Shown: positions 1 to 64,000 of the stretch, piece after piece
How the letters are laid out: the number at the start of each line of letters is the position of its first letter
Numbering within the stretch: position 1 is the first letter of the stretch
NCBI RefSeq assembly: GCF_001887355.1
Contig: NZ_MPIN01000003.1
Span: 379,939 to 443,938, forward strand
From: Cystobacter ferrugineus
GTDB taxonomy: Bacteria > Myxococcota > Myxococcia > Myxococcales > Myxococcaceae
Direction of reading: 5' to 3'
Length of the DNA stretch: 64,000 nucleotides
Translations under genes and position numbers: made by a program
The notes under the pieces: model-generated
What the model was told of the DNA's origin: nothing
Database searches by the model: none
What the model saw: the letters and a program-made list of their open reading frames with translations, nothing else

Positions 1-867
1 TCGCTGGGCGCCATCCGCGACCGTGAGCAGGAGATGAGCGAAGCCTTGTCAGCCCCAGTCGCGCAGGCGGAGGAGTACGTGCGCGACCAGGACGCCACCA
101 ACCTGGACGAAACAGGCTGGTACGAGGGCAAGGGAGAGGGGGGCCACCGCCGCGCCTGGCTGTGGGTGGCAGCCACCGCGCTCGTCGCGGTATTCCGAAT
201 CACCTCCAGCCGGGGCAGTGAAGTGGCCAAGGCGCTGCTGGGGACGGACTTCGCGGGCTTCCTCACCACCGACCGCTGGAGCGCGTACAACTGGTACGAC
301 ACCGCCCTGCGACAGCTGTGCTGGAGCCACCTCACCAGGGACTTCCAGGGCTTCATCGACAGGGGTGGTGAGGGGGCCCGAATCGGCCAAGAGCTCATGG
401 CCGAGCGCAACCGGATGTTCAAGTGGTGGCACCGCGTGCGGGATGGGACGCTGGCCCGTGATGCATTCGAGCGCCGGATGAAAGAGGTAGAGCAGAAGGT
501 GGGACGTCTGCTCCATGAGGCCGAGGTGTGTGCCGAGGAGAAGACGGCCGGCATCGCGAAGCAGATTCTCCGGCTCGAGGAGGCCATGTGGACATTCGTC
601 CACGTGGAAGGCCTGGAGCCGACCAACAATTTCGCGGAGAGGCTCATCCGCCCTTGCGTCATGTACAGGAAGACGAGCTTCGGGACGCAGTCGCCCGAAG
701 GTAGCCGCTTCGTGGAGCGGATTTTGACGGCCGTGACCACACTCGGCCTGCAACGACGCAATGTGTTGGAGTACCTCACTGACCTCCTCTTCGCACATCG
801 CCGCGGGCTGCCTTTGCCTTCCCTCCTCCCATTCGCCACCAGCACTCAGGCTTCTCTTCCTGTCTGA
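1..867 (+). CDS. IS66 family transposase, C-terminal part (partial)
   Basis: This is the catalytic part of an IS66 transposase, which moves the element by cut-and-paste. The frame continues upstream of base 1 without a start; the ATG at 34 is internal. Counting from that ATG, the DDE residues are D25 in the NLDETGWY block, D80 in the TTDRWSAYN block and E202 in NNFAERLIRP, all typical of IS66. The IS66 C-terminal signature (RKTSFGTQSPEGSRF-like) is also present. No frameshift is visible in this part, so the copy may be functional if the upstream half is intact. The accessory IS66 proteins TnpA and TnpB would lie outside the window. Confidence 0.9.
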   Translation, partial: SLGAIRDREQEMSEALSAPVAQAEEYVRDQDATNLDETGWYEGKGEGGHRRAWLWVAATALVAVFRITSSRGSEVAKALLGTDFAGFLTTDRWSAYNWYDTALRQLCWSHLTRDFQGFIDRGGEGARIGQELMAERNRMFKWWHRVRDGTLARDAFERRMKEVEQKVGRLLHEAEVCAEEKTAGIAKQILRLEEAMWTFVHVEGLEPTNNFAERLIRPCVMYRKTSFGTQSPEGSRFVERILTAVTTLGLQRRNVLEYLTDLLFAHRRGLPLPSLLPFATSTQASLPV

Positions 868-883
868 GCCGGTGAACGGTTAC
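1..883 (+). mobile_element. Right part of an IS66-family insertion sequence
   Basis: The transposase frame is open at the first base, so the left end lies outside the window. Sixteen bases after the stop region lies CCGGTGAACGGTTAC (869-883), whose complement begins GTAACCGTTCACC. Beginning with GTAA fits the terminal repeats known for IS66 elements, so the right end is placed at 883 by inference. The matching left repeat and the target duplication cannot be seen. Confidence 0.65.
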
Positions 884-906
884 CTCCGAGCTTGTGCACC
901 ATGAAG

Positions 907-1479
907 CTATGGAATGTTATTTGGAGCACTCGTGAAAAGCGTATGAAAAAGGGTTGTTTCGGGTGGCTCAAGCAGTCCGGCGTAGAGCGGCACGGGAGTT
1001 TCCGCCAGTTCACGAGGAAATGCGCTGAAGCCAAACATTTTTTCAATCGTCCTAGCGACGATCTGAGCCGGCCATGCCATGCTGGGCGGAGGTTGCTCGA
1101 AGCTGGCCCTAAAGTTTTGCCTACGGCCGTCGATGTAGTCCCACTCCACACCGTACACGAAATAGACAGGTGCCAGCAGACTCACACAGCCCACGACGTC
1201 CCAATTGGATGTGGCTGACCATGACTCCTTTGGCAGGTAAACCATGCACCGGGGGCCGCCATCCATTGATGGGTACGTTTCCCCAATGACGTAGTTGGGA
1301 AGCTCGCTTCTCAGCTCGTCTCTGAACGCGTACCAGGGCTCCATGTGTGCGATCCAGTGCTTCCAAGTCTCGTCATGTCGTTTTGTCTCGGGACTCGGTT
1401 CTGTCGTGAACATGAAGGCGTTGCTTGAGTCATAATACTTCCGGACGATGGCAAGCAGGTCTTCTTGGGAGGGGAGCAC
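907..1479 (-). CDS. Orphan protein, possible immunity-type partner
   Basis: This 190-residue protein matches no enzyme family I recognise. It has no signal peptide and no membrane segment, and is rich in Trp and Tyr. The middle (GPRCMVYLP... then VVGCVSLLAPVYFVYGVEW) looks like alternating beta strands. Its start lies 15 bp after the end of the putative lipoprotein gene on the same strand, so the two are probably cotranscribed. Base composition is less GC-biased than the rest of the window and an IS66 end lies just beyond its stop, which suggests acquired DNA. A role as immunity protein or chaperone for the neighbour is only a guess from arrangement and size. Confidence 0.6.
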   Translation of the reverse strand: MLPSQEDLLAIVRKYYDSSNAFMFTTEPSPETKRHDETWKHWIAHMEPWYAFRDELRSELPNYVIGETYPSMDGGPRCMVYLPKESWSATSNWDVVGCVSLLAPVYFVYGVEWDYIDGRRQNFRASFEQPPPSMAWPAQIVARTIEKMFGFSAFPRELAETPVPLYAGLLEPPETTLFHTLFTSAPNNIP

Positions 1480-1494
1480 AATAAATCCAGACGG

Positions 1495-2091
1495 CTAGGG
1501 TTTGGGTTCGGGAATACCAAATACAACTGGCTTTGCCGTGGAGTCGCAGGTTGCTTTGACTCGCGAGCCCAGAATGGCTGTGTTGAGCCTCAATTCGAAT
1601 GCTTTTCTGACACTTGTACGCAGTGTGTAGAGCGGTGGCGGTGGTGGCTTGGTCATTGTTGAGAGCACCGCGTATGCGGCCTCGTTAGCGCAGTCCGCAG
1701 AGATACGCTGGGCCAGGGGGGTGGAGATGGGGCCGTTGTTGCTTTCTATTGGCATTTCGACGCCGAATATGCAGGTATACGGCTCTCCAGTGGCTCCGTT
1801 GTTGATCTGGGCGTGGACACACGCTACGCGCCATCCACCAGGGCCGGGTCTCCTGTGTGGTACAGTCGTGACGAACTGAAAATGTGCTGGTTGGATCAGG
1901 CCTGTCACGGTTGTTGCGCATCCCGAAAGCAAGATGGCCAGCGACTGGAGTGCGGCCAGATGTGCAAGCCGGTAAGGCGTGATCGCTGCACCGCTCAGTC
2001 GCGAACGCAATGCAGCGACAAGTGTCCAACTGCCAAGCTTGAATGCAACTGGGGCATCCGCAGTGCTCTCTTTTATGAGGCGCAATTCCAT
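1495..2091 (-). CDS. Putative lipoprotein of unknown function
   Basis: The chosen ATG at 2091 is preceded by GGGAGACGAGGA, a good ribosome-binding site, giving 198 residues. A lipoprotein-like segment (LAILLSGCATT) occurs about 60 residues in, which is late for a lipobox. A TTG at 2010 would place the Cys near residue 32, which is more usual, but it has no clear ribosome-binding site. After the Cys come a Cys/Asn-containing region and a Pro-rich stretch (TKPPPPPLYTL), ending with a Cys and PEPKP. No catalytic motif is recognised. Codon use is less GC-biased than in neighbouring housekeeping genes. The frame also extends upstream to 2166, but that part looks non-coding. Confidence 0.55.
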   Translation of the reverse strand: MELRLIKESTADAPVAFKLGSWTLVAALRSRLSGAAITPYRLAHLAALQSLAILLSGCATTVTGLIQPAHFQFVTTVPHRRPGPGGWRVACVHAQINNGATGEPYTCIFGVEMPIESNNGPISTPLAQRISADCANEAAYAVLSTMTKPPPPPLYTLRTSVRKAFELRLNTAILGSRVKATCDSTAKPVVFGIPEPKP

Positions 2092-2200
2092 TCCTCGTCT
2101 CCCTCGGTGTTGCCACCTGGGATGGCTGTGCCGAAGGCTACAAGTGACGCCACGCTGCTGGGGCACTACCTGATAGGGGGATGTTCAGGTAGGCCTGTTC

Positions 2201-3739
2201 CTACCGCACCTCGAGCACCTTGAGCGAGCCGATGAGGGGGGTGATCTCCGCGTTGCCCTCCCGCCCCACGCCGAAGTGCGTGGCGTCCGCTACCACCTGG
2301 TTGAAGGTCGGATCCATCTGGGTCCACTCGCCCACGAAGGCCTCCACCCACTCGTGCCAGTAGAGCGCCGGAACGCCATCCGCGTTCACCATGTAGATGA
2401 CGCCATCCACCCGCCGGGCCGGAATGCCCGCCGCGCGCAGCAGCGACACCGTCAGCAGCGAGTGCTCCGTGCAGTCCCCCTTGCGCTGGCGCAGCACGTC
2501 CGTGGCCCGGTCCGCGCTCGCCCCGTAGTCCTTCTGCAGCGTGCTCGCCACCCACGTGACGATCTTCTTCGCCGCCGCGTAGGCGTCCTTCTCTCCTCCC
2601 ACGAGCATCCGTGACTGCTCGACGATGCGCGGGTTGTCGCTCTCGATGATGATGGACGTCTTGAGGTTCTCCCCGCCCTCGGGGTCCGCCAGCGGCCGGG
2701 GCTTGAGCACCTTGGGCTCCGGCGGCTTCGCGGACAGCGTCACCAGGACGCGCCCGTCCTTCTCGCGCTGGAACTTCTGCCGGTAGGTGTCCTGCTGGAA
2801 CTTCTCCGGCAGGTTCTCCATCACCAGCTTCACCTCGCCGGGAATCGCGTGCGCCGATTCGGGCAGCGCCTTGGGCAGCACGACGCGCGTCAGGCCGAAG
2901 ACCTCCACCAGGTCCAGCCGCTTCGCCACCGCCTCGGGCTCGGCACGCGCCTTCATCGTCTGGCCGTACTCCATCTCCAGCAGCCGCCCATCCTCCTCGG
3001 CCACATAGGCCGTCACGGGCACCTTCTCCTTGTCCGAGACGCTCACGGCTCGGCCCACCTTCACCTTGACGCCGCTGATGAGCCGCTCCTCGGAGGGCTG
3101 CACCGAGGTGACAAGCTTGTAGGTGCCCAGGTCCATCCCATCCAGCACCGCCCCGCTCACGTCCTTGCGGCGCAGCAGCGCCACGCGCACCTGGTCCGCG
3201 TCCTCCACCACCTCCGTCGTGGCCGGCAGGTTCACCGTCTCGTCCTGCATCCCCGGACGCTTGCGCACCACGCTGATCCCCGTGGGCGTGGCGCTGCCCA
3301 CCAGCGTCTGCGTGCCGCCGTCCCCACGCTGCTCGATGGTGAAGGCCACCAGCCTGCCGCCAGGGCGGGCCTCGTAGATGCGCTCCTCGCGGTGGATGCG
3401 CTCGGACAGCCGCGCCCCCACCTGCGCCTTGAAGTGCAATTCATTGATGGCGCGCACCCGGTCTTCCCGGCCCGGGATGATGCCCAGGTCGTTGAAGACG
3501 TAGCCCACCTTCTTGTCCACGAGATACAGGCCCAGGTACTCGCCCCCCGCGGGCCGCTTCGCCTTCACCACGTCGGAGACGGCGGCGGGCGCCTGCTGGG
3601 GCGCGGCGGCGGACTCGGGGGCCCGCTGGGCCTGGACCGGAGGAGGGGCCGCGGGCGCGGCGTCCTGCTTCTTGCACTGCACGAGCGCCAGACCCAGGAC
3701 GGCGGCGCTCAGGGGGAGGAATGTCTTGAGGGAAGTCAC
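2201..3739 (-). CDS. Transglutaminase-like domain lipoprotein
   Basis: GTG at 3739 is chosen because the frame further upstream is a shadow of the GNAT gene, while from here a signal sequence follows (hydrophobic LPLSAAVLGLALVQ then C22 and KK). The lipobox LVQC is slightly non-standard at -1. An Ala/Pro-rich linker follows to about residue 60, then a long beta-rich region, then a transglutaminase core near the C terminus. Its Cys-His-Asp triad is visible as C423 (GDCTEHS), H462 (YWHEWVEA) and D476 (MDPTFNQ). Length is 512 residues. Bacterial members usually act as peptidases or amidases outside the cytoplasm. The substrate is unknown. The gene starts 38 bp after the GNAT stop, so it may belong to that operon. 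Confidence 0.85.
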   Translation of the reverse strand: MTSLKTFLPLSAAVLGLALVQCKKQDAAPAAPPPVQAQRAPESAAAPQQAPAAVSDVVKAKRPAGGEYLGLYLVDKKVGYVFNDLGIIPGREDRVRAINELHFKAQVGARLSERIHREERIYEARPGGRLVAFTIEQRGDGGTQTLVGSATPTGISVVRKRPGMQDETVNLPATTEVVEDADQVRVALLRRKDVSGAVLDGMDLGTYKLVTSVQPSEERLISGVKVKVGRAVSVSDKEKVPVTAYVAEEDGRLLEMEYGQTMKARAEPEAVAKRLDLVEVFGLTRVVLPKALPESAHAIPGEVKLVMENLPEKFQQDTYRQKFQREKDGRVLVTLSAKPPEPKVLKPRPLADPEGGENLKTSIIIESDNPRIVEQSRMLVGGEKDAYAAAKKIVTWVASTLQKDYGASADRATDVLRQRKGDCTEHSLLTVSLLRAAGIPARRVDGVIYMVNADGVPALYWHEWVEAFVGEWTQMDPTFNQVVADATHFGVGREGNAEITPLIGSLKVLEVR

Positions 3740-3777
3740 GCGCGGCTCCGGCGCGCGGGCCTGGCGCGTGGTGCGGC

Positions 3778-4245
3778 TCAGACCCGCTTGGTGAGGATGA
3801 TGAGGTCGTCGCCGACCTTGTAGAAATCGCGGATGCGCGCCTCCTCCGTGTACTTCATGGAGGCGTAGAAGCCGCGAGTGGGACCGTAGGCCTCCGTGGC
3901 GCTCGTCTCCACGCGGATGATGCGGGCCGCCAGGCGGCGCAGGTCCGCCTCCATGCCCGACACTAGCGAGGCGCCCACGCCCTGGCCCCGCACCTGCGGG
4001 TCCGAGGCGATCCAGTACAGGTCGTACGTGCCCTCCGTCATCGGCGTGGGGCCGTAGCACACGTAGCCCACGAGCGTGCCGTCCCGGTCCGCGACGAGGA
4101 CCTTGTAGTCGCGGTTATTCGGCTGAAGCGCGAGATCGACGAGCTCGATGGCGCACACCTGCTCTTCCTGGGAGAAGGTTTCGATTCGACGAATCAGGGA
4201 GGCGAGGGGCTCCCGGTCCTTTTCTGCGAGCGGTCGGATGTCCAT
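3778..4245 (-). CDS. GNAT family N-acetyltransferase
   Basis: A single-domain acetyl-CoA-dependent N-acetyltransferase of 155 residues. The acetyl-CoA-binding motif A is RGQGVGASLVSGME (about residues 92-105), preceded by the beta-4 strand YDLYWIASDP and followed by the Tyr-containing GFYASMKYTEEARIRDFY block typical of the fold. The start at 4245 places its first 131 bp inside the 3' end of the ATP-grasp gene in the +1 frame, a long overlap. The N-terminal sequence MDIRPLAEKDREPL is typical of GNAT proteins, so this start looks right. Context suggests modification of the product of the ATP-grasp enzyme or of a peptide, but the substrate is not evident. Confidence 0.88.
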   Translation of the reverse strand: MDIRPLAEKDREPLASLIRRIETFSQEEQVCAIELVDLALQPNNRDYKVLVADRDGTLVGYVCYGPTPMTEGTYDLYWIASDPQVRGQGVGASLVSGMEADLRRLAARIIRVETSATEAYGPTRGFYASMKYTEEARIRDFYKVGDDLIILTKRV

Positions 4246-5248
4246 GGTGTCTCTCGAGGGCGATCGCCACGAGCTGCCGGGCGAGGGTGCGGTAGTCGAT
4301 TCCGGCCGAACGCGCGGCCTTGGCGAAGCCCGCCTCCGGGTGGAGATCGCAGTTGGGGTTGATGTCGATGACGTAGGGCACGCCCTCGGGGGTGACGCGC
4401 AGGTCCACGCGTCCATAGTCCCGGCCTTCCAGCGCGGCGAAGGCGTCCATCGCCGTCTGGACCAGCCGCGCCTCCAGGGCGCTGTCCGTCAGCAGACAGG
4501 GACCGGAGGGGGTGTTCACGTACTCGGGTGAGCCGGCCTCCCACTTGCCCGCGTAGGTGACGATGTTGGGCCGGTCGGCGAAGAACTGGCCGAAGCGGAT
4601 CTCCGACAGGGGCAGGGCCCGGCGGGGCGAGTTGCCCAGGAGCGGCACGTAGATTTCGCGGCCGGCGATGAACTGCTCGACGAGCGCGGGCTGGTGGAAG
4701 GTGCGCAGCACCGTGTCCACCGCGCGACGCAGGCCCTCCCGGTCGTGCACCACCGAGTCGCTCGTGATGCCCACGCTGGCGTCCTCGCGCGCCGGCTTGA
4801 CGATGAGCGGAAAGGGCAGGTCCACCGCGTCCAGGTCCTCGAGCCGGTCCACCCGCGCGAAGCCCGGGGTGGAGACGCCGCGCGCCTTGAGCAGCTCCTT
4901 GGCCTTGTCCTTGTGCAGGGCGAGGGTCAGCGAGAGCGCGGACGCGCCCGTGTAGGGCAGCCCCAGCATGTCCAGCAGACAGGGAATGATGGTTTCCGCA
5001 CGACTGTCCGCCGCCACGGACTCGCAGAGGTTGATGACCAGGTCGGGCTGCATCCGGGCGAGCACGTCCACGAACTCCAGCCGGGAGTCCGTGACGGGAA
5101 TCAGGTCGACCTGGGTTCCATCTTGGGTGAGGGCCTCGGAGAGCGCGGAGGCCACTCGCATCACGTCTGCTCGCGCCTCCCGACCCGGGTCGTCCTCCAA
5201 CTGCTCATGGTCTCGGTTGTACAGGATGGCGATGTGCATGCGGGGCAT
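4115..5248 (-). CDS. ATP-grasp ligase related to D-alanine-D-alanine ligase
   Basis: The protein has the order seen in D-Ala-D-Ala ligases: an N-terminal sub-domain (HIAILYNRDHEQ), a central ATP-binding part (FPLIVKPAREDASVGI and VEQFIAGREIYVPLLG) and the metal-binding end (GRVDLRVTPEGVPYVIDINPNCDLHPEAG). The core ends near residue 330 with the usual YRTLARQLVAIALE. About 40 further residues are Arg/Pro-rich, do not look like a domain, and lie entirely over the start of the GNAT gene. The real product may be shorter, or a +1 frameshift may fuse the two. It may ligate amino acids or peptides; a dedicated cell-wall Ddl is not proven. Start at 5248 (ATG) or 5239 (ATG) cannot be separated, since neither has a clear ribosome-binding site. 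Confidence 0.85.
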   Translation of the reverse strand: MPRMHIAILYNRDHEQLEDDPGREARADVMRVASALSEALTQDGTQVDLIPVTDSRLEFVDVLARMQPDLVINLCESVAADSRAETIIPCLLDMLGLPYTGASALSLTLALHKDKAKELLKARGVSTPGFARVDRLEDLDAVDLPFPLIVKPAREDASVGITSDSVVHDREGLRRAVDTVLRTFHQPALVEQFIAGREIYVPLLGNSPRRALPLSEIRFGQFFADRPNIVTYAGKWEAGSPEYVNTPSGPCLLTDSALEARLVQTAMDAFAALEGRDYGRVDLRVTPEGVPYVIDINPNCDLHPEAGFAKAARSAGIDYRTLARQLVAIALERHHGHPTARRKGPGAPRLPDSSNRNLLPGRAGVRHRARRSRASAE

Positions 5249-5349
5249 GTGTCGACGGCCAGGGTTACCACGTCCCCCGGGGGGAGGACAGTTCACAACG
5301 GGCCCGATTGGCTGGCCGCTGAGCAGTGTCTGGAAGTATGAGGAGAACC

Positions 5350-6639
5350 ATGCGGATTCGTGACCCCATCCACGGCACCATCGATGTGAGTGGCGAGGAG
5401 AAGGCCGTCATCGACAGCCGGTTCTACCAACGGCTTCGCCACGTGCGCCAACTGGGTTTCGGTGACCTGGCATTCCCGGGAGGCACCCATACCCGGCATG
5501 CGCATTCGCTCGGGGCCATGCACGTGGCCTCCCGGGTCTTCCTCGCCGTCACCGCCCGCTCGAACCTGCCCGCGCCGGTGCGTGAACGTTTCAATGCCGC
5601 GGTCCGGCTCGCCGTGCTGTGTCATGACCTGGGGCACATGCCCCTGTCCCATGCCTCCGAGAGCATCGCCCCCCAGCGGGCGCTGCTGCGGCTCCCGGCC
5701 TGGTTGGACCCCGTGGCGGAGGGCGAGCAGGCCACGCACGAAGATTTCACCGCCAAGCTTCTGTTGGACAGCTCACTCACGCCGCTCATCCAGGAGAGTT
5801 ACGCCCCCCTGGGCATTACCCCCGAGGCGGCGGTGGGGCTCATCACCGGCGCCAGGCCCCCGAAGGATCCCGGCTTCTCTCATGACGGGGTGGACTGGAC
5901 GCCGCTGTTGCGCGCCATCGTATCCGGCGAGCTGGACGCGGACCGCATGGACTACCTGCTGCGCGACTCGTTCTACACGGGCGTGAACTACGGCCGGTAC
6001 GACATGGACTGGCTGGTGTCCAACCTGAACCCGGCCATCAAGGACGGGCGTGCCTATCTGGCGTTGAGCCGGGCGGCGGCGTTCGCCTTCGAGGACTTCC
6101 TGCTCAGCCGCCACCACATGTTCCTGTCGGTGTACTACCATCACACCTCGGTGAACTTCGACCACATGCTGCGGCGCTACTACGAGGAGGCGCCCGGCGA
6201 GTTCGAGATTCCCGCCGATCCCGAGGCCTTCCTCTTCTGCGACGACGTGGCGCTCTGGTACGCGCTGCGCCGCTCGAAGAACCGGTGGGCCCAGCGCATC
6301 GCGTCGCGTCAGGGATTCAAGCTGCTCGCGCAGTTCACCGAGCGGGACGTGGGCTATGACCTGGAGGTGCTGCGCAGCGCGCTGGTGACGGGCGGCTTCG
6401 AGCACTTCACCGTGGAGTCCCGGGGCGTGCTCTCCAAGTACTTCGCGGAGGGCTCGGGGCCGAGTCTGTTCATTATCGACGTGTCCACCGGCCGGCTCAC
6501 GGAGGTGGCGCGCTACACGCCGCTCTACCAGCGCTACAAGGGTGCGGTGCGGCTGTCGCGGGTGTATGTGCGGCCGGATCAAATCGAGGACGCGCGCAAC
6601 ATGATGGCGCGGCTGCTTGGACAGGCGGTGAGGGAATGA
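5350..6639 (+). CDS. HD domain phosphohydrolase (dGTPase/SAMHD1-like)
   Basis: A 429-residue metal-dependent phosphohydrolase of the HD superfamily. The N-terminal block MRIRDPIHGTIDV, the RLRHVRQLG motif with the following H, the HD pair in VLCHDLGHMPLSHASE (about residues 87-102) and the later DADRMDYLLRDSFYTG are the family hallmarks. Relatives hydrolyse dNTPs or other phosphate esters; the substrate here is unknown. ATG 5350 is chosen because GAGGAG lies 7 bp upstream; the in-frame ATG at 5338 and the codons before it have no ribosome-binding site. The stop overlaps the start of the Nudix/MBL gene (ATGA), so the two are probably translationally coupled. Confidence 0.92.
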   Translation: MRIRDPIHGTIDVSGEEKAVIDSRFYQRLRHVRQLGFGDLAFPGGTHTRHAHSLGAMHVASRVFLAVTARSNLPAPVRERFNAAVRLAVLCHDLGHMPLSHASESIAPQRALLRLPAWLDPVAEGEQATHEDFTAKLLLDSSLTPLIQESYAPLGITPEAAVGLITGARPPKDPGFSHDGVDWTPLLRAIVSGELDADRMDYLLRDSFYTGVNYGRYDMDWLVSNLNPAIKDGRAYLALSRAAAFAFEDFLLSRHHMFLSVYYHHTSVNFDHMLRRYYEEAPGEFEIPADPEAFLFCDDVALWYALRRSKNRWAQRIASRQGFKLLAQFTERDVGYDLEVLRSALVTGGFEHFTVESRGVLSKYFAEGSGPSLFIIDVSTGRLTEVARYTPLYQRYKGAVRLSRVYVRPDQIEDARNMMARLLGQAVRE

Positions 6640-8150
6640 GTGAGACGATCGCTGGAGCACCTCCGCCGCCCCCCGTCGCGGTGCCACGGTTCGCGTCGGT
6701 GGTGGTGCCCTATCGCCGCACGTCCACGGGGGTGGAGCTGTTCTGGGTGAAGCGCGAGAAGGCGCTCGCCTTCGCGGGGGGCTTCTATGCCTTTCCGGGC
6801 GGGAAGGTGGACAAGGCGGACGCGGCGGTGCCGGTGCGAGGGGTCTCCGGACAGGAGGCGGCGCTACGGGCGGCCGCGGCGCGCGAACTGCTGGAGGAGA
6901 CCGGGGTGCTGGTGGCCGAGGGCGCCGAGCGCCTGTCCGCCGAGGAGGTGACGGCGCTGCGCCGGGCGCTCCTGGCGGACGATTCGTCGTGGGGGGCGCT
7001 GCTCGAGCGGCATGGGCTCGTGCTGCGGGCGGAGGACTTCCCGGCGGCGGGGCGGTGGGTGACGCCGGAGTTCGTGCCCGTGCGCTTCGACACCTTCTTC
7101 TATCTGGTGGAGGTGGGCGAGGGGGCGCGGGCGGAGTGGTGGGCCGGGGAGCTGTCGGAGGCGGCGTGGGTGACGCCGGCCGAGGCGCTGGCGCGCTGGG
7201 AGGTGGGCACGGCGCTGCTGCACCCGCCCGCGCTGCACGTGCTGCGGGTGATGGCGCGCTTTGGCTCGCGCGAGGCGGCGCTGGCGGAGCTGGCCTCGCC
7301 GCCGCTCGGTCCGGACTGCATCGCGCGGCGCATCGAGTACCACCAGGGCGTGCGGGTGTTCCCCGTGCGCACGGCGACCCTGCCTCCGGCCACGCACACC
7401 AACGTGTACGTGCTGGGCACGGGCGAGTTGTTGCTCGTGGACCCCGGGGCGGAGGACGAGGAAGAGCTGGCCCGGTTGCTGGAGATGGTGGAGGGGCTGG
7501 TGGCGGAGGGGGCCCGGGTGAAGGCGGTGGTGCTCACGCACCACCATGGAGACCACATCGGGGGCGTGGGTGCGGTGAAGGCGCGGCTGAACGTGCCCCT
7601 GTGGTGCCATGCGCGCACGGCGGACCGGGTGCCCGTGCCGACGGAGCGGCTGCTGGAGGACGGGGAGGTGCTGGAGCTGGCGGGGAGTCCGCCCCAGCGC
7701 TGGCGGGTGCTGCACACGCCGGGACACGCGCGGGGCCACCTGTGCCTGGTGGACGAGCGCACGCGCGCGGCGGTGGTGGGCGACATGGTGGCGGGCGTGG
7801 GCACCATCGTCATCGATCCTCCCGAGGGAGACATGGGCGAGTACCTGCGGCAGCTCGCGCGGCTGCGGGACTGGCCGGTGACGACGCTGCACCCGGCGCA
7901 CGGCATGGCGATTCCGGACGGGCCGGGCAAGCTCCAGGAGTACCTGGACCACCGGGCGGCGCGCGAGGCGCGCATCGTGGCGGCGGTGCCCGAGGAGGGC
8001 GTCACGCTGGCGCAGGTGGTGGAGCGCGCCTACACGGAGACGCCCGCGTTCCTGCTCCCCATCGCGGAGCGCAGCGCCCTGGCGGTGTTGCTGAAGCTGC
8101 GGGAGGAGGGCCGGGTGCGCGAGGAGTCCGGCCGCTACTTCCCGGCCTGA
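6636..8150 (+). CDS. Nudix hydrolase fused to a metallo-beta-lactamase-fold hydrolase
   Basis: This 504-residue protein joins two hydrolases. The N-terminal half (about 15-230) is a Nudix domain: FPGGKVDK, then an insertion, then RELLEETGVLV, so the box is longer than the canonical 23 residues. The C-terminal half (about 235-500) is a metallo-beta-lactamase fold with the metal motif LTHHHGDHIGG near residue 302 and the later HTPGHARGHLCLV, and a C-terminal winged-helix-like tail as in LACTB2/glyoxalase-II-like proteins. A dual role in clearing activated or damaged nucleotides or CoA-type esters is possible; the substrate is unknown. The start overlaps the HD phosphohydrolase stop. The last 16 bp overlap the tail of the convergent FTR1 gene. 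Confidence 0.9.
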   Translation: MSETIAGAPPPPPVAVPRFASVVVPYRRTSTGVELFWVKREKALAFAGGFYAFPGGKVDKADAAVPVRGVSGQEAALRAAAARELLEETGVLVAEGAERLSAEEVTALRRALLADDSSWGALLERHGLVLRAEDFPAAGRWVTPEFVPVRFDTFFYLVEVGEGARAEWWAGELSEAAWVTPAEALARWEVGTALLHPPALHVLRVMARFGSREAALAELASPPLGPDCIARRIEYHQGVRVFPVRTATLPPATHTNVYVLGTGELLLVDPGAEDEEELARLLEMVEGLVAEGARVKAVVLTHHHGDHIGGVGAVKARLNVPLWCHARTADRVPVPTERLLEDGEVLELAGSPPQRWRVLHTPGHARGHLCLVDERTRAAVVGDMVAGVGTIVIDPPEGDMGEYLRQLARLRDWPVTTLHPAHGMAIPDGPGKLQEYLDHRAAREARIVAAVPEEGVTLAQVVERAYTETPAFLLPIAERSALAVLLKLREEGRVREESGRYFPA

Positions 8151-10009
8151 GCCTCGGCCTGGGACGAGGAGTCCGCCAGGCTCGCCGTTCCGCCGCCGCG
8201 CCGCTTGATGATGAGCAGGGCGAGCGGAATGGCCGTGAGCACCACCTGGGGGATGAGCGACATGGCGTCTGGGTAGACGCCGAGCAGATCGATGGTGACG
8301 AAGCGGATGGGGTGGATGGGCACCAGGGCCACCTCCTGGAGGGCGCGGATCGCCTTGCCCAGCAGGATGATGGCGGTGACCACCAGCAGCACGGTGGACG
8401 CCTTGAAGAGCGTCTTCATGGGCAGCTTGTAGCCCACGCGGTTGACGAAGAGGACGAGCACGGTGAGCGCCACCGCGCCCGCGGCGCACCCCCAGGCCAC
8501 GCCCGACGCCGAGTCGAGCGCGAGTCCCTGCAGGAAGATGGCCGTCTCCACGCTCTCGCGCAGCGCCGAGGTGAAGGCGATGGCGAACAGGCCCATCAAG
8601 CTGCCGCGGCCCAGCGCGCCCTTCATCTTCTCGCGCAGCTCACCCATGAACTTGCTCATGTTGGCGCGCGCGTTGAGCCACAGCGCCGCGTACAGCAGCA
8701 TCGCCACCGCCACGAGCCCGGCGATGCCCTCGAGCATCTCGCGGTTGGCCCCGTTCATCAGGTGCCGGCCGAAGATGAAGGCGAGCGCCCCCACCACCAG
8801 CGCGGACACCCAGCCCAGGTGCACCACGCGCGCGTACTCGGGCGCCTGCATCTTGCGCAGCATCGCCAGCAGCGCGGCGATGATGATGGTCGCCTCGAAG
8901 CCCTCGCGCAGCAGGATGAGCAGGGTGATCCAGATGACGGACAGGAAACTCATCGTGTCGCCACTGTCCCGGCGCGCCTCGTCCAGCAGCGACAAGAGGA
9001 CGCGGCCCTCGTCCTGGAGGTGCGGGCTCTTGCGCTCGGCGGCCACGCGCGTGTCCAGGAAGGCCTTCTCCAGCTTGAGTACCAGGTCCGGGTTGCGCGC
9101 CCGGAGCGTCACCTCCACCGGCTCCAGCCCCTTGAGGTAGGCGTCCAGGAGCGCGTTGCGCGCGCCCAGCATGTCCCCGGAGGCGCCCAGCTTGAGCGCC
9201 TGTTCCACGTACTCGCGCGTCACCAGCAGGCCGCGCTCCTCGTCCACGTCCGGCATCTTCCGGCGCAGGCACGCGAGGTGCTCCTGCCCATAGGCCTGGA
9301 CGAGCTCGGTGTCCGTGGCGTTGGCGAGCTTCTCCAGCGACACGCGCGGCGGCGCGGCGTCACACGGAGGCTGGCGGAGCGTGAGGAGATAGAAGGCCAG
9401 GCCCCAGCGCTCCTCCTCGGTCAGGGTGGGGAAGCCCGGCATGGGCGTGCCGGGCACGCCGAAGCCCACCGTGTTGAAGGCCTTGTAGGGCGTGAGCCCG
9501 CCCATCACCTCGGGATCATGGAAGTTGGTGGGGAGGGGCTCCATCGTCTGGGCGATGGGCACATCCGCGCGTCCGTCCGCGCCGTGACAGGCCGCGCAGC
9601 TCTCCTGGTAGACGCGCTCGCCCACCTTCAGGTCCGGCGGCACCCGCGGGCTGCGCGCCAGTCCCCCCGCGAGCACCAGATCCTCCACCAGCGCGCCGCA
9701 GTCCTGGCTGACGCCCTCGGGATCCTCGGCCTTGTCCACCCGGGCCTTGATCTCCTCCAGCCGCGCGAGGAACGTCTCTCCCGGGCGTCCCAGCTCGCGC
9801 GCCGCCTCGGTGGCCTCGGCGATGAAGCTGCGCTGCTCGGCCAGCTCGAAGTCCGACTTGGATTCCACCGCCGCCGGATAGTCGGCCTGCAGGTACTGCA
9901 GAATGCCCACCAGGCGGTGCCAGGTGCGCGCTTCGGACTTGCTCTCGGCGGCAGTGGCCAACGGCGCCGCGAGCAGCAGGGACAGCAGCAGTAGACCGGT
10001 GCGCTTCAC
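8135..10009 (-). CDS. FTR1 family iron permease with N-terminal cytochrome c domain
   Basis: A predicted 624-residue high-affinity iron uptake protein. From the GTG at 10009 it has a signal peptide (KRTGLLLLSLLLAAPLATA), a periplasmic alpha-helical part, a class I cytochrome c domain with C138-A-A-C141-H142, and then about seven membrane segments of the FTR1 permease. Both iron-exchange motifs are present: REGFE at about 368-372 and RESVE at about 484-488. Fusion of a cytochrome c to FTR1 suggests that electron transfer accompanies ferrous iron oxidation and transport, by analogy with Fet3/Ftr1 and EfeUOB. An imperfect inverted repeat lies 29-52 bp upstream. The gene follows thyA-folA on the same strand but with a 67 bp gap, so it may have its own promoter. 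Confidence 0.92.
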   Translation of the reverse strand: MKRTGLLLLSLLLAAPLATAAESKSEARTWHRLVGILQYLQADYPAAVESKSDFELAEQRSFIAEATEAARELGRPGETFLARLEEIKARVDKAEDPEGVSQDCGALVEDLVLAGGLARSPRVPPDLKVGERVYQESCAACHGADGRADVPIAQTMEPLPTNFHDPEVMGGLTPYKAFNTVGFGVPGTPMPGFPTLTEEERWGLAFYLLTLRQPPCDAAPPRVSLEKLANATDTELVQAYGQEHLACLRRKMPDVDEERGLLVTREYVEQALKLGASGDMLGARNALLDAYLKGLEPVEVTLRARNPDLVLKLEKAFLDTRVAAERKSPHLQDEGRVLLSLLDEARRDSGDTMSFLSVIWITLLILLREGFEATIIIAALLAMLRKMQAPEYARVVHLGWVSALVVGALAFIFGRHLMNGANREMLEGIAGLVAVAMLLYAALWLNARANMSKFMGELREKMKGALGRGSLMGLFAIAFTSALRESVETAIFLQGLALDSASGVAWGCAAGAVALTVLVLFVNRVGYKLPMKTLFKASTVLLVVTAIILLGKAIRALQEVALVPIHPIRFVTIDLLGVYPDAMSLIPQVVLTAIPLALLIIKRRGGGTASLADSSSQAEAQAGK

Positions 10010-10037
10010 GCTCCACCCTCTACCAGTCCGCCCACAT

Positions 10038-10061
10038 ATTCTCAATGTTGCGAGTCAGAAT
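10038..10061 (-). promoter_or_regulatory. Imperfect inverted repeat upstream of the FTR1 gene
   Basis: ATTCTCA (10038-10044) and TCAGAAT (10055-10061) form an inverted repeat with one mismatch in the short AT-rich gap before the iron permease start. On the gene's strand, CATTGAGAATATG resembles part of a Fur box, but the spacing does not fit the classic 7-1-7 Fur site. Iron regulation is an inference. Confidence 0.3.
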
Positions 10062-10076
10062 CAAAACCGGGGGTTA

Positions 10077-10553
10077 TCACCGCTCGTAGGTGAGAAAGGC
10101 GAAGGGCGGGGTGGTGTCCGTGGCCGGGTGGGGCTCCTCGGCGGTGAGGCGCCAGGTGGACAGATCCACCTCGGGGAAGAAGGCGTCGCCCTCGTACTCG
10201 CGGTCGATGCGCGTGAGGTACAGCCGACGCACCCGGTCCATCGCCTGCTCGTAGAGCTGGGCGCCTCCCGCCAGGAAGACCTCGTCGCCGCGCGCCCGCG
10301 CGAGGGCCTCCTCCAGCGAGTGCGCCACCTCGATGCCCTCGGGAGCCCAGTCCTGTTGGCGAGTCACCACGAGCATCGTCCTGCCGGGCAGTGGCCGGCC
10401 GATGGACTCGTACGTCTTGCGGCCCATGAGGAGCGTGTGCCCCATGGTGAGCCGCTTGAATCGTTGGAGGTCCGCCGGCAGGCGCCAGGGCAGGGTGTTG
10501 TCCCGGCCGATGCAGCGGTTGGACGCCATGGCCACGATGGCCGACAGCATCAT
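10077..10553 (-). CDS. folA: Dihydrofolate reductase
   Basis: Reduces dihydrofolate to tetrahydrofolate with NADPH, regenerating the cofactor consumed by thymidylate synthase. The 158 residues contain the N-terminal [20 protein letters not shown], with the substrate-loop Asn-Leu-Pro-Trp, then [20 protein letters not shown] and the nucleotide-binding [10 protein letters not shown] block. Length is normal. The start ATG overlaps the stop of thyA by 4 bp (ATGA), so thyA-folA is a translationally coupled pair, a common arrangement. A position usually Asp/Glu in the active site could not be checked structurally. Confidence 0.96.
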
Positions 10554-11344
10554 ACGGCCACCGGTGCCTTGATGGCGGGGTGGGGGTCATACCCACTGAG
10601 GGTGAAGTCCTCGTATTTGAAGTCGAAGAGCGAGCGGACGGCCGGGTTGAGCGTCATGCGGGGCAGGGGCCGGGGCTCGCGCTCGAGTTGCTCGCGCGCC
10701 TGCTCCACGTGGTTGAGGTAGAGGTGCGCGTCGCCCGAGGTGTGGATGAACTCATGGGCCTCGAGCCCCGTCACCTGCGCCACCATCATCGTCAGCAGGG
10801 CGTAGGAGGCGATGTTGAAGGGCAGGCCCAGGAAGATGTCCGCGCTGCGCTGGTAGAGCTGGCAGGACAGCCGCCCGTTGGCCACGTAGAACTGGAACAG
10901 GATGTGACAGGGCGGCAGCTTCATGGCGCCCAGGTCCGCCACGTTCCACGCGCTCACCAGGTGGCGCCGCGAGTCGGGGTTCTTCTTCAGCCCCTCGACG
11001 AGCTGGGTCATCTGATCGATGGAGCCCCCCTCGGGCGTGGACCAGGAGCGCCACTGGTGTCCGTAGATGGGGCCGAGGTTGCCCTCGGCGTCGGCCCACT
11101 CGTCCCAGATGGTGACGCCGTGCGCCTGGAGCGCGTGCACGTTCGTGCCGCCCGCGAGCATCCACAAGAGCTCGTGGATGATGGACTTGAGGTGGAGCTT
11201 CTTCGTCGTCACCAGGGGGAAGCCCCGCGTGAGATCGAAGCGCATCTGATGGCCGAAGACACTCAGCGTGCCGGTGCCGGTGCGGTCGCTCTTCTTCGTG
11301 CCGTGGTGCAGGACGTGCTCGAGCAGGGCGAGGTACGGTGTCAT
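10550..11344 (-). CDS. thyA: Thymidylate synthase
   Basis: Converts dUMP to dTMP with methylenetetrahydrofolate. All family blocks are present in 264 residues: [19 protein letters not shown] near residue 20, [22 protein letters not shown], the catalytic Cys in [33 protein letters not shown] and the C-terminal [14 protein letters not shown]. Length matches the E. coli enzyme. It is the first gene of the thyA-folA pair. The 85 bp between its start and the divergent adenosyltransferase gene must hold both promoters; a G/C-rich hairpin-like stretch is there, but I see no firm -35/-10. Confidence 0.97.
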
Positions 11345-11429
11345 GGATTTCTCCTAGCCCACGACCCCCTGGGGCGCGAGATTTTCGGCCCCGCGCGGTG
11401 CTGACTGTCCGACGAAAAGGAACTCGCCA

Positions 11430-11990
11430 TTGAAGATCTACACGAAGACCGGAGACACGGGAGAGACGGGCCTGTTTGGTGGAGGACGGGTCCGCAAGGA
11501 CAGTGTCCGAGTGGATGCCTACGGTGAGGTGGACGAGCTGAACGCCTCGCTGGGACTGGCGCGCTCCCTGTCCATGCCGTCGGATCTGGATGCCCTGCTC
11601 CAGCGTCTGCAGGAGCAGCTCTTCACCGTGGGAGCGGTGCTCGCCACACCCCCGGGGACCAAGGCCTCCGGCTTCATCCCCCCGCTCAAGGCCGAGTGGA
11701 TCGCCGACATGGAGCGGGCAATCGACACCTTCGAGGGCGAACTGTCCCCCATGACGCACTTCATCCTGCCCGCGGGCGTCCAGGCGGCCGCCGCGCTGCA
11801 CCTGGCGCGCACGGTGTGCCGGCGGGCCGAGCGCCGCGTGGTCACCGCCCTGAGCGAGGGCGAGGCCTCCAAGGACGCGGTGGCCTACCTCAACCGGCTC
11901 TCGGACCTGCTCTTCGTCATGGCGCGGGTGGCCAACCGCCGGGCGGGCGTCGAGGACGTGAAGTGGATCGCGGAGAAGCCCACTACCTAG
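11430..11990 (+). CDS. PduO-type ATP:cob(I)alamin adenosyltransferase
   Basis: Adds the 5'-deoxyadenosyl group to reduced cobalamin to make coenzyme B12. The 186-residue protein starts KIYTKTGDTGETGLFGGGRV, the ATP-binding segment of the PduO/MMAB family, followed by DAYGEVDELNASLGL. The C-terminal part carries the Arg-containing ARTVCRRAERRVV and the Asn/Leu-rich YLNRLSDLLFVMAR helix. TTG 11430 is used as the start because AAAAGGAAC lies 8-10 bp upstream and no ATG or GTG fits. It stands alone between thyA and queG. It would support B12-dependent enzymes encoded elsewhere. Confidence 0.94.
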   Translation: MKIYTKTGDTGETGLFGGGRVRKDSVRVDAYGEVDELNASLGLARSLSMPSDLDALLQRLQEQLFTVGAVLATPPGTKASGFIPPLKAEWIADMERAIDTFEGELSPMTHFILPAGVQAAAALHLARTVCRRAERRVVTALSEGEASKDAVAYLNRLSDLLFVMARVANRRAGVEDVKWIAEKPTT

Positions 11991-12033
11991 CACCCTCCTC
12001 GTCCCGTGGGTCCTCGCGGAAGGGACGCGGCGG

Positions 12034-13071
12034 TTGGGTTATGTAGAGACCGTGCCCCCGCTGTCCACCCAACACCTCCGCCAGCTCTCCACCCAGGTGG
12101 GCTTCGATCTCGTGGGCTTCGCGCGCGCCGAGCCGATTCCAGGGGACTTCCTCCTGGAGTGGTTGGCGGCGGGCTGCGACGCCGACATGGACTGGCTGGG
12201 CACGCGGACGGCCGAGCGGCTCGACGTCTCCCTGCTGCTGCCCGGCGCGCGCACGGTGATCGCCTTCGCCACCAACTACTACCGGGAGGATCCCCGGACG
12301 GAGGACTCGCCCATCGCCCGCTACGCCCGGGGCCGGGACTACCACTCCACCCTGCGCGACAGCCTCAAGTCCTTCCGCCGCCGGCTCAAGGAGGCGTACC
12401 CCGAGGTGCACGACTACGGGAGCGTGGACTCGGGTCCGATGATGGAGAAGGTGTGGGCCGCCCGCGCCGGGCTGGGATACGTGGGCAAGAATGGCTGCTT
12501 CATCACCGAGCCGCTGGGCTCGTGGGTGCTGCTGGCCGTGCTCGTCCTCGACGCCGAGGTGGACGCGTACGCCGAGGGGCCCACTGCGGATCGCTGCGGC
12601 AGTTGCCACCTGTGCATCATGTCGTGTCCCACCGGGGCGCTGCTCGGCCAGGGACGGGTGGACGCGCGGGCCTGCCTCTCCTACCAGACCATCGAGAACC
12701 GCCACGCCGAGGTGCCCGAGTCCTTCCGGGTGGAGATGGACAACCTCGTCTTCGGCTGTGACATCTGCCAGGACGTCTGCCCCCTCAACCGCCGGCCCGT
12801 CACCACCTCCAACAAGCGCTTCGCTCCCCGGGCGGTCGCCGAGCTCGGGGTGATGGAGCTGGCGGCGCTCACCCCCGAGCAGTACGACCAGCTCATCCCC
12901 GGCACCGCGCTCGGCCGGGCCAAGTACGACGGCCTGCGCCGCAACGCCGTGTACGCGCTCGGGGCCGCGAAACGCGTGGAGGCCCGGCCCCTGATCGAAC
13001 GGCTGCGCGAGGACCCGAGCGAGGCCGTTCGTCATGCCGCCGAGTGGGCCCTGCTGCACCTCAATCCCTGA
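12034..13071 (+). CDS. queG: Epoxyqueuosine reductase
   Basis: Catalyses the last step of queuosine formation in tRNA, a cobalamin-dependent reduction of epoxyqueuosine. The N-terminal half is the cobalamin-binding part with the conserved MEKVWAARAGLGYVGKNG block. Two 4Fe-4S clusters are provided by CGSCHLCIMSCPTGAL (about 190-205) and CDICQDVCPLN (about 241-252), followed by a HEAT-like C-terminal helix pair (LGRAKYDGLRRNAVYALG). The TTG at 12034 gives 345 residues; GTG at 12052 (VPPLSTQHL) is equally likely, since neither has a strong ribosome-binding site. The B12 requirement links it loosely to the adenosyltransferase gene just upstream. Confidence 0.95.
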   Translation: MGYVETVPPLSTQHLRQLSTQVGFDLVGFARAEPIPGDFLLEWLAAGCDADMDWLGTRTAERLDVSLLLPGARTVIAFATNYYREDPRTEDSPIARYARGRDYHSTLRDSLKSFRRRLKEAYPEVHDYGSVDSGPMMEKVWAARAGLGYVGKNGCFITEPLGSWVLLAVLVLDAEVDAYAEGPTADRCGSCHLCIMSCPTGALLGQGRVDARACLSYQTIENRHAEVPESFRVEMDNLVFGCDICQDVCPLNRRPVTTSNKRFAPRAVAELGVMELAALTPEQYDQLIPGTALGRAKYDGLRRNAVYALGAAKRVEARPLIERLREDPSEAVRHAAEWALLHLNP

Positions 13072-13156
13072 TATTTGTCCTGGTGACATTCCACACGGGC
13101 CGGGGGGGCTGGCCGCGTCAGTGAATCGCGGGAGCGGATCTGCTACGTGTCGCCGC

Positions 13157-14101
13157 GTGCAGGCCTCCACCACCGATATCGTTCCCGCTCAGCGCGAGTC
13201 GCTCAGCGGGGTCTATGCAGCCTTGTTCCTGCAGGTCGTCATCAGCGCGGGGACATATCTGGCCGGCAAGCGCGCCATGGAGGAACTGCCCCCGCTCACG
13301 GTGGTGATGTGGCGCTTCCTGCTCAGCGCCACCCTCTTCTGTCTGTTGCTCGCCTTCACGCCTGGGCCGAAGCTGCCGCCGCGCTCCGAGTGGCGCCGCG
13401 TATTCATGCTCGGCCTGCTCGCGGGCCCGCTCAACCAGGTGTTGTTCTTCCATGGCCTGTCCCGCTCCACCGCGGCCCACGCGGCGCTGCTCTACGCTCT
13501 GACGCCGCTCGGCGTATACCTGCTGGGGCTCGCGCGCGGGCAGGAGCGTGCCTCGTCACGCGCCGTGTTCGGTATCCTCACGGCGCTCACCGGCGTGGTG
13601 GTGTTGTTGCTCGGGCGGGGGCTGGCCTCGGCGCGCGGCTCGCTGCTGGGCGATCTGCTCATCCTCGGCGCGGTGATCGCGTGGATCGCCTTCACCACCG
13701 AGGGCAAGCCCTTCGCCTCCGCCCATGGCTCGGTGCGCTCCACCGCGTGGAGCATGGTGGCCGCCGCCCTGCTCCTGCTGCCCGTGGCCCCCTTCGTCCT
13801 CGAGCCCGCCCGCACCTTCTCCGTGAGTCCCTCCGCCCTGGGCAGCATCGCCTACCTGGCCGTCCTCACGTCCGTGGTGGCCTACCTCATCTGGTACTAC
13901 GCCCTGACCAAGGTGCCCGCCTCGCACGCGGCCATCTTCTCCAACCTCCAGCCGGTGATGACGGCGCTCGCCGCGTGGCTCCTGCTCGGCGAGTCCCTGC
14001 ATGGGGAACTCATCCTCGGCGGCGCCCTGGTGCTCGTCGGCGTGCGGCTGACCCAGAGCGCCCCCACGGCGCCCATGCGTCAGGGCCTCGAGCGCGCCTA
14101 A
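13157..14101 (+). CDS. EamA/DMT superfamily permease
   Basis: A 314-residue inner-membrane transporter with about ten predicted membrane helices in two EamA repeats: the first near FLQVVISAGTYLAGKRAM, the second near SLLGDLLILGAVIAWIAF with the pattern ending ALGSIAYLAVLTSVVAYLIWYYAL. Members export amino acids or metabolites; the substrate cannot be told. GTG 13157 is chosen because the frame before it is rich in Cys/Gly and does not look coding. Its last 4 bp overlap the end of the convergent Cys/Pro-rich secreted protein gene. Confidence 0.88.
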   Translation: MQASTTDIVPAQRESLSGVYAALFLQVVISAGTYLAGKRAMEELPPLTVVMWRFLLSATLFCLLLAFTPGPKLPPRSEWRRVFMLGLLAGPLNQVLFFHGLSRSTAAHAALLYALTPLGVYLLGLARGQERASSRAVFGILTALTGVVVLLLGRGLASARGSLLGDLLILGAVIAWIAFTTEGKPFASAHGSVRSTAWSMVAAALLLLPVAPFVLEPARTFSVSPSALGSIAYLAVLTSVVAYLIWYYALTKVPASHAAIFSNLQPVMTALAAWLLLGESLHGELILGGALVLVGVRLTQSAPTAPMRQGLERA

Positions 14102-14763
14102 TCCTTCCACCATTTGTCGTCGGACAGCCGCTTCGAGGCGTCCTTCTTCGGGGTCGCCGCGGGCTTCTTGGGTTTGGGCTCCACGGGGGGCGCGGCGTCC
14201 TTCTCGGTGGCCTCCCTGGCCGTGTCTTCGGAATCTCCGAAGATGCGGATCTCCTCCTGCTTTCCCCGGGCCGCGCTCTTCTGCTTCTCCTCGGCGGGCG
14301 GCTTGGGCGCGGGAGTGGGCTCCTCCTCGGGCTTCTCCTCGGCCTTGGCCGACGCGGGTGGAGGAGGGGCGGCGGGCGTTTCGGCAGGCGTTTCCTCCGG
14401 AGCGGACTGCGTGGAGGGCTCGGCGTCGTTGGCCCGGTAGACGCCCCGGCGCTCCGAGTCCTGGAAGGGGGTGGGCGTCGAGGGGTCCTCGAACCGCTCC
14501 GTGGCTGGCGCCGAGCCGGTGGGGGTCGCGGGCTGGTCTCCCGCCGTGTTCCGGAGCGTGTAGAAGCGGGTGGTGCACGCGTCGCGCTCCCGGGTGCACC
14601 GGGTGACGCACTGGTTGAGTTGCTGGTACTTCGTCGTGCCGCCGCCATAGTCGATGGTGCAGTCCTCGCGGCACGTCTCATGGTCCTCACGGCATCCCGG
14701 GGGGATGGTCCGGTCTTCGCCAGCGGTGAGTGTCAGCAGGAGGACGAGCGGGAGCACGGGCAT
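14098..14763 (-). CDS. Secreted Cys-, Pro- and Lys/Glu-rich protein of unknown function
   Basis: From the ATG at 14763 the 221-residue protein begins with a short signal peptide (MPVLPLVLLLTLTAGE). A compact N-terminal region of about 60 residues carries six Cys in the pattern C-x6-C-x3-C then C-x3-C-x6-C (CREDHETCREDC and NQCVTRCTRERDAC), suggesting disulphide-linked helices. The remaining 150 residues are low-complexity, rich in Pro, Ala, Glu and Lys, and end with DDKWWKD. I do not recognise the family. It looks like an envelope protein with a small folded head and a disordered tail. The start at 14799 adds 12 residues without a better signal. Confidence 0.7.
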   Translation of the reverse strand: MPVLPLVLLLTLTAGEDRTIPPGCREDHETCREDCTIDYGGGTTKYQQLNQCVTRCTRERDACTTRFYTLRNTAGDQPATPTGSAPATERFEDPSTPTPFQDSERRGVYRANDAEPSTQSAPEETPAETPAAPPPPASAKAEEKPEEEPTPAPKPPAEEKQKSAARGKQEEIRIFGDSEDTAREATEKDAAPPVEPKPKKPAATPKKDASKRLSDDKWWKD

Positions 14764-14879
14764 GATGGGGACGGAGGCTAGCAGGCCTCCTGGCTCCATG
14801 GGATGGGCGGGGCACTGGTGCTCGGGCCCTTGTCGTGGCTAGCTTCCCCCCCTCGACCCAGGACCCGGGCCGGGGAGGA

Positions 14880-15944
14880 ATGCGACTGCGTAAGCCGAGG
14901 AGCCTGACATGGCGCGAGTTCTTCCGGCGCCTCTGGGTGGAGATCGAGGAAGACGCGGTCACCGAGTGCGCGGCGCAGCTCGCCTTCTATTTCCTCTTCG
15001 CGCTCTTCCCCTTCCTCTTCTTCGTCGTGACGCTCGCGGCCCACCTGCCGGTGGAGCGGGGCGTGGTGGTGTCCATGGTGGAGCGGCTCGGCCCGCTCAT
15101 GCCGGCGGATGCCCTGGGCCTGGTGCGGGCGCACCTGCGCTCCATCGCCCAGGACACCCAGCCGCGCCTGGTCACCTTCGGCCTGGCGCTGTCGCTCTGG
15201 TCCGCCTCCCGCGGCGTGGACGCGTTCCGCCGGGCACTCAACCTCGCCTATGACGTGCCCGAGTACCGGCCCCTGTGGCACACCCAGGGGCTCGCGCTGC
15301 TCATGACCGTGGCGGGCTCGATGCTCATCCCCGTGGCCATCACCCTGTTCCTGCTGGGCGGACGGCTGGGGGAGTGGATCGCCCAGCACCTGCACGTGCT
15401 CAACGCCTACCACGCCGTGTGGTCCTGGCTGCGCTGGCCCTTCGTCACCACGCTCGTCATGCTGGCGCTCGCCCTGTGCTACTGGCGCCTGCCCGCCGTG
15501 CGCCACCGCTACAGCTTCCTGTCCCCCGGCGCGCTGCTCGCGAGCGTGCTGTGGTTGCTCACCACCTGGGGCTTCACCCAGTACGTCGAGCACTTCGGCC
15601 GCTACAACGTCACCTATGGCTCCATCGGCGGCGTCATCGTGCTCCTGCTGTGGCTCTACCTCACCGGCCTCATCTTCATCCTCGGCGGCGAGGTGAACGC
15701 CATCCTCGAGCAGGCCGAGGCCGAGGCGGCGCGCGCGGAAGGACGGCCCTCGCCCATCGAGACCCCCCACCTCAAGGGCGAGGCGGAGGCGGGGGAGTCG
15801 GGGCGCGAGCGGCTCGGCTTCTGGCGGTGGCGCCGGCGCATGGCCGAGCGCGCTCCCACCGACATCGAGCCTCCCGCCGAGCTGCGGGAGGAGGCGCCCG
15901 AGACGCCTCCTCCGGGAAAGTCCGAGCGCTCGCACCTGCCGTAG
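14880..15944 (+). CDS. YihY/BrkB family inner-membrane protein
   Basis: A 354-residue membrane protein of the YihY/virulence factor BrkB family (once annotated RNase BN). Six hydrophobic segments are visible, beginning with AAQLAFYFLFALFPFLFFVV and including GLALSLWSASRGVDAFRRALN and the family hallmark near the end YGSIGGVIVLLLWLYLTGLIFILGGEVNA. The last 70 residues are charged, Pro-rich and probably cytoplasmic. ATG 14880 is preceded by GGGGAGGA; a GTG at 14835 lies further upstream in frame. Function in the family is uncertain. It converges on the M48 peptidase gene with a 10 bp gap. Confidence 0.9.
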   Translation: MRLRKPRSLTWREFFRRLWVEIEEDAVTECAAQLAFYFLFALFPFLFFVVTLAAHLPVERGVVVSMVERLGPLMPADALGLVRAHLRSIAQDTQPRLVTFGLALSLWSASRGVDAFRRALNLAYDVPEYRPLWHTQGLALLMTVAGSMLIPVAITLFLLGGRLGEWIAQHLHVLNAYHAVWSWLRWPFVTTLVMLALALCYWRLPAVRHRYSFLSPGALLASVLWLLTTWGFTQYVEHFGRYNVTYGSIGGVIVLLLWLYLTGLIFILGGEVNAILEQAEAEAARAEGRPSPIETPHLKGEAEAGESGRERLGFWRWRRRMAERAPTDIEPPAELREEAPETPPPGKSERSHLP

Positions 15945-15954
15945 AAGCGGGAGC

Positions 15955-16779
15955 CTACTTGCGCAGGCGCTGCTTGATGGCGGCGAGCTGGTTGCCGCCC
16001 AGCTCCGCGCCCGTCAGCCGGTTCTGCTGGATGTACTTGTTGATGTGCGTGACGCGGTCGGCGCTCGCCGGGTGCGTGCTCAGCCACTTGAACACCGCGG
16101 GCGTCTTGCCCTCCTGGGCCGCGAGCTTCTGGAAGAAGGTGGCCAGGGCGTGCGGATCGTAGTTCACCGCCGAGATGTACTTGGCGCCCAGCTCGTCCGC
16201 TTCCGTCTCGTTGCCGCGGCTGAAGGCCAGCGCGGCGCCATTGCCGGCCAGGCTCGCGGCGATCTTCGACACCGTCCCGGCGTTCTTGCCGAGCGCCGCG
16301 TCGATGATGGCCTGCTGGCCGTACTGCAGCATCATCGCCTGGGCGGAGTGCCGGCCCACCACGTGCGCGGCCTCGTGGCCCATGACGCCGGCCACCTCCG
16401 CCTCGTTCTCGGCCGCCAGCAGCAGGCCCGTGTACACGTAGAGGTAGCCGCCCGGCGTGGCGAAGGCGTTCACCGTCTTCGGATCATCGATGACGTTGAT
16501 CGTCCACTTCACCCCCGGGCGATCCTTGTTGGCCTGCTGCAGGATGCGCGTGGAGAGGCCGCGCACGTACTCCACGACGGTGGGGTCCTCCAGGTACTTG
16601 ATGTTCTCCTTGGTCTCCAGCTCCTGCTTCACCTGCAGGCCGAGCTGCTTCTCCTGCTGATCCGAGATGAAGATGGAGGCCGCCGTGCGCCCCACGTTGA
16701 ACTTCTTGCCCGCCACGCAGCCCGTGGAGAACCCGAGCGCGTACGTGAGGGTGACCACCGCCAGGAGAATCCGCTTCAT
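15955..16779 (-). CDS. M48 family metallopeptidase lipoprotein
   Basis: A 274-residue exported zinc protease. The ATG at 16779 has AAGGAAGG upstream and a lipoprotein signal (MKRILLAVVT...GFSTGC21). The zinc motif HEAAH is near the middle (GVMGHEAAHVVGRHSAQ), with the third ligand Glu in the ETEADELGAKYIS block, both typical of M48B/C proteins such as LoiP, YcaL or BepA. The C terminus carries WLSTHPASADRVTHI, also characteristic. Members help with outer-membrane protein quality control. The upstream frame to 18054 is a shadow of the polymerase gene and is not part of this gene. Confidence 0.93.
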   Translation of the reverse strand: MKRILLAVVTLTYALGFSTGCVAGKKFNVGRTAASIFISDQQEKQLGLQVKQELETKENIKYLEDPTVVEYVRGLSTRILQQANKDRPGVKWTINVIDDPKTVNAFATPGGYLYVYTGLLLAAENEAEVAGVMGHEAAHVVGRHSAQAMMLQYGQQAIIDAALGKNAGTVSKIAASLAGNGAALAFSRGNETEADELGAKYISAVNYDPHALATFFQKLAAQEGKTPAVFKWLSTHPASADRVTHINKYIQQNRLTGAELGGNQLAAIKQRLRK

Positions 16780-16931
16780 GCCTCGCCTTCCTTTGTCTGG
16801 GTGATGCTCCGCAGGAGGGCGTCGTACCCATCGGGCCGGGGGCTCGGCAAGTGCCCCGTGGTGAAGGGTCGGCATCACGACGCCCGGCCGCGAGGCCCCT
16901 GGCTTCGGGCCTCGCGGGGTACTCCTCGTTT

Positions 16932-18407
16932 TCAGGCGTTGACGCCAGTGGGAGTGCTCGTCGCGGGAGAGAGGGCCTGCAGGCGGCGGGCGCGGGCACG
17001 CGCGCGGAGCCGGACCGCCACCCACCGCGAGGGCCGCGCCGGATACAGGCTGGCGAGGGCGCCCAGCAGGATGTGCAGCAGGAAGAGCAGGGGCGTCTGG
17101 CGGATCTCCCACTCGACGAGGCTCTGCAACGCCACGCCGAGCAGGGAGAAGAAGACGCCGGTGCCGAAGCGGGAGCGGAACGACTTGGAGCGCGCGCGCA
17201 GGAAGCTCGCCCCCAGCTTGAGCCAGCGCCACCAGAGCAGGCCCAGGAGGATGACCCCCAGCCACCCGCTCTCGCCGAGGGTGATGGCGTACAGGCTGTG
17301 CGCCGGAGCCGCCTGGGGCGCCTCCACGTTGGAGCCGAAGGGGATGGGCCCGGTGCGGGGGCGCTCGTTGGTGCTCTCGTAGGGCAGGTAGCGCATCCCC
17401 AGCATGGGCCCGTAGCGGTTGGTGACGCACCAGGACCAGTTGTTCAGACCGCAGCCCCACGGCCGCTCGCTGATGATCAGGTCGGCCAGGTTGAGGTAGA
17501 CGATGCGGCCCTCGGTGGGCTTGTCCCCGTACTCCGCGGCGAGCGACGTCTCGAAGCGCGAGTTGAAGGCGTCTCCGAGCTTGATGTACAGCCCCGTGCC
17601 GACCACGGCGAGGAGCACGGCGGTCACCGCCACGCGCACCGGGTTCTTCCAGAAGCCGCAGGTGAGGCCGACTCCGAAGAGCAGCAGCAGGATGCCGACG
17701 AAGCCCGCCCGGGAGATGGTCATCACCACCGACAGGGTGCCGAGCAGCGCGCCCACGCCGCACCAGCGCCGCAGCGTGCGCGGTGCGTCGGAGAGGTAGA
17801 CGGCGAACAGCATGGGCGCCGTCATCAGGTTGTACATGGCCAGGCTGTTCGGGTGGTTGAGCGTCCCGTCCGCCCGGGCATGGCCGAGGATGACCCGCGA
17901 GTACACGGCCGCGAGGAATTCGTACGAGGTCGCGAGCGCCAGGGCCGCGACGATGATGTGCAGGTGGCGCTCTTCCTTCACGTAGAAGGCCACCGCGAGG
18001 AAGAGCAGGGTGGCGCGGATCATCTTCGACAGCTCGAACGCGCCGAAGATCCACGGGTCCGACGTCACCACGCGCAGCGCGTTGTAGCCGACGAACAGGA
18101 CCATCATGGTCAGGCTCATGGGGAGCGCCGTGCGCGCGCCGGGCCTTCTGCGCTTCAGCTCATCGACGAGGACGAAGATCCACAGGTAGTCCAGCCAGCT
18201 CCACTCGAGGCCTCGCGTGGTGCCGCGGTACCACTCCCGGCTGAGCAGGTTGATGTCGATGAGGCCGGAGTGGACGGTGCCCAGCACCAGGAGGAAGACG
18301 CAGGCGTCCTTGCGCCAGGACGCGCGCCCCACCCAGCCGCACCCCACGTAGAGCACCACCGCCGAGACCAGCAGGAAGATGATCGACTTGATTTCCATCA
18401 GGGCCAC
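16932..18407 (-). CDS. O-antigen ligase/Wzy-like polysaccharide polymerase
   Basis: A 491-residue integral membrane protein with about ten to twelve hydrophobic segments and a long periplasmic loop between roughly residues 300 and 380 (GLNNWSWCVTNRYGP ... GPIPFG), the arrangement seen in Wzy polymerases and WaaL ligases. The stretch TISRAGFVGILLLLFGV and the later AHSLYAITLGESGWLGVILL match the Wzy_C/O-antigen ligase pattern. It probably joins lipid-linked repeat units in the periplasm. It follows the glycosyltransferase gene with 4 bp between stop and GTG start (ATG at 18398 is an alternative) and ends the minus-strand run of the polysaccharide locus. Confidence 0.87.
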   Translation of the reverse strand: MALMEIKSIIFLLVSAVVLYVGCGWVGRASWRKDACVFLLVLGTVHSGLIDINLLSREWYRGTTRGLEWSWLDYLWIFVLVDELKRRRPGARTALPMSLTMMVLFVGYNALRVVTSDPWIFGAFELSKMIRATLLFLAVAFYVKEERHLHIIVAALALATSYEFLAAVYSRVILGHARADGTLNHPNSLAMYNLMTAPMLFAVYLSDAPRTLRRWCGVGALLGTLSVVMTISRAGFVGILLLLFGVGLTCGFWKNPVRVAVTAVLLAVVGTGLYIKLGDAFNSRFETSLAAEYGDKPTEGRIVYLNLADLIISERPWGCGLNNWSWCVTNRYGPMLGMRYLPYESTNERPRTGPIPFGSNVEAPQAAPAHSLYAITLGESGWLGVILLGLLWWRWLKLGASFLRARSKSFRSRFGTGVFFSLLGVALQSLVEWEIRQTPLLFLLHILLGALASLYPARPSRWVAVRLRARARARRLQALSPATSTPTGVNA

Positions 18408-18411
18408 GCCC

Positions 18412-19500
18412 TCAAGCCAGCGCCTCTTGGGCGGGCACCGGACACAGCTCCTCGGCCAGATCGATCAGCACCTGGGCTCCCGCCCGGTCGGTGAAGTGCT
18501 CCTGGGCGAAGCGCAGCGCCTGGGCGGCCGTCCGGCTTCGTGACTCGGGGTCCTCGAGCACCGAGCGCAGCGTGCGCCGCCACTCCTCCACATCCCCCAT
18601 GGGCACGAACCAGCCGTTCTCCCCATGGCGGACGTAGTCCTCGGTCCCGATGCACCGGGTGGCGACCACCGGCACGCCGAGCGACATGGCCTGGATGAGG
18701 GTCATCTGCCCGCTGGCCGTCTCCTGGTTGTTGACGGGAATGGCGACGAGCTCCGCCTCCGCGATGATGCTCAGGTAGTCCTGCTGGGGGATGCTGGTGA
18801 TGACCTTGACGTTGGCCGGAACCGGTCCGCCCGGCAGTCCATGCGGATGCGCCACGACCACCAGTTGGATGGGCAGGCCCTCCACCGCTTTGAAGAGGGT
18901 GGTGTAGTCACGGCCCGACGAGCCGAGCGCGGCGATGTAGCGCGGCGCCAGCCCGAAGCGCTCACGGGCCCCGCGGAACTTCTCTGACTCGAGCGGCACT
19001 CCGGTCAGGTACGTGAACTGGAAGCGCGACTCCGGCACGGCGAAGGTGCGCGCGTACGCGGTGCGCTCGTGCTTCGTGTAGACGATGAACCGGTCCACGA
19101 ACCGGTAGGCGATGCGCGACAGCCACTTGCGTGCCCCGTGGTACTCGTGGCCGCAGTTGAAGTACCAGACCACATGCGGGGTGCGCTCGAAGCTCAACAG
19201 GTTCACGAGCCCCTGGGTGAAGCCTCCCTGCGGGAAGGCCGTGACGATCAGATCCTGTGGATGGCGCGCCAGGTGCAACCGGGCCTTCAGGGCGAGCTGC
19301 ACGAGCTGCCGCCACTTCTTCCCGGGCGTGCGCTTCTGGGTCGAGTCGACGCGCTCCTCCAGGCTCACGTACGAGCACTCGAAGCGCTCGGGGGGCAGGA
19401 ACTCACCCAGCCACTTGCGATCCGGGCGGAGGAACCACGCGACGAACAGGACGCGCACCTTGGCGCGCTCTGCTGGGGAGGTGTCCGGGTCTTGGTTCAT
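18412..19500 (-). CDS. Glycosyltransferase family 4-like protein
   Basis: A 362-residue GT-B glycosyltransferase. The N-terminal half has VRVLFVAWFLRPDRKW and the GGFTQGLVNLLS region. The C-terminal half has the nucleotide-sugar site IPVNNQETASGQMTLIQAMS followed by GVPVVATRCIGTEDYV, where E of the EX7E-like motif appears shifted. ATG 19500 overlaps the PIG-L gene stop by 4 bp (ATGA), and the polymerase follows 4 bp after its stop. It probably adds one sugar to the lipid-linked repeat unit. Sugar specificity cannot be inferred. Confidence 0.88.
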   Translation of the reverse strand: MNQDPDTSPAERAKVRVLFVAWFLRPDRKWLGEFLPPERFECSYVSLEERVDSTQKRTPGKKWRQLVQLALKARLHLARHPQDLIVTAFPQGGFTQGLVNLLSFERTPHVVWYFNCGHEYHGARKWLSRIAYRFVDRFIVYTKHERTAYARTFAVPESRFQFTYLTGVPLESEKFRGARERFGLAPRYIAALGSSGRDYTTLFKAVEGLPIQLVVVAHPHGLPGGPVPANVKVITSIPQQDYLSIIAEAELVAIPVNNQETASGQMTLIQAMSLGVPVVATRCIGTEDYVRHGENGWFVPMGDVEEWRRTLRSVLEDPESRSRTAAQALRFAQEHFTDRAGAQVLIDLAEELCPVPAQEALA

Positions 19501-20339
19501 GAGATGGGCCGTGGGTTGAAGTCGATGCGACGATAGAACTCGAAGCCGTCGAAGAAGCATTCGAGGAACTCCCCTCCGTCGACGTCCCGGAGGGTAACCC
19601 AACGCGCGTCCCCGTGGCGGCGTTCCATCTGGGAGGTGTGCCGGGCCAGGGCCGCCCGCTTGCCCGCGAGCACCTCCTGGACGTCCACGCACGTGCGGAA
19701 CGCCGAGGAGCGCACCAGGCCCCTCACCGTCGAGGCGGTATTGCGCACCCACGTCCGCGGATCCCACAAGGAGCCGTCCCGGCGGACGTGCGGCCAGTAG
19801 CGCCAGGACCAGACGGCGTACTCGAGGACCGTGACGGGCCGGTTCACGCGCCGGATGGCCTCGTGCACGATGTGGCACGTGGAGCCATGGTCCGGATTCT
19901 CTCCGGCCGCATAGGGAACGAAGAGCTGCTCGGGCCGATGCTCCTCGAGCAGGGCGGCGACCCGGGAGACGGCCTCCTGCCGGTGCTCCAGGAGGAAGCG
20001 GTCGGGAAAGCCCAGCAGGTGCACGCGCGAGGCGTCGACGCCCAGGACCTCGGAGGCCTCCATGGCCTCGCGTGCCCGCAGCTCGCCCAGCTCCTTGGGT
20101 GGGAGCAGCTCCGGATGCGAGCCGGAGCCATCCGTCACGAACACGATCCGCACCGGCACGTCCAACCGCCGCTTCAAGAGGATCGTCCCGCCACAGCCGA
20201 GCGTCTCGTCGTCGGGATGCGGCGCGAAGACCATGGCCGGCCGCCGCATCTCCTCCTCGCCGAGGCGCCGCGCCGAGCGTGCCAGGGCCGAGCGGCAGGC
20301 CTGCCGGGACAGGGCTCGAATCAGGGGGCTACTTCGCAC
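19497..20339 (-). CDS. PIG-L family deacetylase
   Basis: Zinc-dependent enzymes of this family remove an acetyl group from N-acetylglucosamine-type sugars. The first zinc motif is FAPHPDDETLGCGGT, and the third ligand lies in ENPDHGSTCHIVHEA. The DGSGSHPELLP block is also typical of the family. GTG 20339 gives 280 residues, has GAGGAG upstream and overlaps the glycosyltransferase stop by 11 bp. ATG 20249, also preceded by a purine-rich run, would drop 30 residues that look like a basic helix (IRALSRQACRSALARSARRL). In this locus it likely de-N-acetylates a sugar of the repeat unit or a precursor. Confidence 0.88.
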   Translation of the reverse strand: MRSSPLIRALSRQACRSALARSARRLGEEEMRRPAMVFAPHPDDETLGCGGTILLKRRLDVPVRIVFVTDGSGSHPELLPPKELGELRAREAMEASEVLGVDASRVHLLGFPDRFLLEHRQEAVSRVAALLEEHRPEQLFVPYAAGENPDHGSTCHIVHEAIRRVNRPVTVLEYAVWSWRYWPHVRRDGSLWDPRTWVRNTASTVRGLVRSSAFRTCVDVQEVLAGKRAALARHTSQMERRHGDARWVTLRDVDGGEFLECFFDGFEFYRRIDFNPRPIS

Positions 20340-21594
20340 GGCGGCGGTTCTCCTCGATGACTTCCAGATAGACGTCCTGCAGCCGCTGGGCGACGGCGGT
20401 CCAGCTGAAACGCTGGCGGACGACCTCCTTGCCCGCCCGGGCCGCGGAGTCGAGTCGCTCGGGAGACGCGAGGCACGCGCGCAGGGCCGAGGCCCAGTCC
20501 TCCGGCTCCTGCGTCTGCACGAACAGGCCCTTCTCTCCGATGGCATCCGCGAGGATGGCCAGGCCGAAGCGGTTCCCCATGAGCACCGGGCAACCGGCCG
20601 CCCAGGCCTCCAGGACGACGAGGCCGAACGGCTCGACGTGGGAGGTCATCAGCATCAGCCTGGACAGGGCGAGCAGGTCGGGCACCTCCTGGACGGCATC
20701 CAGGTTGCCCATGATGTGGATGCGCGCGCCCAGGCCGGACGCCTGGATCTCCCGCTCGAGGCTGGCGCGGTAGTCGGCCTCCACCGTCGCGCCCGCCAGC
20801 ACGAGGTGACTGTCCGGCGGGGCCGCCCGGGCGAAGGCCTGGATGGCCAGGAGCTGGTTCTTCGCCCGGGTCAGCCGGGCGAGCACGGTGAGCACCGGGC
20901 CCTTGGCGAGATGGGGCCAACGGCGGCGTGCCCGCTCCGCGTTGCCCGACTCCATCCGCCGCAGATCCACCCCCTGCTCCATGAGGATGACGCGCTGGCC
21001 GTACTTCTCGGTCATCGCCAGCCGTTCTTCCTCGTTGAAGACGATGATGCGCGCGGCGTCGTCGAGCACGCGGCGCGCGCCCACGAGCATTCCGAACGGG
21101 CGGCCCAGGTCCACCGCCCCCGAGAAGCGATCCGCCAGGGCCTTCTTCTGCCAGTCCTGGACGGTGAGCAGCGGCCCATGGATGGAGATGACATAGGGAC
21201 GCTTCGTCAGCCGCAGGGCGGTTCGCACGGCCCCGCCAATCCGGCCGGCCGTGTGCAGGTGGGCGATCGGGAGCTGACGGTCCCACAGCAGCCGCAGGGG
21301 CTCATCCACCGTGAGCACGCTGCCGGTCTCCTTCAGTGCCCGCCGCTTGCTCGCGGAGCCGAGGTACGGAGACAGGACGTGGTAGCGCTTGACGGGGACG
21401 GTGGGGTCCAGGGCATGGCCGGAGCCACTGGAGCCAGAGGAGATGTACGGCGCGTGAATCTCCGCCCCCCAGCCCAGCAGCGCGAGGTGGCGTGCCACCT
21501 GCTCCACGTGGGTCTCCATTCCTCCCCACTCGGCGGGATTGTATTTGCGAATGACGTGCGCCACGCGCGGCATCACTCGGGTCTCGCCAGCCAT
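20329..21594 (-). CDS. Glycosyltransferase family 4 (GT-B)
   Basis: A 421-residue retaining glycosyltransferase. The N terminus has AEWGGMETHVEQVARHLA, the acceptor-side glycine loop of GT4 enzymes. The C-terminal domain has LTVLARLTRAKNQLLAIQAF and the donor-binding SHVEPFGLVVLEAWAAGCPVL with the EX7E motif (E in VEPFG and E in VLEAW). It is the first gene of the minus-strand run down to the polymerase; 172 bp separate it from the divergent flippase. It should act on the inner membrane in assembly of the repeat unit. Confidence 0.93.
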   Translation of the reverse strand: MAGETRVMPRVAHVIRKYNPAEWGGMETHVEQVARHLALLGWGAEIHAPYISSGSSGSGHALDPTVPVKRYHVLSPYLGSASKRRALKETGSVLTVDEPLRLLWDRQLPIAHLHTAGRIGGAVRTALRLTKRPYVISIHGPLLTVQDWQKKALADRFSGAVDLGRPFGMLVGARRVLDDAARIIVFNEEERLAMTEKYGQRVILMEQGVDLRRMESGNAERARRRWPHLAKGPVLTVLARLTRAKNQLLAIQAFARAAPPDSHLVLAGATVEADYRASLEREIQASGLGARIHIMGNLDAVQEVPDLLALSRLMLMTSHVEPFGLVVLEAWAAGCPVLMGNRFGLAILADAIGEKGLFVQTQEPEDWASALRACLASPERLDSAARAGKEVVRQRFSWTAVAQRLQDVYLEVIEENRRRAK

Positions 21595-21766
21595 GTTCCT
21601 CCCACGAATCCACGGGCCATTCCCGGCAGCATACGGGGGCCGAGGGGCGTCTCAAACGGGAATGGGGAGGGAGTGGGCGGCGCACCCCGTGAGGAGAGCA
21701 CTCGGCCGAGCATGGCGTGAGAGGACGGGGTTCCGGCGCGAGGCGTGGTATGCACGGGGGCGCACC

Positions 21767-23272
21767 ATGAGCCAGAAGCCTTCGACCCGGGGAACGATCT
21801 TCAATCTCATCGCGGCCTGCGCGCGGCACCTCGCGGGGGTCGTGGCGGGTCTCTTCACCATTCCCCTGGTGGCGCGCTCGATGGGCGCGGACGGGCTGGG
21901 GGCCTGGGCGGTGCTCAGCACCACCGGGTACCTGATGGCGCTCTCGGATCTCGGCTTGAGCGTCTCCGTGCAGCGCACGGCCGCCCGCCCGGACCACGCC
22001 GCCACGCGCCGGATGATCAGCCTGGCGCTCCTCGTGGTGAGCGTCGTCTGCCCCATCCTGAGCGTGGGGGCGTACGGGCTGATGGTCTGGCTGCCGTCCT
22101 CCGATCAGAACGTGGCGCTCCAGGCGGACGTGGCCCGCGCGGCCCTGCCGATGCTGCTCGCGGGCCTGGTGGGCTCGCTCGCCAACCCCATCCGGGGCTT
22201 CCTCATCATGAGGAACGACTTCCCCGTGCTGGCCCGGGGGCGCGCGTATGCCTCGGCGGTCCAGGTGGCCCTGACGGCCCTGGGCCTGTGGCTCTCCCCC
22301 ACGCTCCTGGCGCCCACGCTGGGCGTTCTCGCCAGCTCGTTCCTCGAGGCCTTCGTCATGATCCGGGCGGCCCGCAGGCATGACCCGGAGCTGTCACTGC
22401 GCCCCGCGTGGCCGAGCGACCCCGCCGAGGTGCGCGATGCGTTCCGTCAGGGCTCCGCGGCGCTGGCCATCAACTTCGGGGTCGCGGCGGCCGTGCGCGC
22501 GGACGTCCTCATCCTCACCTCGTATGTTCCCCTGGCCGCGGTGGGCGCCTATCAGGTCGCCGCGCGGGCCGTGGACCAGGTCGCCGTCTTCGCCAAGCAG
22601 GTGTGTGCGTGGCTGCTGCACCGGCTCGGCACCGCGGAGGAGCGCTCCTCGGCGGTGCGGCTCGGCACCGCGGCCATGGGCGGGCTGGTCGCCAGCGGAC
22701 TGCTGGCGCTCTGGCTGGATGGCTCGCCCCTGCTCGTGGCCTGGGCGGGTCCCGTCGCCGCCGAGCGGCTCACCTCCGTGACGCTCGCCATCCTGGGCTT
22801 CGCGGCGGTCATCCAGGCCTCCCAGGAGGCCTCGGCCGCCTCCCTGACGCTGAGCAACGACAGCGCCTGGCGCGCGGCCCACCCCATCCTGATCGGCCAC
22901 ATGTTCAACGTGACCGTCTCGCTCATCGGCGTGAGGTACTTCGGCGCCTGGGCCGTCGCGGGAGGCACGGCCTGTGGCAACCTGCTCATGGCGGTGCTCA
23001 TCTGGAGCCGCTCGCGCGCGTTGATGCAGTGGCGCCTGTCGCAGGTGTTCCAGACGCTCGCCCCCATCCTGGGCGCCGCGCTCGTCGCCGGGGGCGCGGG
23101 CTGGGGGCTGGCTCCACTCTCCACCGTCCATCCCCTGGCGAGCGCGGCCGTGTGCGGCGTGGTCACCGTGCTGGGCACCGGGACGTCCCTGCTCCTCTGG
23201 TGGCGCCGCGACGTGGCCAGTGCGTCCGTCCTGCCTCGGCCCGTCCCCGCGGAGCTGCCCGCCGCCGAGTGA
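21767..23272 (+). CDS. Wzx-like polysaccharide flippase (MATE/MOP superfamily)
   Basis: A 501-residue membrane protein with about fourteen hydrophobic segments, fitting the polysaccharide transporter group of the MOP superfamily. Beginning IFNLIAACARHLAGVVAGLFTIPLVAR, with the conserved GADGLGAWAVLSTTGYL next, it resembles Wzx and RfbX proteins. It would flip lipid-linked repeat units across the inner membrane for the Wzy-like protein. ATG 21767 is used; the frame extends upstream without coding character. It is the only plus-strand gene between two minus-strand blocks of the locus and converges on the GT2 gene with an 18 bp gap. Confidence 0.9.
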   Translation: MSQKPSTRGTIFNLIAACARHLAGVVAGLFTIPLVARSMGADGLGAWAVLSTTGYLMALSDLGLSVSVQRTAARPDHAATRRMISLALLVVSVVCPILSVGAYGLMVWLPSSDQNVALQADVARAALPMLLAGLVGSLANPIRGFLIMRNDFPVLARGRAYASAVQVALTALGLWLSPTLLAPTLGVLASSFLEAFVMIRAARRHDPELSLRPAWPSDPAEVRDAFRQGSAALAINFGVAAAVRADVLILTSYVPLAAVGAYQVAARAVDQVAVFAKQVCAWLLHRLGTAEERSSAVRLGTAAMGGLVASGLLALWLDGSPLLVAWAGPVAAERLTSVTLAILGFAAVIQASQEASAASLTLSNDSAWRAAHPILIGHMFNVTVSLIGVRYFGAWAVAGGTACGNLLMAVLIWSRSRALMQWRLSQVFQTLAPILGAALVAGGAGWGLAPLSTVHPLASAAVCGVVTVLGTGTSLLLWWRRDVASASVLPRPVPAELPAAE

Positions 23273-23290
23273 GCGACGGCGGGCCGCCGC

Positions 23291-24199
23291 TTACTGCCGC
23301 TCCAGCACGACCTTCTGTCCCATGCTGGCGTCGCGGTTGCCGCTGCGCAGCCGCTGCTCTCCCAGCCGGTGCCCCTGCAGGTGGGCCCAGTGGTAGACGA
23401 GCCGCCGGGGGAAGGTGAGCGCGAGCCCCGGCAGGTCCCTCGCCGCGACGTGGGCCAGTGCATCGCGGGCGCAGGAGATGCCCGTGCGCAGGGCGAACCG
23501 GGCCAGGGACGAGCGCTCACGCAGGATGAACGCGTCCGCCTCGCCCTCGATGAACCGCCGCCCGTAGAGCTGCCGGAGCGTGTAGTTGTGCGAGTGCATC
23601 ACCAGCGCCTCGGGCACGTAGCGCACGCGCAGGCCGTTCTCGCGTGCCCAGTAGCCCCACTCGGTGTCCTCCGAGCCCCACGCGTCCTCGTAGAAGGGGT
23701 GCTTCTCCCAGGCCGAGCGCGTCATCGCCGCGAAGGGCAGCGAGTAGGCCATCCAGGGTGGAGCGTCACCCGTCTCGGGGAACGCCGCGGCGTAGTCCCG
23801 GCGCACCCAGGTGTGGGCCTCGGGCCGGGGGAGCTGGCGCGCGAACGTCGCGTCGGCGCTTCCGTTCTCGATGGGCGCCACCAGCCGATCCAACGCGTGG
23901 GTGGCGAGCGGCACCGTGTCCGAGTTCTGGAAGACGATGAGGCTGCCCTTGGCCTCGCGGATGGCCATGTTGAGCACCAGGCCGGGGAAGTACTCCTTGG
24001 CCTCGATCTTCACGAGCCGGCAGGGGTAGCGGCTCACGATGTCGAGCGTGGCGTCGGTGGAGCCGGAGTCCACCACGAGCAGCTCGAAGTCCCGGCGCGT
24101 CTGGGAGAACAGGGCGCTGAGCGCCTGTCCGACGACCCAGGCCGCGTTCTTCGTGCGCATGATGACGGTGATCTTCCCGTCCGTCGTCGTGTGATTCAT
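23291..24199 (-). CDS. Glycosyltransferase family 2 (GT-A)
   Basis: A 302-residue inverting glycosyltransferase. It has the GT-A start ITVIMRTKNAAWVVGQALSALFSQ, the VVDSGSTDATLDIV motif, and IVFQNSDTVPLA where the usual DxD reads NSD. The later AWGSEDTEWGYWARENG is the ED(x)E/W acceptor-side motif common to GT2 rhamnosyltransferase-like proteins, and VMHSHNYTLRQLYGRR follows as in that group. ATG 24199 overlaps the upstream nucleotidyltransferase-like gene by 4 bp (ATGA). It is the last gene of the wza-led minus-strand operon. Sugar specificity is not known; rhamnosyl transfer is a guess from motif style. Confidence 0.92.
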   Translation of the reverse strand: MNHTTTDGKITVIMRTKNAAWVVGQALSALFSQTRRDFELLVVDSGSTDATLDIVSRYPCRLVKIEAKEYFPGLVLNMAIREAKGSLIVFQNSDTVPLATHALDRLVAPIENGSADATFARQLPRPEAHTWVRRDYAAAFPETGDAPPWMAYSLPFAAMTRSAWEKHPFYEDAWGSEDTEWGYWARENGLRVRYVPEALVMHSHNYTLRQLYGRRFIEGEADAFILRERSSLARFALRTGISCARDALAHVAARDLPGLALTFPRRLVYHWAHLQGHRLGEQRLRSGNRDASMGQKVVLERQ

Positions 24200-25404
24200 G
24201 AGGGCGAGTCCTCCAGGGTGAGGCCGAGCTTGCGGGCGGTGTGGATGAAGTTCGGGTCCCCGGCGGAACCCCAGAAGCGCAGGTAGGCGCGTTGCAGATC
24301 GATGTCCGAGGTGCTGGCCGCGCCGAGCGCCTGCCGCGCGAACTCCCGGCCGGCGCCGGGCGCACCGTAGGTGACGTAGGGGAACACCGCGGCCATGAGG
24401 CCCCGGGCGCCTCCGAGCCGCAGCCCGAGCCGCGCGCGCTTGCCCAGCTTCACGGGCACCGCCGGAGGGGACTTCAAGCCGGCGCGCAGCTTGTGCAGCC
24501 ACGCCCGGGCGTCGAGTCCTCCCTCGACGAGCGCGTGCCGCAGCGCGCGCTTCGGGTAGTCGCTCCAGTCGAGCGCGGGCACGCCCAACCGGGCCGCCTC
24601 GCAGGCCAGGTGGACGGCGGCGAGCTGCGTGCGCGTCTCGGTCATCCACGCGCGCAAGTCCCGCTCGGCGAAGCCCGCGTAGTCCGGCTCGAACCGGAAG
24701 GCACTGGCCTCCTCGTACAGGCGCCGGAAGGCCTCCGGGACGTCGGTGCGCCCGGCCATGCGGCGGCGCTTCTCCACGTAGCTCCAGTGGTACGCCCCGC
24801 GGAAGAACAGCAGCGCGTCGCCGTAGCCGATGATGGCCTTGACGGTGTGCCGGATGAGGGCGCGGCGTGCCTCCTCGTTCAGCTCGCCCCGGGCCAGCAG
24901 CAGCTCGTTGATGACCAGGAGCGTGCCGCGGTTGATGAGCAGATCCCTCACGTCCTCCGGGAGGATCGACTCGACGCGGAAGCGCTCGAGCGAGGGCAGC
25001 AGGTTCGCGTCCCCCAGGATCGTCTTGTGGCCGTGCCGCACGTCGTACCACATGACCCGGCACGGAGCGCGGCGCAGGCTGGAGAGCGTGACGAGCCCCA
25101 TGTCGATGCCGACCTGGTACTCGGTGCGCAGGGGCTCCAGGGCCCGGTCGAGTTCGGCCTTGAGCCCCGCGGGCGGCGCGTGCTGGACCACGAGCATGAG
25201 ATCCAGGTTGTTGTGGGGCCGCTCCTGGCCCCCGACGCGGTCCACGCCGCCCTCGCCGCGGCCATAGCCACCGATGAGCGCGAGCGTGAGCAACTCGCCT
25301 GGCGCGAAGCGCTGGGAGAGGAGGGCTCCCGCGCGCGTCACGAGCTCCGAGATGGTGCGCTCGACGGCGGGGGAGCCCCGGTGGGTGTAGCGCTCCCCGG
25401 TCAT
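24196..25404 (-). CDS. Nucleotidyltransferase-fold protein in polysaccharide operon
   Basis: A 402-residue protein with an N-terminal polymerase-beta-like nucleotidyltransferase domain: G45-G46 in IGGYGRGEGG, then HNNLDLMLV (D68), and a third acidic residue in YQVGIDMGLVT. The family motif usually ends in DxD; here the first Asp is replaced by Asn66, which may weaken metal binding. The remaining 250 residues are mostly helical and unfamiliar, with conserved-looking AIIGYGDALLFFRGAYHWSY. Both ends overlap neighbouring glycosyltransferase genes by 4 bp, so it is part of the operon. It may transfer a nucleotide or phosphodiester group during repeat-unit modification; this is inference from context. 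Confidence 0.75.
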   Translation of the reverse strand: MTGERYTHRGSPAVERTISELVTRAGALLSQRFAPGELLTLALIGGYGRGEGGVDRVGGQERPHNNLDLMLVVQHAPPAGLKAELDRALEPLRTEYQVGIDMGLVTLSSLRRAPCRVMWYDVRHGHKTILGDANLLPSLERFRVESILPEDVRDLLINRGTLLVINELLLARGELNEEARRALIRHTVKAIIGYGDALLFFRGAYHWSYVEKRRRMAGRTDVPEAFRRLYEEASAFRFEPDYAGFAERDLRAWMTETRTQLAAVHLACEAARLGVPALDWSDYPKRALRHALVEGGLDARAWLHKLRAGLKSPPAVPVKLGKRARLGLRLGGARGLMAAVFPYVTYGAPGAGREFARQALGAASTSDIDLQRAYLRFWGSAGDPNFIHTARKLGLTLEDSPS

Positions 25405-26585
25405 GCCCGCCTCCTGCCCTCGGAGGCCACCCGCTCCAGCAAGCGGTGCAGGCCGGCGACATGGTGCTCGGGCAGGAAGCGCTCCCGATGAATCCGCGCA
25501 CCCTCGCGGCCCATCCGCTCGCGCAGGGCCTTGTCCCCGAGCATCCGGTCGATCGCGGCCGCCAGCGCGCCGGGGTCGCCGGAGGGCACGCCCAGGCCGG
25601 TGCGCTCATGGAGGAGCCACTCGCCGATGCCGCCGATGAGGCTGCCGATGACGGGCGTGCCATGCGCCAGGGCCTCGAGTCCGACGAGCCCCGACGTCTC
25701 CGGCGCGCGGCTGGGGAAGACGAGGCTGGCGGCGCGGCGGTACTCGGCCGACAGGGCCTCGGAGGAGGCCAGGGGGCCCACGAAGGTGACCCGGTCCTGC
25801 AGCCGCAGGGCCTTGGTCAGGGCCTTCAGCTCCGCCTCCTGCCGCCCCTGTCCCACCAGGCGGAGCCGGGCGGGCCGCGAGGTGCGCGTGAGCGCGTGCA
25901 GCAGCACGTCGATGCCCTTGCCGGTGGTGAGCTGGCCCACGGCCAGCAGGAGATCCTCCTCGCGCTCGACGGGCTGGGGCGCGTCGGCGGGAGGCCGGGC
26001 GTAGAGCGGCAGGACGTGGAGGCGGGCGCGGTCGAACCCATGGGCGGCGATGTGGCCCGCCATGTACTCGGAGCCGACGACTCCCATCTCCTCATGACGG
26101 ACCAGCTCCTGCTCGGCCTGGAGGTCGCGCAGGGAGGCGACCTTGATGCCGGGCCACTGCCCCGAGCGCCCGATGAAGCCCAGGCACGCGACGCAGGCGC
26201 TGCCCACCGTCTGGGTGCAGGTCGTCTTCGTGAGCGTGGTGTACTTGTGCTCGCGCAGGCAGAACATCCGGTGGTCGTGGAAGAAGCGCATCACGGGCGC
26301 GGGCGAGGCGCGCAGGGCACGGGTGCCCTCCACGCCGAGCTGGTGCACGTACACCACGTCCGGCGCGAGCTCGCGCAACTGCCGCGCCAGGTCCACGATG
26401 GGGAAGGCCCCCTCGAAGGGCTCCAGCATCACGGGCGAGGGATCCGGCGAGGCCCCGACGTCGTAGAACAGGAAGGAGCGCACGCCGTGGCGGGCGAGCT
26501 CCCGCGCCGTTTCCCGTATATAGCGCTCGGCACCCCCCACCGGCCGCGCGCTCTCGTTGATCCACGCGACGGTCAGGCCGCCCAT
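25401..26585 (-). CDS. Glycosyltransferase family 4 (GT-B)
   Basis: A 394-residue enzyme beginning LTVAWINESARPVGGAERYIRETA, the GT4 glycine-rich acceptor loop. A Cys-rich segment (TKTTCTQTVGSACVACLG) between about 118 and 135 is of the type seen in a subset of GT4 enzymes. The donor domain has LLAVGQLTTGKGIDVLLHAL, RRAASLVFPSRAPETSGLVGLEALAHGTPVI and the EX7E motif. The start overlaps the end of the phosphatase-like gene by 13 bp and the stop overlaps the nucleotidyltransferase-like start by 4 bp. It would add a sugar to the lipid-linked unit. Confidence 0.92.
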   Translation of the reverse strand: MGGLTVAWINESARPVGGAERYIRETARELARHGVRSFLFYDVGASPDPSPVMLEPFEGAFPIVDLARQLRELAPDVVYVHQLGVEGTRALRASPAPVMRFFHDHRMFCLREHKYTTLTKTTCTQTVGSACVACLGFIGRSGQWPGIKVASLRDLQAEQELVRHEEMGVVGSEYMAGHIAAHGFDRARLHVLPLYARPPADAPQPVEREEDLLLAVGQLTTGKGIDVLLHALTRTSRPARLRLVGQGRQEAELKALTKALRLQDRVTFVGPLASSEALSAEYRRAASLVFPSRAPETSGLVGLEALAHGTPVIGSLIGGIGEWLLHERTGLGVPSGDPGALAAAIDRMLGDKALRERMGREGARIHRERFLPEHHVAGLHRLLERVASEGRRRA

Positions 26586-27781
26586 GACACCCCCGAGTTG
26601 CCCAGGCCGAGCAGGGAGCGGATCCAGGTCGCCACGTCCGTCAGCGCCCCGACGCCCGCGGGAATGGGCCGGTCCGAGGCGATCGCCGCCCGGGCCGAGT
26701 GACAGTCCACGTCGTAGCCGTGCATGCCGCGCACCGTGCCACCCACGAAGCTCGGGGAGAAGAGGTTGCCCTCGTCGAGCACCAGGAACGCGCGTCCGTA
26801 CGGCTCATCCTTCACGGGCGCCTTGCGGGCCTGGAGCTCACGCGAGTCCAGCCACCGCCCTGGAAGTCCCTCGGCCTCCACCAGGGCGCGGGCCCGGTCC
26901 AGCTCCTGGTCGCTGCCCCAGAAGCGCATCATCGTGCTGTCCACGAACAGGCGCGTGCCCGACAGGTGCCGCAGGAGGGGCCGCGGGTCGATGACGCGGT
27001 GGATGTCCGCCATGCCGTGATCGCCCACGACGATGGTGGTCACCTCGCCGCCGCCGCTGCGCATCGCCTCCACCGCGCGCTCGATGCCGGTCGTCACCCG
27101 GCGCGCGGCCGCCGCCGCCTCCTGGCTGCCGTTGCCCGTGCGGTGGAGCGCGCCGTCGATCTCGGTCGCGTACGCGAACGCGAGCTGGGGCCGCTTCGTG
27201 CGCAGCGTCTCCACGGTGTGCTGCCAACGCTCGGCCTCGGGCATGCGCCAGGGTGCGGTGAAGACCCGCAGCCCCGCCTTTCGCGCCTCGGACAGGAACG
27301 TCTCCTGTCCCCCGATGCGCTCGGCGGTGAAGAGATCCTCGCGCTCGGGCATGTCCAGCCACTCGAAGAGCTCGGGCGGAACCCGGTAGAGGTCCACGTA
27401 GCCGGTGAGTCCCGCGGTGCGCGCGAGCACCTTGGCCGCCAGCCGCCGCACCCGGCCCCGCTCGTGGATGAGGCGCGGCAGCAGGCCCAGGTGGACGAGC
27501 GGCGAGAGGACGCCGGTCCCCTGATTCGCCTGGGAGAAGAGGCACATGCGCCCATGCTGCTCGGGCGCGGTGCCGGTGAGGATCGTGGGCAGCGCGCCGC
27601 AGGAGTAGCCCAGGATGCCGTGCAGGTGCCCCCGGTAGGGCAGCCCTCCCAGCCCGCCCGCGAACTCGAGCTGTGACGGCCCGAGCGCATCGACGAAGAC
27701 GAGCAGGACGCGCTGTTCGGCGCCGCCTCCCGTCCGCGCGACCGTGGGGGAGGGCTGCTGGGAGATGTGTGACGGATGCAT
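26573..27781 (-). CDS. Alkaline phosphatase superfamily protein (phosphodiesterase/pyrophosphatase type)
   Basis: A 402-residue protein of the type I phosphodiesterase/nucleotide pyrophosphatase branch. Metal-binding positions are visible: VLLVFVDALGP near residue 30, the nucleophile region GALPTILTGTAPEQHG (Thr or Ser), EIDGALHRTG, VVGDHGMAD near residue 257 and MHGYDVD near the end. There is no signal peptide or membrane segment, so it should act in the cytoplasm. It sits between the Wza gene and a glycosyltransferase, with 13 bp separating it from the first and an overlap with the second. It may release or remodel phosphodiester or phosphonate groups on precursors; the substrate is unknown. 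Confidence 0.85.
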   Translation of the reverse strand: MHPSHISQQPSPTVARTGGGAEQRVLLVFVDALGPSQLEFAGGLGGLPYRGHLHGILGYSCGALPTILTGTAPEQHGRMCLFSQANQGTGVLSPLVHLGLLPRLIHERGRVRRLAAKVLARTAGLTGYVDLYRVPPELFEWLDMPEREDLFTAERIGGQETFLSEARKAGLRVFTAPWRMPEAERWQHTVETLRTKRPQLAFAYATEIDGALHRTGNGSQEAAAAARRVTTGIERAVEAMRSGGGEVTTIVVGDHGMADIHRVIDPRPLLRHLSGTRLFVDSTMMRFWGSDQELDRARALVEAEGLPGRWLDSRELQARKAPVKDEPYGRAFLVLDEGNLFSPSFVGGTVRGMHGYDVDCHSARAAIASDRPIPAGVGALTDVATWIRSLLGLGNSGVSWAA

Positions 27782-27794
27782 GCTGTGTTGGTTC

Positions 27795-28802
27795 CTAGCG
27801 TTGGAGCTGGGTGCTCACCGCCGCGGCGGCTCCCACCGACAGGAGGGGAATGAGGCGCTGAATGACATCGGTGGTGGTGTAATACCAATGAGACGTGACG
27901 AAGACGATGTCTCCACGCGCCAGTTCGACATTGGTTCCGTTTCCGCTGATGAGATCCGTCACGCTCGCCCGGTAGACACGCGGCTTGGAGAGCGGTCCCC
28001 GGATGACTCGTACATCTCCGTAGTCCGCCGCGTTGCGGACCAGGCCGCCTGCTCCAGCCAGGGCCTCCGACAGTCGCAGCCCCTTGCGCCAGGGGATTGA
28101 GCGAGGCTCGCGCACGTCGCCATAGACGGCGATCGCGGCGCCTTGCAGCGCGGGGACGTACAGCACGTCACCGCTCTTCACCTGGACGTCGTGCCGGGGG
28201 TTGCCCAGCAGCGCCTCGGGGACGCTGATGGGCAGGGCCTGGCCCCCTCGAATCAGCCGCGTGGATTCGAGGTCGCCGTATTCGACCAGCTCGGCCGCCC
28301 GCTCGCGCTCTCCCACCCGGGTGCCGCCCGCCTTCGCCAGCAGCTCGGACAACCGCGTCGGACCGCCCAGCGGGTAGATGCCCGGCCTCTCGACCGCACC
28401 CAGCACACTCGCCTGGTGCCCCGTCGGCTCCACGAGCGAGAGAGACACGATGCCGTACTTGTCGAAGCGGCGCAGTCCTTCCTGTATCCTGGCTTCCGCC
28501 ACATCCAAACTGACGCCGCCCACCTGGACGGCTCCCACGAGTGGTACGTAGAGGGTTCCCAGGTCGTCCACACTCATGCGCCCGACCTCGAACGGGGTCA
28601 CTGAAATGATCCGCAGGGAGAGCACATCGCCCGGTCTCAACACGAAGGGTTCAGGAGGAGTGGGCACCATTCCGGTTGGCGCCGGGACCTCTTCCTGCTT
28701 GAAGGCGGGATCTTCCGAGGGGGTCGTGGGCGCGCGCGGCAGATTGGCGCACGCGGGAAGGACGAGCCAGGCTCCAAGGGCGAGTGTGAGCAGACGTGAC
28801 AT
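27795..28802 (-). CDS. wza: Wza-type outer-membrane polysaccharide export lipoprotein
   Basis: A 335-residue OPX protein forming the outer-membrane channel for polysaccharide. The start at ATG 28802 gives a lipoprotein signal (MSRLLTLALGAWLVLPAC18). The Poly_export domain spans about 50-130 (FVLRPGDVLSLRIISV ... GTLYVPLVGAVQVGG), followed by two SLBB repeats (ASVLGAVERPGIYPLGG and AIAVYGDVREPRSIPW). It ends without a clear C-terminal amphipathic barrel helix beyond TTDVIQRLIPLLSVGAAAAV, which could serve that role. GAGGT lies 8 bp upstream. It leads the minus-strand operon and is divergent from the Wzc-like gene. The reading frame up to 30911 is shadow. Confidence 0.92.
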   Translation of the reverse strand: MSRLLTLALGAWLVLPACANLPRAPTTPSEDPAFKQEEVPAPTGMVPTPPEPFVLRPGDVLSLRIISVTPFEVGRMSVDDLGTLYVPLVGAVQVGGVSLDVAEARIQEGLRRFDKYGIVSLSLVEPTGHQASVLGAVERPGIYPLGGPTRLSELLAKAGGTRVGERERAAELVEYGDLESTRLIRGGQALPISVPEALLGNPRHDVQVKSGDVLYVPALQGAAIAVYGDVREPRSIPWRKGLRLSEALAGAGGLVRNAADYGDVRVIRGPLSKPRVYRASVTDLISGNGTNVELARGDIVFVTSHWYYTTTDVIQRLIPLLSVGAAAAVSTQLQR

Positions 28803-28832
28803 CGATGACCTCAATCTCCAGGCAAGAAACAC

Positions 28833-28849
28833 GCCACGCGATTCGTGGC
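28833..28849. promoter_or_regulatory. Inverted repeat between divergent wza and wzc-like genes
   Basis: GCCACG-cgatt-CGTGGC is a perfect 6 bp inverted repeat with a 5 bp spacer, 31 bp upstream of the wza start within the 153 bp shared promoter region. It could be an operator for both directions. No regulator gene is adjacent. The function is inference. Confidence 0.3.
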
Positions 28850-28955
28850 ATCTGGTGTGTAGTGGAAGGCGAAACAATGCAGACCTCCAGTAGAAAACAG
28901 AAGATCCTCGACCTTGTAGCGAGGACACAAGGCAGCAACGAGCAGGAGGTGATGC

Positions 28956-30788
28956 ATGTTCGCGCCAGTTGAGGGGGACGCGCCCGATGCGGGCTGGGAG
29001 CAGCGGCCCGGCCTGCCATTGGAGCCCGTGCGGCTCGTGTGGGCGTTGCGCCGGAGGGTCCGGCTGATCGCGTTGGCCGTGCTGGTCAGCATTCCGGTGG
29101 GTCTGGTCGCGGCGTACTTCCTGGCCCCGCGAGAGTTCGTGGCCCAGTCGGTGCTGGTGTGGGAGCCGGTGGCTCGTTCCTCCACACCCGCCCGGGAGCT
29201 GCAGACCTTGACGAGCTCGGTGAAGTTGCCGGGCAACCTCGCGCAGGTGCGCGAGCGTCTGAAGCTGACGAGCACCCTCGAGGACGTGGGGGCGCGCATC
29301 CGCGTGGGCGTCGTCTCCAACGAGTCGAACGTCCTGACCATCTCCGGTTCGGGGGCCAGCTCGGAGGAGGCCGCCCACTTCACCCAGGCCGTGACGGATG
29401 TCTTCCTCGATGCGCGGGTGCGGATCGCCCGGACGCGCATGGAGGAGCGGCTCAAGGCTCTCAAGGAGGAGGTGGAGCAGACGCACAAGCAGCTCGTCTC
29501 CGCCCGTGAGCGCTATGACGGCTTCCGTGCCCAGCACCACGTGGTGGACTTCTCGCTCGACCGCAAGACGGCCATCGAGCAGCTCGCCTTGCTGCGCTCC
29601 GAGGTGACCAAGAGCCGCGTCGAGGCGGATTCGACCTCGGCGAAGGCGAACCTGCTGCGCTCGGCGGTCCAGAAGGCTCCGGCGCAGCTCGTGCTCACGG
29701 AGAATCAGGTCCAGGCGGATCGCCAGAAACTGGCCGAGCTGAGCGCCCAGCTCACCGCCCGCCGCGCGAGCCTCTCCCAGGAACACCCCGAGGTGCGGGG
29801 GCTCCAGGCCTCGGTGGAGGCCCTGGAGCGCACGCCCGCGGATGCCTACACCGTGACGGGCAGGCAGGTGGGGGCCAATCCGGAGTTCCTGGTGCTGCAG
29901 GAGCAGCTCACGCGCACGTCCATCGACGGAGAGGCGGCGCAGAAGAAGTGGCAGTCCTACTCCAAGATGGAGACGGCCCTCAGCGAGCGGGTCCTCCAGC
30001 TCACGGCGTTGGAGGGCGAGGCCAACCTGTTGCTGGCGGACGTGCAGCTCGCCGAGGAGCGCCTGGGCAAGCTCAAGGTCGAGCAGAACGAACTCGAGGC
30101 CGGGGTGCGTCAGCCCTCGTCCGAGCTCCGGGTGCTCAACAGCCCGGTGCCCCCGCCCTTCCCCTCTCAATCCTCTCGCCGCAAGGTGGCCCTCGCGTTC
30201 CCGGTGCTCGCGGGGCTGTTCGCCATGCTCTTCGCCGCCGGCCAGGAGCTGCGGGGCTTCCGGCTGCGCACTCCGTCGGAAATCGCCTTCTGGGCGAAGG
30301 CCCCCGTGCTCGCCTCCTCGTCGTGGCCCCAGGCCCCGGAGGAGCTGCGCAACCTCTGCCTGGAGCTCGCCTCGCGGGGAGAGCACGCGCAGGGGACGAC
30401 GCTGGTGCTGCCCCTGGAGCCCGCGCGGAACGCGAGCGCCGCCGAGTTCGTGGAGGCGCTGCGCGCGCGGATGCCCTCCCTGCGGCTGTGGGACGAGACC
30501 GACCGCGTCCAGGCGCTGCGGCGTGCCTCGCGCGAGAGCGCCCGGGTGCTGGTGTTGGTGGAGGCGGGCGCGCACGCCGCGCTGGAGCTCGCCGGACTGC
30601 GGCGCTTGCTCGGCCGGGACGACGGCATCGGCCTCGTGGTGCTCGGGCTGGGGCCCGAGCTGGCCCTGCTGCGCGATCGGGTGGGCGATGACTCGGACTT
30701 CTGGGGGCCCTCCCTGTCCCCTGTACGAGGCGTCGTGAAGGAGTCGTACCCACTCGATTCCGAGCAGCGGGTGGGTGGGCGGCGGTGA
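28956..30788 (+). CDS. Wzc-like polysaccharide co-polymerase with degenerate kinase region
   Basis: A 610-residue inner-membrane protein of the PCP-2a/Wzz type. The first membrane helix is at about 36-57 (LIALAVLVSIPVGLVAAYFL). A long periplasmic coiled-coil part follows (about 140-390), then a Pro-rich motif LNSPVPPPFPSQSSRRK directly before the second helix (ALAFPVLAGLFAMLFAAG). The cytoplasmic tail of about 170 residues sits where a tyrosine kinase would be, but no Walker A GxxGxGKT-type loop and no Tyr cluster are seen, so the kinase looks degenerate. ATG 28956 has AGGAGGT upstream. With Wza it would span the envelope and control chain length. A separate kinase may be encoded elsewhere. 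Confidence 0.88.
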   Translation: MFAPVEGDAPDAGWEQRPGLPLEPVRLVWALRRRVRLIALAVLVSIPVGLVAAYFLAPREFVAQSVLVWEPVARSSTPARELQTLTSSVKLPGNLAQVRERLKLTSTLEDVGARIRVGVVSNESNVLTISGSGASSEEAAHFTQAVTDVFLDARVRIARTRMEERLKALKEEVEQTHKQLVSARERYDGFRAQHHVVDFSLDRKTAIEQLALLRSEVTKSRVEADSTSAKANLLRSAVQKAPAQLVLTENQVQADRQKLAELSAQLTARRASLSQEHPEVRGLQASVEALERTPADAYTVTGRQVGANPEFLVLQEQLTRTSIDGEAAQKKWQSYSKMETALSERVLQLTALEGEANLLLADVQLAEERLGKLKVEQNELEAGVRQPSSELRVLNSPVPPPFPSQSSRRKVALAFPVLAGLFAMLFAAGQELRGFRLRTPSEIAFWAKAPVLASSSWPQAPEELRNLCLELASRGEHAQGTTLVLPLEPARNASAAEFVEALRARMPSLRLWDETDRVQALRRASRESARVLVLVEAGAHAALELAGLRRLLGRDDGIGLVVLGLGPELALLRDRVGDDSDFWGPSLSPVRGVVKESYPLDSEQRVGGRR

Positions 30789-30796
30789 CGGGGTCG

Positions 30797-30830
30797 GCGG
30801 TGCCCGTTGGGGACTCCCAACGGGCACCGC
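30797..30830 (+). terminator. Strong hairpin after the Wzc-like gene
   Basis: GCGGTGCCCGTTGG (30797-30810) pairs perfectly with CCAACGGGCACCGC (30817-30830) around a 6-base loop. It starts 9 bp after the stop codon. No U-run follows directly, but CTTTT and CTTTTT tracts lie 20-35 bp further on. It is a good terminator or 3'-end protecting structure. Confidence 0.7.
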
Positions 30831-31331
30831 GCCTGCGTGTGGAGGCTTTTCCCGCCGCTTTTTGATCCAGACGTCCCCTTTGGGGACAAACCCGTCAGGT
30901 GGCTGGCTCATCGGGAGGAGCGAGCCCCCTCGGATTCTCGTTGGAGCTCATACGCTCGGGCATGTCTGTCTGGGCCCCCACGTGCGCGCCGCGCATGGCG
31001 TGCCATTTGCTTTGTTTCCTGGATGACTATTCCAGGGCGGCGGGGTGGATTTCCCGGCGAAGACTCTCGACATGCGCAGCCGTATCGGACTGTGAGAAAC
31101 TTTCCGGAAGTTTCCAAAATCTTTATTCGTTTGCTACATGTTGGACGTCCCAGGCACACTGGACCCGGTTTTTTATATCAGGTATTTACTTTACGAAATT
31201 GAAACTGTCGTCCCTTGGACCAGGACAGCCCGGTGGCTCTTGCTTCCGGTGATGAAGGGGCGTGGGGCCGGTGAGGCCCGGACACCAGGGCCTGGCGATT
31301 TCATTGCGGTAGAGGTGGGAGAGGCACACGC
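30831..31331. other. Long AT-richer intergenic region before a glycosyltransferase
   Basis: No gene is supported here. GTCCCC-TTT-GGGGAC (30873-30887) is a small perfect hairpin. From about 31090 to 31205 the DNA is much richer in A/T than its surroundings and carries AAAC-T-TTCCGGAA-GTTT (31097-31113), a near-perfect palindrome with one extra base. A run of T with TATATCA (about 31171-31178) follows. This looks like a promoter/operator region for the gene at 31332, though no confident -35/-10 pair can be named. Confidence 0.45.
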
Positions 31332-32534
31332 ATGAGGCTGGCGATGGCGCTGGGCGGAACCGACTGGGGACGCTCCGGAATTGGTACGTACACTCGCGCG
31401 GTGTTGGCGAGGCTGGGGCGCACCCTGCGCGCGTCCGGTGGCGAGTTGGTGGCCCTCGGTACTCCGCGGGATTTCGAAGCGTATGAGGGAGTGCTTGGCG
31501 ACGCGAAGCGGGTGGTGTTGCCCTCCGTGCTGGACAAGCCGCTCCTGAGCGCTTCGTGGTATCTCACCCGCGTGGGTGCTTGCGCGCGCGCGGCGGGGGC
31601 GGACGCTCTCCTGCTTCCCGCGGCCAACCGCCGGGTGCCTCTGCGGCTGGGCCTTCCCTCGGTGGGCGTGGTCCACGACCTCGCCCAGTTCAACGTCCCG
31701 AACAAGTACGACGGCTTGCGCACCCGCTACGTGCGCAACCTGCTGCCCCGGGCGTTCTCGGCCCTGTCGGCCCTGGTCGTGGTCAGCGAGTCCACCCGTG
31801 CGGACGTGGCGCGCATCCTCGACTACTCGCCGGAACGGCTCCACGTGATTCCCAATGGCGTGGACACCGAGCACTTCCACACGCCGGATCCCTCGCAGAT
31901 CGCGGCGGCCCGTGCCCACACGGGCCTGAACGGTGAGTACCTGCTCTACCTGTCGCGCCTGGAGCATCCGGGCAAGAACCACCTGCGGCTGTTGCAGGCC
32001 TATGCCGCGTCGCCCGTGCGCCACACCCACCAGCTCGCCCTGGTGGGCGCGGACTGGGGCGGTGAGGCCCGCATCCGCGCGGAGATCCAGCGCTTGAAGC
32101 TCGAGGAGCGCGTGCGGGTGCTCGGCTTCGTGGCCGACGAGTACATCCCCGGCCTGCTCGCCGATGCCTCCTCGGTCATCGCGGTGGGGCTGTGTGAGGG
32201 CTTTGGCCTGCCCGCGCTGGAGGCGCTGGCCATGGGCCGCCCCGTGGTCGTCTCCAACACCGGTGCGCTGCCCGAGGTCGTCGGGGAGCTGGGCATCCTC
32301 TGTGATCCCTACGATCCCTCGGACATGTCCTCGGCGCTGACCCGGGTGGTGGGTGATGCCGCGTGGCGTGAGCGCATCGCCAAGGAGGGTCCCGCGTATG
32401 CGCGACGGCTCAACTGGGATCGCTCCTGCGATCAGCTCCTGACGCTGTGCTATCAGGTGGCCGCCGTCCCCAGGCCGGTCCCGCAGGTCCCGGTTCGCCC
32501 GTCTCGCGTGACCGCGGCGATCAAGGCGGCCTAG
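31332..32534 (+). CDS. Glycosyltransferase family 4 (GT-B)
   Basis: A 400-residue enzyme beginning MALGGTDWGRSGIGTYTRAVLARLG, with the acceptor glycine loop of the mannosyl/rhamnosyl-type GT4 group. VVHDLAQFN and RVIPNGVDTEHF-like (HVIPNGVDTEHFH) blocks are in place. The donor domain contains YLLYLSRLEHPGKNHLRLLQAY, SSVIAVGLCEGFGLPALEALAMGRPVVVSNTGALPEV with the EX7E motif (E in CEGFG and E in ALEAL). Transcription may begin in the AT-rich region upstream. It faces the acetylation operon tail to tail with a 21 bp gap that contains CCGCG-tgt-CGCGG. It may serve the same polysaccharide. Confidence 0.94.
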   Translation: MRLAMALGGTDWGRSGIGTYTRAVLARLGRTLRASGGELVALGTPRDFEAYEGVLGDAKRVVLPSVLDKPLLSASWYLTRVGACARAAGADALLLPAANRRVPLRLGLPSVGVVHDLAQFNVPNKYDGLRTRYVRNLLPRAFSALSALVVVSESTRADVARILDYSPERLHVIPNGVDTEHFHTPDPSQIAAARAHTGLNGEYLLYLSRLEHPGKNHLRLLQAYAASPVRHTHQLALVGADWGGEARIRAEIQRLKLEERVRVLGFVADEYIPGLLADASSVIAVGLCEGFGLPALEALAMGRPVVVSNTGALPEVVGELGILCDPYDPSDMSSALTRVVGDAAWRERIAKEGPAYARRLNWDRSCDQLLTLCYQVAAVPRPVPQVPVRPSRVTAAIKAA

Positions 32535-32555
32535 CCGTCCGCGTGTCGCGGGGCC

Positions 32556-33506
32556 TCACTCGGTGGAGCGAGCGAGGCCGCGCGACAGCTCCCGCCCGAG
32601 CCGCTCACTGAAGAGCCGGGCGCCCTCCGGATTCAGGTGGACCCCGTCCGCCTCGTAGTACTTCCGCTCCGGAATCCACTGGCTCGCGTCGATGTAGAGG
32701 CCGTGGGCCGCCTCCACCTTCGCGCGGTTGTAGGCGTGCAGCGCGCGTGAGGCCGGCCCGTCGTGGAACGCGGGCGGACGATTGTCGGGCATCGCGACGA
32801 CGACCATCCGGGCGCCCCGGGTCTCGGCCAGGCGGAAGAGTTCCTTCACGGCCGCGGAGAACCCCCGGTCCTCCTGGACCACGCGGCCGAGTCTCCGGGT
32901 CAGCTCGTCCAGATCCTTCTTCGGGGCCGTGCCGGCTGGCATGCCCCAGGTGCCCATCGCCTTGCGGAGCCTCTCCACCTTGGACCAGAGCGTGGTGCGC
33001 TCGGCGAGCATGGGCACCAGGGACATGGCGTGGAACCGCCACGCCGTCTCCCACGAACCCGGTGCGTAGAGCGCGGCGGCGTCTTCGGGGAATGAATAGG
33101 CGAGGGCGCGGCTGCTGATCATGTCCCGCCAACCGGTGTGGGGCTGGCGGCTGAGCTGATCATCGAAGTAGCCGTAGATGATGTGCCGCACCCGGGGGAG
33201 ATGCGGGAGCGCCTGTTTCAGGATGAGCGCGTGCTCCACGGGGGTCGTCGCGTGGAGCGCCGCGTTGAACGAGGCGGGCGCTTGTCCGGCCGGGCCCCAC
33301 GCCGCGGCGAAGGCGCCGGTGTCGACTCCGTCCTCGAGCAGGGAGTTGCCCAGGAAGAGCAGCCGGGTGTCTCGGGGGGCGTTGTCGAGGCGGGCGAGGA
33401 ACTGACGTCTCGCGGTCAGCCGTGTCGCCATCTCGACGGCGAGGTTGAACACGACGAGCACCGCGAGCGCGGCGACAACGGACGGAAGCAGGTGCCTTCG
33501 GGTCAT
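32556..33506 (-). CDS. SGNH-type hydrolase/acetyltransferase partner of MBOAT
   Basis: A 316-residue membrane-anchored protein. ATG 33506 gives an N-terminal helix (LLPSVVAALAVLVVFNLAVEM) followed by LLFLGNSLLEDGVDTG, the GNS block carrying the nucleophile Ser of SGNH enzymes. DGVHLNPEGARLFSERLG near the C terminus supplies the Asp/His pair. It resembles DltD, AlgJ or AlgX partners of MBOAT proteins, which move acetyl groups to polysaccharide in the periplasm. Its start is 2 bp after the stop of the small membrane protein gene, so the three genes form one operon. The upstream frame to 33674 is a shadow. Confidence 0.82.
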   Translation of the reverse strand: MTRRHLLPSVVAALAVLVVFNLAVEMATRLTARRQFLARLDNAPRDTRLLFLGNSLLEDGVDTGAFAAAWGPAGQAPASFNAALHATTPVEHALILKQALPHLPRVRHIIYGYFDDQLSRQPHTGWRDMISSRALAYSFPEDAAALYAPGSWETAWRFHAMSLVPMLAERTTLWSKVERLRKAMGTWGMPAGTAPKKDLDELTRRLGRVVQEDRGFSAAVKELFRLAETRGARMVVVAMPDNRPPAFHDGPASRALHAYNRAKVEAAHGLYIDASQWIPERKYYEADGVHLNPEGARLFSERLGRELSRGLARSTE

Positions 33507-33508
33507 GG

Positions 33509-33688
33509 TCAGAAGTCGATGTAGATGAACTTGGAGGCCTGTCCCGAGAAGGCCAGGATGGCGCACATGAGCAACCCCCAGAAGAGACCCAGCTCGAGGG
33601 GGGAGAGGGGGCGCGAGCCGTCGGGAGGGGCGTCGGTGACGCCTCCCAGGTACTCGAGCATGGCCTTGAGCCACGGCAGCGTCTTCAT
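33509..33688 (-). CDS. Small single-pass membrane protein in acetylation operon
   Basis: A 59-residue reading frame between the MBOAT and SGNH genes, with ATG at 33688 and TGA at 33509. It begins MKTLPWLKAMLEYLGG, then a Pro-rich turn, then a hydrophobic helix LGLFWGLLMCAILAFS and a short tail ASKFIYIDF ending at the stop. It is 4 bp downstream of the MBOAT stop and 2 bp upstream of the SGNH start, with no other room for a gene. Small helper proteins are known in MBOAT/DltD-like systems (such as DltX), which makes this a credible counterpart. The role is inference. Confidence 0.6.
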   Translation of the reverse strand: MKTLPWLKAMLEYLGGVTDAPPDGSRPLSPLELGLFWGLLMCAILAFSGQASKFIYIDF

Positions 33689-33692
33689 CGTT

Positions 33693-34874
33693 TCACCCGA
33701 GGAACAGCCGGCGGAAGAAGAACCGGGCCGTGGGCAGGTCCATGCAGAAGAACGCCCAGCCCAGATTGACCATGACGAAGGTGAGCGCCCAGCTCAGGGC
33801 CTGGCCGGAGAGGGACGGAGGGCCCTCGCGGGGGCCACGCCAGCGGGACCAGAGGCGGTGGATGGCGAGGAGCGCTCCGTGCCACAGCCCCCACACGACG
33901 AAGTTCGTCCCCGCGCCATGCCAGATGCCGCTCACCAGCATGGTGGTGATGAGGTTGGCGTAGACGTGCACGGGCGCGCGCCGTGAGCCGCCGAGCGGGA
34001 TGTAGACGTAGTCGGTGAGCCATTTGGAGAGCGAGATGTGCCAGTGCCGCCAGAACTCGGCGATGTTGGTACTCAGGTAGGGCCAGTCGAAGTTCTCGGG
34101 AACCTTGATGCCGAACAGGCGCGTGGAGCCGATGGCGATGTCGGAATAGGCCGAGAAGTCGAAGTAGATCTGCATCCCGTACGCCAGGAGCCACACGGGC
34201 AGTATGGCCCGGTGGGCCACGGCGAGATCGGCCTGGTTGAGGTGGACGGTCATCGCGGTGAGGGTGTCGGCGATGACGAACTTCTTGGCGAGGCCGCAGA
34301 GGATGCGGGTGGTGCCGCGCTCCCAGTCGGTGCGCCAGTCGGTGCTCGGTGCCTCCAGCTTGGGCAGGAAGTCCTGGTAGCGCTTGATGGGCCCGGCCAC
34401 CATGGTGGGGAAGAACAGGATGAAGGCCATGTACTGGCCGAGGCTCCCCGTCCTCGTCTTGTCGCGGTAGCGATCCACGGCGTAGTGGATGAACTCGAAG
34501 GTGAAGAACGAGATGCCCAGCGGGAGGAACGCCCCCTCCCAATAGAACGGATTCGTCTCCCGGGGCCCGAAGGCCAGCCCGGTGAAAAAGTTCCAGTATT
34601 TGAACACCGCGAGGAAGAAGATGCTCTGCACCACGCCGAGCAGGCACAGCATCGAGCCCGGGCGGTAGAGGCGGCTGCAGAGCGCCTCCCAGGCGAAGAT
34701 GGCGAGGCAGGCCGCGCCCACGACACCGCCGGACTCCGTCAGCGAGAAGTAGACGAAGAAGAGTGCACCGAAGAGGGTGCACATCCACGGTCTGGCACCG
34801 GGCGACAGGCGCCGGAAGAGCAGGGCCGCCGGAATGAGGAACAGGAGGAAGTAGGCGAGAGTGTTGAAGATCAT
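33693..34874 (-). CDS. MBOAT family membrane-bound O-acyltransferase
   Basis: A 393-residue multi-pass membrane protein similar to AlgI and DltB. Family hallmarks are GISFFTFEFIHYAVD, FILFFPTMVAGPIKRYQDFLP, EFWRHWHISLSKWLTDYVYIPLGGS with the first conserved His, and MLVSGIWHGAGTNFVVWG with the catalytic His. It likely takes acetyl groups from a cytoplasmic donor to the periplasmic side for transfer to polysaccharide. ATG 34874 begins a clean membrane helix (IFNTLAYFLLFLIPAALLF); the 23 residues before it do not look coding. It is the first gene of the acetylation operon. Confidence 0.94.
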   Translation of the reverse strand: MIFNTLAYFLLFLIPAALLFRRLSPGARPWMCTLFGALFFVYFSLTESGGVVGAACLAIFAWEALCSRLYRPGSMLCLLGVVQSIFFLAVFKYWNFFTGLAFGPRETNPFYWEGAFLPLGISFFTFEFIHYAVDRYRDKTRTGSLGQYMAFILFFPTMVAGPIKRYQDFLPKLEAPSTDWRTDWERGTTRILCGLAKKFVIADTLTAMTVHLNQADLAVAHRAILPVWLLAYGMQIYFDFSAYSDIAIGSTRLFGIKVPENFDWPYLSTNIAEFWRHWHISLSKWLTDYVYIPLGGSRRAPVHVYANLITTMLVSGIWHGAGTNFVVWGLWHGALLAIHRLWSRWRGPREGPPSLSGQALSWALTFVMVNLGWAFFCMDLPTARFFFRRLFLG

Positions 34875-35200
34875 CCGAGAGCTGCGCCCGTTGTAGCTCC
34901 ATTTCGCGAGCGTGCGGGGATCTCGGCCAGCCAGACGACCCACTTCCGTCCTGCTCCCGGTTCATCGCGGTGGCTTCCCAGGCCGCGGGCTGTTGTCCGG
35001 GCCGCGCGAGCTCGGCACTGCGTCGCGCCCTCACTCGGGTTCAATCAATAGGCAGATGTCAGCCGTTCCTCTTTGAGTGTGTGTTGGGAAACACTGCGAG
35101 TGCGTGAGGGCTCCCGGTTCCCGCATTCCGGATGCGACGCTGTCCGAGCTCGTACCCGCCGACGAGCACGTTCGATTCCCCCATGCCCCAGGAGCCACAC
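34875..35200. other. Divergent intergenic region
   Basis: No gene is supported in these 326 bases between the MBOAT gene and the divergent unknown gene at 35201. GTGTT-GGGA-AACAC (35081-35094) is a short perfect inverted repeat that could be an operator. The segment must contain promoters for both directions, but none can be named with confidence. Confidence 0.4.
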
Positions 35201-36895
35201 ATGGCGAAGCAATTCATTACCCCGGCCAATCAAATCGATTTTCCCAATGATGAGCGGAAGCAGAGCGCCCTGAACCAGCAGTGGACGACCAACCTCACGG
35301 GCTTCACGAACCAGGGAATCGTCGGGAGCCCCTGGGCGACCACGGAATCGGCCGACAACACCTACTACTTCAATCCGACGACCGCCGACACGACGGGGGC
35401 CATCTACGCGCAGATCCAGTGGAACGCCTTCCCCGGGCGTCTCAGCTACTACTACGGCAAGAACGGAGGCGGAAAGACCAACGTCTCGGGCCTGATCCTT
35501 TCCGATGACGACCTGCTGTCGCTGGCGGACACCGGGAAGACCCTCGAGGGCATTCCGTTCTCGCAACTGCCCCAGATCATCAATCCCTGCTCGGGTGCGA
35601 GGAGCAGTTATGGCCCATTCGGTCCCCGTGGCTGGCAGGATGAGTACTGCGAGTGGAGCGTCCAGCGCGACGGCAACAACAACATCGTCCGGATCGACTT
35701 CACCTGCGAGAACCCGGAGTACATGAATTCACTCTGGATGATCGACCCGCTCAAGGTGCTGGAATTGTATCAGCGGACCCTGAACAAGCCGCAGATCCAA
35801 CTCCAGGATCTGGAGTTGAGGGAGCCGACCACCGGGCAGCCCGTGATCGATCCCTCGACCGGGCGGCCGGCCTACAACCCCTTGAACAAGTGGAACAGCG
35901 GCCCCGTGTCGACCAGCACGCAAGGGGGCGCCATGCACCTGACCAGCACGCCCAATACGCTCCAGACGGAGATCGGCCTGGGCGCCCTGGCGACGGCCCC
36001 GCGCACGAGCGGCAACTCCGACGCGGAAGTCCTCATCTGCTGCGCGAAGTACGGCCAGCCCCAACGCAACAGTGATCCTCACATCGGCCAGAGCGTGAAT
36101 CAGCTCGTCACGTCGCCGAACCCCAACGATCCTCCCATGCGGGCTACCCTGGCCAATCCCCCGGGCCTGTACATCCAACTGCCGGACTTCGCCGGCTCCA
36201 ACTACAAGACGCCAGATGACACGGATCCGGCGGCCTGCTGGACCATCGTGCGCGGCACCCGGACGCTGTCCGTGGATGGCACCCAGCTTCCCGGCAACTA
36301 CATCCTGCACGCCACCTTCCAGGCCCCCGCGGGCAAGAGCTGGACGGTCTCGGACATCACCATCAACGGCAAGAGGATCCAGTGGGGCGGCCAGGTGGCC
36401 CAGACCTTCCTCATGCAGATCACCGGCATGGCGATCCCCGCGCAGCAGGCCGCACCCGTCAGGAACTGCCAGGGGGATCGGACGCCGGCCCTGCCCACTC
36501 CGTTGCAGCTCTTCCACGCCAACGTGTTCAACGCCCTCCTCCACACCCCGGTGCCCAACGTGATGGGCACCGAGATGAACCTGGCCAGCAACAGCACCCT
36601 GATCGCGCCGATCGTGAAGCCGGGGCAGTCCGACATCCCCATGGTCCTGACCGCCTCCATTCCGGGGACCACCTTGCCCACCGTCTCCTTCGGGGAGGGC
36701 ATCTCCGTCACGGTGAAGGACATGAGGACGGTGAAGTACGCCGTGCCGGGCAATACCTATCCGGACGAGGCGCAGGCGCTCGAGCTGCTGGTGAGCGTGA
36801 GCGCCAACGCGGCACTGGGGCTCCGGGGCGTGTGGATCAACCAGGCCCAGTCCCCCATCGCCTTCCCCGCCGCGCTGAACGTCGTCGCCGCCTAG
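35201..36895 (+). CDS. Conserved-looking protein of unknown function, partner of haem-c lipoprotein
   Basis: A 564-residue protein; ATG 35201 has CAGGAG 6 bp upstream, better placed than ATG 35183. It has no signal peptide, membrane helix or known domain. Features include an Asn/Thr/Gln-rich N-terminal region with two Tyr runs (NTYYFN, LSYYYGKNGGG), DEYCEWSVQRDGNNNIVRIDF, and ENPEYMNSLWMIDPLKVLELYQ. Paired Cys occur in LICCAKYG. The C-terminal 130 residues look like a beta-sandwich (MVLTASIPGTTLPTVSF, LLVSVSANAALGLRGVW). The lipoprotein cytochrome gene follows 15 bp after its stop, so the pair is probably one operon. A redox function is suggested only by that partner. Confidence 0.8.
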   Translation: MAKQFITPANQIDFPNDERKQSALNQQWTTNLTGFTNQGIVGSPWATTESADNTYYFNPTTADTTGAIYAQIQWNAFPGRLSYYYGKNGGGKTNVSGLILSDDDLLSLADTGKTLEGIPFSQLPQIINPCSGARSSYGPFGPRGWQDEYCEWSVQRDGNNNIVRIDFTCENPEYMNSLWMIDPLKVLELYQRTLNKPQIQLQDLELREPTTGQPVIDPSTGRPAYNPLNKWNSGPVSTSTQGGAMHLTSTPNTLQTEIGLGALATAPRTSGNSDAEVLICCAKYGQPQRNSDPHIGQSVNQLVTSPNPNDPPMRATLANPPGLYIQLPDFAGSNYKTPDDTDPAACWTIVRGTRTLSVDGTQLPGNYILHATFQAPAGKSWTVSDITINGKRIQWGGQVAQTFLMQITGMAIPAQQAAPVRNCQGDRTPALPTPLQLFHANVFNALLHTPVPNVMGTEMNLASNSTLIAPIVKPGQSDIPMVLTASIPGTTLPTVSFGEGISVTVKDMRTVKYAVPGNTYPDEAQALELLVSVSANAALGLRGVWINQAQSPIAFPAALNVVAA

Positions 36896-36910
36896 GGAGA
36901 ACATGCACCC

Positions 36911-38524
36911 ATGTCCTCACTTCCCGTCTCGCTCGGGCGCCTGGTGCTCCCGGGGCTCCTCGTCCTCGGGGCCTGTGTCAGCCGACCGTCCATCCAGGAG
37001 CCGGCGGGCACCGAGGCTCGGACGGCTCCTCCGCTGGCCAAGGACTCCTCGGCCAGCGCCCCCGCCCCGCGGTTCTCGTGCAGCGGTACCCAGAACATCC
37101 AGTTCGGCCCCAACATCCCGCCCGATGTGAGCCGCGTCACCAGCCAGCTCGATGCGAACTGCTTCGCCTGGTCGGAGTTCATCTCCCTGAACTGGCCGGC
37201 CGCCGCCATCCTTCCGGATGGTGGAACGACGGACGCCTCCTTCGGCGCGCCCGGCGATCTCGGAGCGGTTCAATGGCAGACGTACATGAGCACGGAGCAG
37301 CTCTTCCTGCCGGATGGCGGGGCGCCCCCACCGTGGGGCACTCCGCAGAGGATCTCGGAGGAGTGCCTGGCCGAGGCGAACGTCAGCTCGGAGCAGGCCA
37401 GAACGATGCTGGCGCTGAACGTGGTCTCGAAGTTCGAGACCCAGTTCTCCTCGGGGAGCGGCAACCAGGCGTTCCCGCGCGATCTCCCCGCGTGGCTGGG
37501 GGCCAGCCATGGCACCAACGTCTGGTATGAGGTCCGGATCAGCGAGCCTGAATACTCGTATATCGTGGACAACGGGCTCTACAACGCGGCCAACCAACTG
37601 GCCATGGTGGACGGTGGCGCGGGGAGCCCCGTGGTGAATCCCATGGGCTCGTGGCAGCCGAATACGATTGGCTCTCTCGAGCTGAAAGCGGCGTGGATGG
37701 AGGTGCCCAATCCCCAGGACAGCCGGTGGACTGCGTACAAGCTTTCCCCGGCGGTGGTGGTGGAGCCGACGACCCAGAAATGCCGGGCCACCACGGTGGC
37801 GCTGGTGGGCCTGCACATCATCCACAAGACGGTCACCCAGCGCACCTGGGTCTGGGCGACCTTCGAGCATGTGAACAACGCGCCCGACCACGGCGCGGAC
37901 GCCGGGACGACGAGCTGGAACTTCTACGATCCCCAGTGCAAGCCCCGGACGATCGCGCTGGACAAGTCATGCTCGGTGGACGGCGGCACCTCGGTCACGG
38001 TGGGCTGTGAACCCAACGTGCCACCCCCCTACTGGCTCGGTGGCGGCTGCCCGGCGCCTGTCCCCATCCAGGTGACCCGGCTGACACCCATCGAGTCGAC
38101 CGCTCAGGAGGCCAACCAGACCGTCCGGGAGGCGATCGCCCAGAACTACCCGGACTCCGTCTGGAAGAACTACGTGCTGGTGAACACGCTCTGGTCCACG
38201 GCTCCGAGCCCGAATCCCACGAGCCCGGTCAAGGCTCCACTGCCCTTCGCCGGTGCAACTCCGTCCATCAACATCCCCATCGCGAACACGACGATGGAGA
38301 CGTATATCCAGACGGGGTCTCCGGACAATGCGAGCAACTGTATCAGTTGTCACAAGAACGCGACCATCGCCGGGGACTCGAAGTGGGCTTCTGACTTCAG
38401 CTTCGTCTACGGACTGGCGAGTGCTCCGCCGCCACCCGGCAAGCCGCTGAAGCTCAGGAGCTCCGCGCCTGGCAAACCGCAGAAGGTGGTCTACCCACCG
38501 ACGATGCGGCGCATCCTTCGTTGA
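36911..38524 (+). CDS. Haem-c-containing lipoprotein of unknown role
   Basis: A 537-residue exported lipoprotein. The lipobox LGAC is at residues 19-22 after a hydrophobic stretch (LVLPGLLVLGAC). It has one haem-c site, CISCHKN, near residue 478, close to the C terminus. Between these lies a large region with NCFAWSEFISLNWPA, GDLGAVQWQTYMSTEQLF, SLELKAAWMEVPNPQDSRWTAYK and HIIHKTVTQRTWVWATFEHV, which resembles a family of mono-haem proteins often annotated only as cytochrome c family. A strong hairpin follows at 38535. It could take electrons from a periplasmic reaction; the product of the partner gene at 35201 has no visible export signal, so how they meet is unclear. Confidence 0.82.
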   Translation: MSSLPVSLGRLVLPGLLVLGACVSRPSIQEPAGTEARTAPPLAKDSSASAPAPRFSCSGTQNIQFGPNIPPDVSRVTSQLDANCFAWSEFISLNWPAAAILPDGGTTDASFGAPGDLGAVQWQTYMSTEQLFLPDGGAPPPWGTPQRISEECLAEANVSSEQARTMLALNVVSKFETQFSSGSGNQAFPRDLPAWLGASHGTNVWYEVRISEPEYSYIVDNGLYNAANQLAMVDGGAGSPVVNPMGSWQPNTIGSLELKAAWMEVPNPQDSRWTAYKLSPAVVVEPTTQKCRATTVALVGLHIIHKTVTQRTWVWATFEHVNNAPDHGADAGTTSWNFYDPQCKPRTIALDKSCSVDGGTSVTVGCEPNVPPPYWLGGGCPAPVPIQVTRLTPIESTAQEANQTVREAIAQNYPDSVWKNYVLVNTLWSTAPSPNPTSPVKAPLPFAGATPSINIPIANTTMETYIQTGSPDNASNCISCHKNATIAGDSKWASDFSFVYGLASAPPPPGKPLKLRSSAPGKPQKVVYPPTMRRILR

Positions 38525-38534
38525 GTGCCAGGAG

Positions 38535-38564
38535 GAGGCCGGGAGCCGGGGGGCTCCCGGCCTC
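38535..38564 (+). terminator. Strong hairpin after the haem-c lipoprotein gene
   Basis: GAGGCCGGGAGCC (38535-38547) pairs perfectly with GGCTCCCGGCCTC (38552-38564) around a GGGG loop, 11 bp after the stop codon. TTCC follows, so a U-run is weak. The position and stability fit a transcription end. Confidence 0.7.
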
Positions 38565-38827
38565 TTCCAACCTTCAGCCTCTGGGCCAGCGCCCTGTTGA
38601 GCACACGCCGGCCCGGCGGTCCTTCCCTCGGAAAGCCTGAACGCTCGCACGGTAGCCTCACAGGAACGTCAAACTGTTTTGAAGTCCTCGCTCCATTAGA
38701 TGCCTGTATTCACGATGCGTATGGCTGATTCCCGTGAAAACAGTTAGAAGGGCGCCTCCGGCGAATCGGGACAGAACTGGTTCACGGAGTCAAAACAGGG
38801 GAAGCATCCACCGCCGAGGAGCAGCGA
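38565..38827. other. Intergenic region with distant inverted repeat before peptidase gene
   Basis: No gene is supported. AACTGTTTT (38672-38680) and AAAACAGTT (38737-38745) form a perfect 9 bp inverted repeat 56 bp apart, in an AT-richer part. It lies 80-155 bp upstream of the aminopeptidase start and may be regulatory. Confidence 0.35.
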
Positions 38828-40078
38828 ATGAGGACGATGAAATTCGGAGCGGCCGCGTTGTTGCTGATGTGCACCACCCCCGCGTTCGCGGGAGAGAAGG
38901 ACAAGGAGGTGTGGATCACCATCGGGACGGACGCGCTGGAGCCAGCGCTGACCTCGTTCCAGGGGCAGGGCCTGGTGGCGCCGACGGTGGCGCACGAGAA
39001 GGGTGGAGTCGCGGTGGTGCGCGTGCGCGAGTCCCAGGTGGAGAAGCTGGCCTCGGTGATGCACGACAAGCTCAACCGGTGCGCGGGTTTCATCGCCCAT
39101 GACTCCGAGGAGCAGGCGCTGGCGGCGGTGGAGAGCTCCACCTCGCCCAAGGCGGTGCAGTCCCTCATCAGCTACACCATCGACAACGCGACGACGGTGA
39201 ACTCGCTGCTGGGCAGCGTCCAGGAGTCGAGCATCCGCAGCACCATCACCTCGCTGTCCACGAAGTGGACGTCGCGCCGCTACAACGTGCAGTCGGGTGT
39301 GGACGCGGCCACGTGGCTCAAGAACCAGTGGACGACGCTGGCCGGCTCGCGCAGCGACGTCTCGGTGGCGTTCTTCAATCACTCCTCCTGGCTGCAGCCG
39401 TCCGTCATCCTCACCATCAAGGGCACCTCGCTGCCCAACGAGGTGGTGGTGCTCGGCGGTCACCTGGACTCCATCAATGGCAGCAGCTCCACGGCCAGCG
39501 CGCCGGGCGCGGATGACGACGCCTCGGGCATCGCCTCGCTCACCGAGGTCATCCGCGTGGCCATGCTCAAGGGCTACAAGCCGGCCCGCACGGTGAAGTT
39601 CATGGCCTACGCCGCCGAGGAGGTGGGCCTCAGGGGCTCGGCCGCCATCGCCGCCCAGCACAAGAGCAGCGGCACCAACGTGGTGGGCGTGCTCCAACTG
39701 GACATGACCAACTACCGCGGCTCCAGCTACGACATCGTCCTGGTGTCCGACTACACCAACGCCGCGCAGAACTCCTTCCTCTCCAGCCTCATCTCCAAGT
39801 ACCAGCCCGGGGTGACCTCGACCTCGACGCGCTGCGGCTACGGCTGCTCGGACCACGCCTCCTGGCACAATCAGGGCTATCCGGCCTCCATCCCCTTCGA
39901 GGCGCTCATGGGCCAGGACAACCCGTACATCCACACCTCGAGCGACACGCTCACGCGGTCGGCCGGGAGCGCGCAGAACTCGGTCAAGTTCGTGAAGCTG
40001 GCCGCGTCCTACATGGCCGAGCTGGCCAAGGGCACGGCGGGCTCCGCCCTGGTGCCGGACGCCGAAGCCGAGCGTTGA
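38828..40078 (+). CDS. Secreted M28 family zinc aminopeptidase
   Basis: A 416-residue exported enzyme similar to the Vibrio/Aeromonas leucine aminopeptidases. The signal peptide is MRTMKFGAAALLLMCTTPAFA, followed by a propeptide-like region to about residue 100. The two-zinc site is complete: H near 210 (VLGGHLDSI), D near 227 (GADDDASG), EE near 262 (AAEEVGLRGS), D near 291 (LQLDMTNY) and H near 367 (YIHTSSDT). A CGYGC disulphide motif precedes it. It probably helps digest peptides outside the cell, fitting a predatory life. It stands alone, with its own upstream region. Confidence 0.94.
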   Translation: MRTMKFGAAALLLMCTTPAFAGEKDKEVWITIGTDALEPALTSFQGQGLVAPTVAHEKGGVAVVRVRESQVEKLASVMHDKLNRCAGFIAHDSEEQALAAVESSTSPKAVQSLISYTIDNATTVNSLLGSVQESSIRSTITSLSTKWTSRRYNVQSGVDAATWLKNQWTTLAGSRSDVSVAFFNHSSWLQPSVILTIKGTSLPNEVVVLGGHLDSINGSSSTASAPGADDDASGIASLTEVIRVAMLKGYKPARTVKFMAYAAEEVGLRGSAAIAAQHKSSGTNVVGVLQLDMTNYRGSSYDIVLVSDYTNAAQNSFLSSLISKYQPGVTSTSTRCGYGCSDHASWHNQGYPASIPFEALMGQDNPYIHTSSDTLTRSAGSAQNSVKFVKLAASYMAELAKGTAGSALVPDAEAER

Positions 40079-40188
40079 GCTGACGCCGACGGCGCCCGGG
40101 TCCTTCCACCGTCCGGAGCGCCGTCCGTCTTGGCGCATGCGGTGCGCCGCCAGGCGGGGTAGGGTCGTGGCTCACGGAGAAAAACCCC

Positions 40189-40698
40189 ATGGGCATGATC
40201 CTCGGCTTCCGCCTGGCCCGGCGCGAGCAGCTTTCCTCCCTGCTCGCCTCGCCGGAGCAGATCTTCGACTTCCTCGATGACGACACCGACGAGGAGGACG
40301 CCGGCTCGGAGGACATGCTCGACCTCGACAAGGCCTGGCACGGACTCCACTTCCTGCTGACGGGAACGGACTGGGGAGGCAAGCCCCCGTTGAACTTCAT
40401 CGTCGCGGGCGGCGAGGCGATCGGAGACGAGGACGTCGGCTACGGGCCGGCCCGCGCCTTCACTCCCGAACAGCTCGCGGAGCTCTCCCGGGCCCTCGAT
40501 GCGATCAGCTCGGACGCGCTGCGCCAGCGCTTCGACCCGGCGAAGATGATGGAGCTGGACATCTACCCGAGCATCTGGGACCGGGACCCCGCCGATGACG
40601 ACACGCTGGGGTACGTGCTCGACTACTTCGAGATGCTCAAGCCGTTCCTGCGCAAGGGCGCGGAGCAGGGGCTCGGGCTCATCGCGTACATGAGTTGA
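40189..40698 (+). CDS. DUF1877 (YfbM) family protein
   Basis: A 169-residue protein of the YfbM/DUF1877 family. The family pattern is visible: MGMILGFRLARREQL at the start, LDLDKAWHGLHFLLTG in the middle with Trp-His, GPARAFTPEQLAELSRAL, and the C-terminal YVLDYFEMLKPFLRKGAEQGLGLIAYMS. No biochemical role is established for the family. It is acidic, with no signal peptide. The gene is monocistronic; a TAGGGT sequence (about 40160) about 30 bp upstream could be part of a promoter. Confidence 0.9.
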   Translation: MGMILGFRLARREQLSSLLASPEQIFDFLDDDTDEEDAGSEDMLDLDKAWHGLHFLLTGTDWGGKPPLNFIVAGGEAIGDEDVGYGPARAFTPEQLAELSRALDAISSDALRQRFDPAKMMELDIYPSIWDRDPADDDTLGYVLDYFEMLKPFLRKGAEQGLGLIAYMS

Positions 40699-40743
40699 GC
40701 GGCGGGGTGTAAGGCCCGGGCGGCACGTTCGTCTCCGGGTTAT

Positions 40744-41370
40744 ATGCTTCTCGCTCGAGCACATTTCCCCCCGGTCGCCATGCGAAGCCCTCCTCCACCC
40801 TCCCATGCCGCGTCCGCCCCAGCGCCGGTGCGCGAGGAGGCGCTGCGGACCCTGCTCGACCACCGGGACCGGTTCGCCTCCTTCCTGGCCAGCCGGGTGG
40901 ACAGCCAGGTGGTCGTGGAGGAGCTGCTCCAGGCCGCCTACGTCAAGGCGCTCGAGAAGAGCGCGGCGCTGCGGGACGAGGAGCGCGCGGTGGCCTGGTT
41001 CTACCGCCTGCTGCGCAATGCCCTGACCGACCATTACCGGCACCGGTCCGCGGAGGCCCGAGCACTCGAGCGCGAGGCCCGGGAGCCCCTCTCCGTGCAG
41101 GCGGAGCCCGGGGCCGGCTCGAAGGTCTGCGCCTGCCTGCATGGCGTGTTGCCCTCGCTCAAGCCCGAGTACGCACACATGGTGCGGCAGGTGGACCTGG
41201 AGGAGCAGTCCGTTTCCGAGGTGGCGCGCGAGGCGGGCGTCACCCCCAACAACGCGATGGTCCGCCTGCACCGGGCCCGTCAGGCGCTCAAGGCGCGGCT
41301 CCAGCACACCTGCGGCGCGTGTGCCTCGAGTGGGTGCCTGGACTGCTCATGCCGGAGCGAGGCTTCCTGA
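40744..41370 (+). CDS. ECF sigma factor with Cys-rich C-terminal domain (CorE-like)
   Basis: An extracytoplasmic-function sigma factor. Region 2 spans about 30-95 (RDRFASFLASRVDSQVVVEELLQAAYVKALEK ... AWFYRLLRNALTDHYR) and region 4 about 125-180 (SVSEVAREAGVTPNNAMVRLHRARQALKARL). A Cys-rich tail follows: CGACASSGCLDCSC, spacing C-x2-C-x4-C-x2-C-x-C, plus an upstream CAC pair before region 4. This matches the CorE-type (ECF44) group, where the Cys domain senses copper, zinc or cadmium, so no anti-sigma gene is needed. ATG 40744 is used, but it lies in a TTATATG that looks like a -10 box, so ATG 40780 may be the true start. No metal-efflux gene is adjacent. Confidence 0.9.
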   Translation: MLLARAHFPPVAMRSPPPPSHAASAPAPVREEALRTLLDHRDRFASFLASRVDSQVVVEELLQAAYVKALEKSAALRDEERAVAWFYRLLRNALTDHYRHRSAEARALEREAREPLSVQAEPGAGSKVCACLHGVLPSLKPEYAHMVRQVDLEEQSVSEVAREAGVTPNNAMVRLHRARQALKARLQHTCGACASSGCLDCSCRSEAS

Positions 41371-41386
41371 GCCGCGCCTCACGCAC

Positions 41387-41821
41387 TCAGAACTGGTAGT
41401 GCGCGGTCGTGTCGGTGTCCTGGAATTGGATGATGACCACCCCGTGCTCCTGCTTGTACTGATAGCGCCACTGATCCTTGATCTGTGTCAGGTCGAACTT
41501 CAGCCTCTTGAAGACGCGGGCCTTGCACGGATCCCCGTGCGCGTCATGGGCGATGAGGACAGAGGCTCGAACGGGATTGGATTCCTGGAATCGCCCATCC
41601 CATTCGAAGCCGAACGTGTGGAGGGCGCAGCCACCGCCATAGATGACATCCACCGTCAGTGTGTCCTCCGAGATGGAGACCTCGCTGATGCCGATGGGGT
41701 CACGGCCGGTGGAGCACTCCTGGCACCCTCCAGGGGAGTCGCCTGGCACCTCTTGGGCCAGGGCCGTCCCGCCCACGAGCAGAGCGCCGAGCAACAACCC
41801 CTTCGCACGCCAATTCCGCAT
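41387..41821 (-). CDS. Small exported protein of unknown function
   Basis: From ATG 41821 the 144-residue protein starts with a signal peptide (MRNWRAKGLLLGALLVGGTALAQ), followed by a Cys pair (GGCQECSTG) and a beta-rich domain (ISEVSISEDTLTVDVIYGGGCALH). The C-terminal half is also beta-like and contains one more Cys (GDPCKARVFKRLKFDLT). It resembles small myxobacterial periplasmic proteins with no assigned role. It converges on the sigma factor gene with a 16 bp gap. It lies downstream of the SIR2-like gene on the same strand with a gap of 147 bp, so linkage is uncertain. The upstream frame to 41953 does not look coding. Confidence 0.7.
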   Translation of the reverse strand: MRNWRAKGLLLGALLVGGTALAQEVPGDSPGGCQECSTGRDPIGISEVSISEDTLTVDVIYGGGCALHTFGFEWDGRFQESNPVRASVLIAHDAHGDPCKARVFKRLKFDLTQIKDQWRYQYKQEHGVVIIQFQDTDTTAHYQF

Positions 41822-41968
41822 GGTCCACCTCGCTGGATTCACAGTGGGGTGGAGCGGGAAGCCCGTGGACGTGACAGCCGTCTCGTTCCGGGACGAGCAC
41901 CTCATCGCGCGTCCGTGCCTGAGCCACCGAGACCACGAGCGTGATGGCCACACCGACTACCTGGCGGC

Positions 41969-43927
41969 TCACGGGCGCACGTCCTGACGCGCCAGGACCT
42001 CGCGGGCCACGTGCTCCACGGCCCTGCATCGCGGCACGGTTCTTCCCGCCGCGTCCGTGCGCACCAGGCCCGCGAAGTACAGTCGCACCTCGGGGTACTC
42101 CACCCGGTGATCGAGCGGCTCCAGCGCCTTCACGCTCTGCCCGGCGAGCAGCTTTCCGAGCACCGCGTGACAACTGTGCTCCCCCCGGTGGCCATTGCGC
42201 TCGTCCTGGAGCAGGCGCTCCAGCACCGTGCTTCGCAGCGCGGGGCTGCGCGCCAGCCGCGCCGTGATCGCGTCCGCGTCACGCGGTCCCTCGCTGCTCA
42301 AGGCTTCCCGAAGCAGTCCCAGATGACCGCCCGTGGCCTCGTGAACGCCCGCCGCGTGGCGTGCCGCGTCCTCTCCCAGGGAGGCCAGATAGCGCCCCAC
42401 TTCCTCCTCCGTGAGATCCGGCACCTCGCGCCGGGGGGCTCCCGTGAACACGGAGAAGCTCTCCACGTTGTGGAGGAGCCACGCCGAGCGCTCGCCTCCC
42501 GCGATGAGGAAGTGGAAGTCCACCGGCGAGGGCTCGTCCATCATCCGGCGCAACGTGTTGCCAAGCCGCTTGAGGTGCTCGAACGGCCCCCACTCATTGC
42601 GCAGGACGATGAGGTGCTCGCGCCCGAGGCTCGCGGCCTTCTCGCGCAGATGCTCCACCAACGCGTCGAAGCCCTTGACGTAGGCTTCTCCCAGGAGCGC
42701 CCGGCAGTACTCGGCCTCGGTGCAGTCGGGGACATTCGGGGGCGCCAGCCAGGTGACGTGCTCCCCATACCGTGCCGCCACGCTCCGGGCGAGTGACCGG
42801 GCTCCGCCGTCCTCGGGCGCGAGCAGCACCAGCCGGTGCTGGCTTCGGAGGATGCGCGCGTACTCCTCCTCCAGCGCGGGGCGGCCCACGGAGGGCTGGA
42901 ACGGCACCAGCGCGGGGGGCGGGCCGGACGAGAAGGCCGTGGGGCTCGAGCCGCGCATCACGGGCGGCGCTTGCGGCACCGGCGAGGGGGACGGGCTGGA
43001 AAGGGAGGCTCCGGGCGCGGCGGCGGGCATCACGGGCGGCCACTGCGGCACGGAGGCGGGGGCGGGGCTGGTGCCGAAGGCCGCCCGCGCGAGTCCGCGC
43101 AGGCACTCGGCCAGGGGGGCTCCATGGTCCTCGTATTCGACGAGCTGGATGTTGTACTTCGGCCAGAGCGCCCCCCGATCGAGCTGCCCCTTCTTCATCA
43201 GCGCGAAGCTGGGGATCTGCCGCCCCCGGGTGATGCCGATGACATGCTCGAGCTGCTTGAGCACGTAGGGGTCGCTGAAGCTGAAGCCCATGTAGAGAAA
43301 GGGCCTGGAGCGGATCCACTCGCGCAGGCGCACCAGCGCGCTCGTGTAGTGGGAGTAGCTGGCGGGCTGGGCCGAGTCCCCATAGAGGCGCTTGTAGTCG
43401 GCGCCCGCGAGCACCAGCGTGGCGAGCCGGTGGATGGTGCCGTGCAGGTGCCAGACGCGAGGGTCCGAGGGGGCGGCCTGGAGGTCCAGCAGGTTCAGCT
43501 CGTCGTCCTGGTCATTGGAGACGGGCTCGGCGTCCCCGCGGCCCCAGAGCAGGACGTCGTCGTAGTTGGTGGTGACCACCACCGGGGGCTGGAGTTCCCA
43601 GAGGGCCTGGACCACGGAGAGATCCACGTCGTCCGGCCGCTTGTGGCGGAGGCGCTCGCGCAGGAACCGATTGAAGCGGTAGGCCCCCAGCTCCTGGAAG
43701 GCCCGCTCGGCCGCGGTGAGGTAGTCCCCCTGGTCGATGCGCTGGCGCACCTCCGCGATGGTGTCCTCCGGGCTGACCTCCTCGCGCATCCGCTCGACCA
43801 GGCCCTCCAGGAGCCTGGGCCAGGAGGGGAACAGTCCCGGTTTGACGCCCATGCTGATGCCAGCCCCCACGAAGGGGACGATCTGGTGTCTGCGGATCGC
43901 CTCGACCAGTTCCCTCGGATAGGTCAT
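41969..43927 (-). CDS. SIR2-like protein with Pro-rich linker and NTPase-like tail
   Basis: A 652-residue protein. Residues 1-285 form a SIR2-like domain: VGAGIS (20-25), TTNYDD (119-124) and the HLHGT block with catalytic-type H162. Such domains in defence proteins consume NAD+. Residues 285-345 are a Ser/Pro linker with two similar VPQxPPVM segments. Residues 350-650 resemble an AAA/STAND-like module: LVLLAPEDGGARSLARSVA sits where Walker A is expected but lacks the GK(T/S), and LTEEEVGRYLASLG ... TGGHLGLLREAL matches the lid helix pattern. It starts 56 bp from divergent mutM. A cytoplasmic conflict or regulatory role is inference; it could also be a metabolic sirtuin relative. Confidence 0.85.
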   Translation of the reverse strand: MTYPRELVEAIRRHQIVPFVGAGISMGVKPGLFPSWPRLLEGLVERMREEVSPEDTIAEVRQRIDQGDYLTAAERAFQELGAYRFNRFLRERLRHKRPDDVDLSVVQALWELQPPVVVTTNYDDVLLWGRGDAEPVSNDQDDELNLLDLQAAPSDPRVWHLHGTIHRLATLVLAGADYKRLYGDSAQPASYSHYTSALVRLREWIRSRPFLYMGFSFSDPYVLKQLEHVIGITRGRQIPSFALMKKGQLDRGALWPKYNIQLVEYEDHGAPLAECLRGLARAAFGTSPAPASVPQWPPVMPAAAPGASLSSPSPSPVPQAPPVMRGSSPTAFSSGPPPALVPFQPSVGRPALEEEYARILRSQHRLVLLAPEDGGARSLARSVAARYGEHVTWLAPPNVPDCTEAEYCRALLGEAYVKGFDALVEHLREKAASLGREHLIVLRNEWGPFEHLKRLGNTLRRMMDEPSPVDFHFLIAGGERSAWLLHNVESFSVFTGAPRREVPDLTEEEVGRYLASLGEDAARHAAGVHEATGGHLGLLREALSSEGPRDADAITARLARSPALRSTVLERLLQDERNGHRGEHSCHAVLGKLLAGQSVKALEPLDHRVEYPEVRLYFAGLVRTDAAGRTVPRCRAVEHVAREVLARQDVRP

Positions 43928-43983
43928 CGAGCCCCCTTGTGTCGCGTGGGCCGAACGGTAGCGTGTGTTATTGCGCGCACGCC

Positions 43984-44844
43984 ATGCCCGAGCTTCCCGA
44001 AGTCGAGATCGCCCGGCGCCACCTCGTCCACTGGCTGGACGGTCGCCGCGTGGTGAAGGCCGACGCGGACGACACCCGTATCTTCCGGGGCGCGCGCTGG
44101 AAGGACTTCGCCTCCCTCCGGGGCCGGCTGCTCTCGCTGGAGCGGCGCGGCAAGTACCTCCTCTTCTCCTTCGAGGAAGATCGGGGCCTGCTCGCCCACC
44201 TGGGCATGTCGGGCCGCTTCGTGCGCCGCTCCCCCGACGCCACCGTGCCCTACAGCCGGGCCCGCTTCCACCTGGACTCCGAGGAGGTCATCCACTTCGC
44301 CGACGCGCGCATGCTCGGGCGCATGGAGACGTGTCCCGCCTCGGGCCTGCACGCGCTCGCGCCCATCCAGGCTCTGGGGTTCGATCCGCTCGCCGATGGG
44401 CTCGACGTCGCGCGGCTCCGGGACGCGGTGGGGGACTCGAAGCAGGAGCTCAAGGTGGCCTTGATGGACCAGGGGAGGGTGGCGGGGCTGGGCAACATCC
44501 ACGCCGCCGAGGCGCTCTTCCGCGCGGGCCTGCACCCCTCGCGCCCACCCGGCTCGCTCACCGACGCCGAGTGGAAGCGCCTGGCCCGGGGGGTTCGCGT
44601 CGCGCTCGACTTCGGCCTCCGGGAGCAGCAGGCCGAGGAGGAGGTGCGCTACCTCAAGGAGGGGGGCCGCAACGGCTTCCTCGTCTATGGCCGCGCCGGG
44701 ACGCCGTGTGTCCGGTGTGGAACGACCGTGGAGTCCGTGACCCAGGGGGGGCGCACCACCCACTTCTGCCCCTCGTGCCAGCCCTCGGGGCCAGCCCCGG
44801 AATCCCGGGGGAGACGGGACGCGCGGATCGCTCGCCGTCGTTGA
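43984..44844 (+). CDS. mutM: Formamidopyrimidine-DNA glycosylase
   Basis: Removes oxidised purines such as 8-oxoguanine and nicks the DNA. ATG 43984 gives the exact family start MPELPEVEIARR, where Pro2 becomes the catalytic N terminus and Glu3 the acid. The helix-two-turn-helix region contains MDQGRVAGLGNIHAAEALFRAG, and the C-terminal zinc finger is C-x2-C ... C-x2-C (CVRCGTT and FCPSCQ). The 286 residues are of normal length; about 20 residues after the finger are Arg-rich. It is divergent from the SIR2-like gene. Confidence 0.97.
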   Translation: MPELPEVEIARRHLVHWLDGRRVVKADADDTRIFRGARWKDFASLRGRLLSLERRGKYLLFSFEEDRGLLAHLGMSGRFVRRSPDATVPYSRARFHLDSEEVIHFADARMLGRMETCPASGLHALAPIQALGFDPLADGLDVARLRDAVGDSKQELKVALMDQGRVAGLGNIHAAEALFRAGLHPSRPPGSLTDAEWKRLARGVRVALDFGLREQQAEEEVRYLKEGGRNGFLVYGRAGTPCVRCGTTVESVTQGGRTTHFCPSCQPSGPAPESRGRRDARIARRR

Positions 44845-44921
44845 CACCCCCCACGCACTCCGCTTGACTCGCCCGCCCTTTGCACCCGCCGCAATCGCGC
44901 GGCCTCGGAGAAGAATCCCCT

Positions 44922-46778
44922 ATGTCGTCCAACGCCCTGCTGGCGGCGCTCCTCGTCGCCTCCGCCACGGCCGCCGCGCAGACGCCGGAGACGCCCTCCA
45001 CGGGCACCACGCCGGCCCCCGCGCCCGAGAGCGCCCCGCCCGCCACGCCTCCTTCTTCCCTGGAGCCCACCGACTCCACCGAGGAGCGCATCCGCCAGGA
45101 GGTGGAGCGGCGCGTGGAAGCCGCCAAGCAGGAGATGCGCGAGGAGATCCGCGCCCAGCTCGCCACCCAATCCCTCGCCTCGGACTGGCAGGAGGAGTGG
45201 ATGGAGGAGAAGCGCAAGCTGGAGCTCTTCACGCTGGACGGCTACTTCCGCCTGCGTCCCAACCTCTATTACCAGTTCGACCTGGGCAAGCAGCCGGAGC
45301 GCCGGCTCTTCCCCTCGCCGCGCACCAACGAGCGCACCCAGTCGGGCGCCGACATGCGCCTGCGGCTGGAGCCCACCTTCAACATCTCGGAAGAGGTGCG
45401 GGTGAAGGCCCAGTTCGACGTGCTGGACAACCTGCTCTTGGGCTCCACGCCGTCCACGAGCTTCCCGAGCGACGGCTACTACCTGTTCGACCTCTTCAAT
45501 GACCGGCAGACGTCGCCCCGGGCGGGCCTCAACGCCCTGCGCGACGCGTTCTCCGTGCGCGAGGTCTACGGCGAGGTGTCCACACCGGTGGGTCTGTTGC
45601 GCTTCGGCCGGATGAACGCGCACTGGGGTCTGGGCGTGCTGCGCAACGACGGCAACTGCCTGGACTGCGACTACGGCGACCAGGTGGACCGGGTCATGTT
45701 CGTCACCGAGCCCCTCGAGGGCTTCTACGTGACGCCCATGTTCGAGTTCAACAACGAGGGCCGCTACGCCTATCCGAACGGGACGGACAGCCAGCCGGTG
45801 GACGTGTCCAAGACGGACGACGTGCACAGCTTCGTGCTGGCGGTGGCCCGGCGCGACACGCCGCAGCAGGTGAAGGCCAAGCTGGACAACAACCAGGGCG
45901 TGCTCAACTACGGCCTCCACGTGAGCTACCGCAGCCAGCAGTCCTCGTCCGAGGGGCTCAACGGCTCGGGCGCGGTGCTCAACCCGGACGGCTCGGTGGG
46001 CAACAGCACCTACGTGCCGCGCAACGCCTCGCTCGTCATCCCGGACGTGTGGCTGCGCTACGAGGAGAAGAACTTCCGCGTGGAGTTCGAGGTGGCCGCC
46101 TACCTGGGCACCATCGGCAGCCGGCAGAACACGCCCCTGTCTCCCAGCGGCCAGGACCCCAACCAGAACCAGTCGCTCACCGTGGCGGAGTTCGGTGGCG
46201 CGGCGGTGGGTGAGTACCGGCTGCTCAACGGCAAGCTCAACATCCAGCTCGAGCTGGGCTTCGCGTCGGGAGACCGGGCGCCGGGCTTCGGGGCGTACCC
46301 GGGGCGGCCGGGCTCGGGGCCGGGCGGCTTCACCCAGCCGGGTGACGCGGACGGTCCTCAGTTCCGCTGCGGCGGCACCGACTGCGCCGACAGCTACCTG
46401 CGCAACTTCCGCTTCAACCGCGCCTACCGCGTGGACAACATCCTCTTCCGCGAGCTCATCGGCACCGTGACGGACGCCGTCTACGCCAAGCCCACCCTGC
46501 GCTACACGCTCACCCAGGGCTTCGACGTCTTCGGCAGCGCCATCTACTCGCAGGCCATCTACCCCCAGTCCACGCCGTCCTTCACGGATCGGCCCCTGGG
46601 CCTGGAGACGAACCTGGGCGCGAAGTACGAGACGGAGGATGGTTTCGTCGCCCGCGTGGACTGGTCCGTGCTCTTCCCGCTCAGCGGCCTGCAGGACTAC
46701 AACACGGGCTCGGGCGTGCAGATCACCGAGCTGCAGACGGCCCACGCCGTGCGCGGCACGATCGGCATCCGGTTCTAG
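44922..46778 (+). CDS. Outer-membrane beta-barrel protein, TIGR04551-like
   Basis: A 618-residue envelope protein. ATG 44922 begins a signal peptide (MSSNALLAALLVASATAAAQ), followed by a Pro/Ala-rich stretch and a helical coiled-coil segment (about 60-110, RIRQEVERRVEAAKQEMREEIRAQL). Then come about 480 residues of alternating beta strands with many Tyr, Arg and Asn, ending in GTIGIRF, a typical terminal Phe beta-signal. FGRMNAHWGLGVLRNDGNCLDCDYGDQVDRV is a porin-like loop region. The pattern matches the TIGR04551 family of myxobacterial proteins. The function is unknown; a porin or structural role is likely. Confidence 0.82.
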   Translation: MSSNALLAALLVASATAAAQTPETPSTGTTPAPAPESAPPATPPSSLEPTDSTEERIRQEVERRVEAAKQEMREEIRAQLATQSLASDWQEEWMEEKRKLELFTLDGYFRLRPNLYYQFDLGKQPERRLFPSPRTNERTQSGADMRLRLEPTFNISEEVRVKAQFDVLDNLLLGSTPSTSFPSDGYYLFDLFNDRQTSPRAGLNALRDAFSVREVYGEVSTPVGLLRFGRMNAHWGLGVLRNDGNCLDCDYGDQVDRVMFVTEPLEGFYVTPMFEFNNEGRYAYPNGTDSQPVDVSKTDDVHSFVLAVARRDTPQQVKAKLDNNQGVLNYGLHVSYRSQQSSSEGLNGSGAVLNPDGSVGNSTYVPRNASLVIPDVWLRYEEKNFRVEFEVAAYLGTIGSRQNTPLSPSGQDPNQNQSLTVAEFGGAAVGEYRLLNGKLNIQLELGFASGDRAPGFGAYPGRPGSGPGGFTQPGDADGPQFRCGGTDCADSYLRNFRFNRAYRVDNILFRELIGTVTDAVYAKPTLRYTLTQGFDVFGSAIYSQAIYPQSTPSFTDRPLGLETNLGAKYETEDGFVARVDWSVLFPLSGLQDYNTGSGVQITELQTAHAVRGTIGIRF

Positions 46779-46790
46779 GAAGGCGCCCCC

Positions 46791-47000
46791 ATGCAACGCT
46801 CGCGTGTGCTCGTCGTGGTGCTCGGGGGTGGGGTGCTCGCGGGGTTGTTGGGGCTCGCGGGCTGCGGCGTCAAGGGGCCGGTCCGGCCGCCCCTGCCGCC
46901 GTCGGCTCCGCCCACCACCGAGACGCAGGCTCCGGCCGAGGCGGGGCGCGGACCCTTCGCCCCCTCGGTCCCTCCTCCCGGAGACGCTGGAACCCCGTGA
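46791..47000 (+). CDS. lptM: LptM-like lipoprotein upstream of lysA
   Basis: A 69-residue lipoprotein. The lipobox and first mature residues are LAGCGVKGPVRPP (C25), the signature of LptM/YifL, which in E. coli helps LptD mature in the LPS export machine. The rest is a Pro-rich tail. The stop overlaps the GTG start of lysA (GTGA), an arrangement also common in other proteobacteria. The sequence match is short, so the LptM role is a family inference. Confidence 0.8.
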   Translation: MQRSRVLVVVLGGGVLAGLLGLAGCGVKGPVRPPLPPSAPPTTETQAPAEAGRGPFAPSVPPPGDAGTP

Positions 47001-48238
47001 CCGCCTTCACCTACCGCAAGCGTGTCCTGCACGCCGAGCATGTCCCCCTGCCCGCCATCGCCGAGGCGGTGGGGACTCCCACCTACGTCTATTCCTCCGC
47101 CGCGCTGCGCTCGCACTTCCGGGCGGTGACGGAGTCCTTCGGCGAGCACCCGCATCTGGTGTGCTACTCGGTGAAGGCCAACTCCACGCTGGCGGTGTTG
47201 CGTCTCTTGGCGGAGGAGGGCAGTGGCTTCGACATCGTCTCGGGCGGAGAGCTGGCCCGGGTGAAGGCGGCCGGGGGCGCGCCGAACAAGACGGTGTTCG
47301 CCGGAGTGGGCAAGACGGCCGAGGAGATGGCCGCGGCGCTCGCCGCCGGCGTCCTCTTCTTCAACGTGGAGAGCCCCGAGGAGCTGGAGCTGCTCGACGC
47401 GGTGGGCCGGGCCCAGGGCAGGCGAGCTCCCTTCGCCATCCGCGTCAACCCCAACGTGGACGCGCGCACCCACCGCTACATCGCCACCGGCCTGAAGACG
47501 TCCAAGTTCGGCGTCCCCTTCGAGGAGGCGGTGGGGCTCTACTCGCGCGCCCGGAAGATGAAGGGCCTGGAGGCGGTGGGCCTGGACTGCCACATCGGCT
47601 CGCAGATCACCCTGACGTCGCCCTTCAAGGCCGCGCTCACCAAGGTGGGCGGGCTCTACCAGGAGCTCAAGGCTCAGGGGCATGGGCTGCGCTACCTGGA
47701 CGTGGGCGGCGGCCTGGGCATCACCTACACCGAGGAGAAGCCGCCCTCGACCGCCGAGTACGCGCGCACCATCCTCGCGGCGGTGGGGGCCACGGGCGCC
47801 ACGCTCGTCTTCGAGCCCGGCCGCTCGGTGGTGGGCAATGCCGGCGTGCTGCTCACCCGCGTGCTCTTCCGCAAGAAGACGCCCGCCCGGCAGTTCGTGG
47901 TGGTGGACGCGGGGATGAACGACCTGATGCGGCCCGCTCTCTATGACGCGCACCACGGCCTCCAGCCCCTGGTGCAGCGGCGGGGCAAGGCCGTGGACGT
48001 GGACGTGGTGGGGCCGGTGTGCGAGTCCACCGACGTGCTCGCCCGGCAGCGTCCGCTGGTGCTGCCCCGACAAGGTGAACTGTACGCATTCATGAGCGCC
48101 GGGGCCTACGGCATGAGCATGGCCTCCACCTACAACTCACGACCCCGTCCGGCCGAGGTGATGGTTGACGGGAGTGCATGGCGGGTGGTGCGCGAGCGCG
48201 AGCGCGTCGAGGACCTCTGGCGCGGCGAGAGCCCCTGA
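46997..48238 (+). CDS. lysA: Diaminopimelate decarboxylase
   Basis: Final step of lysine synthesis: a PLP-dependent removal of CO2 from meso-diaminopimelate. The 413 residues carry VCYSVKANSTLAVL with the PLP lysine near 58, GSGFDIVSGGEL, the His/Ser region GLDCHIGSQI, the glycine-rich phosphate loop DVGGGLGI, FEPGRSVVGNAG and the catalytic Cys in GPVCESTDVL. The GTG start overlaps the LptM-like stop. lysA is followed by dapA and dapB, forming a lysine/DAP operon. Confidence 0.97.
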   Translation: MTAFTYRKRVLHAEHVPLPAIAEAVGTPTYVYSSAALRSHFRAVTESFGEHPHLVCYSVKANSTLAVLRLLAEEGSGFDIVSGGELARVKAAGGAPNKTVFAGVGKTAEEMAAALAAGVLFFNVESPEELELLDAVGRAQGRRAPFAIRVNPNVDARTHRYIATGLKTSKFGVPFEEAVGLYSRARKMKGLEAVGLDCHIGSQITLTSPFKAALTKVGGLYQELKAQGHGLRYLDVGGGLGITYTEEKPPSTAEYARTILAAVGATGATLVFEPGRSVVGNAGVLLTRVLFRKKTPARQFVVVDAGMNDLMRPALYDAHHGLQPLVQRRGKAVDVDVVGPVCESTDVLARQRPLVLPRQGELYAFMSAGAYGMSMASTYNSRPRPAEVMVDGSAWRVVRERERVEDLWRGESP

Positions 48239-48254
48239 CCGTATAAGCCGCTGC

Positions 48255-49142
48255 ATGAAGACTTTCGAAGGCTCGATGACCGCGCTCGCCACGCCCTTCC
48301 GGCAGGGAGCGTTCGACGAGGGAGCCTACCGGGCGCTCATCCGCCAGCAGCTCGCGGGGGGCACCAGTGGGCTCATCCCCATGGGGACGACGGGCGAGGC
48401 GGTGACGATGTCCGCCGAGGAGCGTCAGCGCGCCATCCGCGTGGCGGTGGACGAGGCGGCGGGCCGGGCCCCGGTGGTGGCGGGCGCGGGCTCCAACAGC
48501 ACCTCGGAGACGATCGAGGGCATGCGGCTCGCGCGGGACGCGGGGGCGGACGGCGCGCTGATCGTGACGCCCTACTACAACAAGCCCACGCAGGCCGGCC
48601 TGGTGGAGCACTACAAGGCGGTGGCCCGCGCCCATCCGGGCTTCCCCATCATCGTCTACAACGTGCCGGGCCGCACCGGCGTGGACCTGTTGCCGGAGAC
48701 GGTGCTGCGGCTGTGCGACGTGCCCGAGGTGGTGGCCATCAAGGAGGCCACGGGCAGCATGCCCCGCGCGGTGGACCTGGTGGAGAAGTGCGGCGATCGG
48801 CTGACGCTGCTGTCCGGGGACGACTTCACCGTGCTGCCCTTCATCGCGTGCGGCGGCAAGGGCGTCATCTCCGTGTCCTCGAACGTGGCGCCCCGGATGA
48901 TGGCGGACCTGGTGGCGGCCGCGCGCGCCGGACAGCTCGAGCAGGCGCGGGCGCTCCAGGTGCGGATGAACGAGCTGCACCGGCTGCTCTTCGTCGAGTC
49001 CAGCCCCATCCCCGTGAAGTGGGCGCTGCACGCGCTGGGGCTGTTCGGTCCCGAGGTGCGCCTGCCGCTGGTTCCCATGACCGAGCCCAACGCCCGGAAG
49101 ATGGAAGCCGAGCTGCGCAAGCTGGGTCTGCTCCAGGGCTAG
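48255..49142 (+). CDS. dapA: 4-hydroxy-tetrahydrodipicolinate synthase
   Basis: Condenses pyruvate with aspartate semialdehyde at the head of the DAP pathway. ATG 48255 gives 295 residues, the usual length, beginning MKTFEGSMTALATPF. GTTGEA near residue 45 binds substrate, YNVPGRTGVDL holds the active-site Tyr, and VVAIKEATGS holds the Schiff-base Lys. The start lies 16 bp after lysA's stop. A GTATAAG sequence in that gap could be a -10 box. dapB follows 12 bp after. Confidence 0.97.
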   Translation: MKTFEGSMTALATPFRQGAFDEGAYRALIRQQLAGGTSGLIPMGTTGEAVTMSAEERQRAIRVAVDEAAGRAPVVAGAGSNSTSETIEGMRLARDAGADGALIVTPYYNKPTQAGLVEHYKAVARAHPGFPIIVYNVPGRTGVDLLPETVLRLCDVPEVVAIKEATGSMPRAVDLVEKCGDRLTLLSGDDFTVLPFIACGGKGVISVSSNVAPRMMADLVAAARAGQLEQARALQVRMNELHRLLFVESSPIPVKWALHALGLFGPEVRLPLVPMTEPNARKMEAELRKLGLLQG

Positions 49143-49154
49143 GAGGCGCCTCCC

Positions 49155-49940
49155 ATGATTCGCACCGTCCTCACGGGCGCCACCGGGCGCATGGGCGCCA
49201 CCCTGAGCCGCCTCGTGCGCGAGGCGCCGGACCTGGAGCTGGCCGGAGCCACCGCCCGGGGCAAGGCCGAGCAGTTGGCGGCGCTCGGCGTCCCCGCGGG
49301 GGATGATCTGGGCCGGGTGCTCGACGCGGCGCGGGCCCAGGTGGTCATCGACTTCACCAGCGCGGAGGCCAGCGTGGTGCATGCGCGCCAGTGCGCCGAG
49401 CGCGGCGTGGCCCTGGTCATCGGCTCCACGGGCTTCACCCCCGAGGCCCGCGCGGAGGTGGCCCGGAGCGCGGCCTCCATCCCCGTGGTGCTCGCCCCCA
49501 ACACCTCGGTGGGGGTGAACGTGGTCATCCGCATGGCCGCCGAGCTCGCCCGCGTCCTGGGCGATGGCTACGACGTGGAGGTGCTGGAGGCCCACCACCG
49601 CATGAAGAAGGATGCTCCCTCGGGCACGGCGCTGAAGCTGGCCGAGGTGCTCGCCTCGGCGCTGGGGCGCGGCCAGGAGGACCTGACCTTCGCCCGCCAT
49701 GGTCAGATCGGCGCGCGGCCCAGCAAGGAGATCGGCGTCCAGACGCTGCGGGGCGGGGATGTGGTGGGCGAGCACACCGTGTTCTTCTACGGCGAGGGCG
49801 AGCGCATCGAGCTGACCCACCGGGCGACCAGCCGGGACCAGTTCGGCCTCGGGGCCCTGCGCGCCGCGCGCTGGGTGACGGGCCGGACGCCGGGGTTGTA
49901 CGACATGGCCGACGTGCTCGGCTTCCCGAGGGCGACATGA
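49155..49940 (+). CDS. dapB: 4-hydroxy-tetrahydrodipicolinate reductase
   Basis: NAD(P)H-dependent reductase acting right after dapA in diaminopimelate synthesis. The 261 residues start [16 protein letters not shown] with the nucleotide-binding GxxGxxG loop. The substrate site [20 protein letters not shown] carries the conserved His-His pair and Lys. The C-terminal part [20 protein letters not shown] is typical. It is the third gene of the operon after lysA and dapA. Confidence 0.97.
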
Positions 49941-49986
49941 GGCCCCTGGGAATCCGGACCCGGGCTCTTCCTGTTGAGATGGAGCC

Positions 49987-50514
49987 TTGAACTCCAACGT
50001 CTACGTCGGATTGGGCTCCAATGAGGGAGACCGGGAAGTCCAGCTCGTCTCCGCCCTCGAGGCGCTCTCGCGCATCGACGCGGTGGTGGTGCTGCGCTGC
50101 TCCTCCCTCTTCGAGAGCGCTCCGGTGGGGCCTCCCCAGCCCCGCTACCTCAACGCCGTGGTGGAGCTGGAGTGCGCGCTGTCCCCCCAGCGCCTGCTGG
50201 TCATCCTGAAGCAGATCGAGAAGGACCTGGGCCGCGAGCCCGGAGGGACGCGCTGGGGTCCGCGTCCCATCGACCTCGACATCCTCCTGTGGGAGGGTCA
50301 GATCGTGGCCGACCCCAACCTCCAGGTGCCCCACCTGGAACTGCACAAACGCCGCTTCGCGCTGGAGCCCCTGGCCGAGCTGGCACCCCATGTGGAGCAC
50401 CCGGTGTTGTGCCTGACCGTGGCGCAGTTGCTCGAGCAGCTCTCGCCCCAGGACGTGCAACGGTGCGAGTCCACCCAGTGGCCTGAACCCTCTTACCCGC
50501 TGACCGAGTCATGA
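49987..50514 (+). CDS. folK: 2-amino-4-hydroxy-6-hydroxymethyldihydropteridine pyrophosphokinase
   Basis: Transfers pyrophosphate from ATP to the pterin in folate synthesis. The 175 residues show YVGLGSNEGDREVQLVSALEAL, SSLFESAPVG, QPRYLNAVVELE, and the family signature RWGPRPIDLDILLWEG followed by PHLELHKRRFALEPLAEL. TTG 49987 is used as the start because GGAG lies 5 bp upstream and no ATG fits. The stop overlaps the TPR-like gene by 4 bp. It could be cotranscribed with dapB, 46 bp upstream. Confidence 0.95.
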   Translation: MNSNVYVGLGSNEGDREVQLVSALEALSRIDAVVVLRCSSLFESAPVGPPQPRYLNAVVELECALSPQRLLVILKQIEKDLGREPGGTRWGPRPIDLDILLWEGQIVADPNLQVPHLELHKRRFALEPLAELAPHVEHPVLCLTVAQLLEQLSPQDVQRCESTQWPEPSYPLTES

Positions 50515-51932
50515 CCCTCTCGCTGGCCCTGACCGCCACCGCGGCGCTGCTCGCCGCTGACCCTCCCTCCCTGCCCGCCGGTCACCCGCCCCTCGGCGCG
50601 GCCACCGAGTCCCCGGCTGCTTCCTCGCCCTCCACGGGTCTGCCTCCGGGCCATCCCCCCGCCGTCGGTGTGGGCAGCCCGGCCCCCGTGGATCCCTCCG
50701 CGCTGCCGCAGGGCCATCCCGCGATGACGGGCCGTATGGCGCCCACCGCGGACGAGCTGCTCAAGCAACTGGAGGGGATGCAGGGCCTGCGCGAGCGGGA
50801 GAAGACCTTCGAGATCGCCTCGTCGCTCGGCAAGCTGTACTACACGAGCGGCCGCTTCGAGGAGTCCATCCCCTACCTGCAGCAGGCCGAGGACAAGGCG
50901 AAGTCCACGCGCGAGCTGTTCCTGGCGCAGCGCAAGAAGCTGGGCGGGGGCGCGGTGCCGAGCGCGGAGGAGGCCCGCTGCGGCTTCACGGAGCAGACGC
51001 CGATGGAGGAGCGGGCGAAGGTGGCGGCCGAGCGCGCGAAGAAGGGCGACACGGCGGGCGCGGTGGCCTGTGGGCGCGCGGCGCTCGAGCTGTCGCTGGA
51101 CGTGGAGTCCATGCGCGCCAATGCGCTCTTCCTGACGAATGACGCCCCGGGCGCGCTCAAGGTGTACGAGCGCGTGCTGGAGGTGGCGCCGTCGTTCGCC
51201 GACGCGCTCTTCGGACGCTCGGCGGTGCTCTACGAGACGCGGGGCGAGGACCTGAAGGCGCTGCGCGGCGCGCACGAGGGCTTCGAGGCCTTCATCGCGG
51301 CGCACCCCAACTCTCCCCGGGTGTCGCTGGCGCGCAAGCTGTCGCGCATGACGGACGAGGCGGAGAAGGCCGGCGGCATGAAGAAGTGGCTGGCCACGCG
51401 CGAGGAGGATCGGCGCATCCGCTCCTCGAAGCTGGACCTGTCGCGAGGGGCTCCTCCCATGGCGCGGGCATCCGCGCCCAACGCGGGCGGACAGCCCATG
51501 GCGGCGGGCCCCATGCAGGGCGGCGGGGCCTCGGCGCCCATGATCTCGCAAGAGACCATGGAGGCGATGAACAGCGTCGAGCACACGCCGGAGCTCGAGG
51601 CCCATCTCGATCAGACGGTGGCACAGGGCGAGGACTTGCTGGCCAAGGGGCGCTACGACGAGGCGCTCACGGCCTACCGGCAGGTGATGCCGCTGCGTCC
51701 GGATGGGCGGGTGAAGGCGGGCCTGGCGTGGACGCTCGTGGGCCTGGGCAAGCCCACCGCGGAGCGGGTGTGGGGCGTGGCGGTGAGCTCGGATCCCGCG
51801 GCGGTGGACAAGCTCGGCGAGACGCTCAAGGCCAAGGGCGACACGAAGGGCGCCAAGGCCCTGTGGACGAAGCTGGCCGCGTCCGCGCCGGACTACGCGG
51901 CGAGCGCCTCGCTCCAGGCCAAGCTGGAGTAG
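50511..51932 (+). CDS. Exported TPR-like protein with GHP repeats
   Basis: A 473-residue protein of unknown role. A weak signal sequence (MTLSLALTATAALLAA) is followed by a Pro-rich region with three similar units, LPAGHPPLG, LPPGHPPAV and LPQGHPAMTG, in residues 20-75. Tetratricopeptide-like helices follow: ASSLGKLYYTSGRFEESIPYLQQAEDKA, ALFLTNDAPGALKVYERVLEVAPSF and, near the end, GEDLLAKGRYDEALTAYRQVMPLRP. A Met/Gly/Ala-rich linker (about 315-345) separates the halves. The start overlaps folK by 4 bp (ATGA). It converges on the dehydrogenase gene with a 13 bp gap. TPR proteins usually act as protein scaffolds. Confidence 0.82.
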   Translation: MTLSLALTATAALLAADPPSLPAGHPPLGAATESPAASSPSTGLPPGHPPAVGVGSPAPVDPSALPQGHPAMTGRMAPTADELLKQLEGMQGLREREKTFEIASSLGKLYYTSGRFEESIPYLQQAEDKAKSTRELFLAQRKKLGGGAVPSAEEARCGFTEQTPMEERAKVAAERAKKGDTAGAVACGRAALELSLDVESMRANALFLTNDAPGALKVYERVLEVAPSFADALFGRSAVLYETRGEDLKALRGAHEGFEAFIAAHPNSPRVSLARKLSRMTDEAEKAGGMKKWLATREEDRRIRSSKLDLSRGAPPMARASAPNAGGQPMAAGPMQGGGASAPMISQETMEAMNSVEHTPELEAHLDQTVAQGEDLLAKGRYDEALTAYRQVMPLRPDGRVKAGLAWTLVGLGKPTAERVWGVAVSSDPAAVDKLGETLKAKGDTKGAKALWTKLAASAPDYAASASLQAKLE

Positions 51933-51945
51933 CCGCCGCGGCGCC

Positions 51946-52893
51946 TCAGGCGAGCCGGCGCACGGGCTTGCCGGCCTTCCAGGCGAGGATGTCCTCCAGC
52001 GCGTCGCGGTAGAAGATGGCGTAGTTCTCCCGCGTCACGTAGCCCAGGTGCGGCGTCAACACGACGTTGTCCAGGGCGAGCAGGGGATGGTCCGCCGGCA
52101 GGGGCTCGATGGGGAAGACATCCAGCCCCGCCCCGGCGATGCGCCGCTCGCGCAGCACCTCCAGGAGCGCCGCCTCGTCCACGAGCCCCGCCCGCGCGGT
52201 GTTGATGAAGCAGGCCTCCGGCTTCATGGCGTCGAGCTCCTCCGCGCCGACGATGCCCCGCGTGCGCTCGCCGAGCACCAGGTGCAGGCTGACGATGTCG
52301 GAGGTGGCGAACAGCTCGCGCTTCTCCACCCGGCGGGCGCCCACCTCGGCGGCCCGCGCGTCGGTGAGGTTCTGGCTCCAGGCCACCACCTCCATGCCGA
52401 AGGCCTGGCCCACGCGCGCCACCTGCGTGCCCAGCTTCCCGAGCCCCAGCAGACCCAGCCGCTTGCCCGTGAGGCTCGTGGTCAGTCCCGTCTGCCAGCT
52501 CCCCGCGCGCAGGGCACGGTCCTCGAGGGGGATGCGCTTGATGAGCGCGAGGATGAGGCCCCAGGTCAGCTCCGCGGTGGACGTGCCCACCGCGCCCGTG
52601 CCGCTCACGGTGATGCCGCGTGCCCGGCAGGCCGCGAGATCGATGGAGGCGTTGCGGTTGCCCGTGGTGATGAGCAGACGCAGGTTGGGCAGCCGGTCGA
52701 TCACCTCGGCGGGGAAGGGCGTGCGCTCGCGCATGAGGACGATCACCTCGAAGCGTTGGAGGGTCTCGAGCAGCACCTCGCGCTCGGCGATGTGGTGGTC
52801 GAACACCACGAGCTCACTGTCCGCGGGCAGGCGCGTCCAATCGGCGAAGTCCCGCGCGACGCGCTGATAGTCATCCAGGAGGGCGATCTTCAT
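51946..52893 (-). CDS. D-2-hydroxyacid dehydrogenase family protein
   Basis: A 315-residue NAD-dependent dehydrogenase. ATG 52893 begins KIALLDDYQRVARDFADW, matching the subgroup with this N terminus. The Rossmann motif is GLLGLGKLGTQVARVGQAFGM (about 147-167), with the substrate and catalytic residues in INTARAGLVDEAALLEVL (Arg), the Glu in the FPIEPLPADHPL region and His in LTPHLGYVTREN. The substrate is not certain; relatives act on glycerate, phosphoglycerate or similar 2-keto acids. It starts 11 bp after the isomerase stop, so the two may form an operon. Confidence 0.93.
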   Translation of the reverse strand: MKIALLDDYQRVARDFADWTRLPADSELVVFDHHIAEREVLLETLQRFEVIVLMRERTPFPAEVIDRLPNLRLLITTGNRNASIDLAACRARGITVSGTGAVGTSTAELTWGLILALIKRIPLEDRALRAGSWQTGLTTSLTGKRLGLLGLGKLGTQVARVGQAFGMEVVAWSQNLTDARAAEVGARRVEKRELFATSDIVSLHLVLGERTRGIVGAEELDAMKPEACFINTARAGLVDEAALLEVLRERRIAGAGLDVFPIEPLPADHPLLALDNVVLTPHLGYVTRENYAIFYRDALEDILAWKAGKPVRRLA

Positions 52894-52904
52894 GCCCCCG
52901 CAGT

Positions 52905-53975
52905 CTAGAAGGATCGCGCGGCGAGCAGGTCCTGCACATCGAGCAGGCCCACGGCGCGGCCCTCGGCGTCCACCACGGGGAGCTGATCCACGCGCGCCTC
53001 GCGCATGAGGCGGGTGGCCTCGAGCACCAGCACCTCGGGGCCCACGCACCGGGGCCGCTTGCCCATCACCTCGCGCAGGGGCCGCTCGAAGTCGGTGAAG
53101 CCCTTCTCCACGAGCCGGCGCAAGTCCCCGTCCGTGAAGATGCCCACCAGCCGTCCCTGCTTGTCCACGACGTTGGTGGCCCCGGGGCGGCCCGGCGTGT
53201 TCGTCATCACCACCACGGCCTCGGACAGCTTCGCGGTGTCGCGCACGAGCGGATTGGCGGAGCCCGAGCGCATCAGGTCGACGACGCGCATGACGGAGCG
53301 GCCCAGCTTGCCCGCGGGGTGGAGCAGGGCGTACTCGGCGGAGCCGAAGGGGCGGGCGCGCAGCACGGCCATGGCGAGCGCGTCCCCGATGGCGTGCAGC
53401 GCCGCGGTGGAGGCGGTGGGCACCAGGCCCATGGGGCAGGCCTCCTCGATGCGGCCGATGTCCAGCACCACGTCCGCGCCGCGCGCCAACGGGCTCTCCG
53501 CGTCACCCGTGAGGGCGATGACGGGCGCGCCCAGCCGCTTGAACGAGGGCAACAGCCGCACCAGCTCCTCGGTGGCGCCGCTGTTGGAGAGCGCGAGGAT
53601 GACGTCCCCGCGGCCCACGCGGCCCAGGTCTCCGTGCGCCGCCTCGGTGGGGTGGAGGAAGACGGAGCGGATGCCGGTGGAGGCCAGCGTGGCCGACAGC
53701 TTCTGGCCGATGAGCCCCGCCTTGCCAATGCCCGTCACCACCGTCTGGCCCGGACAGTCGCGCACCAGCTCCAGGGCGCGCAGGAAGGAATCCCCCACCC
53801 GTCCCATCAGGCCGAGGATGGCCTGGGCCTCCGCCTCCAGCACGCTGCGGGCATAGGCGAGCGTGGCCTCGCGCTCGTCCGAAGCGGGCGCGGACGGCGT
53901 CACGGGTGCATCTTCCTGGGGAGGCACGGCCCGAAGGCGCGGCTTGCGGGCGGTGTTGCGGGGGGCTCGGGCCAT
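52905..53975 (-). CDS. Arabinose-5-phosphate isomerase family protein (SIS and two CBS domains)
   Basis: KdsD/KpsF/GutQ-type sugar isomerase, making arabinose-5-phosphate for Kdo. From ATG 53975 the 356 residues start with a basic, Pro-rich 35-residue extension not usual in the family. The SIS domain (about 50-195) has TVVTGIGKAGLIGQKLSATLASTG, HGDLGRVGRGDVILALSNSGATEEL and the TASTAALHAIGDALAMAV block. Two CBS domains follow (about 225-355), e.g. NVVDKQGRLVGIFTDGDLRR and QLPVVDAEGRAVGLLDVQDLL. It would feed LPS or capsule Kdo synthesis. Confidence 0.92.
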   Translation of the reverse strand: MARAPRNTARKPRLRAVPPQEDAPVTPSAPASDEREATLAYARSVLEAEAQAILGLMGRVGDSFLRALELVRDCPGQTVVTGIGKAGLIGQKLSATLASTGIRSVFLHPTEAAHGDLGRVGRGDVILALSNSGATEELVRLLPSFKRLGAPVIALTGDAESPLARGADVVLDIGRIEEACPMGLVPTASTAALHAIGDALAMAVLRARPFGSAEYALLHPAGKLGRSVMRVVDLMRSGSANPLVRDTAKLSEAVVVMTNTPGRPGATNVVDKQGRLVGIFTDGDLRRLVEKGFTDFERPLREVMGKRPRCVGPEVLVLEATRLMREARVDQLPVVDAEGRAVGLLDVQDLLAARSF

Positions 53976-54149
53976 GGTGGGGCGGCGTTGTACCTCTGGA
54001 CACAGAGGGCCTGCCAGCTTGACGCACCCGAGGGCATCGGCTACGCGCCTCCTCGCCCGGCGGGCACTCGGGAGTGCCTGAGCCCACCCCGCGGGTTGAC
54101 TCACCGAGGGCCCAACCGCCCGCTGACCTGAACCTGGAGAGGGGACGAG

Positions 54150-54806
54150 ATGAAGTTCTTCATCGATACCGCCGACATCAAGGAGATCCGCACCGCCTAC
54201 GACATGGGCTGTGTGGACGGTGTGACCACCAACCCGTCGTTGCTCGCCAAGGCGGGCCGGGGCCTGGAGGAGACCATCCGGGAGATCTGCTCCATCGTGG
54301 ATGGGCCCGTGAGCGCCGAGTGCGTCTCCGAGAAGGCCGACGAGCTGGTCAAGGAAGGCCGGGGCCTGGCGAAGATCCACGAGAACGTGGTGGTGAAGAT
54401 CCCCATGGGCGTGGAGGGCATGAAGGCCGTCAAGACGCTCACCGCCGAGGGCATCAAGACCAACGTGACGCTGTGCTTCTCCGCCAACCAGGCGCTGCTG
54501 GCCGCCAAGGCGGGCGCCACGTACATCTCGCCCTTCGTGGGCCGCCTGGATGACATCTCCCAGGACGGTATGGAGCTCATCGCCCACATCATCGAGATCT
54601 ACCAGAACTACGACTTCCAGACGCAGGTGCTGGTGGCCAGCGTGCGCAACCCCGTGCACGTGTTGCAGGCGGCGCGCATGGGCGCCGACGTGGCCACGCT
54701 GCCCTTCAACGTCATCGCCCAGCTCGCCAACCACCCGCTCACCGACGCGGGCATCAAGAAGTTCCTGGCCGACTGGGAGAAGGTCCCCAAGGCCGCCAAG
54801 CCCTGA
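54150..54806 (+). CDS. fsa: Fructose-6-phosphate aldolase/transaldolase-like
   Basis: A 218-residue TIM-barrel enzyme of the small transaldolase group. The start [31 protein letters not shown], the Schiff-base Lys in [52 protein letters not shown] and the C-terminal [13 protein letters not shown] are all typical. Members act as transaldolase or as fructose-6-phosphate aldolase; which applies here is not certain. GGAGAGGGGACGAG lies before ATG 54150. It stands alone with 248 bp after it. Confidence 0.94.
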
Positions 54807-55054
54807 GGCTCGAAGCCCCGGTTTCCGGGAACGCCGTTGAAGTCCGAGGCCACCGCTTCCTTCCCGGGAGCTGGTGGCCTTCACGTTTCATCAGGGGGGA
54901 ACGAGCGAGCACGGGCCGCGCGAGGGGGCGGGCGGACTGGCGGAATTCCGGGCCGCGGAGTATTCGTCTGGACACCTACAGTCGTCTGGGGCCCTGGCGG
55001 AGAGGACGGACTCCTCGAGCCTTCGTGGTCCCGACCCCACGCAGCGAGGACCCC

Positions 55055-56191
55055 ATGGACTTCCAGCTCTCCGAATCCCAGCGTGCCCTGCAGGAGATGG
55101 CCCGCAAGTTCGCCCGCGAGGTCATCCGCCCCAAGGCGGCCCACCACGACGAGACGAGCGAGTTCCCCCGCGCCATCATCGCCTCGGCCTGGGAGAACGG
55201 CCTGCTCAACATGAACATCCCCGAGTCGTGTGGCGGCCTGGGGCTGGCGCACCTCGACCAGCTCCTCGCCTACGAGGAGCTGGCCTGGGGCTGCTCGGGC
55301 ATGGCCACCTCCATCACCGCCAACGACCTGGCCAACCTGCCCATCGTCGTGGGCGCCACCGAGGAGCAGAAGAAGCGCCTGCTCACCCCCTTCACGGAGA
55401 AGTTCAAGCTGGCCGCCTTCTGTCTCACCGAGCCGGAGGCGGGCTCGGACGTGGCCAACATGAGCACCACCGCCGTGCGTGACGGCGACCACTACGTGCT
55501 CAATGGCTCCAAGTGTTTCATCACCAACGGCGGCCACGCGGACCAGTACACGGTGTTCGCCACGGTGGACAAGGCCAGGAAGCACAAGGGCATCACCTGC
55601 TTCGTGGTGGAGGGCCGTCCCAAGGGCCTGACCCCCGGCAAGCACGAGAACAAGATGGGCCAGCGCGCCAGCGACACCGTCACCCTCACCTTCGAGGACG
55701 TGCGCGTGCCGGTGGCCAACCGCATCGGCGAGGAGGGCGAGGGCTTCCGCATCGCCATGGAGACGCTCGACAACAGCCGTCCCATCACCGCCATCATGTC
55801 CGTGGGCATCGCCCGCGCCGCCCTCGAGTACTCCCTGGAGTACTCCAGCCAACGCCGCACCTTCGGCAAGCCCATCCGCGAGCACCAGGCCATCCAGTTC
55901 ATGCTCGCCGACATGGCCATGAACACCCACGCCGCGCGCCTGCTCTGCCACGAGAGTGCCTGGCTGCTCGACCAGGGCCAGAAGAACACCCTCCTGTCCT
56001 CCTACGCCAAGTGCTTCGCCGCCGACATGGCCATGAAGGTCGCCACCGACGCCGTCCAGGTCTACGGCGGTTACGGCTACATCAAGGAATACCCGGTCGA
56101 GAAGCTCATGCGCGACGCCAAGCTCATCCAGATCTACGAGGGCACCAGCCAGGTGCAGCGGCTCGTCATCGCCAAGGAGCTCTTCAAGTAG
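55055..56191 (+). CDS. Acyl-CoA dehydrogenase
   Basis: FAD enzyme that oxidises acyl-CoA thioesters and passes electrons to ETF. ATG 55055 gives 378 residues, normal for the family. Hallmarks are FCLTEPEAGSDVANMST (FAD-side), the middle VLNGSKCFITNGGHADQYTVFA, RRTFGKPIREHQAIQFMLADMA and the active-site Glu in IYEGTSQVQRLVIAKEL. Medium- or short-chain specificity is a likely but unproven guess. etfB and etfA follow 183 bp later on the same strand. Confidence 0.95.
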   Translation: MDFQLSESQRALQEMARKFAREVIRPKAAHHDETSEFPRAIIASAWENGLLNMNIPESCGGLGLAHLDQLLAYEELAWGCSGMATSITANDLANLPIVVGATEEQKKRLLTPFTEKFKLAAFCLTEPEAGSDVANMSTTAVRDGDHYVLNGSKCFITNGGHADQYTVFATVDKARKHKGITCFVVEGRPKGLTPGKHENKMGQRASDTVTLTFEDVRVPVANRIGEEGEGFRIAMETLDNSRPITAIMSVGIARAALEYSLEYSSQRRTFGKPIREHQAIQFMLADMAMNTHAARLLCHESAWLLDQGQKNTLLSSYAKCFAADMAMKVATDAVQVYGGYGYIKEYPVEKLMRDAKLIQIYEGTSQVQRLVIAKELFK

Positions 56192-56244
56192 GACTCATCG
56201 AATAAGAAATCCTACAGTCCGCGCGCGCTTCCCGGTTGCCGGTT

Positions 56245-56274
56245 GAGGGTGTTGATGCGAAAATCAATGCCCTC
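56245..56274. promoter_or_regulatory. Interrupted palindrome upstream of etfB
   Basis: GAGGG-tg-TTGAT (56245-56256) and ATCAA-tg-CCCTC (56263-56274) mirror each other around a 6-base centre, with one internal 2x2 mismatch. It lies between the acyl-CoA dehydrogenase stop and the etfB start. It could be an operator for a fatty-acid regulator or a terminator after the dehydrogenase; no U-run follows. Confidence 0.35.
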
Positions 56275-56373
56275 GATTATCTCCCCAGTGCGGTGCGTCA
56301 TCCGACATGACGCCCCCGCCTTTTTCGAGTGGGAGATAGCCGCTCTTCGTCTTCGGAATGGAGAAGAACGACC

Positions 56374-57171
56374 GTGAAGATCCTCGTCACCGCCAAGCGC
56401 GTGGAAGACCCCGAGTCCAAGATCAAGGTGAAGCCGGACGGTTCGGACATCGTGAAGGAGGGGCTCAAGTACAAGATCAATCCCTTCGATGAAATCGGGG
56501 TGGAGGAGGCCCTGCGCCTCGTGGCCAGGCACGGCGGCGAGGTGGTGGTGGTCTCCATCGGCGGCAAGGAAGTGCAGGAGCAGCTGCGGCACGCGCTCGC
56601 CATGGGCGCCACGCGCGCGGTGTGGGTGAACCACACGGGCGCGCTGGATCAGATGGGCGTGGCGGCGCTGCTGCAGAAGGTGACGGAGAAGGAGAAGCCG
56701 GACCTGGTCGTCCTGGGCAAGCAGTCCATCGACGATGACCAGAACCAGGTGGGCCAGTACCTGGCCGAGTACCTCGGCTGGGGCCAGGCCACCTTCGCCT
56801 CCAAGGTCGAGTCGCTGGAGAGCGAGCAGGAGAAGAGCAAGACGCCGGCGCTGACGCTGGGCGCGGATGGCAAGTCGGTGCGCGTGGTGCGCGAGGTGGA
56901 CAACGGGCTCGCCACCATCGAGTGCACGCTGCCCGCGGTGGTCACCACGGACCTGCGCCTGAACATGCCGCGCTACGCGAGCCTGCCGGGCATCATGAAG
57001 GCCAAGAGCAAGCCCATCGAGGAGCTGACCCCGCAGAAGCTCGGCGTGGACGTCACCCCCAAGGTGCAGGTGCTCAAGCTGGCCTCTCCCCCCGCGCGCA
57101 AGGCCGGCATCAAGGTGCCGGACGTGGCGACGCTGGTGGACAAGCTGCGCAACGAGGCCAAGGCCCTGTAG
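56374..57171 (+). CDS. etfB: Electron transfer flavoprotein beta subunit
   Basis: AMP-binding half of ETF, which carries electrons from acyl-CoA dehydrogenases to the respiratory chain. GTG 56374 has GGAG 14 bp upstream and starts KILVTAKRVEDPESKIKV. Signature blocks are INPFDEIGVEEALRL, LVVLGKQSIDDDQNQVGQYLAE with the conserved Gln/Asp region, and ECTLPAVVTTDLRLNMPRYASLPGIMKAKSK. It has 265 residues and is followed by etfA after 45 bp. Confidence 0.96.
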   Translation: MKILVTAKRVEDPESKIKVKPDGSDIVKEGLKYKINPFDEIGVEEALRLVARHGGEVVVVSIGGKEVQEQLRHALAMGATRAVWVNHTGALDQMGVAALLQKVTEKEKPDLVVLGKQSIDDDQNQVGQYLAEYLGWGQATFASKVESLESEQEKSKTPALTLGADGKSVRVVREVDNGLATIECTLPAVVTTDLRLNMPRYASLPGIMKAKSKPIEELTPQKLGVDVTPKVQVLKLASPPARKAGIKVPDVATLVDKLRNEAKAL

Positions 57172-57216
57172 TCCGGGCCCCTTCCTTCCTTCTTCCGACA
57201 AGCATTGGAGTCGAAC

Positions 57217-58182
57217 ATGTCGATCGTTCTCATCGTCGCGGAGCAGCAGCCGGACGGCCACCTGCGCAAGGCCACCCTCAACGCCGTGGGCGCGGGCAAG
57301 CAGCTCGCGGACAAGGCGGGCGCCGAACTGCACCTGGTGCTGCTCTCCAAGGATCCGTCCACGGTCACCGAGGAGCTCAAGGGCCTGGGCGCCAAGGTGG
57401 TGCACACCGCCGCGGCCCCCGAGTTCGAGCACTACCTGGCCGAGACGTACGCCCCGGCCATCGCCGAGCTGGCCAAGAGCCTCAACGCCTCCTTCGTGGG
57501 CGCGGCGTCCACCGCCCAGGGCAAGGACCTGTTGCCGCGCGTCGCCGCCCGGCTGCAGGCCGCCATGGCCACGGACGTGCTGGGCTTCGGGGGCTCGGGC
57601 GCGGACATCGTCTTCAACCGCCCCATGTGGGCCGGTAACGTCTTCGCCGAGGTGAAGCTGACCACGCCGGTGAAGGTGTTCACCCTGCGCGCCACCGAGT
57701 TCCAGGCCGCCGCCGGGGGCCAGGGCGCCGCCGAGGTCAAGACGTTCTCCCCCAAGGTGGAGGGCGGCAAGACGAAGTTCGTGGACTTCAAGGAGGTCAA
57801 GAGCGCGCGGCCCGAGCTCACCGAGGCGCGCGTGGTGATCTCCGGTGGCCGCGGCACCAAGGGCGATTTCAAGGAGATCGAGGCGCTGGCCGACGAGCTC
57901 AACGCCGCGGTGGGTGCGTCCCGCGCGGTGTGTGACGCCGGCTGGGTGCCCAACGATCTGCAGATCGGCCAGACGGGCAAGGTGGTCGCGCCCCAGCTCT
58001 ACATCGCCGCGGGCATCAGCGGCGCCATCCAGCACCTGGCTGGCATGAAGAGCTCCAAGACGATCGTCGCCATCAACAAGGACCCCGAGGCCCCCATCTT
58101 CCAGGTGGCGGACTACGGTCTGGTGGATGACCTCTTCAAGGTCCTGCCCGCGCTGCGCGAGGCCGTGCACAAGGCCAAGTAG
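57217..58182 (+). CDS. etfA: Electron transfer flavoprotein alpha subunit
   Basis: FAD-binding half of ETF. ATG 57217 gives 321 residues, beginning [27 protein letters not shown]. The C-terminal FAD site is complete: [60 protein letters not shown] and [20 protein letters not shown]. It follows etfB and is probably cotranscribed. With the dehydrogenase at 55055 it forms a beta-oxidation electron route. Confidence 0.97.
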
Positions 58183-58290
58183 TCCTCAAGCTGCATGAGG
58201 TCCGGGCCCTGTCGGGTCCGGGCCTTCCACGGAGGGGCGGTGGCGGGGGGGTTGTCCCTCGCGGCCGCCCCTTCGGCGTTGCGGGGGAGG

Positions 58291-58845
58291 CTACAGCTCG
58301 ACGTCCTTGTCGTCGGGCGCGGGGGGCTCCTCCTGCATCTCCTCCTCGTCGGGAAGGGGCTCCACGTCGGGCAGGTCCGGGCGGGCGGGCACGGTGCCCG
58401 GGGGGGCCGAGGGTGCGTCGCCCAGCAGGTTGAGCTCCGGGTGGTCGGGCACGTCGAGCTCGAGCGTGGTGAAGGTCCACGTGTCCGAGTCGCGCTTGTA
58501 GGCCTCCACATGCAGGGTGCCCCCGGCCTTGGGGCCGTGGACGGGGATGGCCAGCCGGGCCGAGCCCTCGCCGTTCGAGGTCGACACCGAGCCCTGGATC
58601 TTCCAGTCCGCCTCGATGGGCTCACCGAGCACCTCGCGGGCCTCGGGCGACTGCCGCGTCAGGGCGAGCGCCTCGGCGAAGACGCCGTTGTCGCGGATGC
58701 TCTTGAGGGTGAAACCCGCGATGAGGGCACCCAGGCAGCCGCAGGACAGCAGCATGCCCAGGCACCCCATGGGGATGAACCAGGCCCAGTTGCGGCTGAA
58801 CCAACTCTTCTGGGGGGTGATGGGGCCCTCGGACGTCGTGCTCAT
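58291..58845 (-). CDS. Coa1-like membrane protein
   Basis: From ATG 58845 the 184-residue protein has one hydrophobic segment at about 20-47 (WAWFIPMGCLGMLLSCGCLGALIAGFTL) with several Cys. A beta-rich periplasmic domain (ALTRQSPEAREVLGEPIEADWKIQGSVSTSNGEGSARLAIPV ... WTFTTLELDV) matches the Coa1/Tim21-type fold named for cytochrome oxidase assembly factor 1. A Pro/Asp/Glu-rich tail follows. No cytochrome oxidase genes are nearby, so a role in oxidase assembly is not shown. It is convergent with etfA. Confidence 0.8.
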   Translation of the reverse strand: MSTTSEGPITPQKSWFSRNWAWFIPMGCLGMLLSCGCLGALIAGFTLKSIRDNGVFAEALALTRQSPEAREVLGEPIEADWKIQGSVSTSNGEGSARLAIPVHGPKAGGTLHVEAYKRDSDTWTFTTLELDVPDHPELNLLGDAPSAPPGTVPARPDLPDVEPLPDEEEMQEEPPAPDDKDVEL

Positions 58846-58988
58846 GGTCGTTCTCCTGGCGGCGAGCGCCCCCTCATAGCGCTTCTTCCGGAGCCAGCAA
58901 GCGCCGCCTCGTGGGTTGCATCGCACGGGAGGGTAGGCCAAAAGGCGGGGCGTCTTCCTTCCTCTTCGTGTCTGTGCCGAGGCCGTCC

Positions 58989-59918
58989 GTGAGCACGCCC
59001 CTCGTTTCCCCTGGCACCCGAGCCTCCGTCGAACGCCTCCAGGTGGATGGCGTGCTGCTCCTCATGAATGCCCTGTGGGGCGTCACCTTCGTGATGGTCA
59101 AGGACGCGCTCGGCCACGGGGACCCGTTCTCCTTCCTCGGGCTGCGCTTCTGCATCGGCGCGCTGACGCTCTCGGCCATCGCCCGGCGCGAGATGCTCGC
59201 GCGCGCCACGCTGCTGCGAGGCGGCGCACTGGGCGTGCTCCTCTTCCTGTGTTTCGCCCTGCAGACGTTGGGGTTGGTGTCCACCACGCCGTCGCGCTCG
59301 GCCTTCATCACCGGGACGTACGTGGTGCTGGTGCCGGTGCTGGGCTGGGCGCTCTTCCGCCGGATGCCGCGCGCCTCCTCGTGGGCGGGCGTGGCGATAG
59401 CGACGGTGGGGCTCTACACGCTCACCGGCGCGAACCTGCGCGAGGGACTCTCCCTGGGGGATGTCCTGACGCTGGGGAGCGCGGTGGCCTATGCCTTCCA
59501 CATCCTCTTCACCGACCGCATCGCCTCGAAGACGGACGTGGTGGCACTCGTGGCGGTGCAGCTCTGGGTGGTGGCGCTGCTGTCCGTGCTCTGCCTGCCC
59601 TTCACCGGCGCGCGGGTGCACTGGACGCCTTCCTTCGTGGGCGCGGCGCTGTTCTGCGGCGTCGCCGCCAGTGCCCTGGCGCTCACCCTGCAGGTGTGGG
59701 CGCAGGCCCGCACGACGGCGGTGCGCGTGGCGCTCTTCTGTTGCATGGAGCCCGTCTTCGCGGCGCTGTCCTCGGTGGGGGTCGGCCACGAACGGCTCGG
59801 CCCGCGCGAGTGGGTGGGCGGCGGCCTCATCGTGCTGGGGGTCGCGGTGGCCGAGGTGAGCGGGCCGCTCTGGGCGCGCCTGTTTCCCGGGCGGGCCTCG
59901 GCGCCCACCGGAGGGTGA
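58989..59918 (+). CDS. EamA/DMT superfamily permease
   Basis: A 309-residue inner-membrane transporter with about ten hydrophobic segments and two EamA repeats (LMNALWGVTFVMVKDAL ... FSFLGLRFCIGALTL and GDVLTLGSAVAYAFHILFTDRIA). FCCMEPVFAALSSVGVG near the end is the typical second-repeat signature. The substrate is unknown. GTG 58989 is used because an in-frame GTG at 58974 and the region before it have poorer coding character. It converges on the sensor kinase gene. It is not closely similar to the DMT permease at 13157. Confidence 0.88.
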   Translation: MSTPLVSPGTRASVERLQVDGVLLLMNALWGVTFVMVKDALGHGDPFSFLGLRFCIGALTLSAIARREMLARATLLRGGALGVLLFLCFALQTLGLVSTTPSRSAFITGTYVVLVPVLGWALFRRMPRASSWAGVAIATVGLYTLTGANLREGLSLGDVLTLGSAVAYAFHILFTDRIASKTDVVALVAVQLWVVALLSVLCLPFTGARVHWTPSFVGAALFCGVAASALALTLQVWAQARTTAVRVALFCCMEPVFAALSSVGVGHERLGPREWVGGGLIVLGVAVAEVSGPLWARLFPGRASAPTGG

Positions 59919-59929
59919 CTCTCCGGCGG
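59905..59929. terminator. Possible bidirectional hairpin between permease and kinase genes
   Basis: CCGGAG (59908-59913) pairs with CTCCGG (59921-59926) over a 7-base loop, extended by two more pairs after one mismatch. It covers the stop codon of the permease gene and lies 5 bp from the end of the convergent kinase gene. It is modest in strength. Confidence 0.3.
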
Positions 59930-59933
59930 GGAC

Positions 59934-62345
59934 TCACCTGCGGGGAAGCCGCACGGTGAAGGTCGTGCCCTCATCGGCGTTGGAGCGCACCTCCACGCTC
60001 CCGCCGTGCGCGTGCACGATGTGATTCACGATGTAGAGGCCCAGGCCGATGCTGCGGCTGGACGTGCCCGCCTTCTCCTTGCCCCGCGTCAGGGGTTCGA
60101 AGAGGCGCGGCAGCAGCTCGGGCGGGATGGGAGCGCCCAGGTTGTGCACGCGGATCAGGACGGCGCCGTCCTCGCCGCGCGTCTCCACGCGCACCGGCGT
60201 GTCCGGAGGGCTGTAGGCCAGGGCGTTGTTCGCCAGGTTGGTGATGACCTGGAGCAGCCGGTCCCCATCCCACTGGCCCTCGCCCGGGCCGCTGGCCTCG
60301 TGGTGCACCTCGCGCCCGGGATGGGCGAGCCTCACTTCCTCCACCACCTGCCGGCTGAGCCCGTGGATGTCGCAGGGGCCGCGCTGCAGGGGAATGCCCC
60401 CGCCGAGCCGGGCCCGGGTGAAGTCGAGCAGATCGCGGATCATCCGGGCGGCGCGCTCCGCCGAGGACTGGATGCGCGCGAGGCCCTTGGCCTGCCGCTC
60501 GCTCAGGTTCTCCTGCCGCATGAGCGTCGCCACGGACAGGATGATGGCGTTGAGGGGATTGCGCAGATCATGCGAGACGATGCCGATGAGCTGCTCCTCG
60601 AATTCCGCCCGTGTGCGTGCCTGTTGCTCCTGGTGCTTGCGGTCGGAGATGTCCTGGAGGACGCCGATGAAGCGCACGGCCCGCCCTCCCTCGAAGAGGG
60701 CGCGGCCCGCCGAGCGGATCCACCGCTCCCCCAGGGAACCCCGTGCCAGCGTCCGGTACTCGGTGCGGTACTCGCCTCCGTTCTCTCCCGCGAGCGCCCG
60801 CTGCACCAGGGCGTTCGTGCGCTCGCGATCCTCCGGGTGGATCCGCGAGAGGAACAGCTCATAGGTCATGTGGGTCTCCGGCGGCAGGCCGAAGAGGATC
60901 TTGGTGCGCTCGTCCCAGCGCAGCGCGCCCGTGACGGGTTGCAAATCCCAGGTCCCCAGCTCCGCCGCCCACGTCGCCACCCGCAGCCGCTCCTCGCTCT
61001 CCAGGATGGCCGCGCTCGCCTTCTTCCGCGCGGTGATGTCCTGCATCGCCCCCACCATCCGCACGGCCCGGCCCCGCGCGTCGCGCTCGACGAGGCCATG
61101 GTCGGTGACGTGGACGTAGTCGCCATTCTGGTGGCGGAAGCGGTACTCGCTCCTCCAGCGCGTCCCGTTGCCGTCGATGACCTCGTGGAGGGAGTGGACG
61201 ATGCGTTCGCGCTCCTCGGGGTGGATGTTGTCGGCCCAGCGGGACAGGGGCCCGTCGAGCTGTTCCGGGCTGTAGCCGAAGAGCTTCTGGGCACCAGGGC
61301 TCCAGGAGAGAGTGCCTGTCAGGAGGTTCCAATCCCACAGGGCGTCACTGATGGCCTCGGCCGCCATCCGGTGGAGCGTCTCGGACGCGCGCAGCCGCTC
61401 GTTGCTCGCGCGCAGCCGCTGGAGCAGCAGCGCCTTCTCGATGATGCCGGAGAGGTACTCCACGAGCGTCTCGAGGTAGCGCCGGGTCTGGGGCTGGAAG
61501 ACCCGCGTCTCGGCGACGCCGAGGTACATCACCCCGAGCAGCTTGCCGTGGGACCACAGCCGCATGCCCAGCAGCGAGCGCAGGCCACTGCGGCGGATGC
61601 CCTCGGCGAGGCAGACGTGGGCGTCCGTCGCGTCCGCCAGGGTGAGGGGTTCCTCCGAGGCCGCCAGCCGATGCTCGAAGGAGTCCGGAGCCTCCACGGG
61701 CCCGGTGTCGACCTGGCCGCGCCATCGGCCCGTGTACGCGGTGGGCACGAGCCGGGTGCTGTCCGGAGCCGCGAGCAGGATCGCGGCCGCGTCCGCGTCC
61801 ACCGCCTGCTGGATGACCTCGGCCAGGGCCTCCAGCCGCGCGTGGAGGGCCACGGGCGTCTCGGACGTTTCGAAGAGTTCCGAGGCGATCGCCTCCAGAC
61901 GTCGGAGGAAGCGCTTCTCCCGCTGCCGGTCCTCCAGGGTGTAGCCGCTGAAGGTGACGACGACCTGGTTCATCGCCTCCTGGAGTTCCGAGAACAGGAG
62001 CGCCTTGTCGGAGTAGGGGGGTTGCTCGTGCGGCGGCAGGTGCTCCCAGAGCGAGGAGACGAGGCGGCCCAGGAGGACGAACTCGCTCGTCGCCTCCTCC
62101 TGGTTGTAGCCGGAGCGCAAGCGCATGCCGATGTGCGTCTCCTCCAGGCGTCGCCGGGTCTTCTCGGGGTTCCCCCGGTGGCCCTGGCGGGAGATGGTGG
62201 CGAGCGTCGCGAGGTACTCGGGCACGTTGTCGGTGAGCTGGTGCGGCGTGAGACCCCGGGCCGACTCCAACCTGCCCGCCTCTTCCAGGAAGCGCTGGAC
62301 GAGGAGGTCGAGGTTGTTCTCGATGAAGTCGGCCACCTGGGGCAT
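59934..62345 (-). CDS. Sensor histidine kinase with RsbRD-like, GAF and two PAS domains
   Basis: An 803-residue cytoplasmic kinase without membrane helices. Order: an N-terminal helical domain (about 1-145) like the RsbRD sensor domain (VADFIENNLDLLVQRFLEE ... ATSEFVLLGRLVSSLWEHL), a GAF domain (about 155-310), two PAS/PAC units (about 330-450 and 450-575; AMQDITARKK and VLQDISDRKH), HisKA with phospho-His near 591 (IVSHDLRNPLNAI), then HATPase_c with NLANNALAYSP and SIGLGLYIV. The G1 box reads VHNLGAPIPP, a common variant. No response regulator gene is adjacent, so it is an orphan kinase here. Confidence 0.94.
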   Translation of the reverse strand: MPQVADFIENNLDLLVQRFLEEAGRLESARGLTPHQLTDNVPEYLATLATISRQGHRGNPEKTRRRLEETHIGMRLRSGYNQEEATSEFVLLGRLVSSLWEHLPPHEQPPYSDKALLFSELQEAMNQVVVTFSGYTLEDRQREKRFLRRLEAIASELFETSETPVALHARLEALAEVIQQAVDADAAAILLAAPDSTRLVPTAYTGRWRGQVDTGPVEAPDSFEHRLAASEEPLTLADATDAHVCLAEGIRRSGLRSLLGMRLWSHGKLLGVMYLGVAETRVFQPQTRRYLETLVEYLSGIIEKALLLQRLRASNERLRASETLHRMAAEAISDALWDWNLLTGTLSWSPGAQKLFGYSPEQLDGPLSRWADNIHPEERERIVHSLHEVIDGNGTRWRSEYRFRHQNGDYVHVTDHGLVERDARGRAVRMVGAMQDITARKKASAAILESEERLRVATWAAELGTWDLQPVTGALRWDERTKILFGLPPETHMTYELFLSRIHPEDRERTNALVQRALAGENGGEYRTEYRTLARGSLGERWIRSAGRALFEGGRAVRFIGVLQDISDRKHQEQQARTRAEFEEQLIGIVSHDLRNPLNAIILSVATLMRQENLSERQAKGLARIQSSAERAARMIRDLLDFTRARLGGGIPLQRGPCDIHGLSRQVVEEVRLAHPGREVHHEASGPGEGQWDGDRLLQVITNLANNALAYSPPDTPVRVETRGEDGAVLIRVHNLGAPIPPELLPRLFEPLTRGKEKAGTSSRSIGLGLYIVNHIVHAHGGSVEVRSNADEGTTFTVRLPRR

Positions 62346-62577
62346 GAGGCTCGATCTCCGGGGTCGTGCATTCGGTGGGACCGCGGCGTGCTAGCACAAT
62401 GTATTTCCCCTCCTTCCCGGGTGAGGGGCGCCCTGGTGGCGGGGTGACACTGGGACCGCGGATGATGTCGCCCAGGCGGCTTTCGCGAGGGACCGCTCCG
62501 ATGCCCGCCGGGCACCCGGGCGAGAGGGGCCAGAAGACGTGCATGCCCGCCCGGACGCGCTATACCCAGCGTCTCCC

Positions 62578-63555
62578 ATGAGCGTCGAACTGCGAAGGAA
62601 TGGGCTGCAACTGGCCGGAACGCCCCTGTTCCTGGACGCCACCCGGAAGACGCCGCTGTCCTTCGTCAGCCACGCGCACGCGGACCACATCGCCCGGCAC
62701 GAGCGCACCATCGCCACGGCCGCCACGCTGCGCTTCATGGCGCACCGCCTGGGCAAGGTCGCCGCGCCCCTGCCCGCGCCCTATGGCCGCCCCTTCGAGC
62801 TGGGCCCGCTCTCGCTCGAGCTGTTGCCCGCGGGCCACGTGCTCGGCAGCGCCCAGCTGCGCATCATCCGCGAGGACGGCAAGCGCATCGTCTTCACGGG
62901 GGACCTGAACCTCGAGCCCTCCCTCACCGCCGAGCCCGCCCAGGTGGCCGAGTGCGACATGCTCATCATCGAGTCCACCTTCGGGCACCCGCGCTACACC
63001 TTTCCGCCGCGCGAGGAGGTGCTCGGGCAGGTGGAGTCCTGGGTGCGCCGCCACCTGGAGCGTGGGGCGGTGCCGGTGCTCCTGGGGTACTCCCTGGGCA
63101 AGAGCCAGGAGGCGATGAAGTACCTGTCGGGCCGGGGCTTCTCGCTCGTGGCGCACGAGTCCATCCACGAGGTGGCCGTGCTCTATGGCGAGCTGGGGGT
63201 GCCCATCGAGCGCATGCGCCGCTTCGACGGCCGGGTGGAGCCGGGCGAGGTGCTCTTCTTCCCGCCGCACCTGGCGCGCAACGGGGCGCTCGCGCCCTTC
63301 TGGCCCCGGGCCACCGCCGTGCTCACTGGCTGGGCGCTGGATGGACCGGGGACCGCGCGGCGCTACGGCGCCGACGTGGCCTTCCCGGTGTCCGACCACG
63401 CCGACTGCGCGGCCCTGGTGCGCTACGCCAAGGCCACCGGCGCCCGCGACATCATCACCCACCACGGCTTCGCCGAGGAGCTGGCCGAGGTGCTGCGCGG
63501 GGAGGGACTGGACGCGCGAGCGCTCGGGAAGCCCCGGCAGCTCGCGCTCCTGTAG
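62578..63555 (+). CDS. Metallo-beta-lactamase-fold exonuclease (DNA ligase-associated type)
   Basis: A 325-residue nuclease-like protein with metallo-beta-lactamase and beta-CASP-like parts. The metal motif is SFVSHAHADHIARH (about residues 28-41), with LLPAGHVLGSAQLRI, IVFTGDLNLEPSLT, IIESTFGHPRYTFPPREE, VLLGYSLGKSQEAMKYL, FPVSDHADCAALV and TGARDIITHHGFAEELAE following in family order. It resembles the ligase-associated DNA exonuclease group (also called mRNA 3'-end processing factor-like). ATG 62578 is chosen; CTATACC 10-17 bp upstream could be a -10 box. No ligase or helicase partner is visible in this window. Confidence 0.88.
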   Translation: MSVELRRNGLQLAGTPLFLDATRKTPLSFVSHAHADHIARHERTIATAATLRFMAHRLGKVAAPLPAPYGRPFELGPLSLELLPAGHVLGSAQLRIIREDGKRIVFTGDLNLEPSLTAEPAQVAECDMLIIESTFGHPRYTFPPREEVLGQVESWVRRHLERGAVPVLLGYSLGKSQEAMKYLSGRGFSLVAHESIHEVAVLYGELGVPIERMRRFDGRVEPGEVLFFPPHLARNGALAPFWPRATAVLTGWALDGPGTARRYGADVAFPVSDHADCAALVRYAKATGARDIITHHGFAEELAEVLRGEGLDARALGKPRQLALL

Positions 63556-63559
63556 CGCC

Positions 63560-64000
63560 TCACGCCTCGCCGGGCGACTGGACGATGAGCTTCTCCTTGC
63601 CGCACACGTCACAGCGCAGGTGGACGAAGAGATCCTCGTCGCTCTCCTCGGGCACCTCGCCCTCGGGCACGCCCAGCTCGCTCTTGCCCAGCGCGGGCAC
63701 CTTCTTGGGGATGTCCTCGGCGCGCAGCGACTGCACGTAGCTCATCTCCCGGTCGTGGCACTCGCGCGTCTCGGGGCCGGTGAGCCACGCGGGCTCCATG
63801 CCCTCGGGCAGCCGGCCGAGCAGCTCCAGGTGGCCCAGGGCCTCGGCGAGGTAGGCCAGACGCCGCAGCCGGGCCTCCTCGGGGAGGGCGGCGAACACCT
63901 GGAAGCCCTCGAGCAGCGCCTGCCGGTCGTCTCCGGTGGCGAGCTGCGCCAGCTCCATGGCCGCGTCGGCCGACTCGAGCGCCTCGTCCCAGTTGTTCTC
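63560..64000 (-). CDS. CXXC-containing hypothetical protein (partial)
   Basis: The frame is open to the window's last base, so the N terminus is missing; the ATG at 63958 is internal (ENNWDEALESADAAM precedes it). The 146 visible residues are helical, with repeated Leu/Glu/Ala runs (LLEGFQVFAALPEEARLRRLAYLAEALGHLELLGRLP), then an acidic linker and HLRCDVCGKEKLIV, a CXXC near the C terminus that could be half of a zinc site. It is convergent with the exonuclease gene (4 bp gap). The family is not recognised. Confidence 0.75.
   Translation of the reverse strand, partial: ENNWDEALESADAAMELAQLATGDDRQALLEGFQVFAALPEEARLRRLAYLAEALGHLELLGRLPEGMEPAWLTGPETRECHDREMSYVQSLRAEDIPKKVPALGKSELGVPEGEVPEESDEDLFVHLRCDVCGKEKLIVQSPGEA

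Follow-up and report, generated by a model that had tools for sequence, protein, structure and literature searches.

A SIR2 protein, probably an immune enzyme that destroys NAD, with a dead STAND-like switch, and the loss of its predicted membrane-spanning partner in a myxobacterium

A gene of the soil myxobacterium Cystobacter ferrugineus, located in the window (the whole stretch of 64,000 nucleotides that was analysed), encodes a SIR2 domain followed by a tail that resembles an NTPase and lacks the Walker A motif. This raises the question of what a nucleotide-blind domain does behind a putative NAD+-consuming enzyme, and whether the protein works alone. The reading that we favour, to which we give a probability of roughly 0.6, is that its product is one subunit, the effector that hydrolyses NAD+, of a STAND system for immunity or allorecognition that comprises two genes and spans the envelope, and that in this genome the subunit would be an orphan.

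An intact SIR2 core and a tail with a STAND-like fold

The genome assembly comprises 12.05 Mb in 42 contigs, and the closest matches to the gene are found in Myxococcaceae, for example in Corallococcus and Hyalangium. The features of the locus are collected in Table 1.

Table 1. Features of the SIR2-iSTAND locus (iSTAND, inactive STAND), in positions of the window.
Feature	Position	Strand	Basis or remark
SIR2-iSTAND protein gene	41969..43927	minus	652 aa; real ORF; orthologs 63-93% identical
SIR2_2 catalytic domain, residues 1-285	43073..43927	minus	Pfam PF13289, E 8.4e-21; aligned to ThsA
TTNYDD motif (residue 119) with presumed catalytic Asn121	43556..43573	minus	Asn and the following YDD invariant in 13 orthologs
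HLHGT motif (residue 160) with presumed catalytic His162	43436..43450	minus	His and Gly unchanged in all 13 orthologs
Hypervariable linker of Ser, Pro and Ala (residues 286-348); contains VPQxPPVM twice	42884..43072	minus	
Tail, residues 349-652: putative inactive STAND-like domain that includes a winged helix	41972..42883	minus	Fold comparison
APEDGGARS (residue 370) at the place of the Walker A P-loop	42794..42820	minus	In alignment, opposite the P-loop of L024 (SIR2-STAND in cis)
GTGA overlap of SIR2 stop and partner start	41969..41972	minus	Partnered relatives overlap likewise, by GTGA or TTGA
What is left of the deleted partner gene: the start and first ~31 codons, in the signal peptide region	41878..41972	minus	
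Gene for a small predicted secreted protein, unrelated, filling the space past the breakpoint	41387..41953	minus	No significant Pfam match

The preliminary description, made from the sequence alone, had proposed an intact SIR2 catalytic core, and this is confirmed: GAGIS begins at residue 21, TTNYDD and HLHGT stand where they had been placed, the Pfam SIR2_2 match covers residues 116-262, and the catalytic residues are invariant. In the alignment to ThsA, TTNYDD lies over ThsA TTNYD and HLHG over ThsA MHG and, therefore, N121 and H162 are presumed to be the catalytic pair; both are kept in 13 of the 13 orthologs read. Strong purifying selection acts on the domain, with a dN/dS of 0.05-0.06 (YN00) whether the partner gene described below is present or absent. 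Among defence profiles, Lamassu LmuA (7e-22) and Thoeris ThsA (9e-14) match best, each over the SIR2 part alone, and no full-length match to any PADLOC system was found, in line with the earlier remark that the protein could not be placed in a named defence family. The product is probably an immune enzyme that destroys NAD, joined to a molecular switch that is dead. The residue that precedes the catalytic Asn in this motif (window 43556-43573 and orthologs) varies: the partnerless genus shares TTNYDD with the window genus, and the partnered orthologs from Corallococcus and Hyalangium, and those related to them, read TPNYDD.

The linker is indeed rich in proline, and the doubled unit reported earlier is present in the window protein (VPQWPPVM at residue 293 and VPQAPPVM at residue 317), but the doubling is not conserved among the orthologs. 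In the ortholog alignment only 3% of the linker columns are invariant, versus 60% for the SIR2 domain and 43% for the tail.

The tail gave no sequence match in Pfam, NCBIfam or the PDB, and PDB sequence searches with the tail and with the cytosolic part of the partner returned nothing significant. A match to 'Phage_int_SAM_4' (E 0.2-0.3) was dismissed as noise. The AlphaFold2 model of the tail alone, computed with six orthologs, is of modest confidence (pLDDT 62.9, pTM 0.49), and in it strands and helices alternate, followed by lid helices and then by a winged helix. The full-length model was poor (pLDDT 46.9) and was used for secondary structure only. The best Foldseek matches to the tail model were Orc1/Cdc6 (E 2e-3) and RFC. 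The VIA-align top ten were all STAND/AAA proteins, with SSO1545 first (Z 7.2 over 241 residues) and with PABY2304, CED-4 and plant NLRs (TIR-NLR and NRC4 resistosome chains) among the others. In this re-alignment the Z values ranged from 7.2 to 6.3 over 226-243 of the 304 tail residues, and archaeal STAND ATPases, CED-4 and NLRs led the list. A Z value near 7 is not decisive alone, yet the list of matches is coherent, and it gives modest support to a STAND/AAA+-like fold with a winged helix.

The place of the missing motif can be located by sequence, given that the BLAST alignment that starts in the SIR2 domain continues as far as the P-loop of L024, the cis SIR2-STAND protein of a relative, where LAPEDGGARSL stands opposite GPPGSGKSALL. 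At this place PE(D/E)GG is invariant in 13 of 13 orthologs and a Lys occurs in none, so the absence of Walker A is a trait of the family and not a sign of decay. The tail thus combines an absent Walker A with fold matches that are modest (Z 7.2, on a model with pLDDT 63), and to that extent the earlier proposal of a STAND/AAA-like tail without Walker A holds.

A second gene downstream in relatives and its loss from the window

Relatives detected with the tail profile are confined to 13 of the 86 genomes sampled from the family, in 5 of 26 genera, and none was found in the other Myxococcota genomes sampled; these counts describe samples and not full surveys. No relatives were found in IMG/VR and phage records, and plasmid matches cover the SIR2 domain only. 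In eight of the 13 genomes (loci L002-L006, which are Corallococcus, Hyalangium and two MAG loci, together with L022, L043 and L061), a second gene adjoins the SIR2 gene on its 3' side and overlaps its stop by 4 nt, so that the two are probably co-expressed. Of this partner, one further genome keeps a fragment, the window only the start, and three species of one genus nothing. The SIR2 gene is, therefore, intact without an intact partner in 5 of 13 genomes, which means that it may act alone or with another partner. The converse, a whole partner without the SIR2 gene, was not found in the sampled genomes, where full-length matches to the partner profile occur in the eight partnered ones only.

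The partner starts with GTG or TTG and encodes a protein of ~1460 aa. A hydrophobic segment with an AxA-like ending, resembling a signal peptide, is followed by a long WD40 array, a beta-rich stalk, a single transmembrane segment near residue 900 (by hydropathy) with basic residues after it, and a conserved cytosolic half that matches nSTAND1 (PF20703, Pfam 6e-9) and has an intact Walker A (GQRQMGKSS). The mean identity is 0.53 in the WD40 half versus 0.84 in the ATPase. The WD40 half consists of 126-bp DNA repeats, 11-13 in number, an arrangement that favours unequal recombination of the kind known from sensors that diversify; a fast-evolving half built of repeats is typical of such a sensor. 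The likely sensor in the relatives is the separate WD40-TM-nSTAND1 protein encoded directly downstream, and not the degenerate NTPase to which the preliminary description had assigned this role and whose constraint drops after partner loss (see below). A profile comparison of the tail with the STAND domain of the partner gave nothing (hhalign probability <1%, with alignments that were too shallow at Neff 1.2-2.3), and paralogy of the two is not claimed.

The remnant in the window matches the partner gene of the sister species G003 (L022) at the syntenic place in 76 of 99 bases, the next best place in the window giving 50 of 99. This identity begins directly 3' of the SIR2 gene and stops abruptly after ~95 nt. 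In that sister species the partner is whole and the flanking genes (Fpg, porin-like, lysA, dapA, dapB and folK) are the same as in the window. A search of the whole window genome found no intact partner; all that it returned were WD40 repeats and a kinase-linked STAND protein that is unrelated. In a second sister species, G002 (L023), the 5' part of the partner has been replaced by genes that include a Ser/Thr kinase, and the nSTAND1 end persists as a frame of 375 codons. The window copy is, on this comparison, a predicted effector that has been orphaned, its partner gene deleted and its SIR2 catalytic domain intact.

Two further observations concern such losses. The partner gene of G002 is interrupted by the Ser/Thr kinase gene and others (L023:10162-15705), an AHH-nuclease toxin-like gene lies just downstream, and it is possible that one conflict module was here replaced by another. 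In the more distant species G010, just the last 30 partner codons are found as an isolated remnant (L044:8700-8789) with 90.6% DNA identity to L004, which is evidence of another loss.

Gene overlap and probable co-expression would also be expected if the partner were an antitoxin-like restraint on a constitutively toxic SIR2 protein. Nonetheless, in at least two genera that have lost the partner the SIR2 gene is still intact, and a restrained toxin should not persist there. This persistence argues against a toxin held by its partner, an idea that was consequently rejected and that we consider very improbable.

Different genes flank the system in different genera, which would be expected if it is mobile or has been lost repeatedly. 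The enrichment near defence genes that had been anticipated was not observed: the flanks are metabolic or ordinary in the window and ordinary elsewhere, and no defence island was found in the flanks tested. A housekeeping or regulatory sirtuin (a deacylase or NAD+ sensor) in place of a conflict effector would account for a position that is stable within the genus and beside metabolic genes, and for the strong purifying selection. It is, however, difficult to reconcile with the patchy occurrence in the family, with flanks that change among genera and with a sequence that matches the SIR2_2/ThsA/LmuA type and not the deacetylase type, and we regard it as improbable. The same machinery could also be used by myxobacteria to recognise kin, in contact during predation or for cell death during development, instead of phage defence, given its confinement in the samples to one myxobacterial family, its patchiness among species, a predicted extracytoplasmic and repeat-diversified sensor, and the lack of a defence-island location. 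Since SIR2_2 NADases of known function are mostly anti-phage (PMC10952713), we consider this unlikely. Elsewhere in the window, at 35132-38524, lies an adjacent pair of secreted-looking genes of 587 and 537 aa, the former with no Pfam match.

Evolutionary rates with and without the partner

The losses of the partner in several species amount to a natural deletion experiment. Branch lengths of the tail and of the SIR2 domain were fitted separately on one fixed topology. The ratio of tail to SIR2 branch length is 1.2-1.4 in the partnered groups and 2.8-4.3 in the partnerless ones, with 2.8 for the pair formed by the window and G002 and 4.3 for the partnerless clade of three species. Within the window genus the terminal SIR2 branches are nearly equal (0.020, 0.016 and 0.023), and the tail branches are 0.049 for the window (partner deleted), 0.052 for G002 (partner broken) and 0.010 for G003 (partner whole). 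A Fisher test on SIR2 versus tail differences in one partnerless pair versus three partnered pairs gave p = 4e-4. The dead STAND thus evolves ~2-3 times faster relative to the SIR2 domain where the partner is gone and the SIR2 domain stays constrained, in a comparison of few lineages from which some single branches deviate (L004 and L005 have long tail branches). The dN/dS of the tail, 0.21-0.26 (YN00), is relaxed and still below 1.

Given that the tail loses constraint after loss of the partner, a docking module fits: the rates suggest that it is chiefly contact with the partner that maintains the shape of the tail, i.e., that the tail would dock onto it. The data also fit a SIR2 enzyme that, once the partner is gone, is still of use or at any rate does no harm. 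The natural deletions of the partner in several species, with relaxation confined to the dead STAND, offer a ready-made test of whether inactive STANDs dock onto an active STAND or sense alone.

Inactive STANDs have been proposed as nucleic-acid sensors (PMC8195603; PMC12839542), and the SIR2-iSTAND protein could accordingly be self-sufficient, its inactive STAND binding an invader molecule such as a nucleic acid and switching the NADase, with the WD40-nSTAND1 protein as an optional amplifier. Besides the role as nucleic-acid receptors put forward in these studies, an intact SIR2 gene with conserved catalytic residues in the partnerless clade of three species and in two other species speaks for this. 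A lone sensor should, however, stay constrained or diversify under selection, and what is seen is a drop in tail constraint without the partner, to a dN/dS that is relaxed though below 1. We judge self-sufficiency unlikely; the rate data are suggestive of docking rather than of nucleic-acid sensing.

Alternatively, the window gene could be left over from a system that was lost and be heading for decay, whether or not it is expressed. The deletion of the partner and the faster tail on the window branch are what a relic would show, but the frame is full-length with intact catalytic residues, the SIR2 branch of the window is no faster than that of the partnered sister species, and the partnerless state has lasted across three species of another genus. 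A relic is rather unlikely, if less so than self-sufficiency.

Proposed mechanism and relation to known systems

In the two-gene system that we propose, the array of WD40 propellers would sense a ligand outside the cytoplasm, which may be a phage, envelope damage or a non-self cell, and the signal would cross the single transmembrane helix to the cytosolic nSTAND1 ATPase. This ATPase would assemble and engage the ATP-blind STAND tails of the SIR2 protein, and docking would cluster and activate the SIR2 domains, which would then deplete NAD+, so that the cell is halted or killed. NADase activity, the topology of the partner, the contact between the proteins and an immune role, phage defence included, are what we infer. 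The two-gene reading is supported by the architecture, the coupling and overlap of the genes, the conserved catalytic residues, the deletion of the partner, the purifying selection on the SIR2 domain and the relaxed tail. A functional link is also supported by the fusion of SIR2, STAND and WD40 in one protein of a relative (L027). The loss of NAD+ that SIR2-STAND proteins such as Avs5 bring about when they sense phage (PMC12931631) also speaks for the reading. Against it stand the modest fold match of the tail, the absence of detectable homology between the tail and the partner STAND, and the absence of a defence-island context.

More tentatively, the system may be a membrane-spanning bacterial NLR, in which a repeat-diversified WD40 array on the outside acts through a cytosolic STAND ATPase on a SIR2 NADase in trans, via a nucleotide-blind STAND, and in which orphans survive, inert until recruited, possibly by other STANDs. 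To our knowledge, the bacterial STAND immune receptors whose mechanism is known respond to ligands inside the cell, and in most of them a single chain holds effector, switch and sensor. The SIR2-iSTAND system splits these functions over two proteins, with a dead STAND as the apparent connector and a sensor that is apparently outside the membrane. The complete operon of the relatives is a more interesting object than the window copy. Full-text searches found no description of this operon in a literature that they cover incompletely.

The nearest organisation is that of the predicted two-gene nSTAND2 counter-invader systems of Kaur et al. 2021 (PMC8195603, Fig. 6C), in which an active STAND stands beside a fusion of an inactive STAND with a GT4 or HEPN effector. 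Common to both are the two-gene operon, the active STAND together with an effector-fused inactive STAND, and a predicted hetero-multimer, and both are computational predictions. They differ in that the partner here matches nSTAND1 (PF20703) and the tail no family, the effector is SIR2 and not GT4 or HEPN, and the WD40 sensor is predicted to span the membrane. The adjacent active STAND gene is present in eight relatives and deleted in the window. Eroded nucleotide-binding motifs in iSTANDs attached or adjacent to effectors are likewise known from the MoxR-vWA ternary systems and BREX (PMC7159879, PMC12839542), but no MoxR, vWA or BREX genes were found among the neighbours tested here, and BREX iSTANDs are without the C-terminal helical bundle, whereas the helical and winged-helix part is retained here.

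Avs5, which hydrolyses NAD+ on sensing a phage protein and requires its own Walker A, GPAGSGKT (PMC12931631), resembles the window protein in its SIR2 N-terminus, linker and STAND-type module. It is, however, one polypeptide with its own C-terminal sensor repeats. In the system described here the fused STAND is dead, with PE(D/E)GG in 13 of 13 orthologs where Avs5 has a functional Walker A, the protein ends past the winged helix at residue 652 without such repeats, and the sensor and the ATPase lie in a second gene. The same SIR2, STAND and WD40 functions are united on one chain in SIR2-NACHT-WD40 NLR-like proteins, where no division between an active and an inactive STAND is made.

The closest SIR2_2 domains by profile are those of Thoeris ThsA, Lamassu LmuA and DSR1-2, which have the same catalytic motifs and C-terminal regions that do not match. 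The ThsA profile matches residues 5-249 only, and in place of a SLOG domain the tail compares with STAND folds; the LmuA profile matches residues 6-274 only. Neither a TIR domain, as in an adjacent ThsB-like gene, nor an adjacent LmuB-like SMC gene was found among the neighbours tested. DSR1 and DSR2 exceed 1000 aa and have a long helical C-terminus, in contrast to the 652 aa of the window protein, which scores 10 with Dsr2 against a cut-off of 1400.

Several related fusions were also met. In the NLR-like protein of G010 (L027:2473-9120), one chain of 2216 aa carries SIR2, a NACHT-like STAND with P-loop, a pentapeptide-like stretch, 16 or more WD40 repeats that resemble one another, and another STAND, whose Walker A is intact. 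The SIR2-STAND protein of G003 (L024:4936-10032), of 1699 aa and with an intact Walker A, is encoded by a low-GC gene (GC3 0.48) in a high-GC genome and has the look of an Avs5-like gene that was acquired recently. FHA-GGDEF proteins that carry at their C-terminus a SIR2_2 domain ~36-38% identical to that of the window occur in G010 (L026:2831-6241, domains computed) and G001 (L025, domains read by eye); through this fusion of diguanylate cyclase and SIR2, signalling by c-di-GMP may be linked to NAD+.
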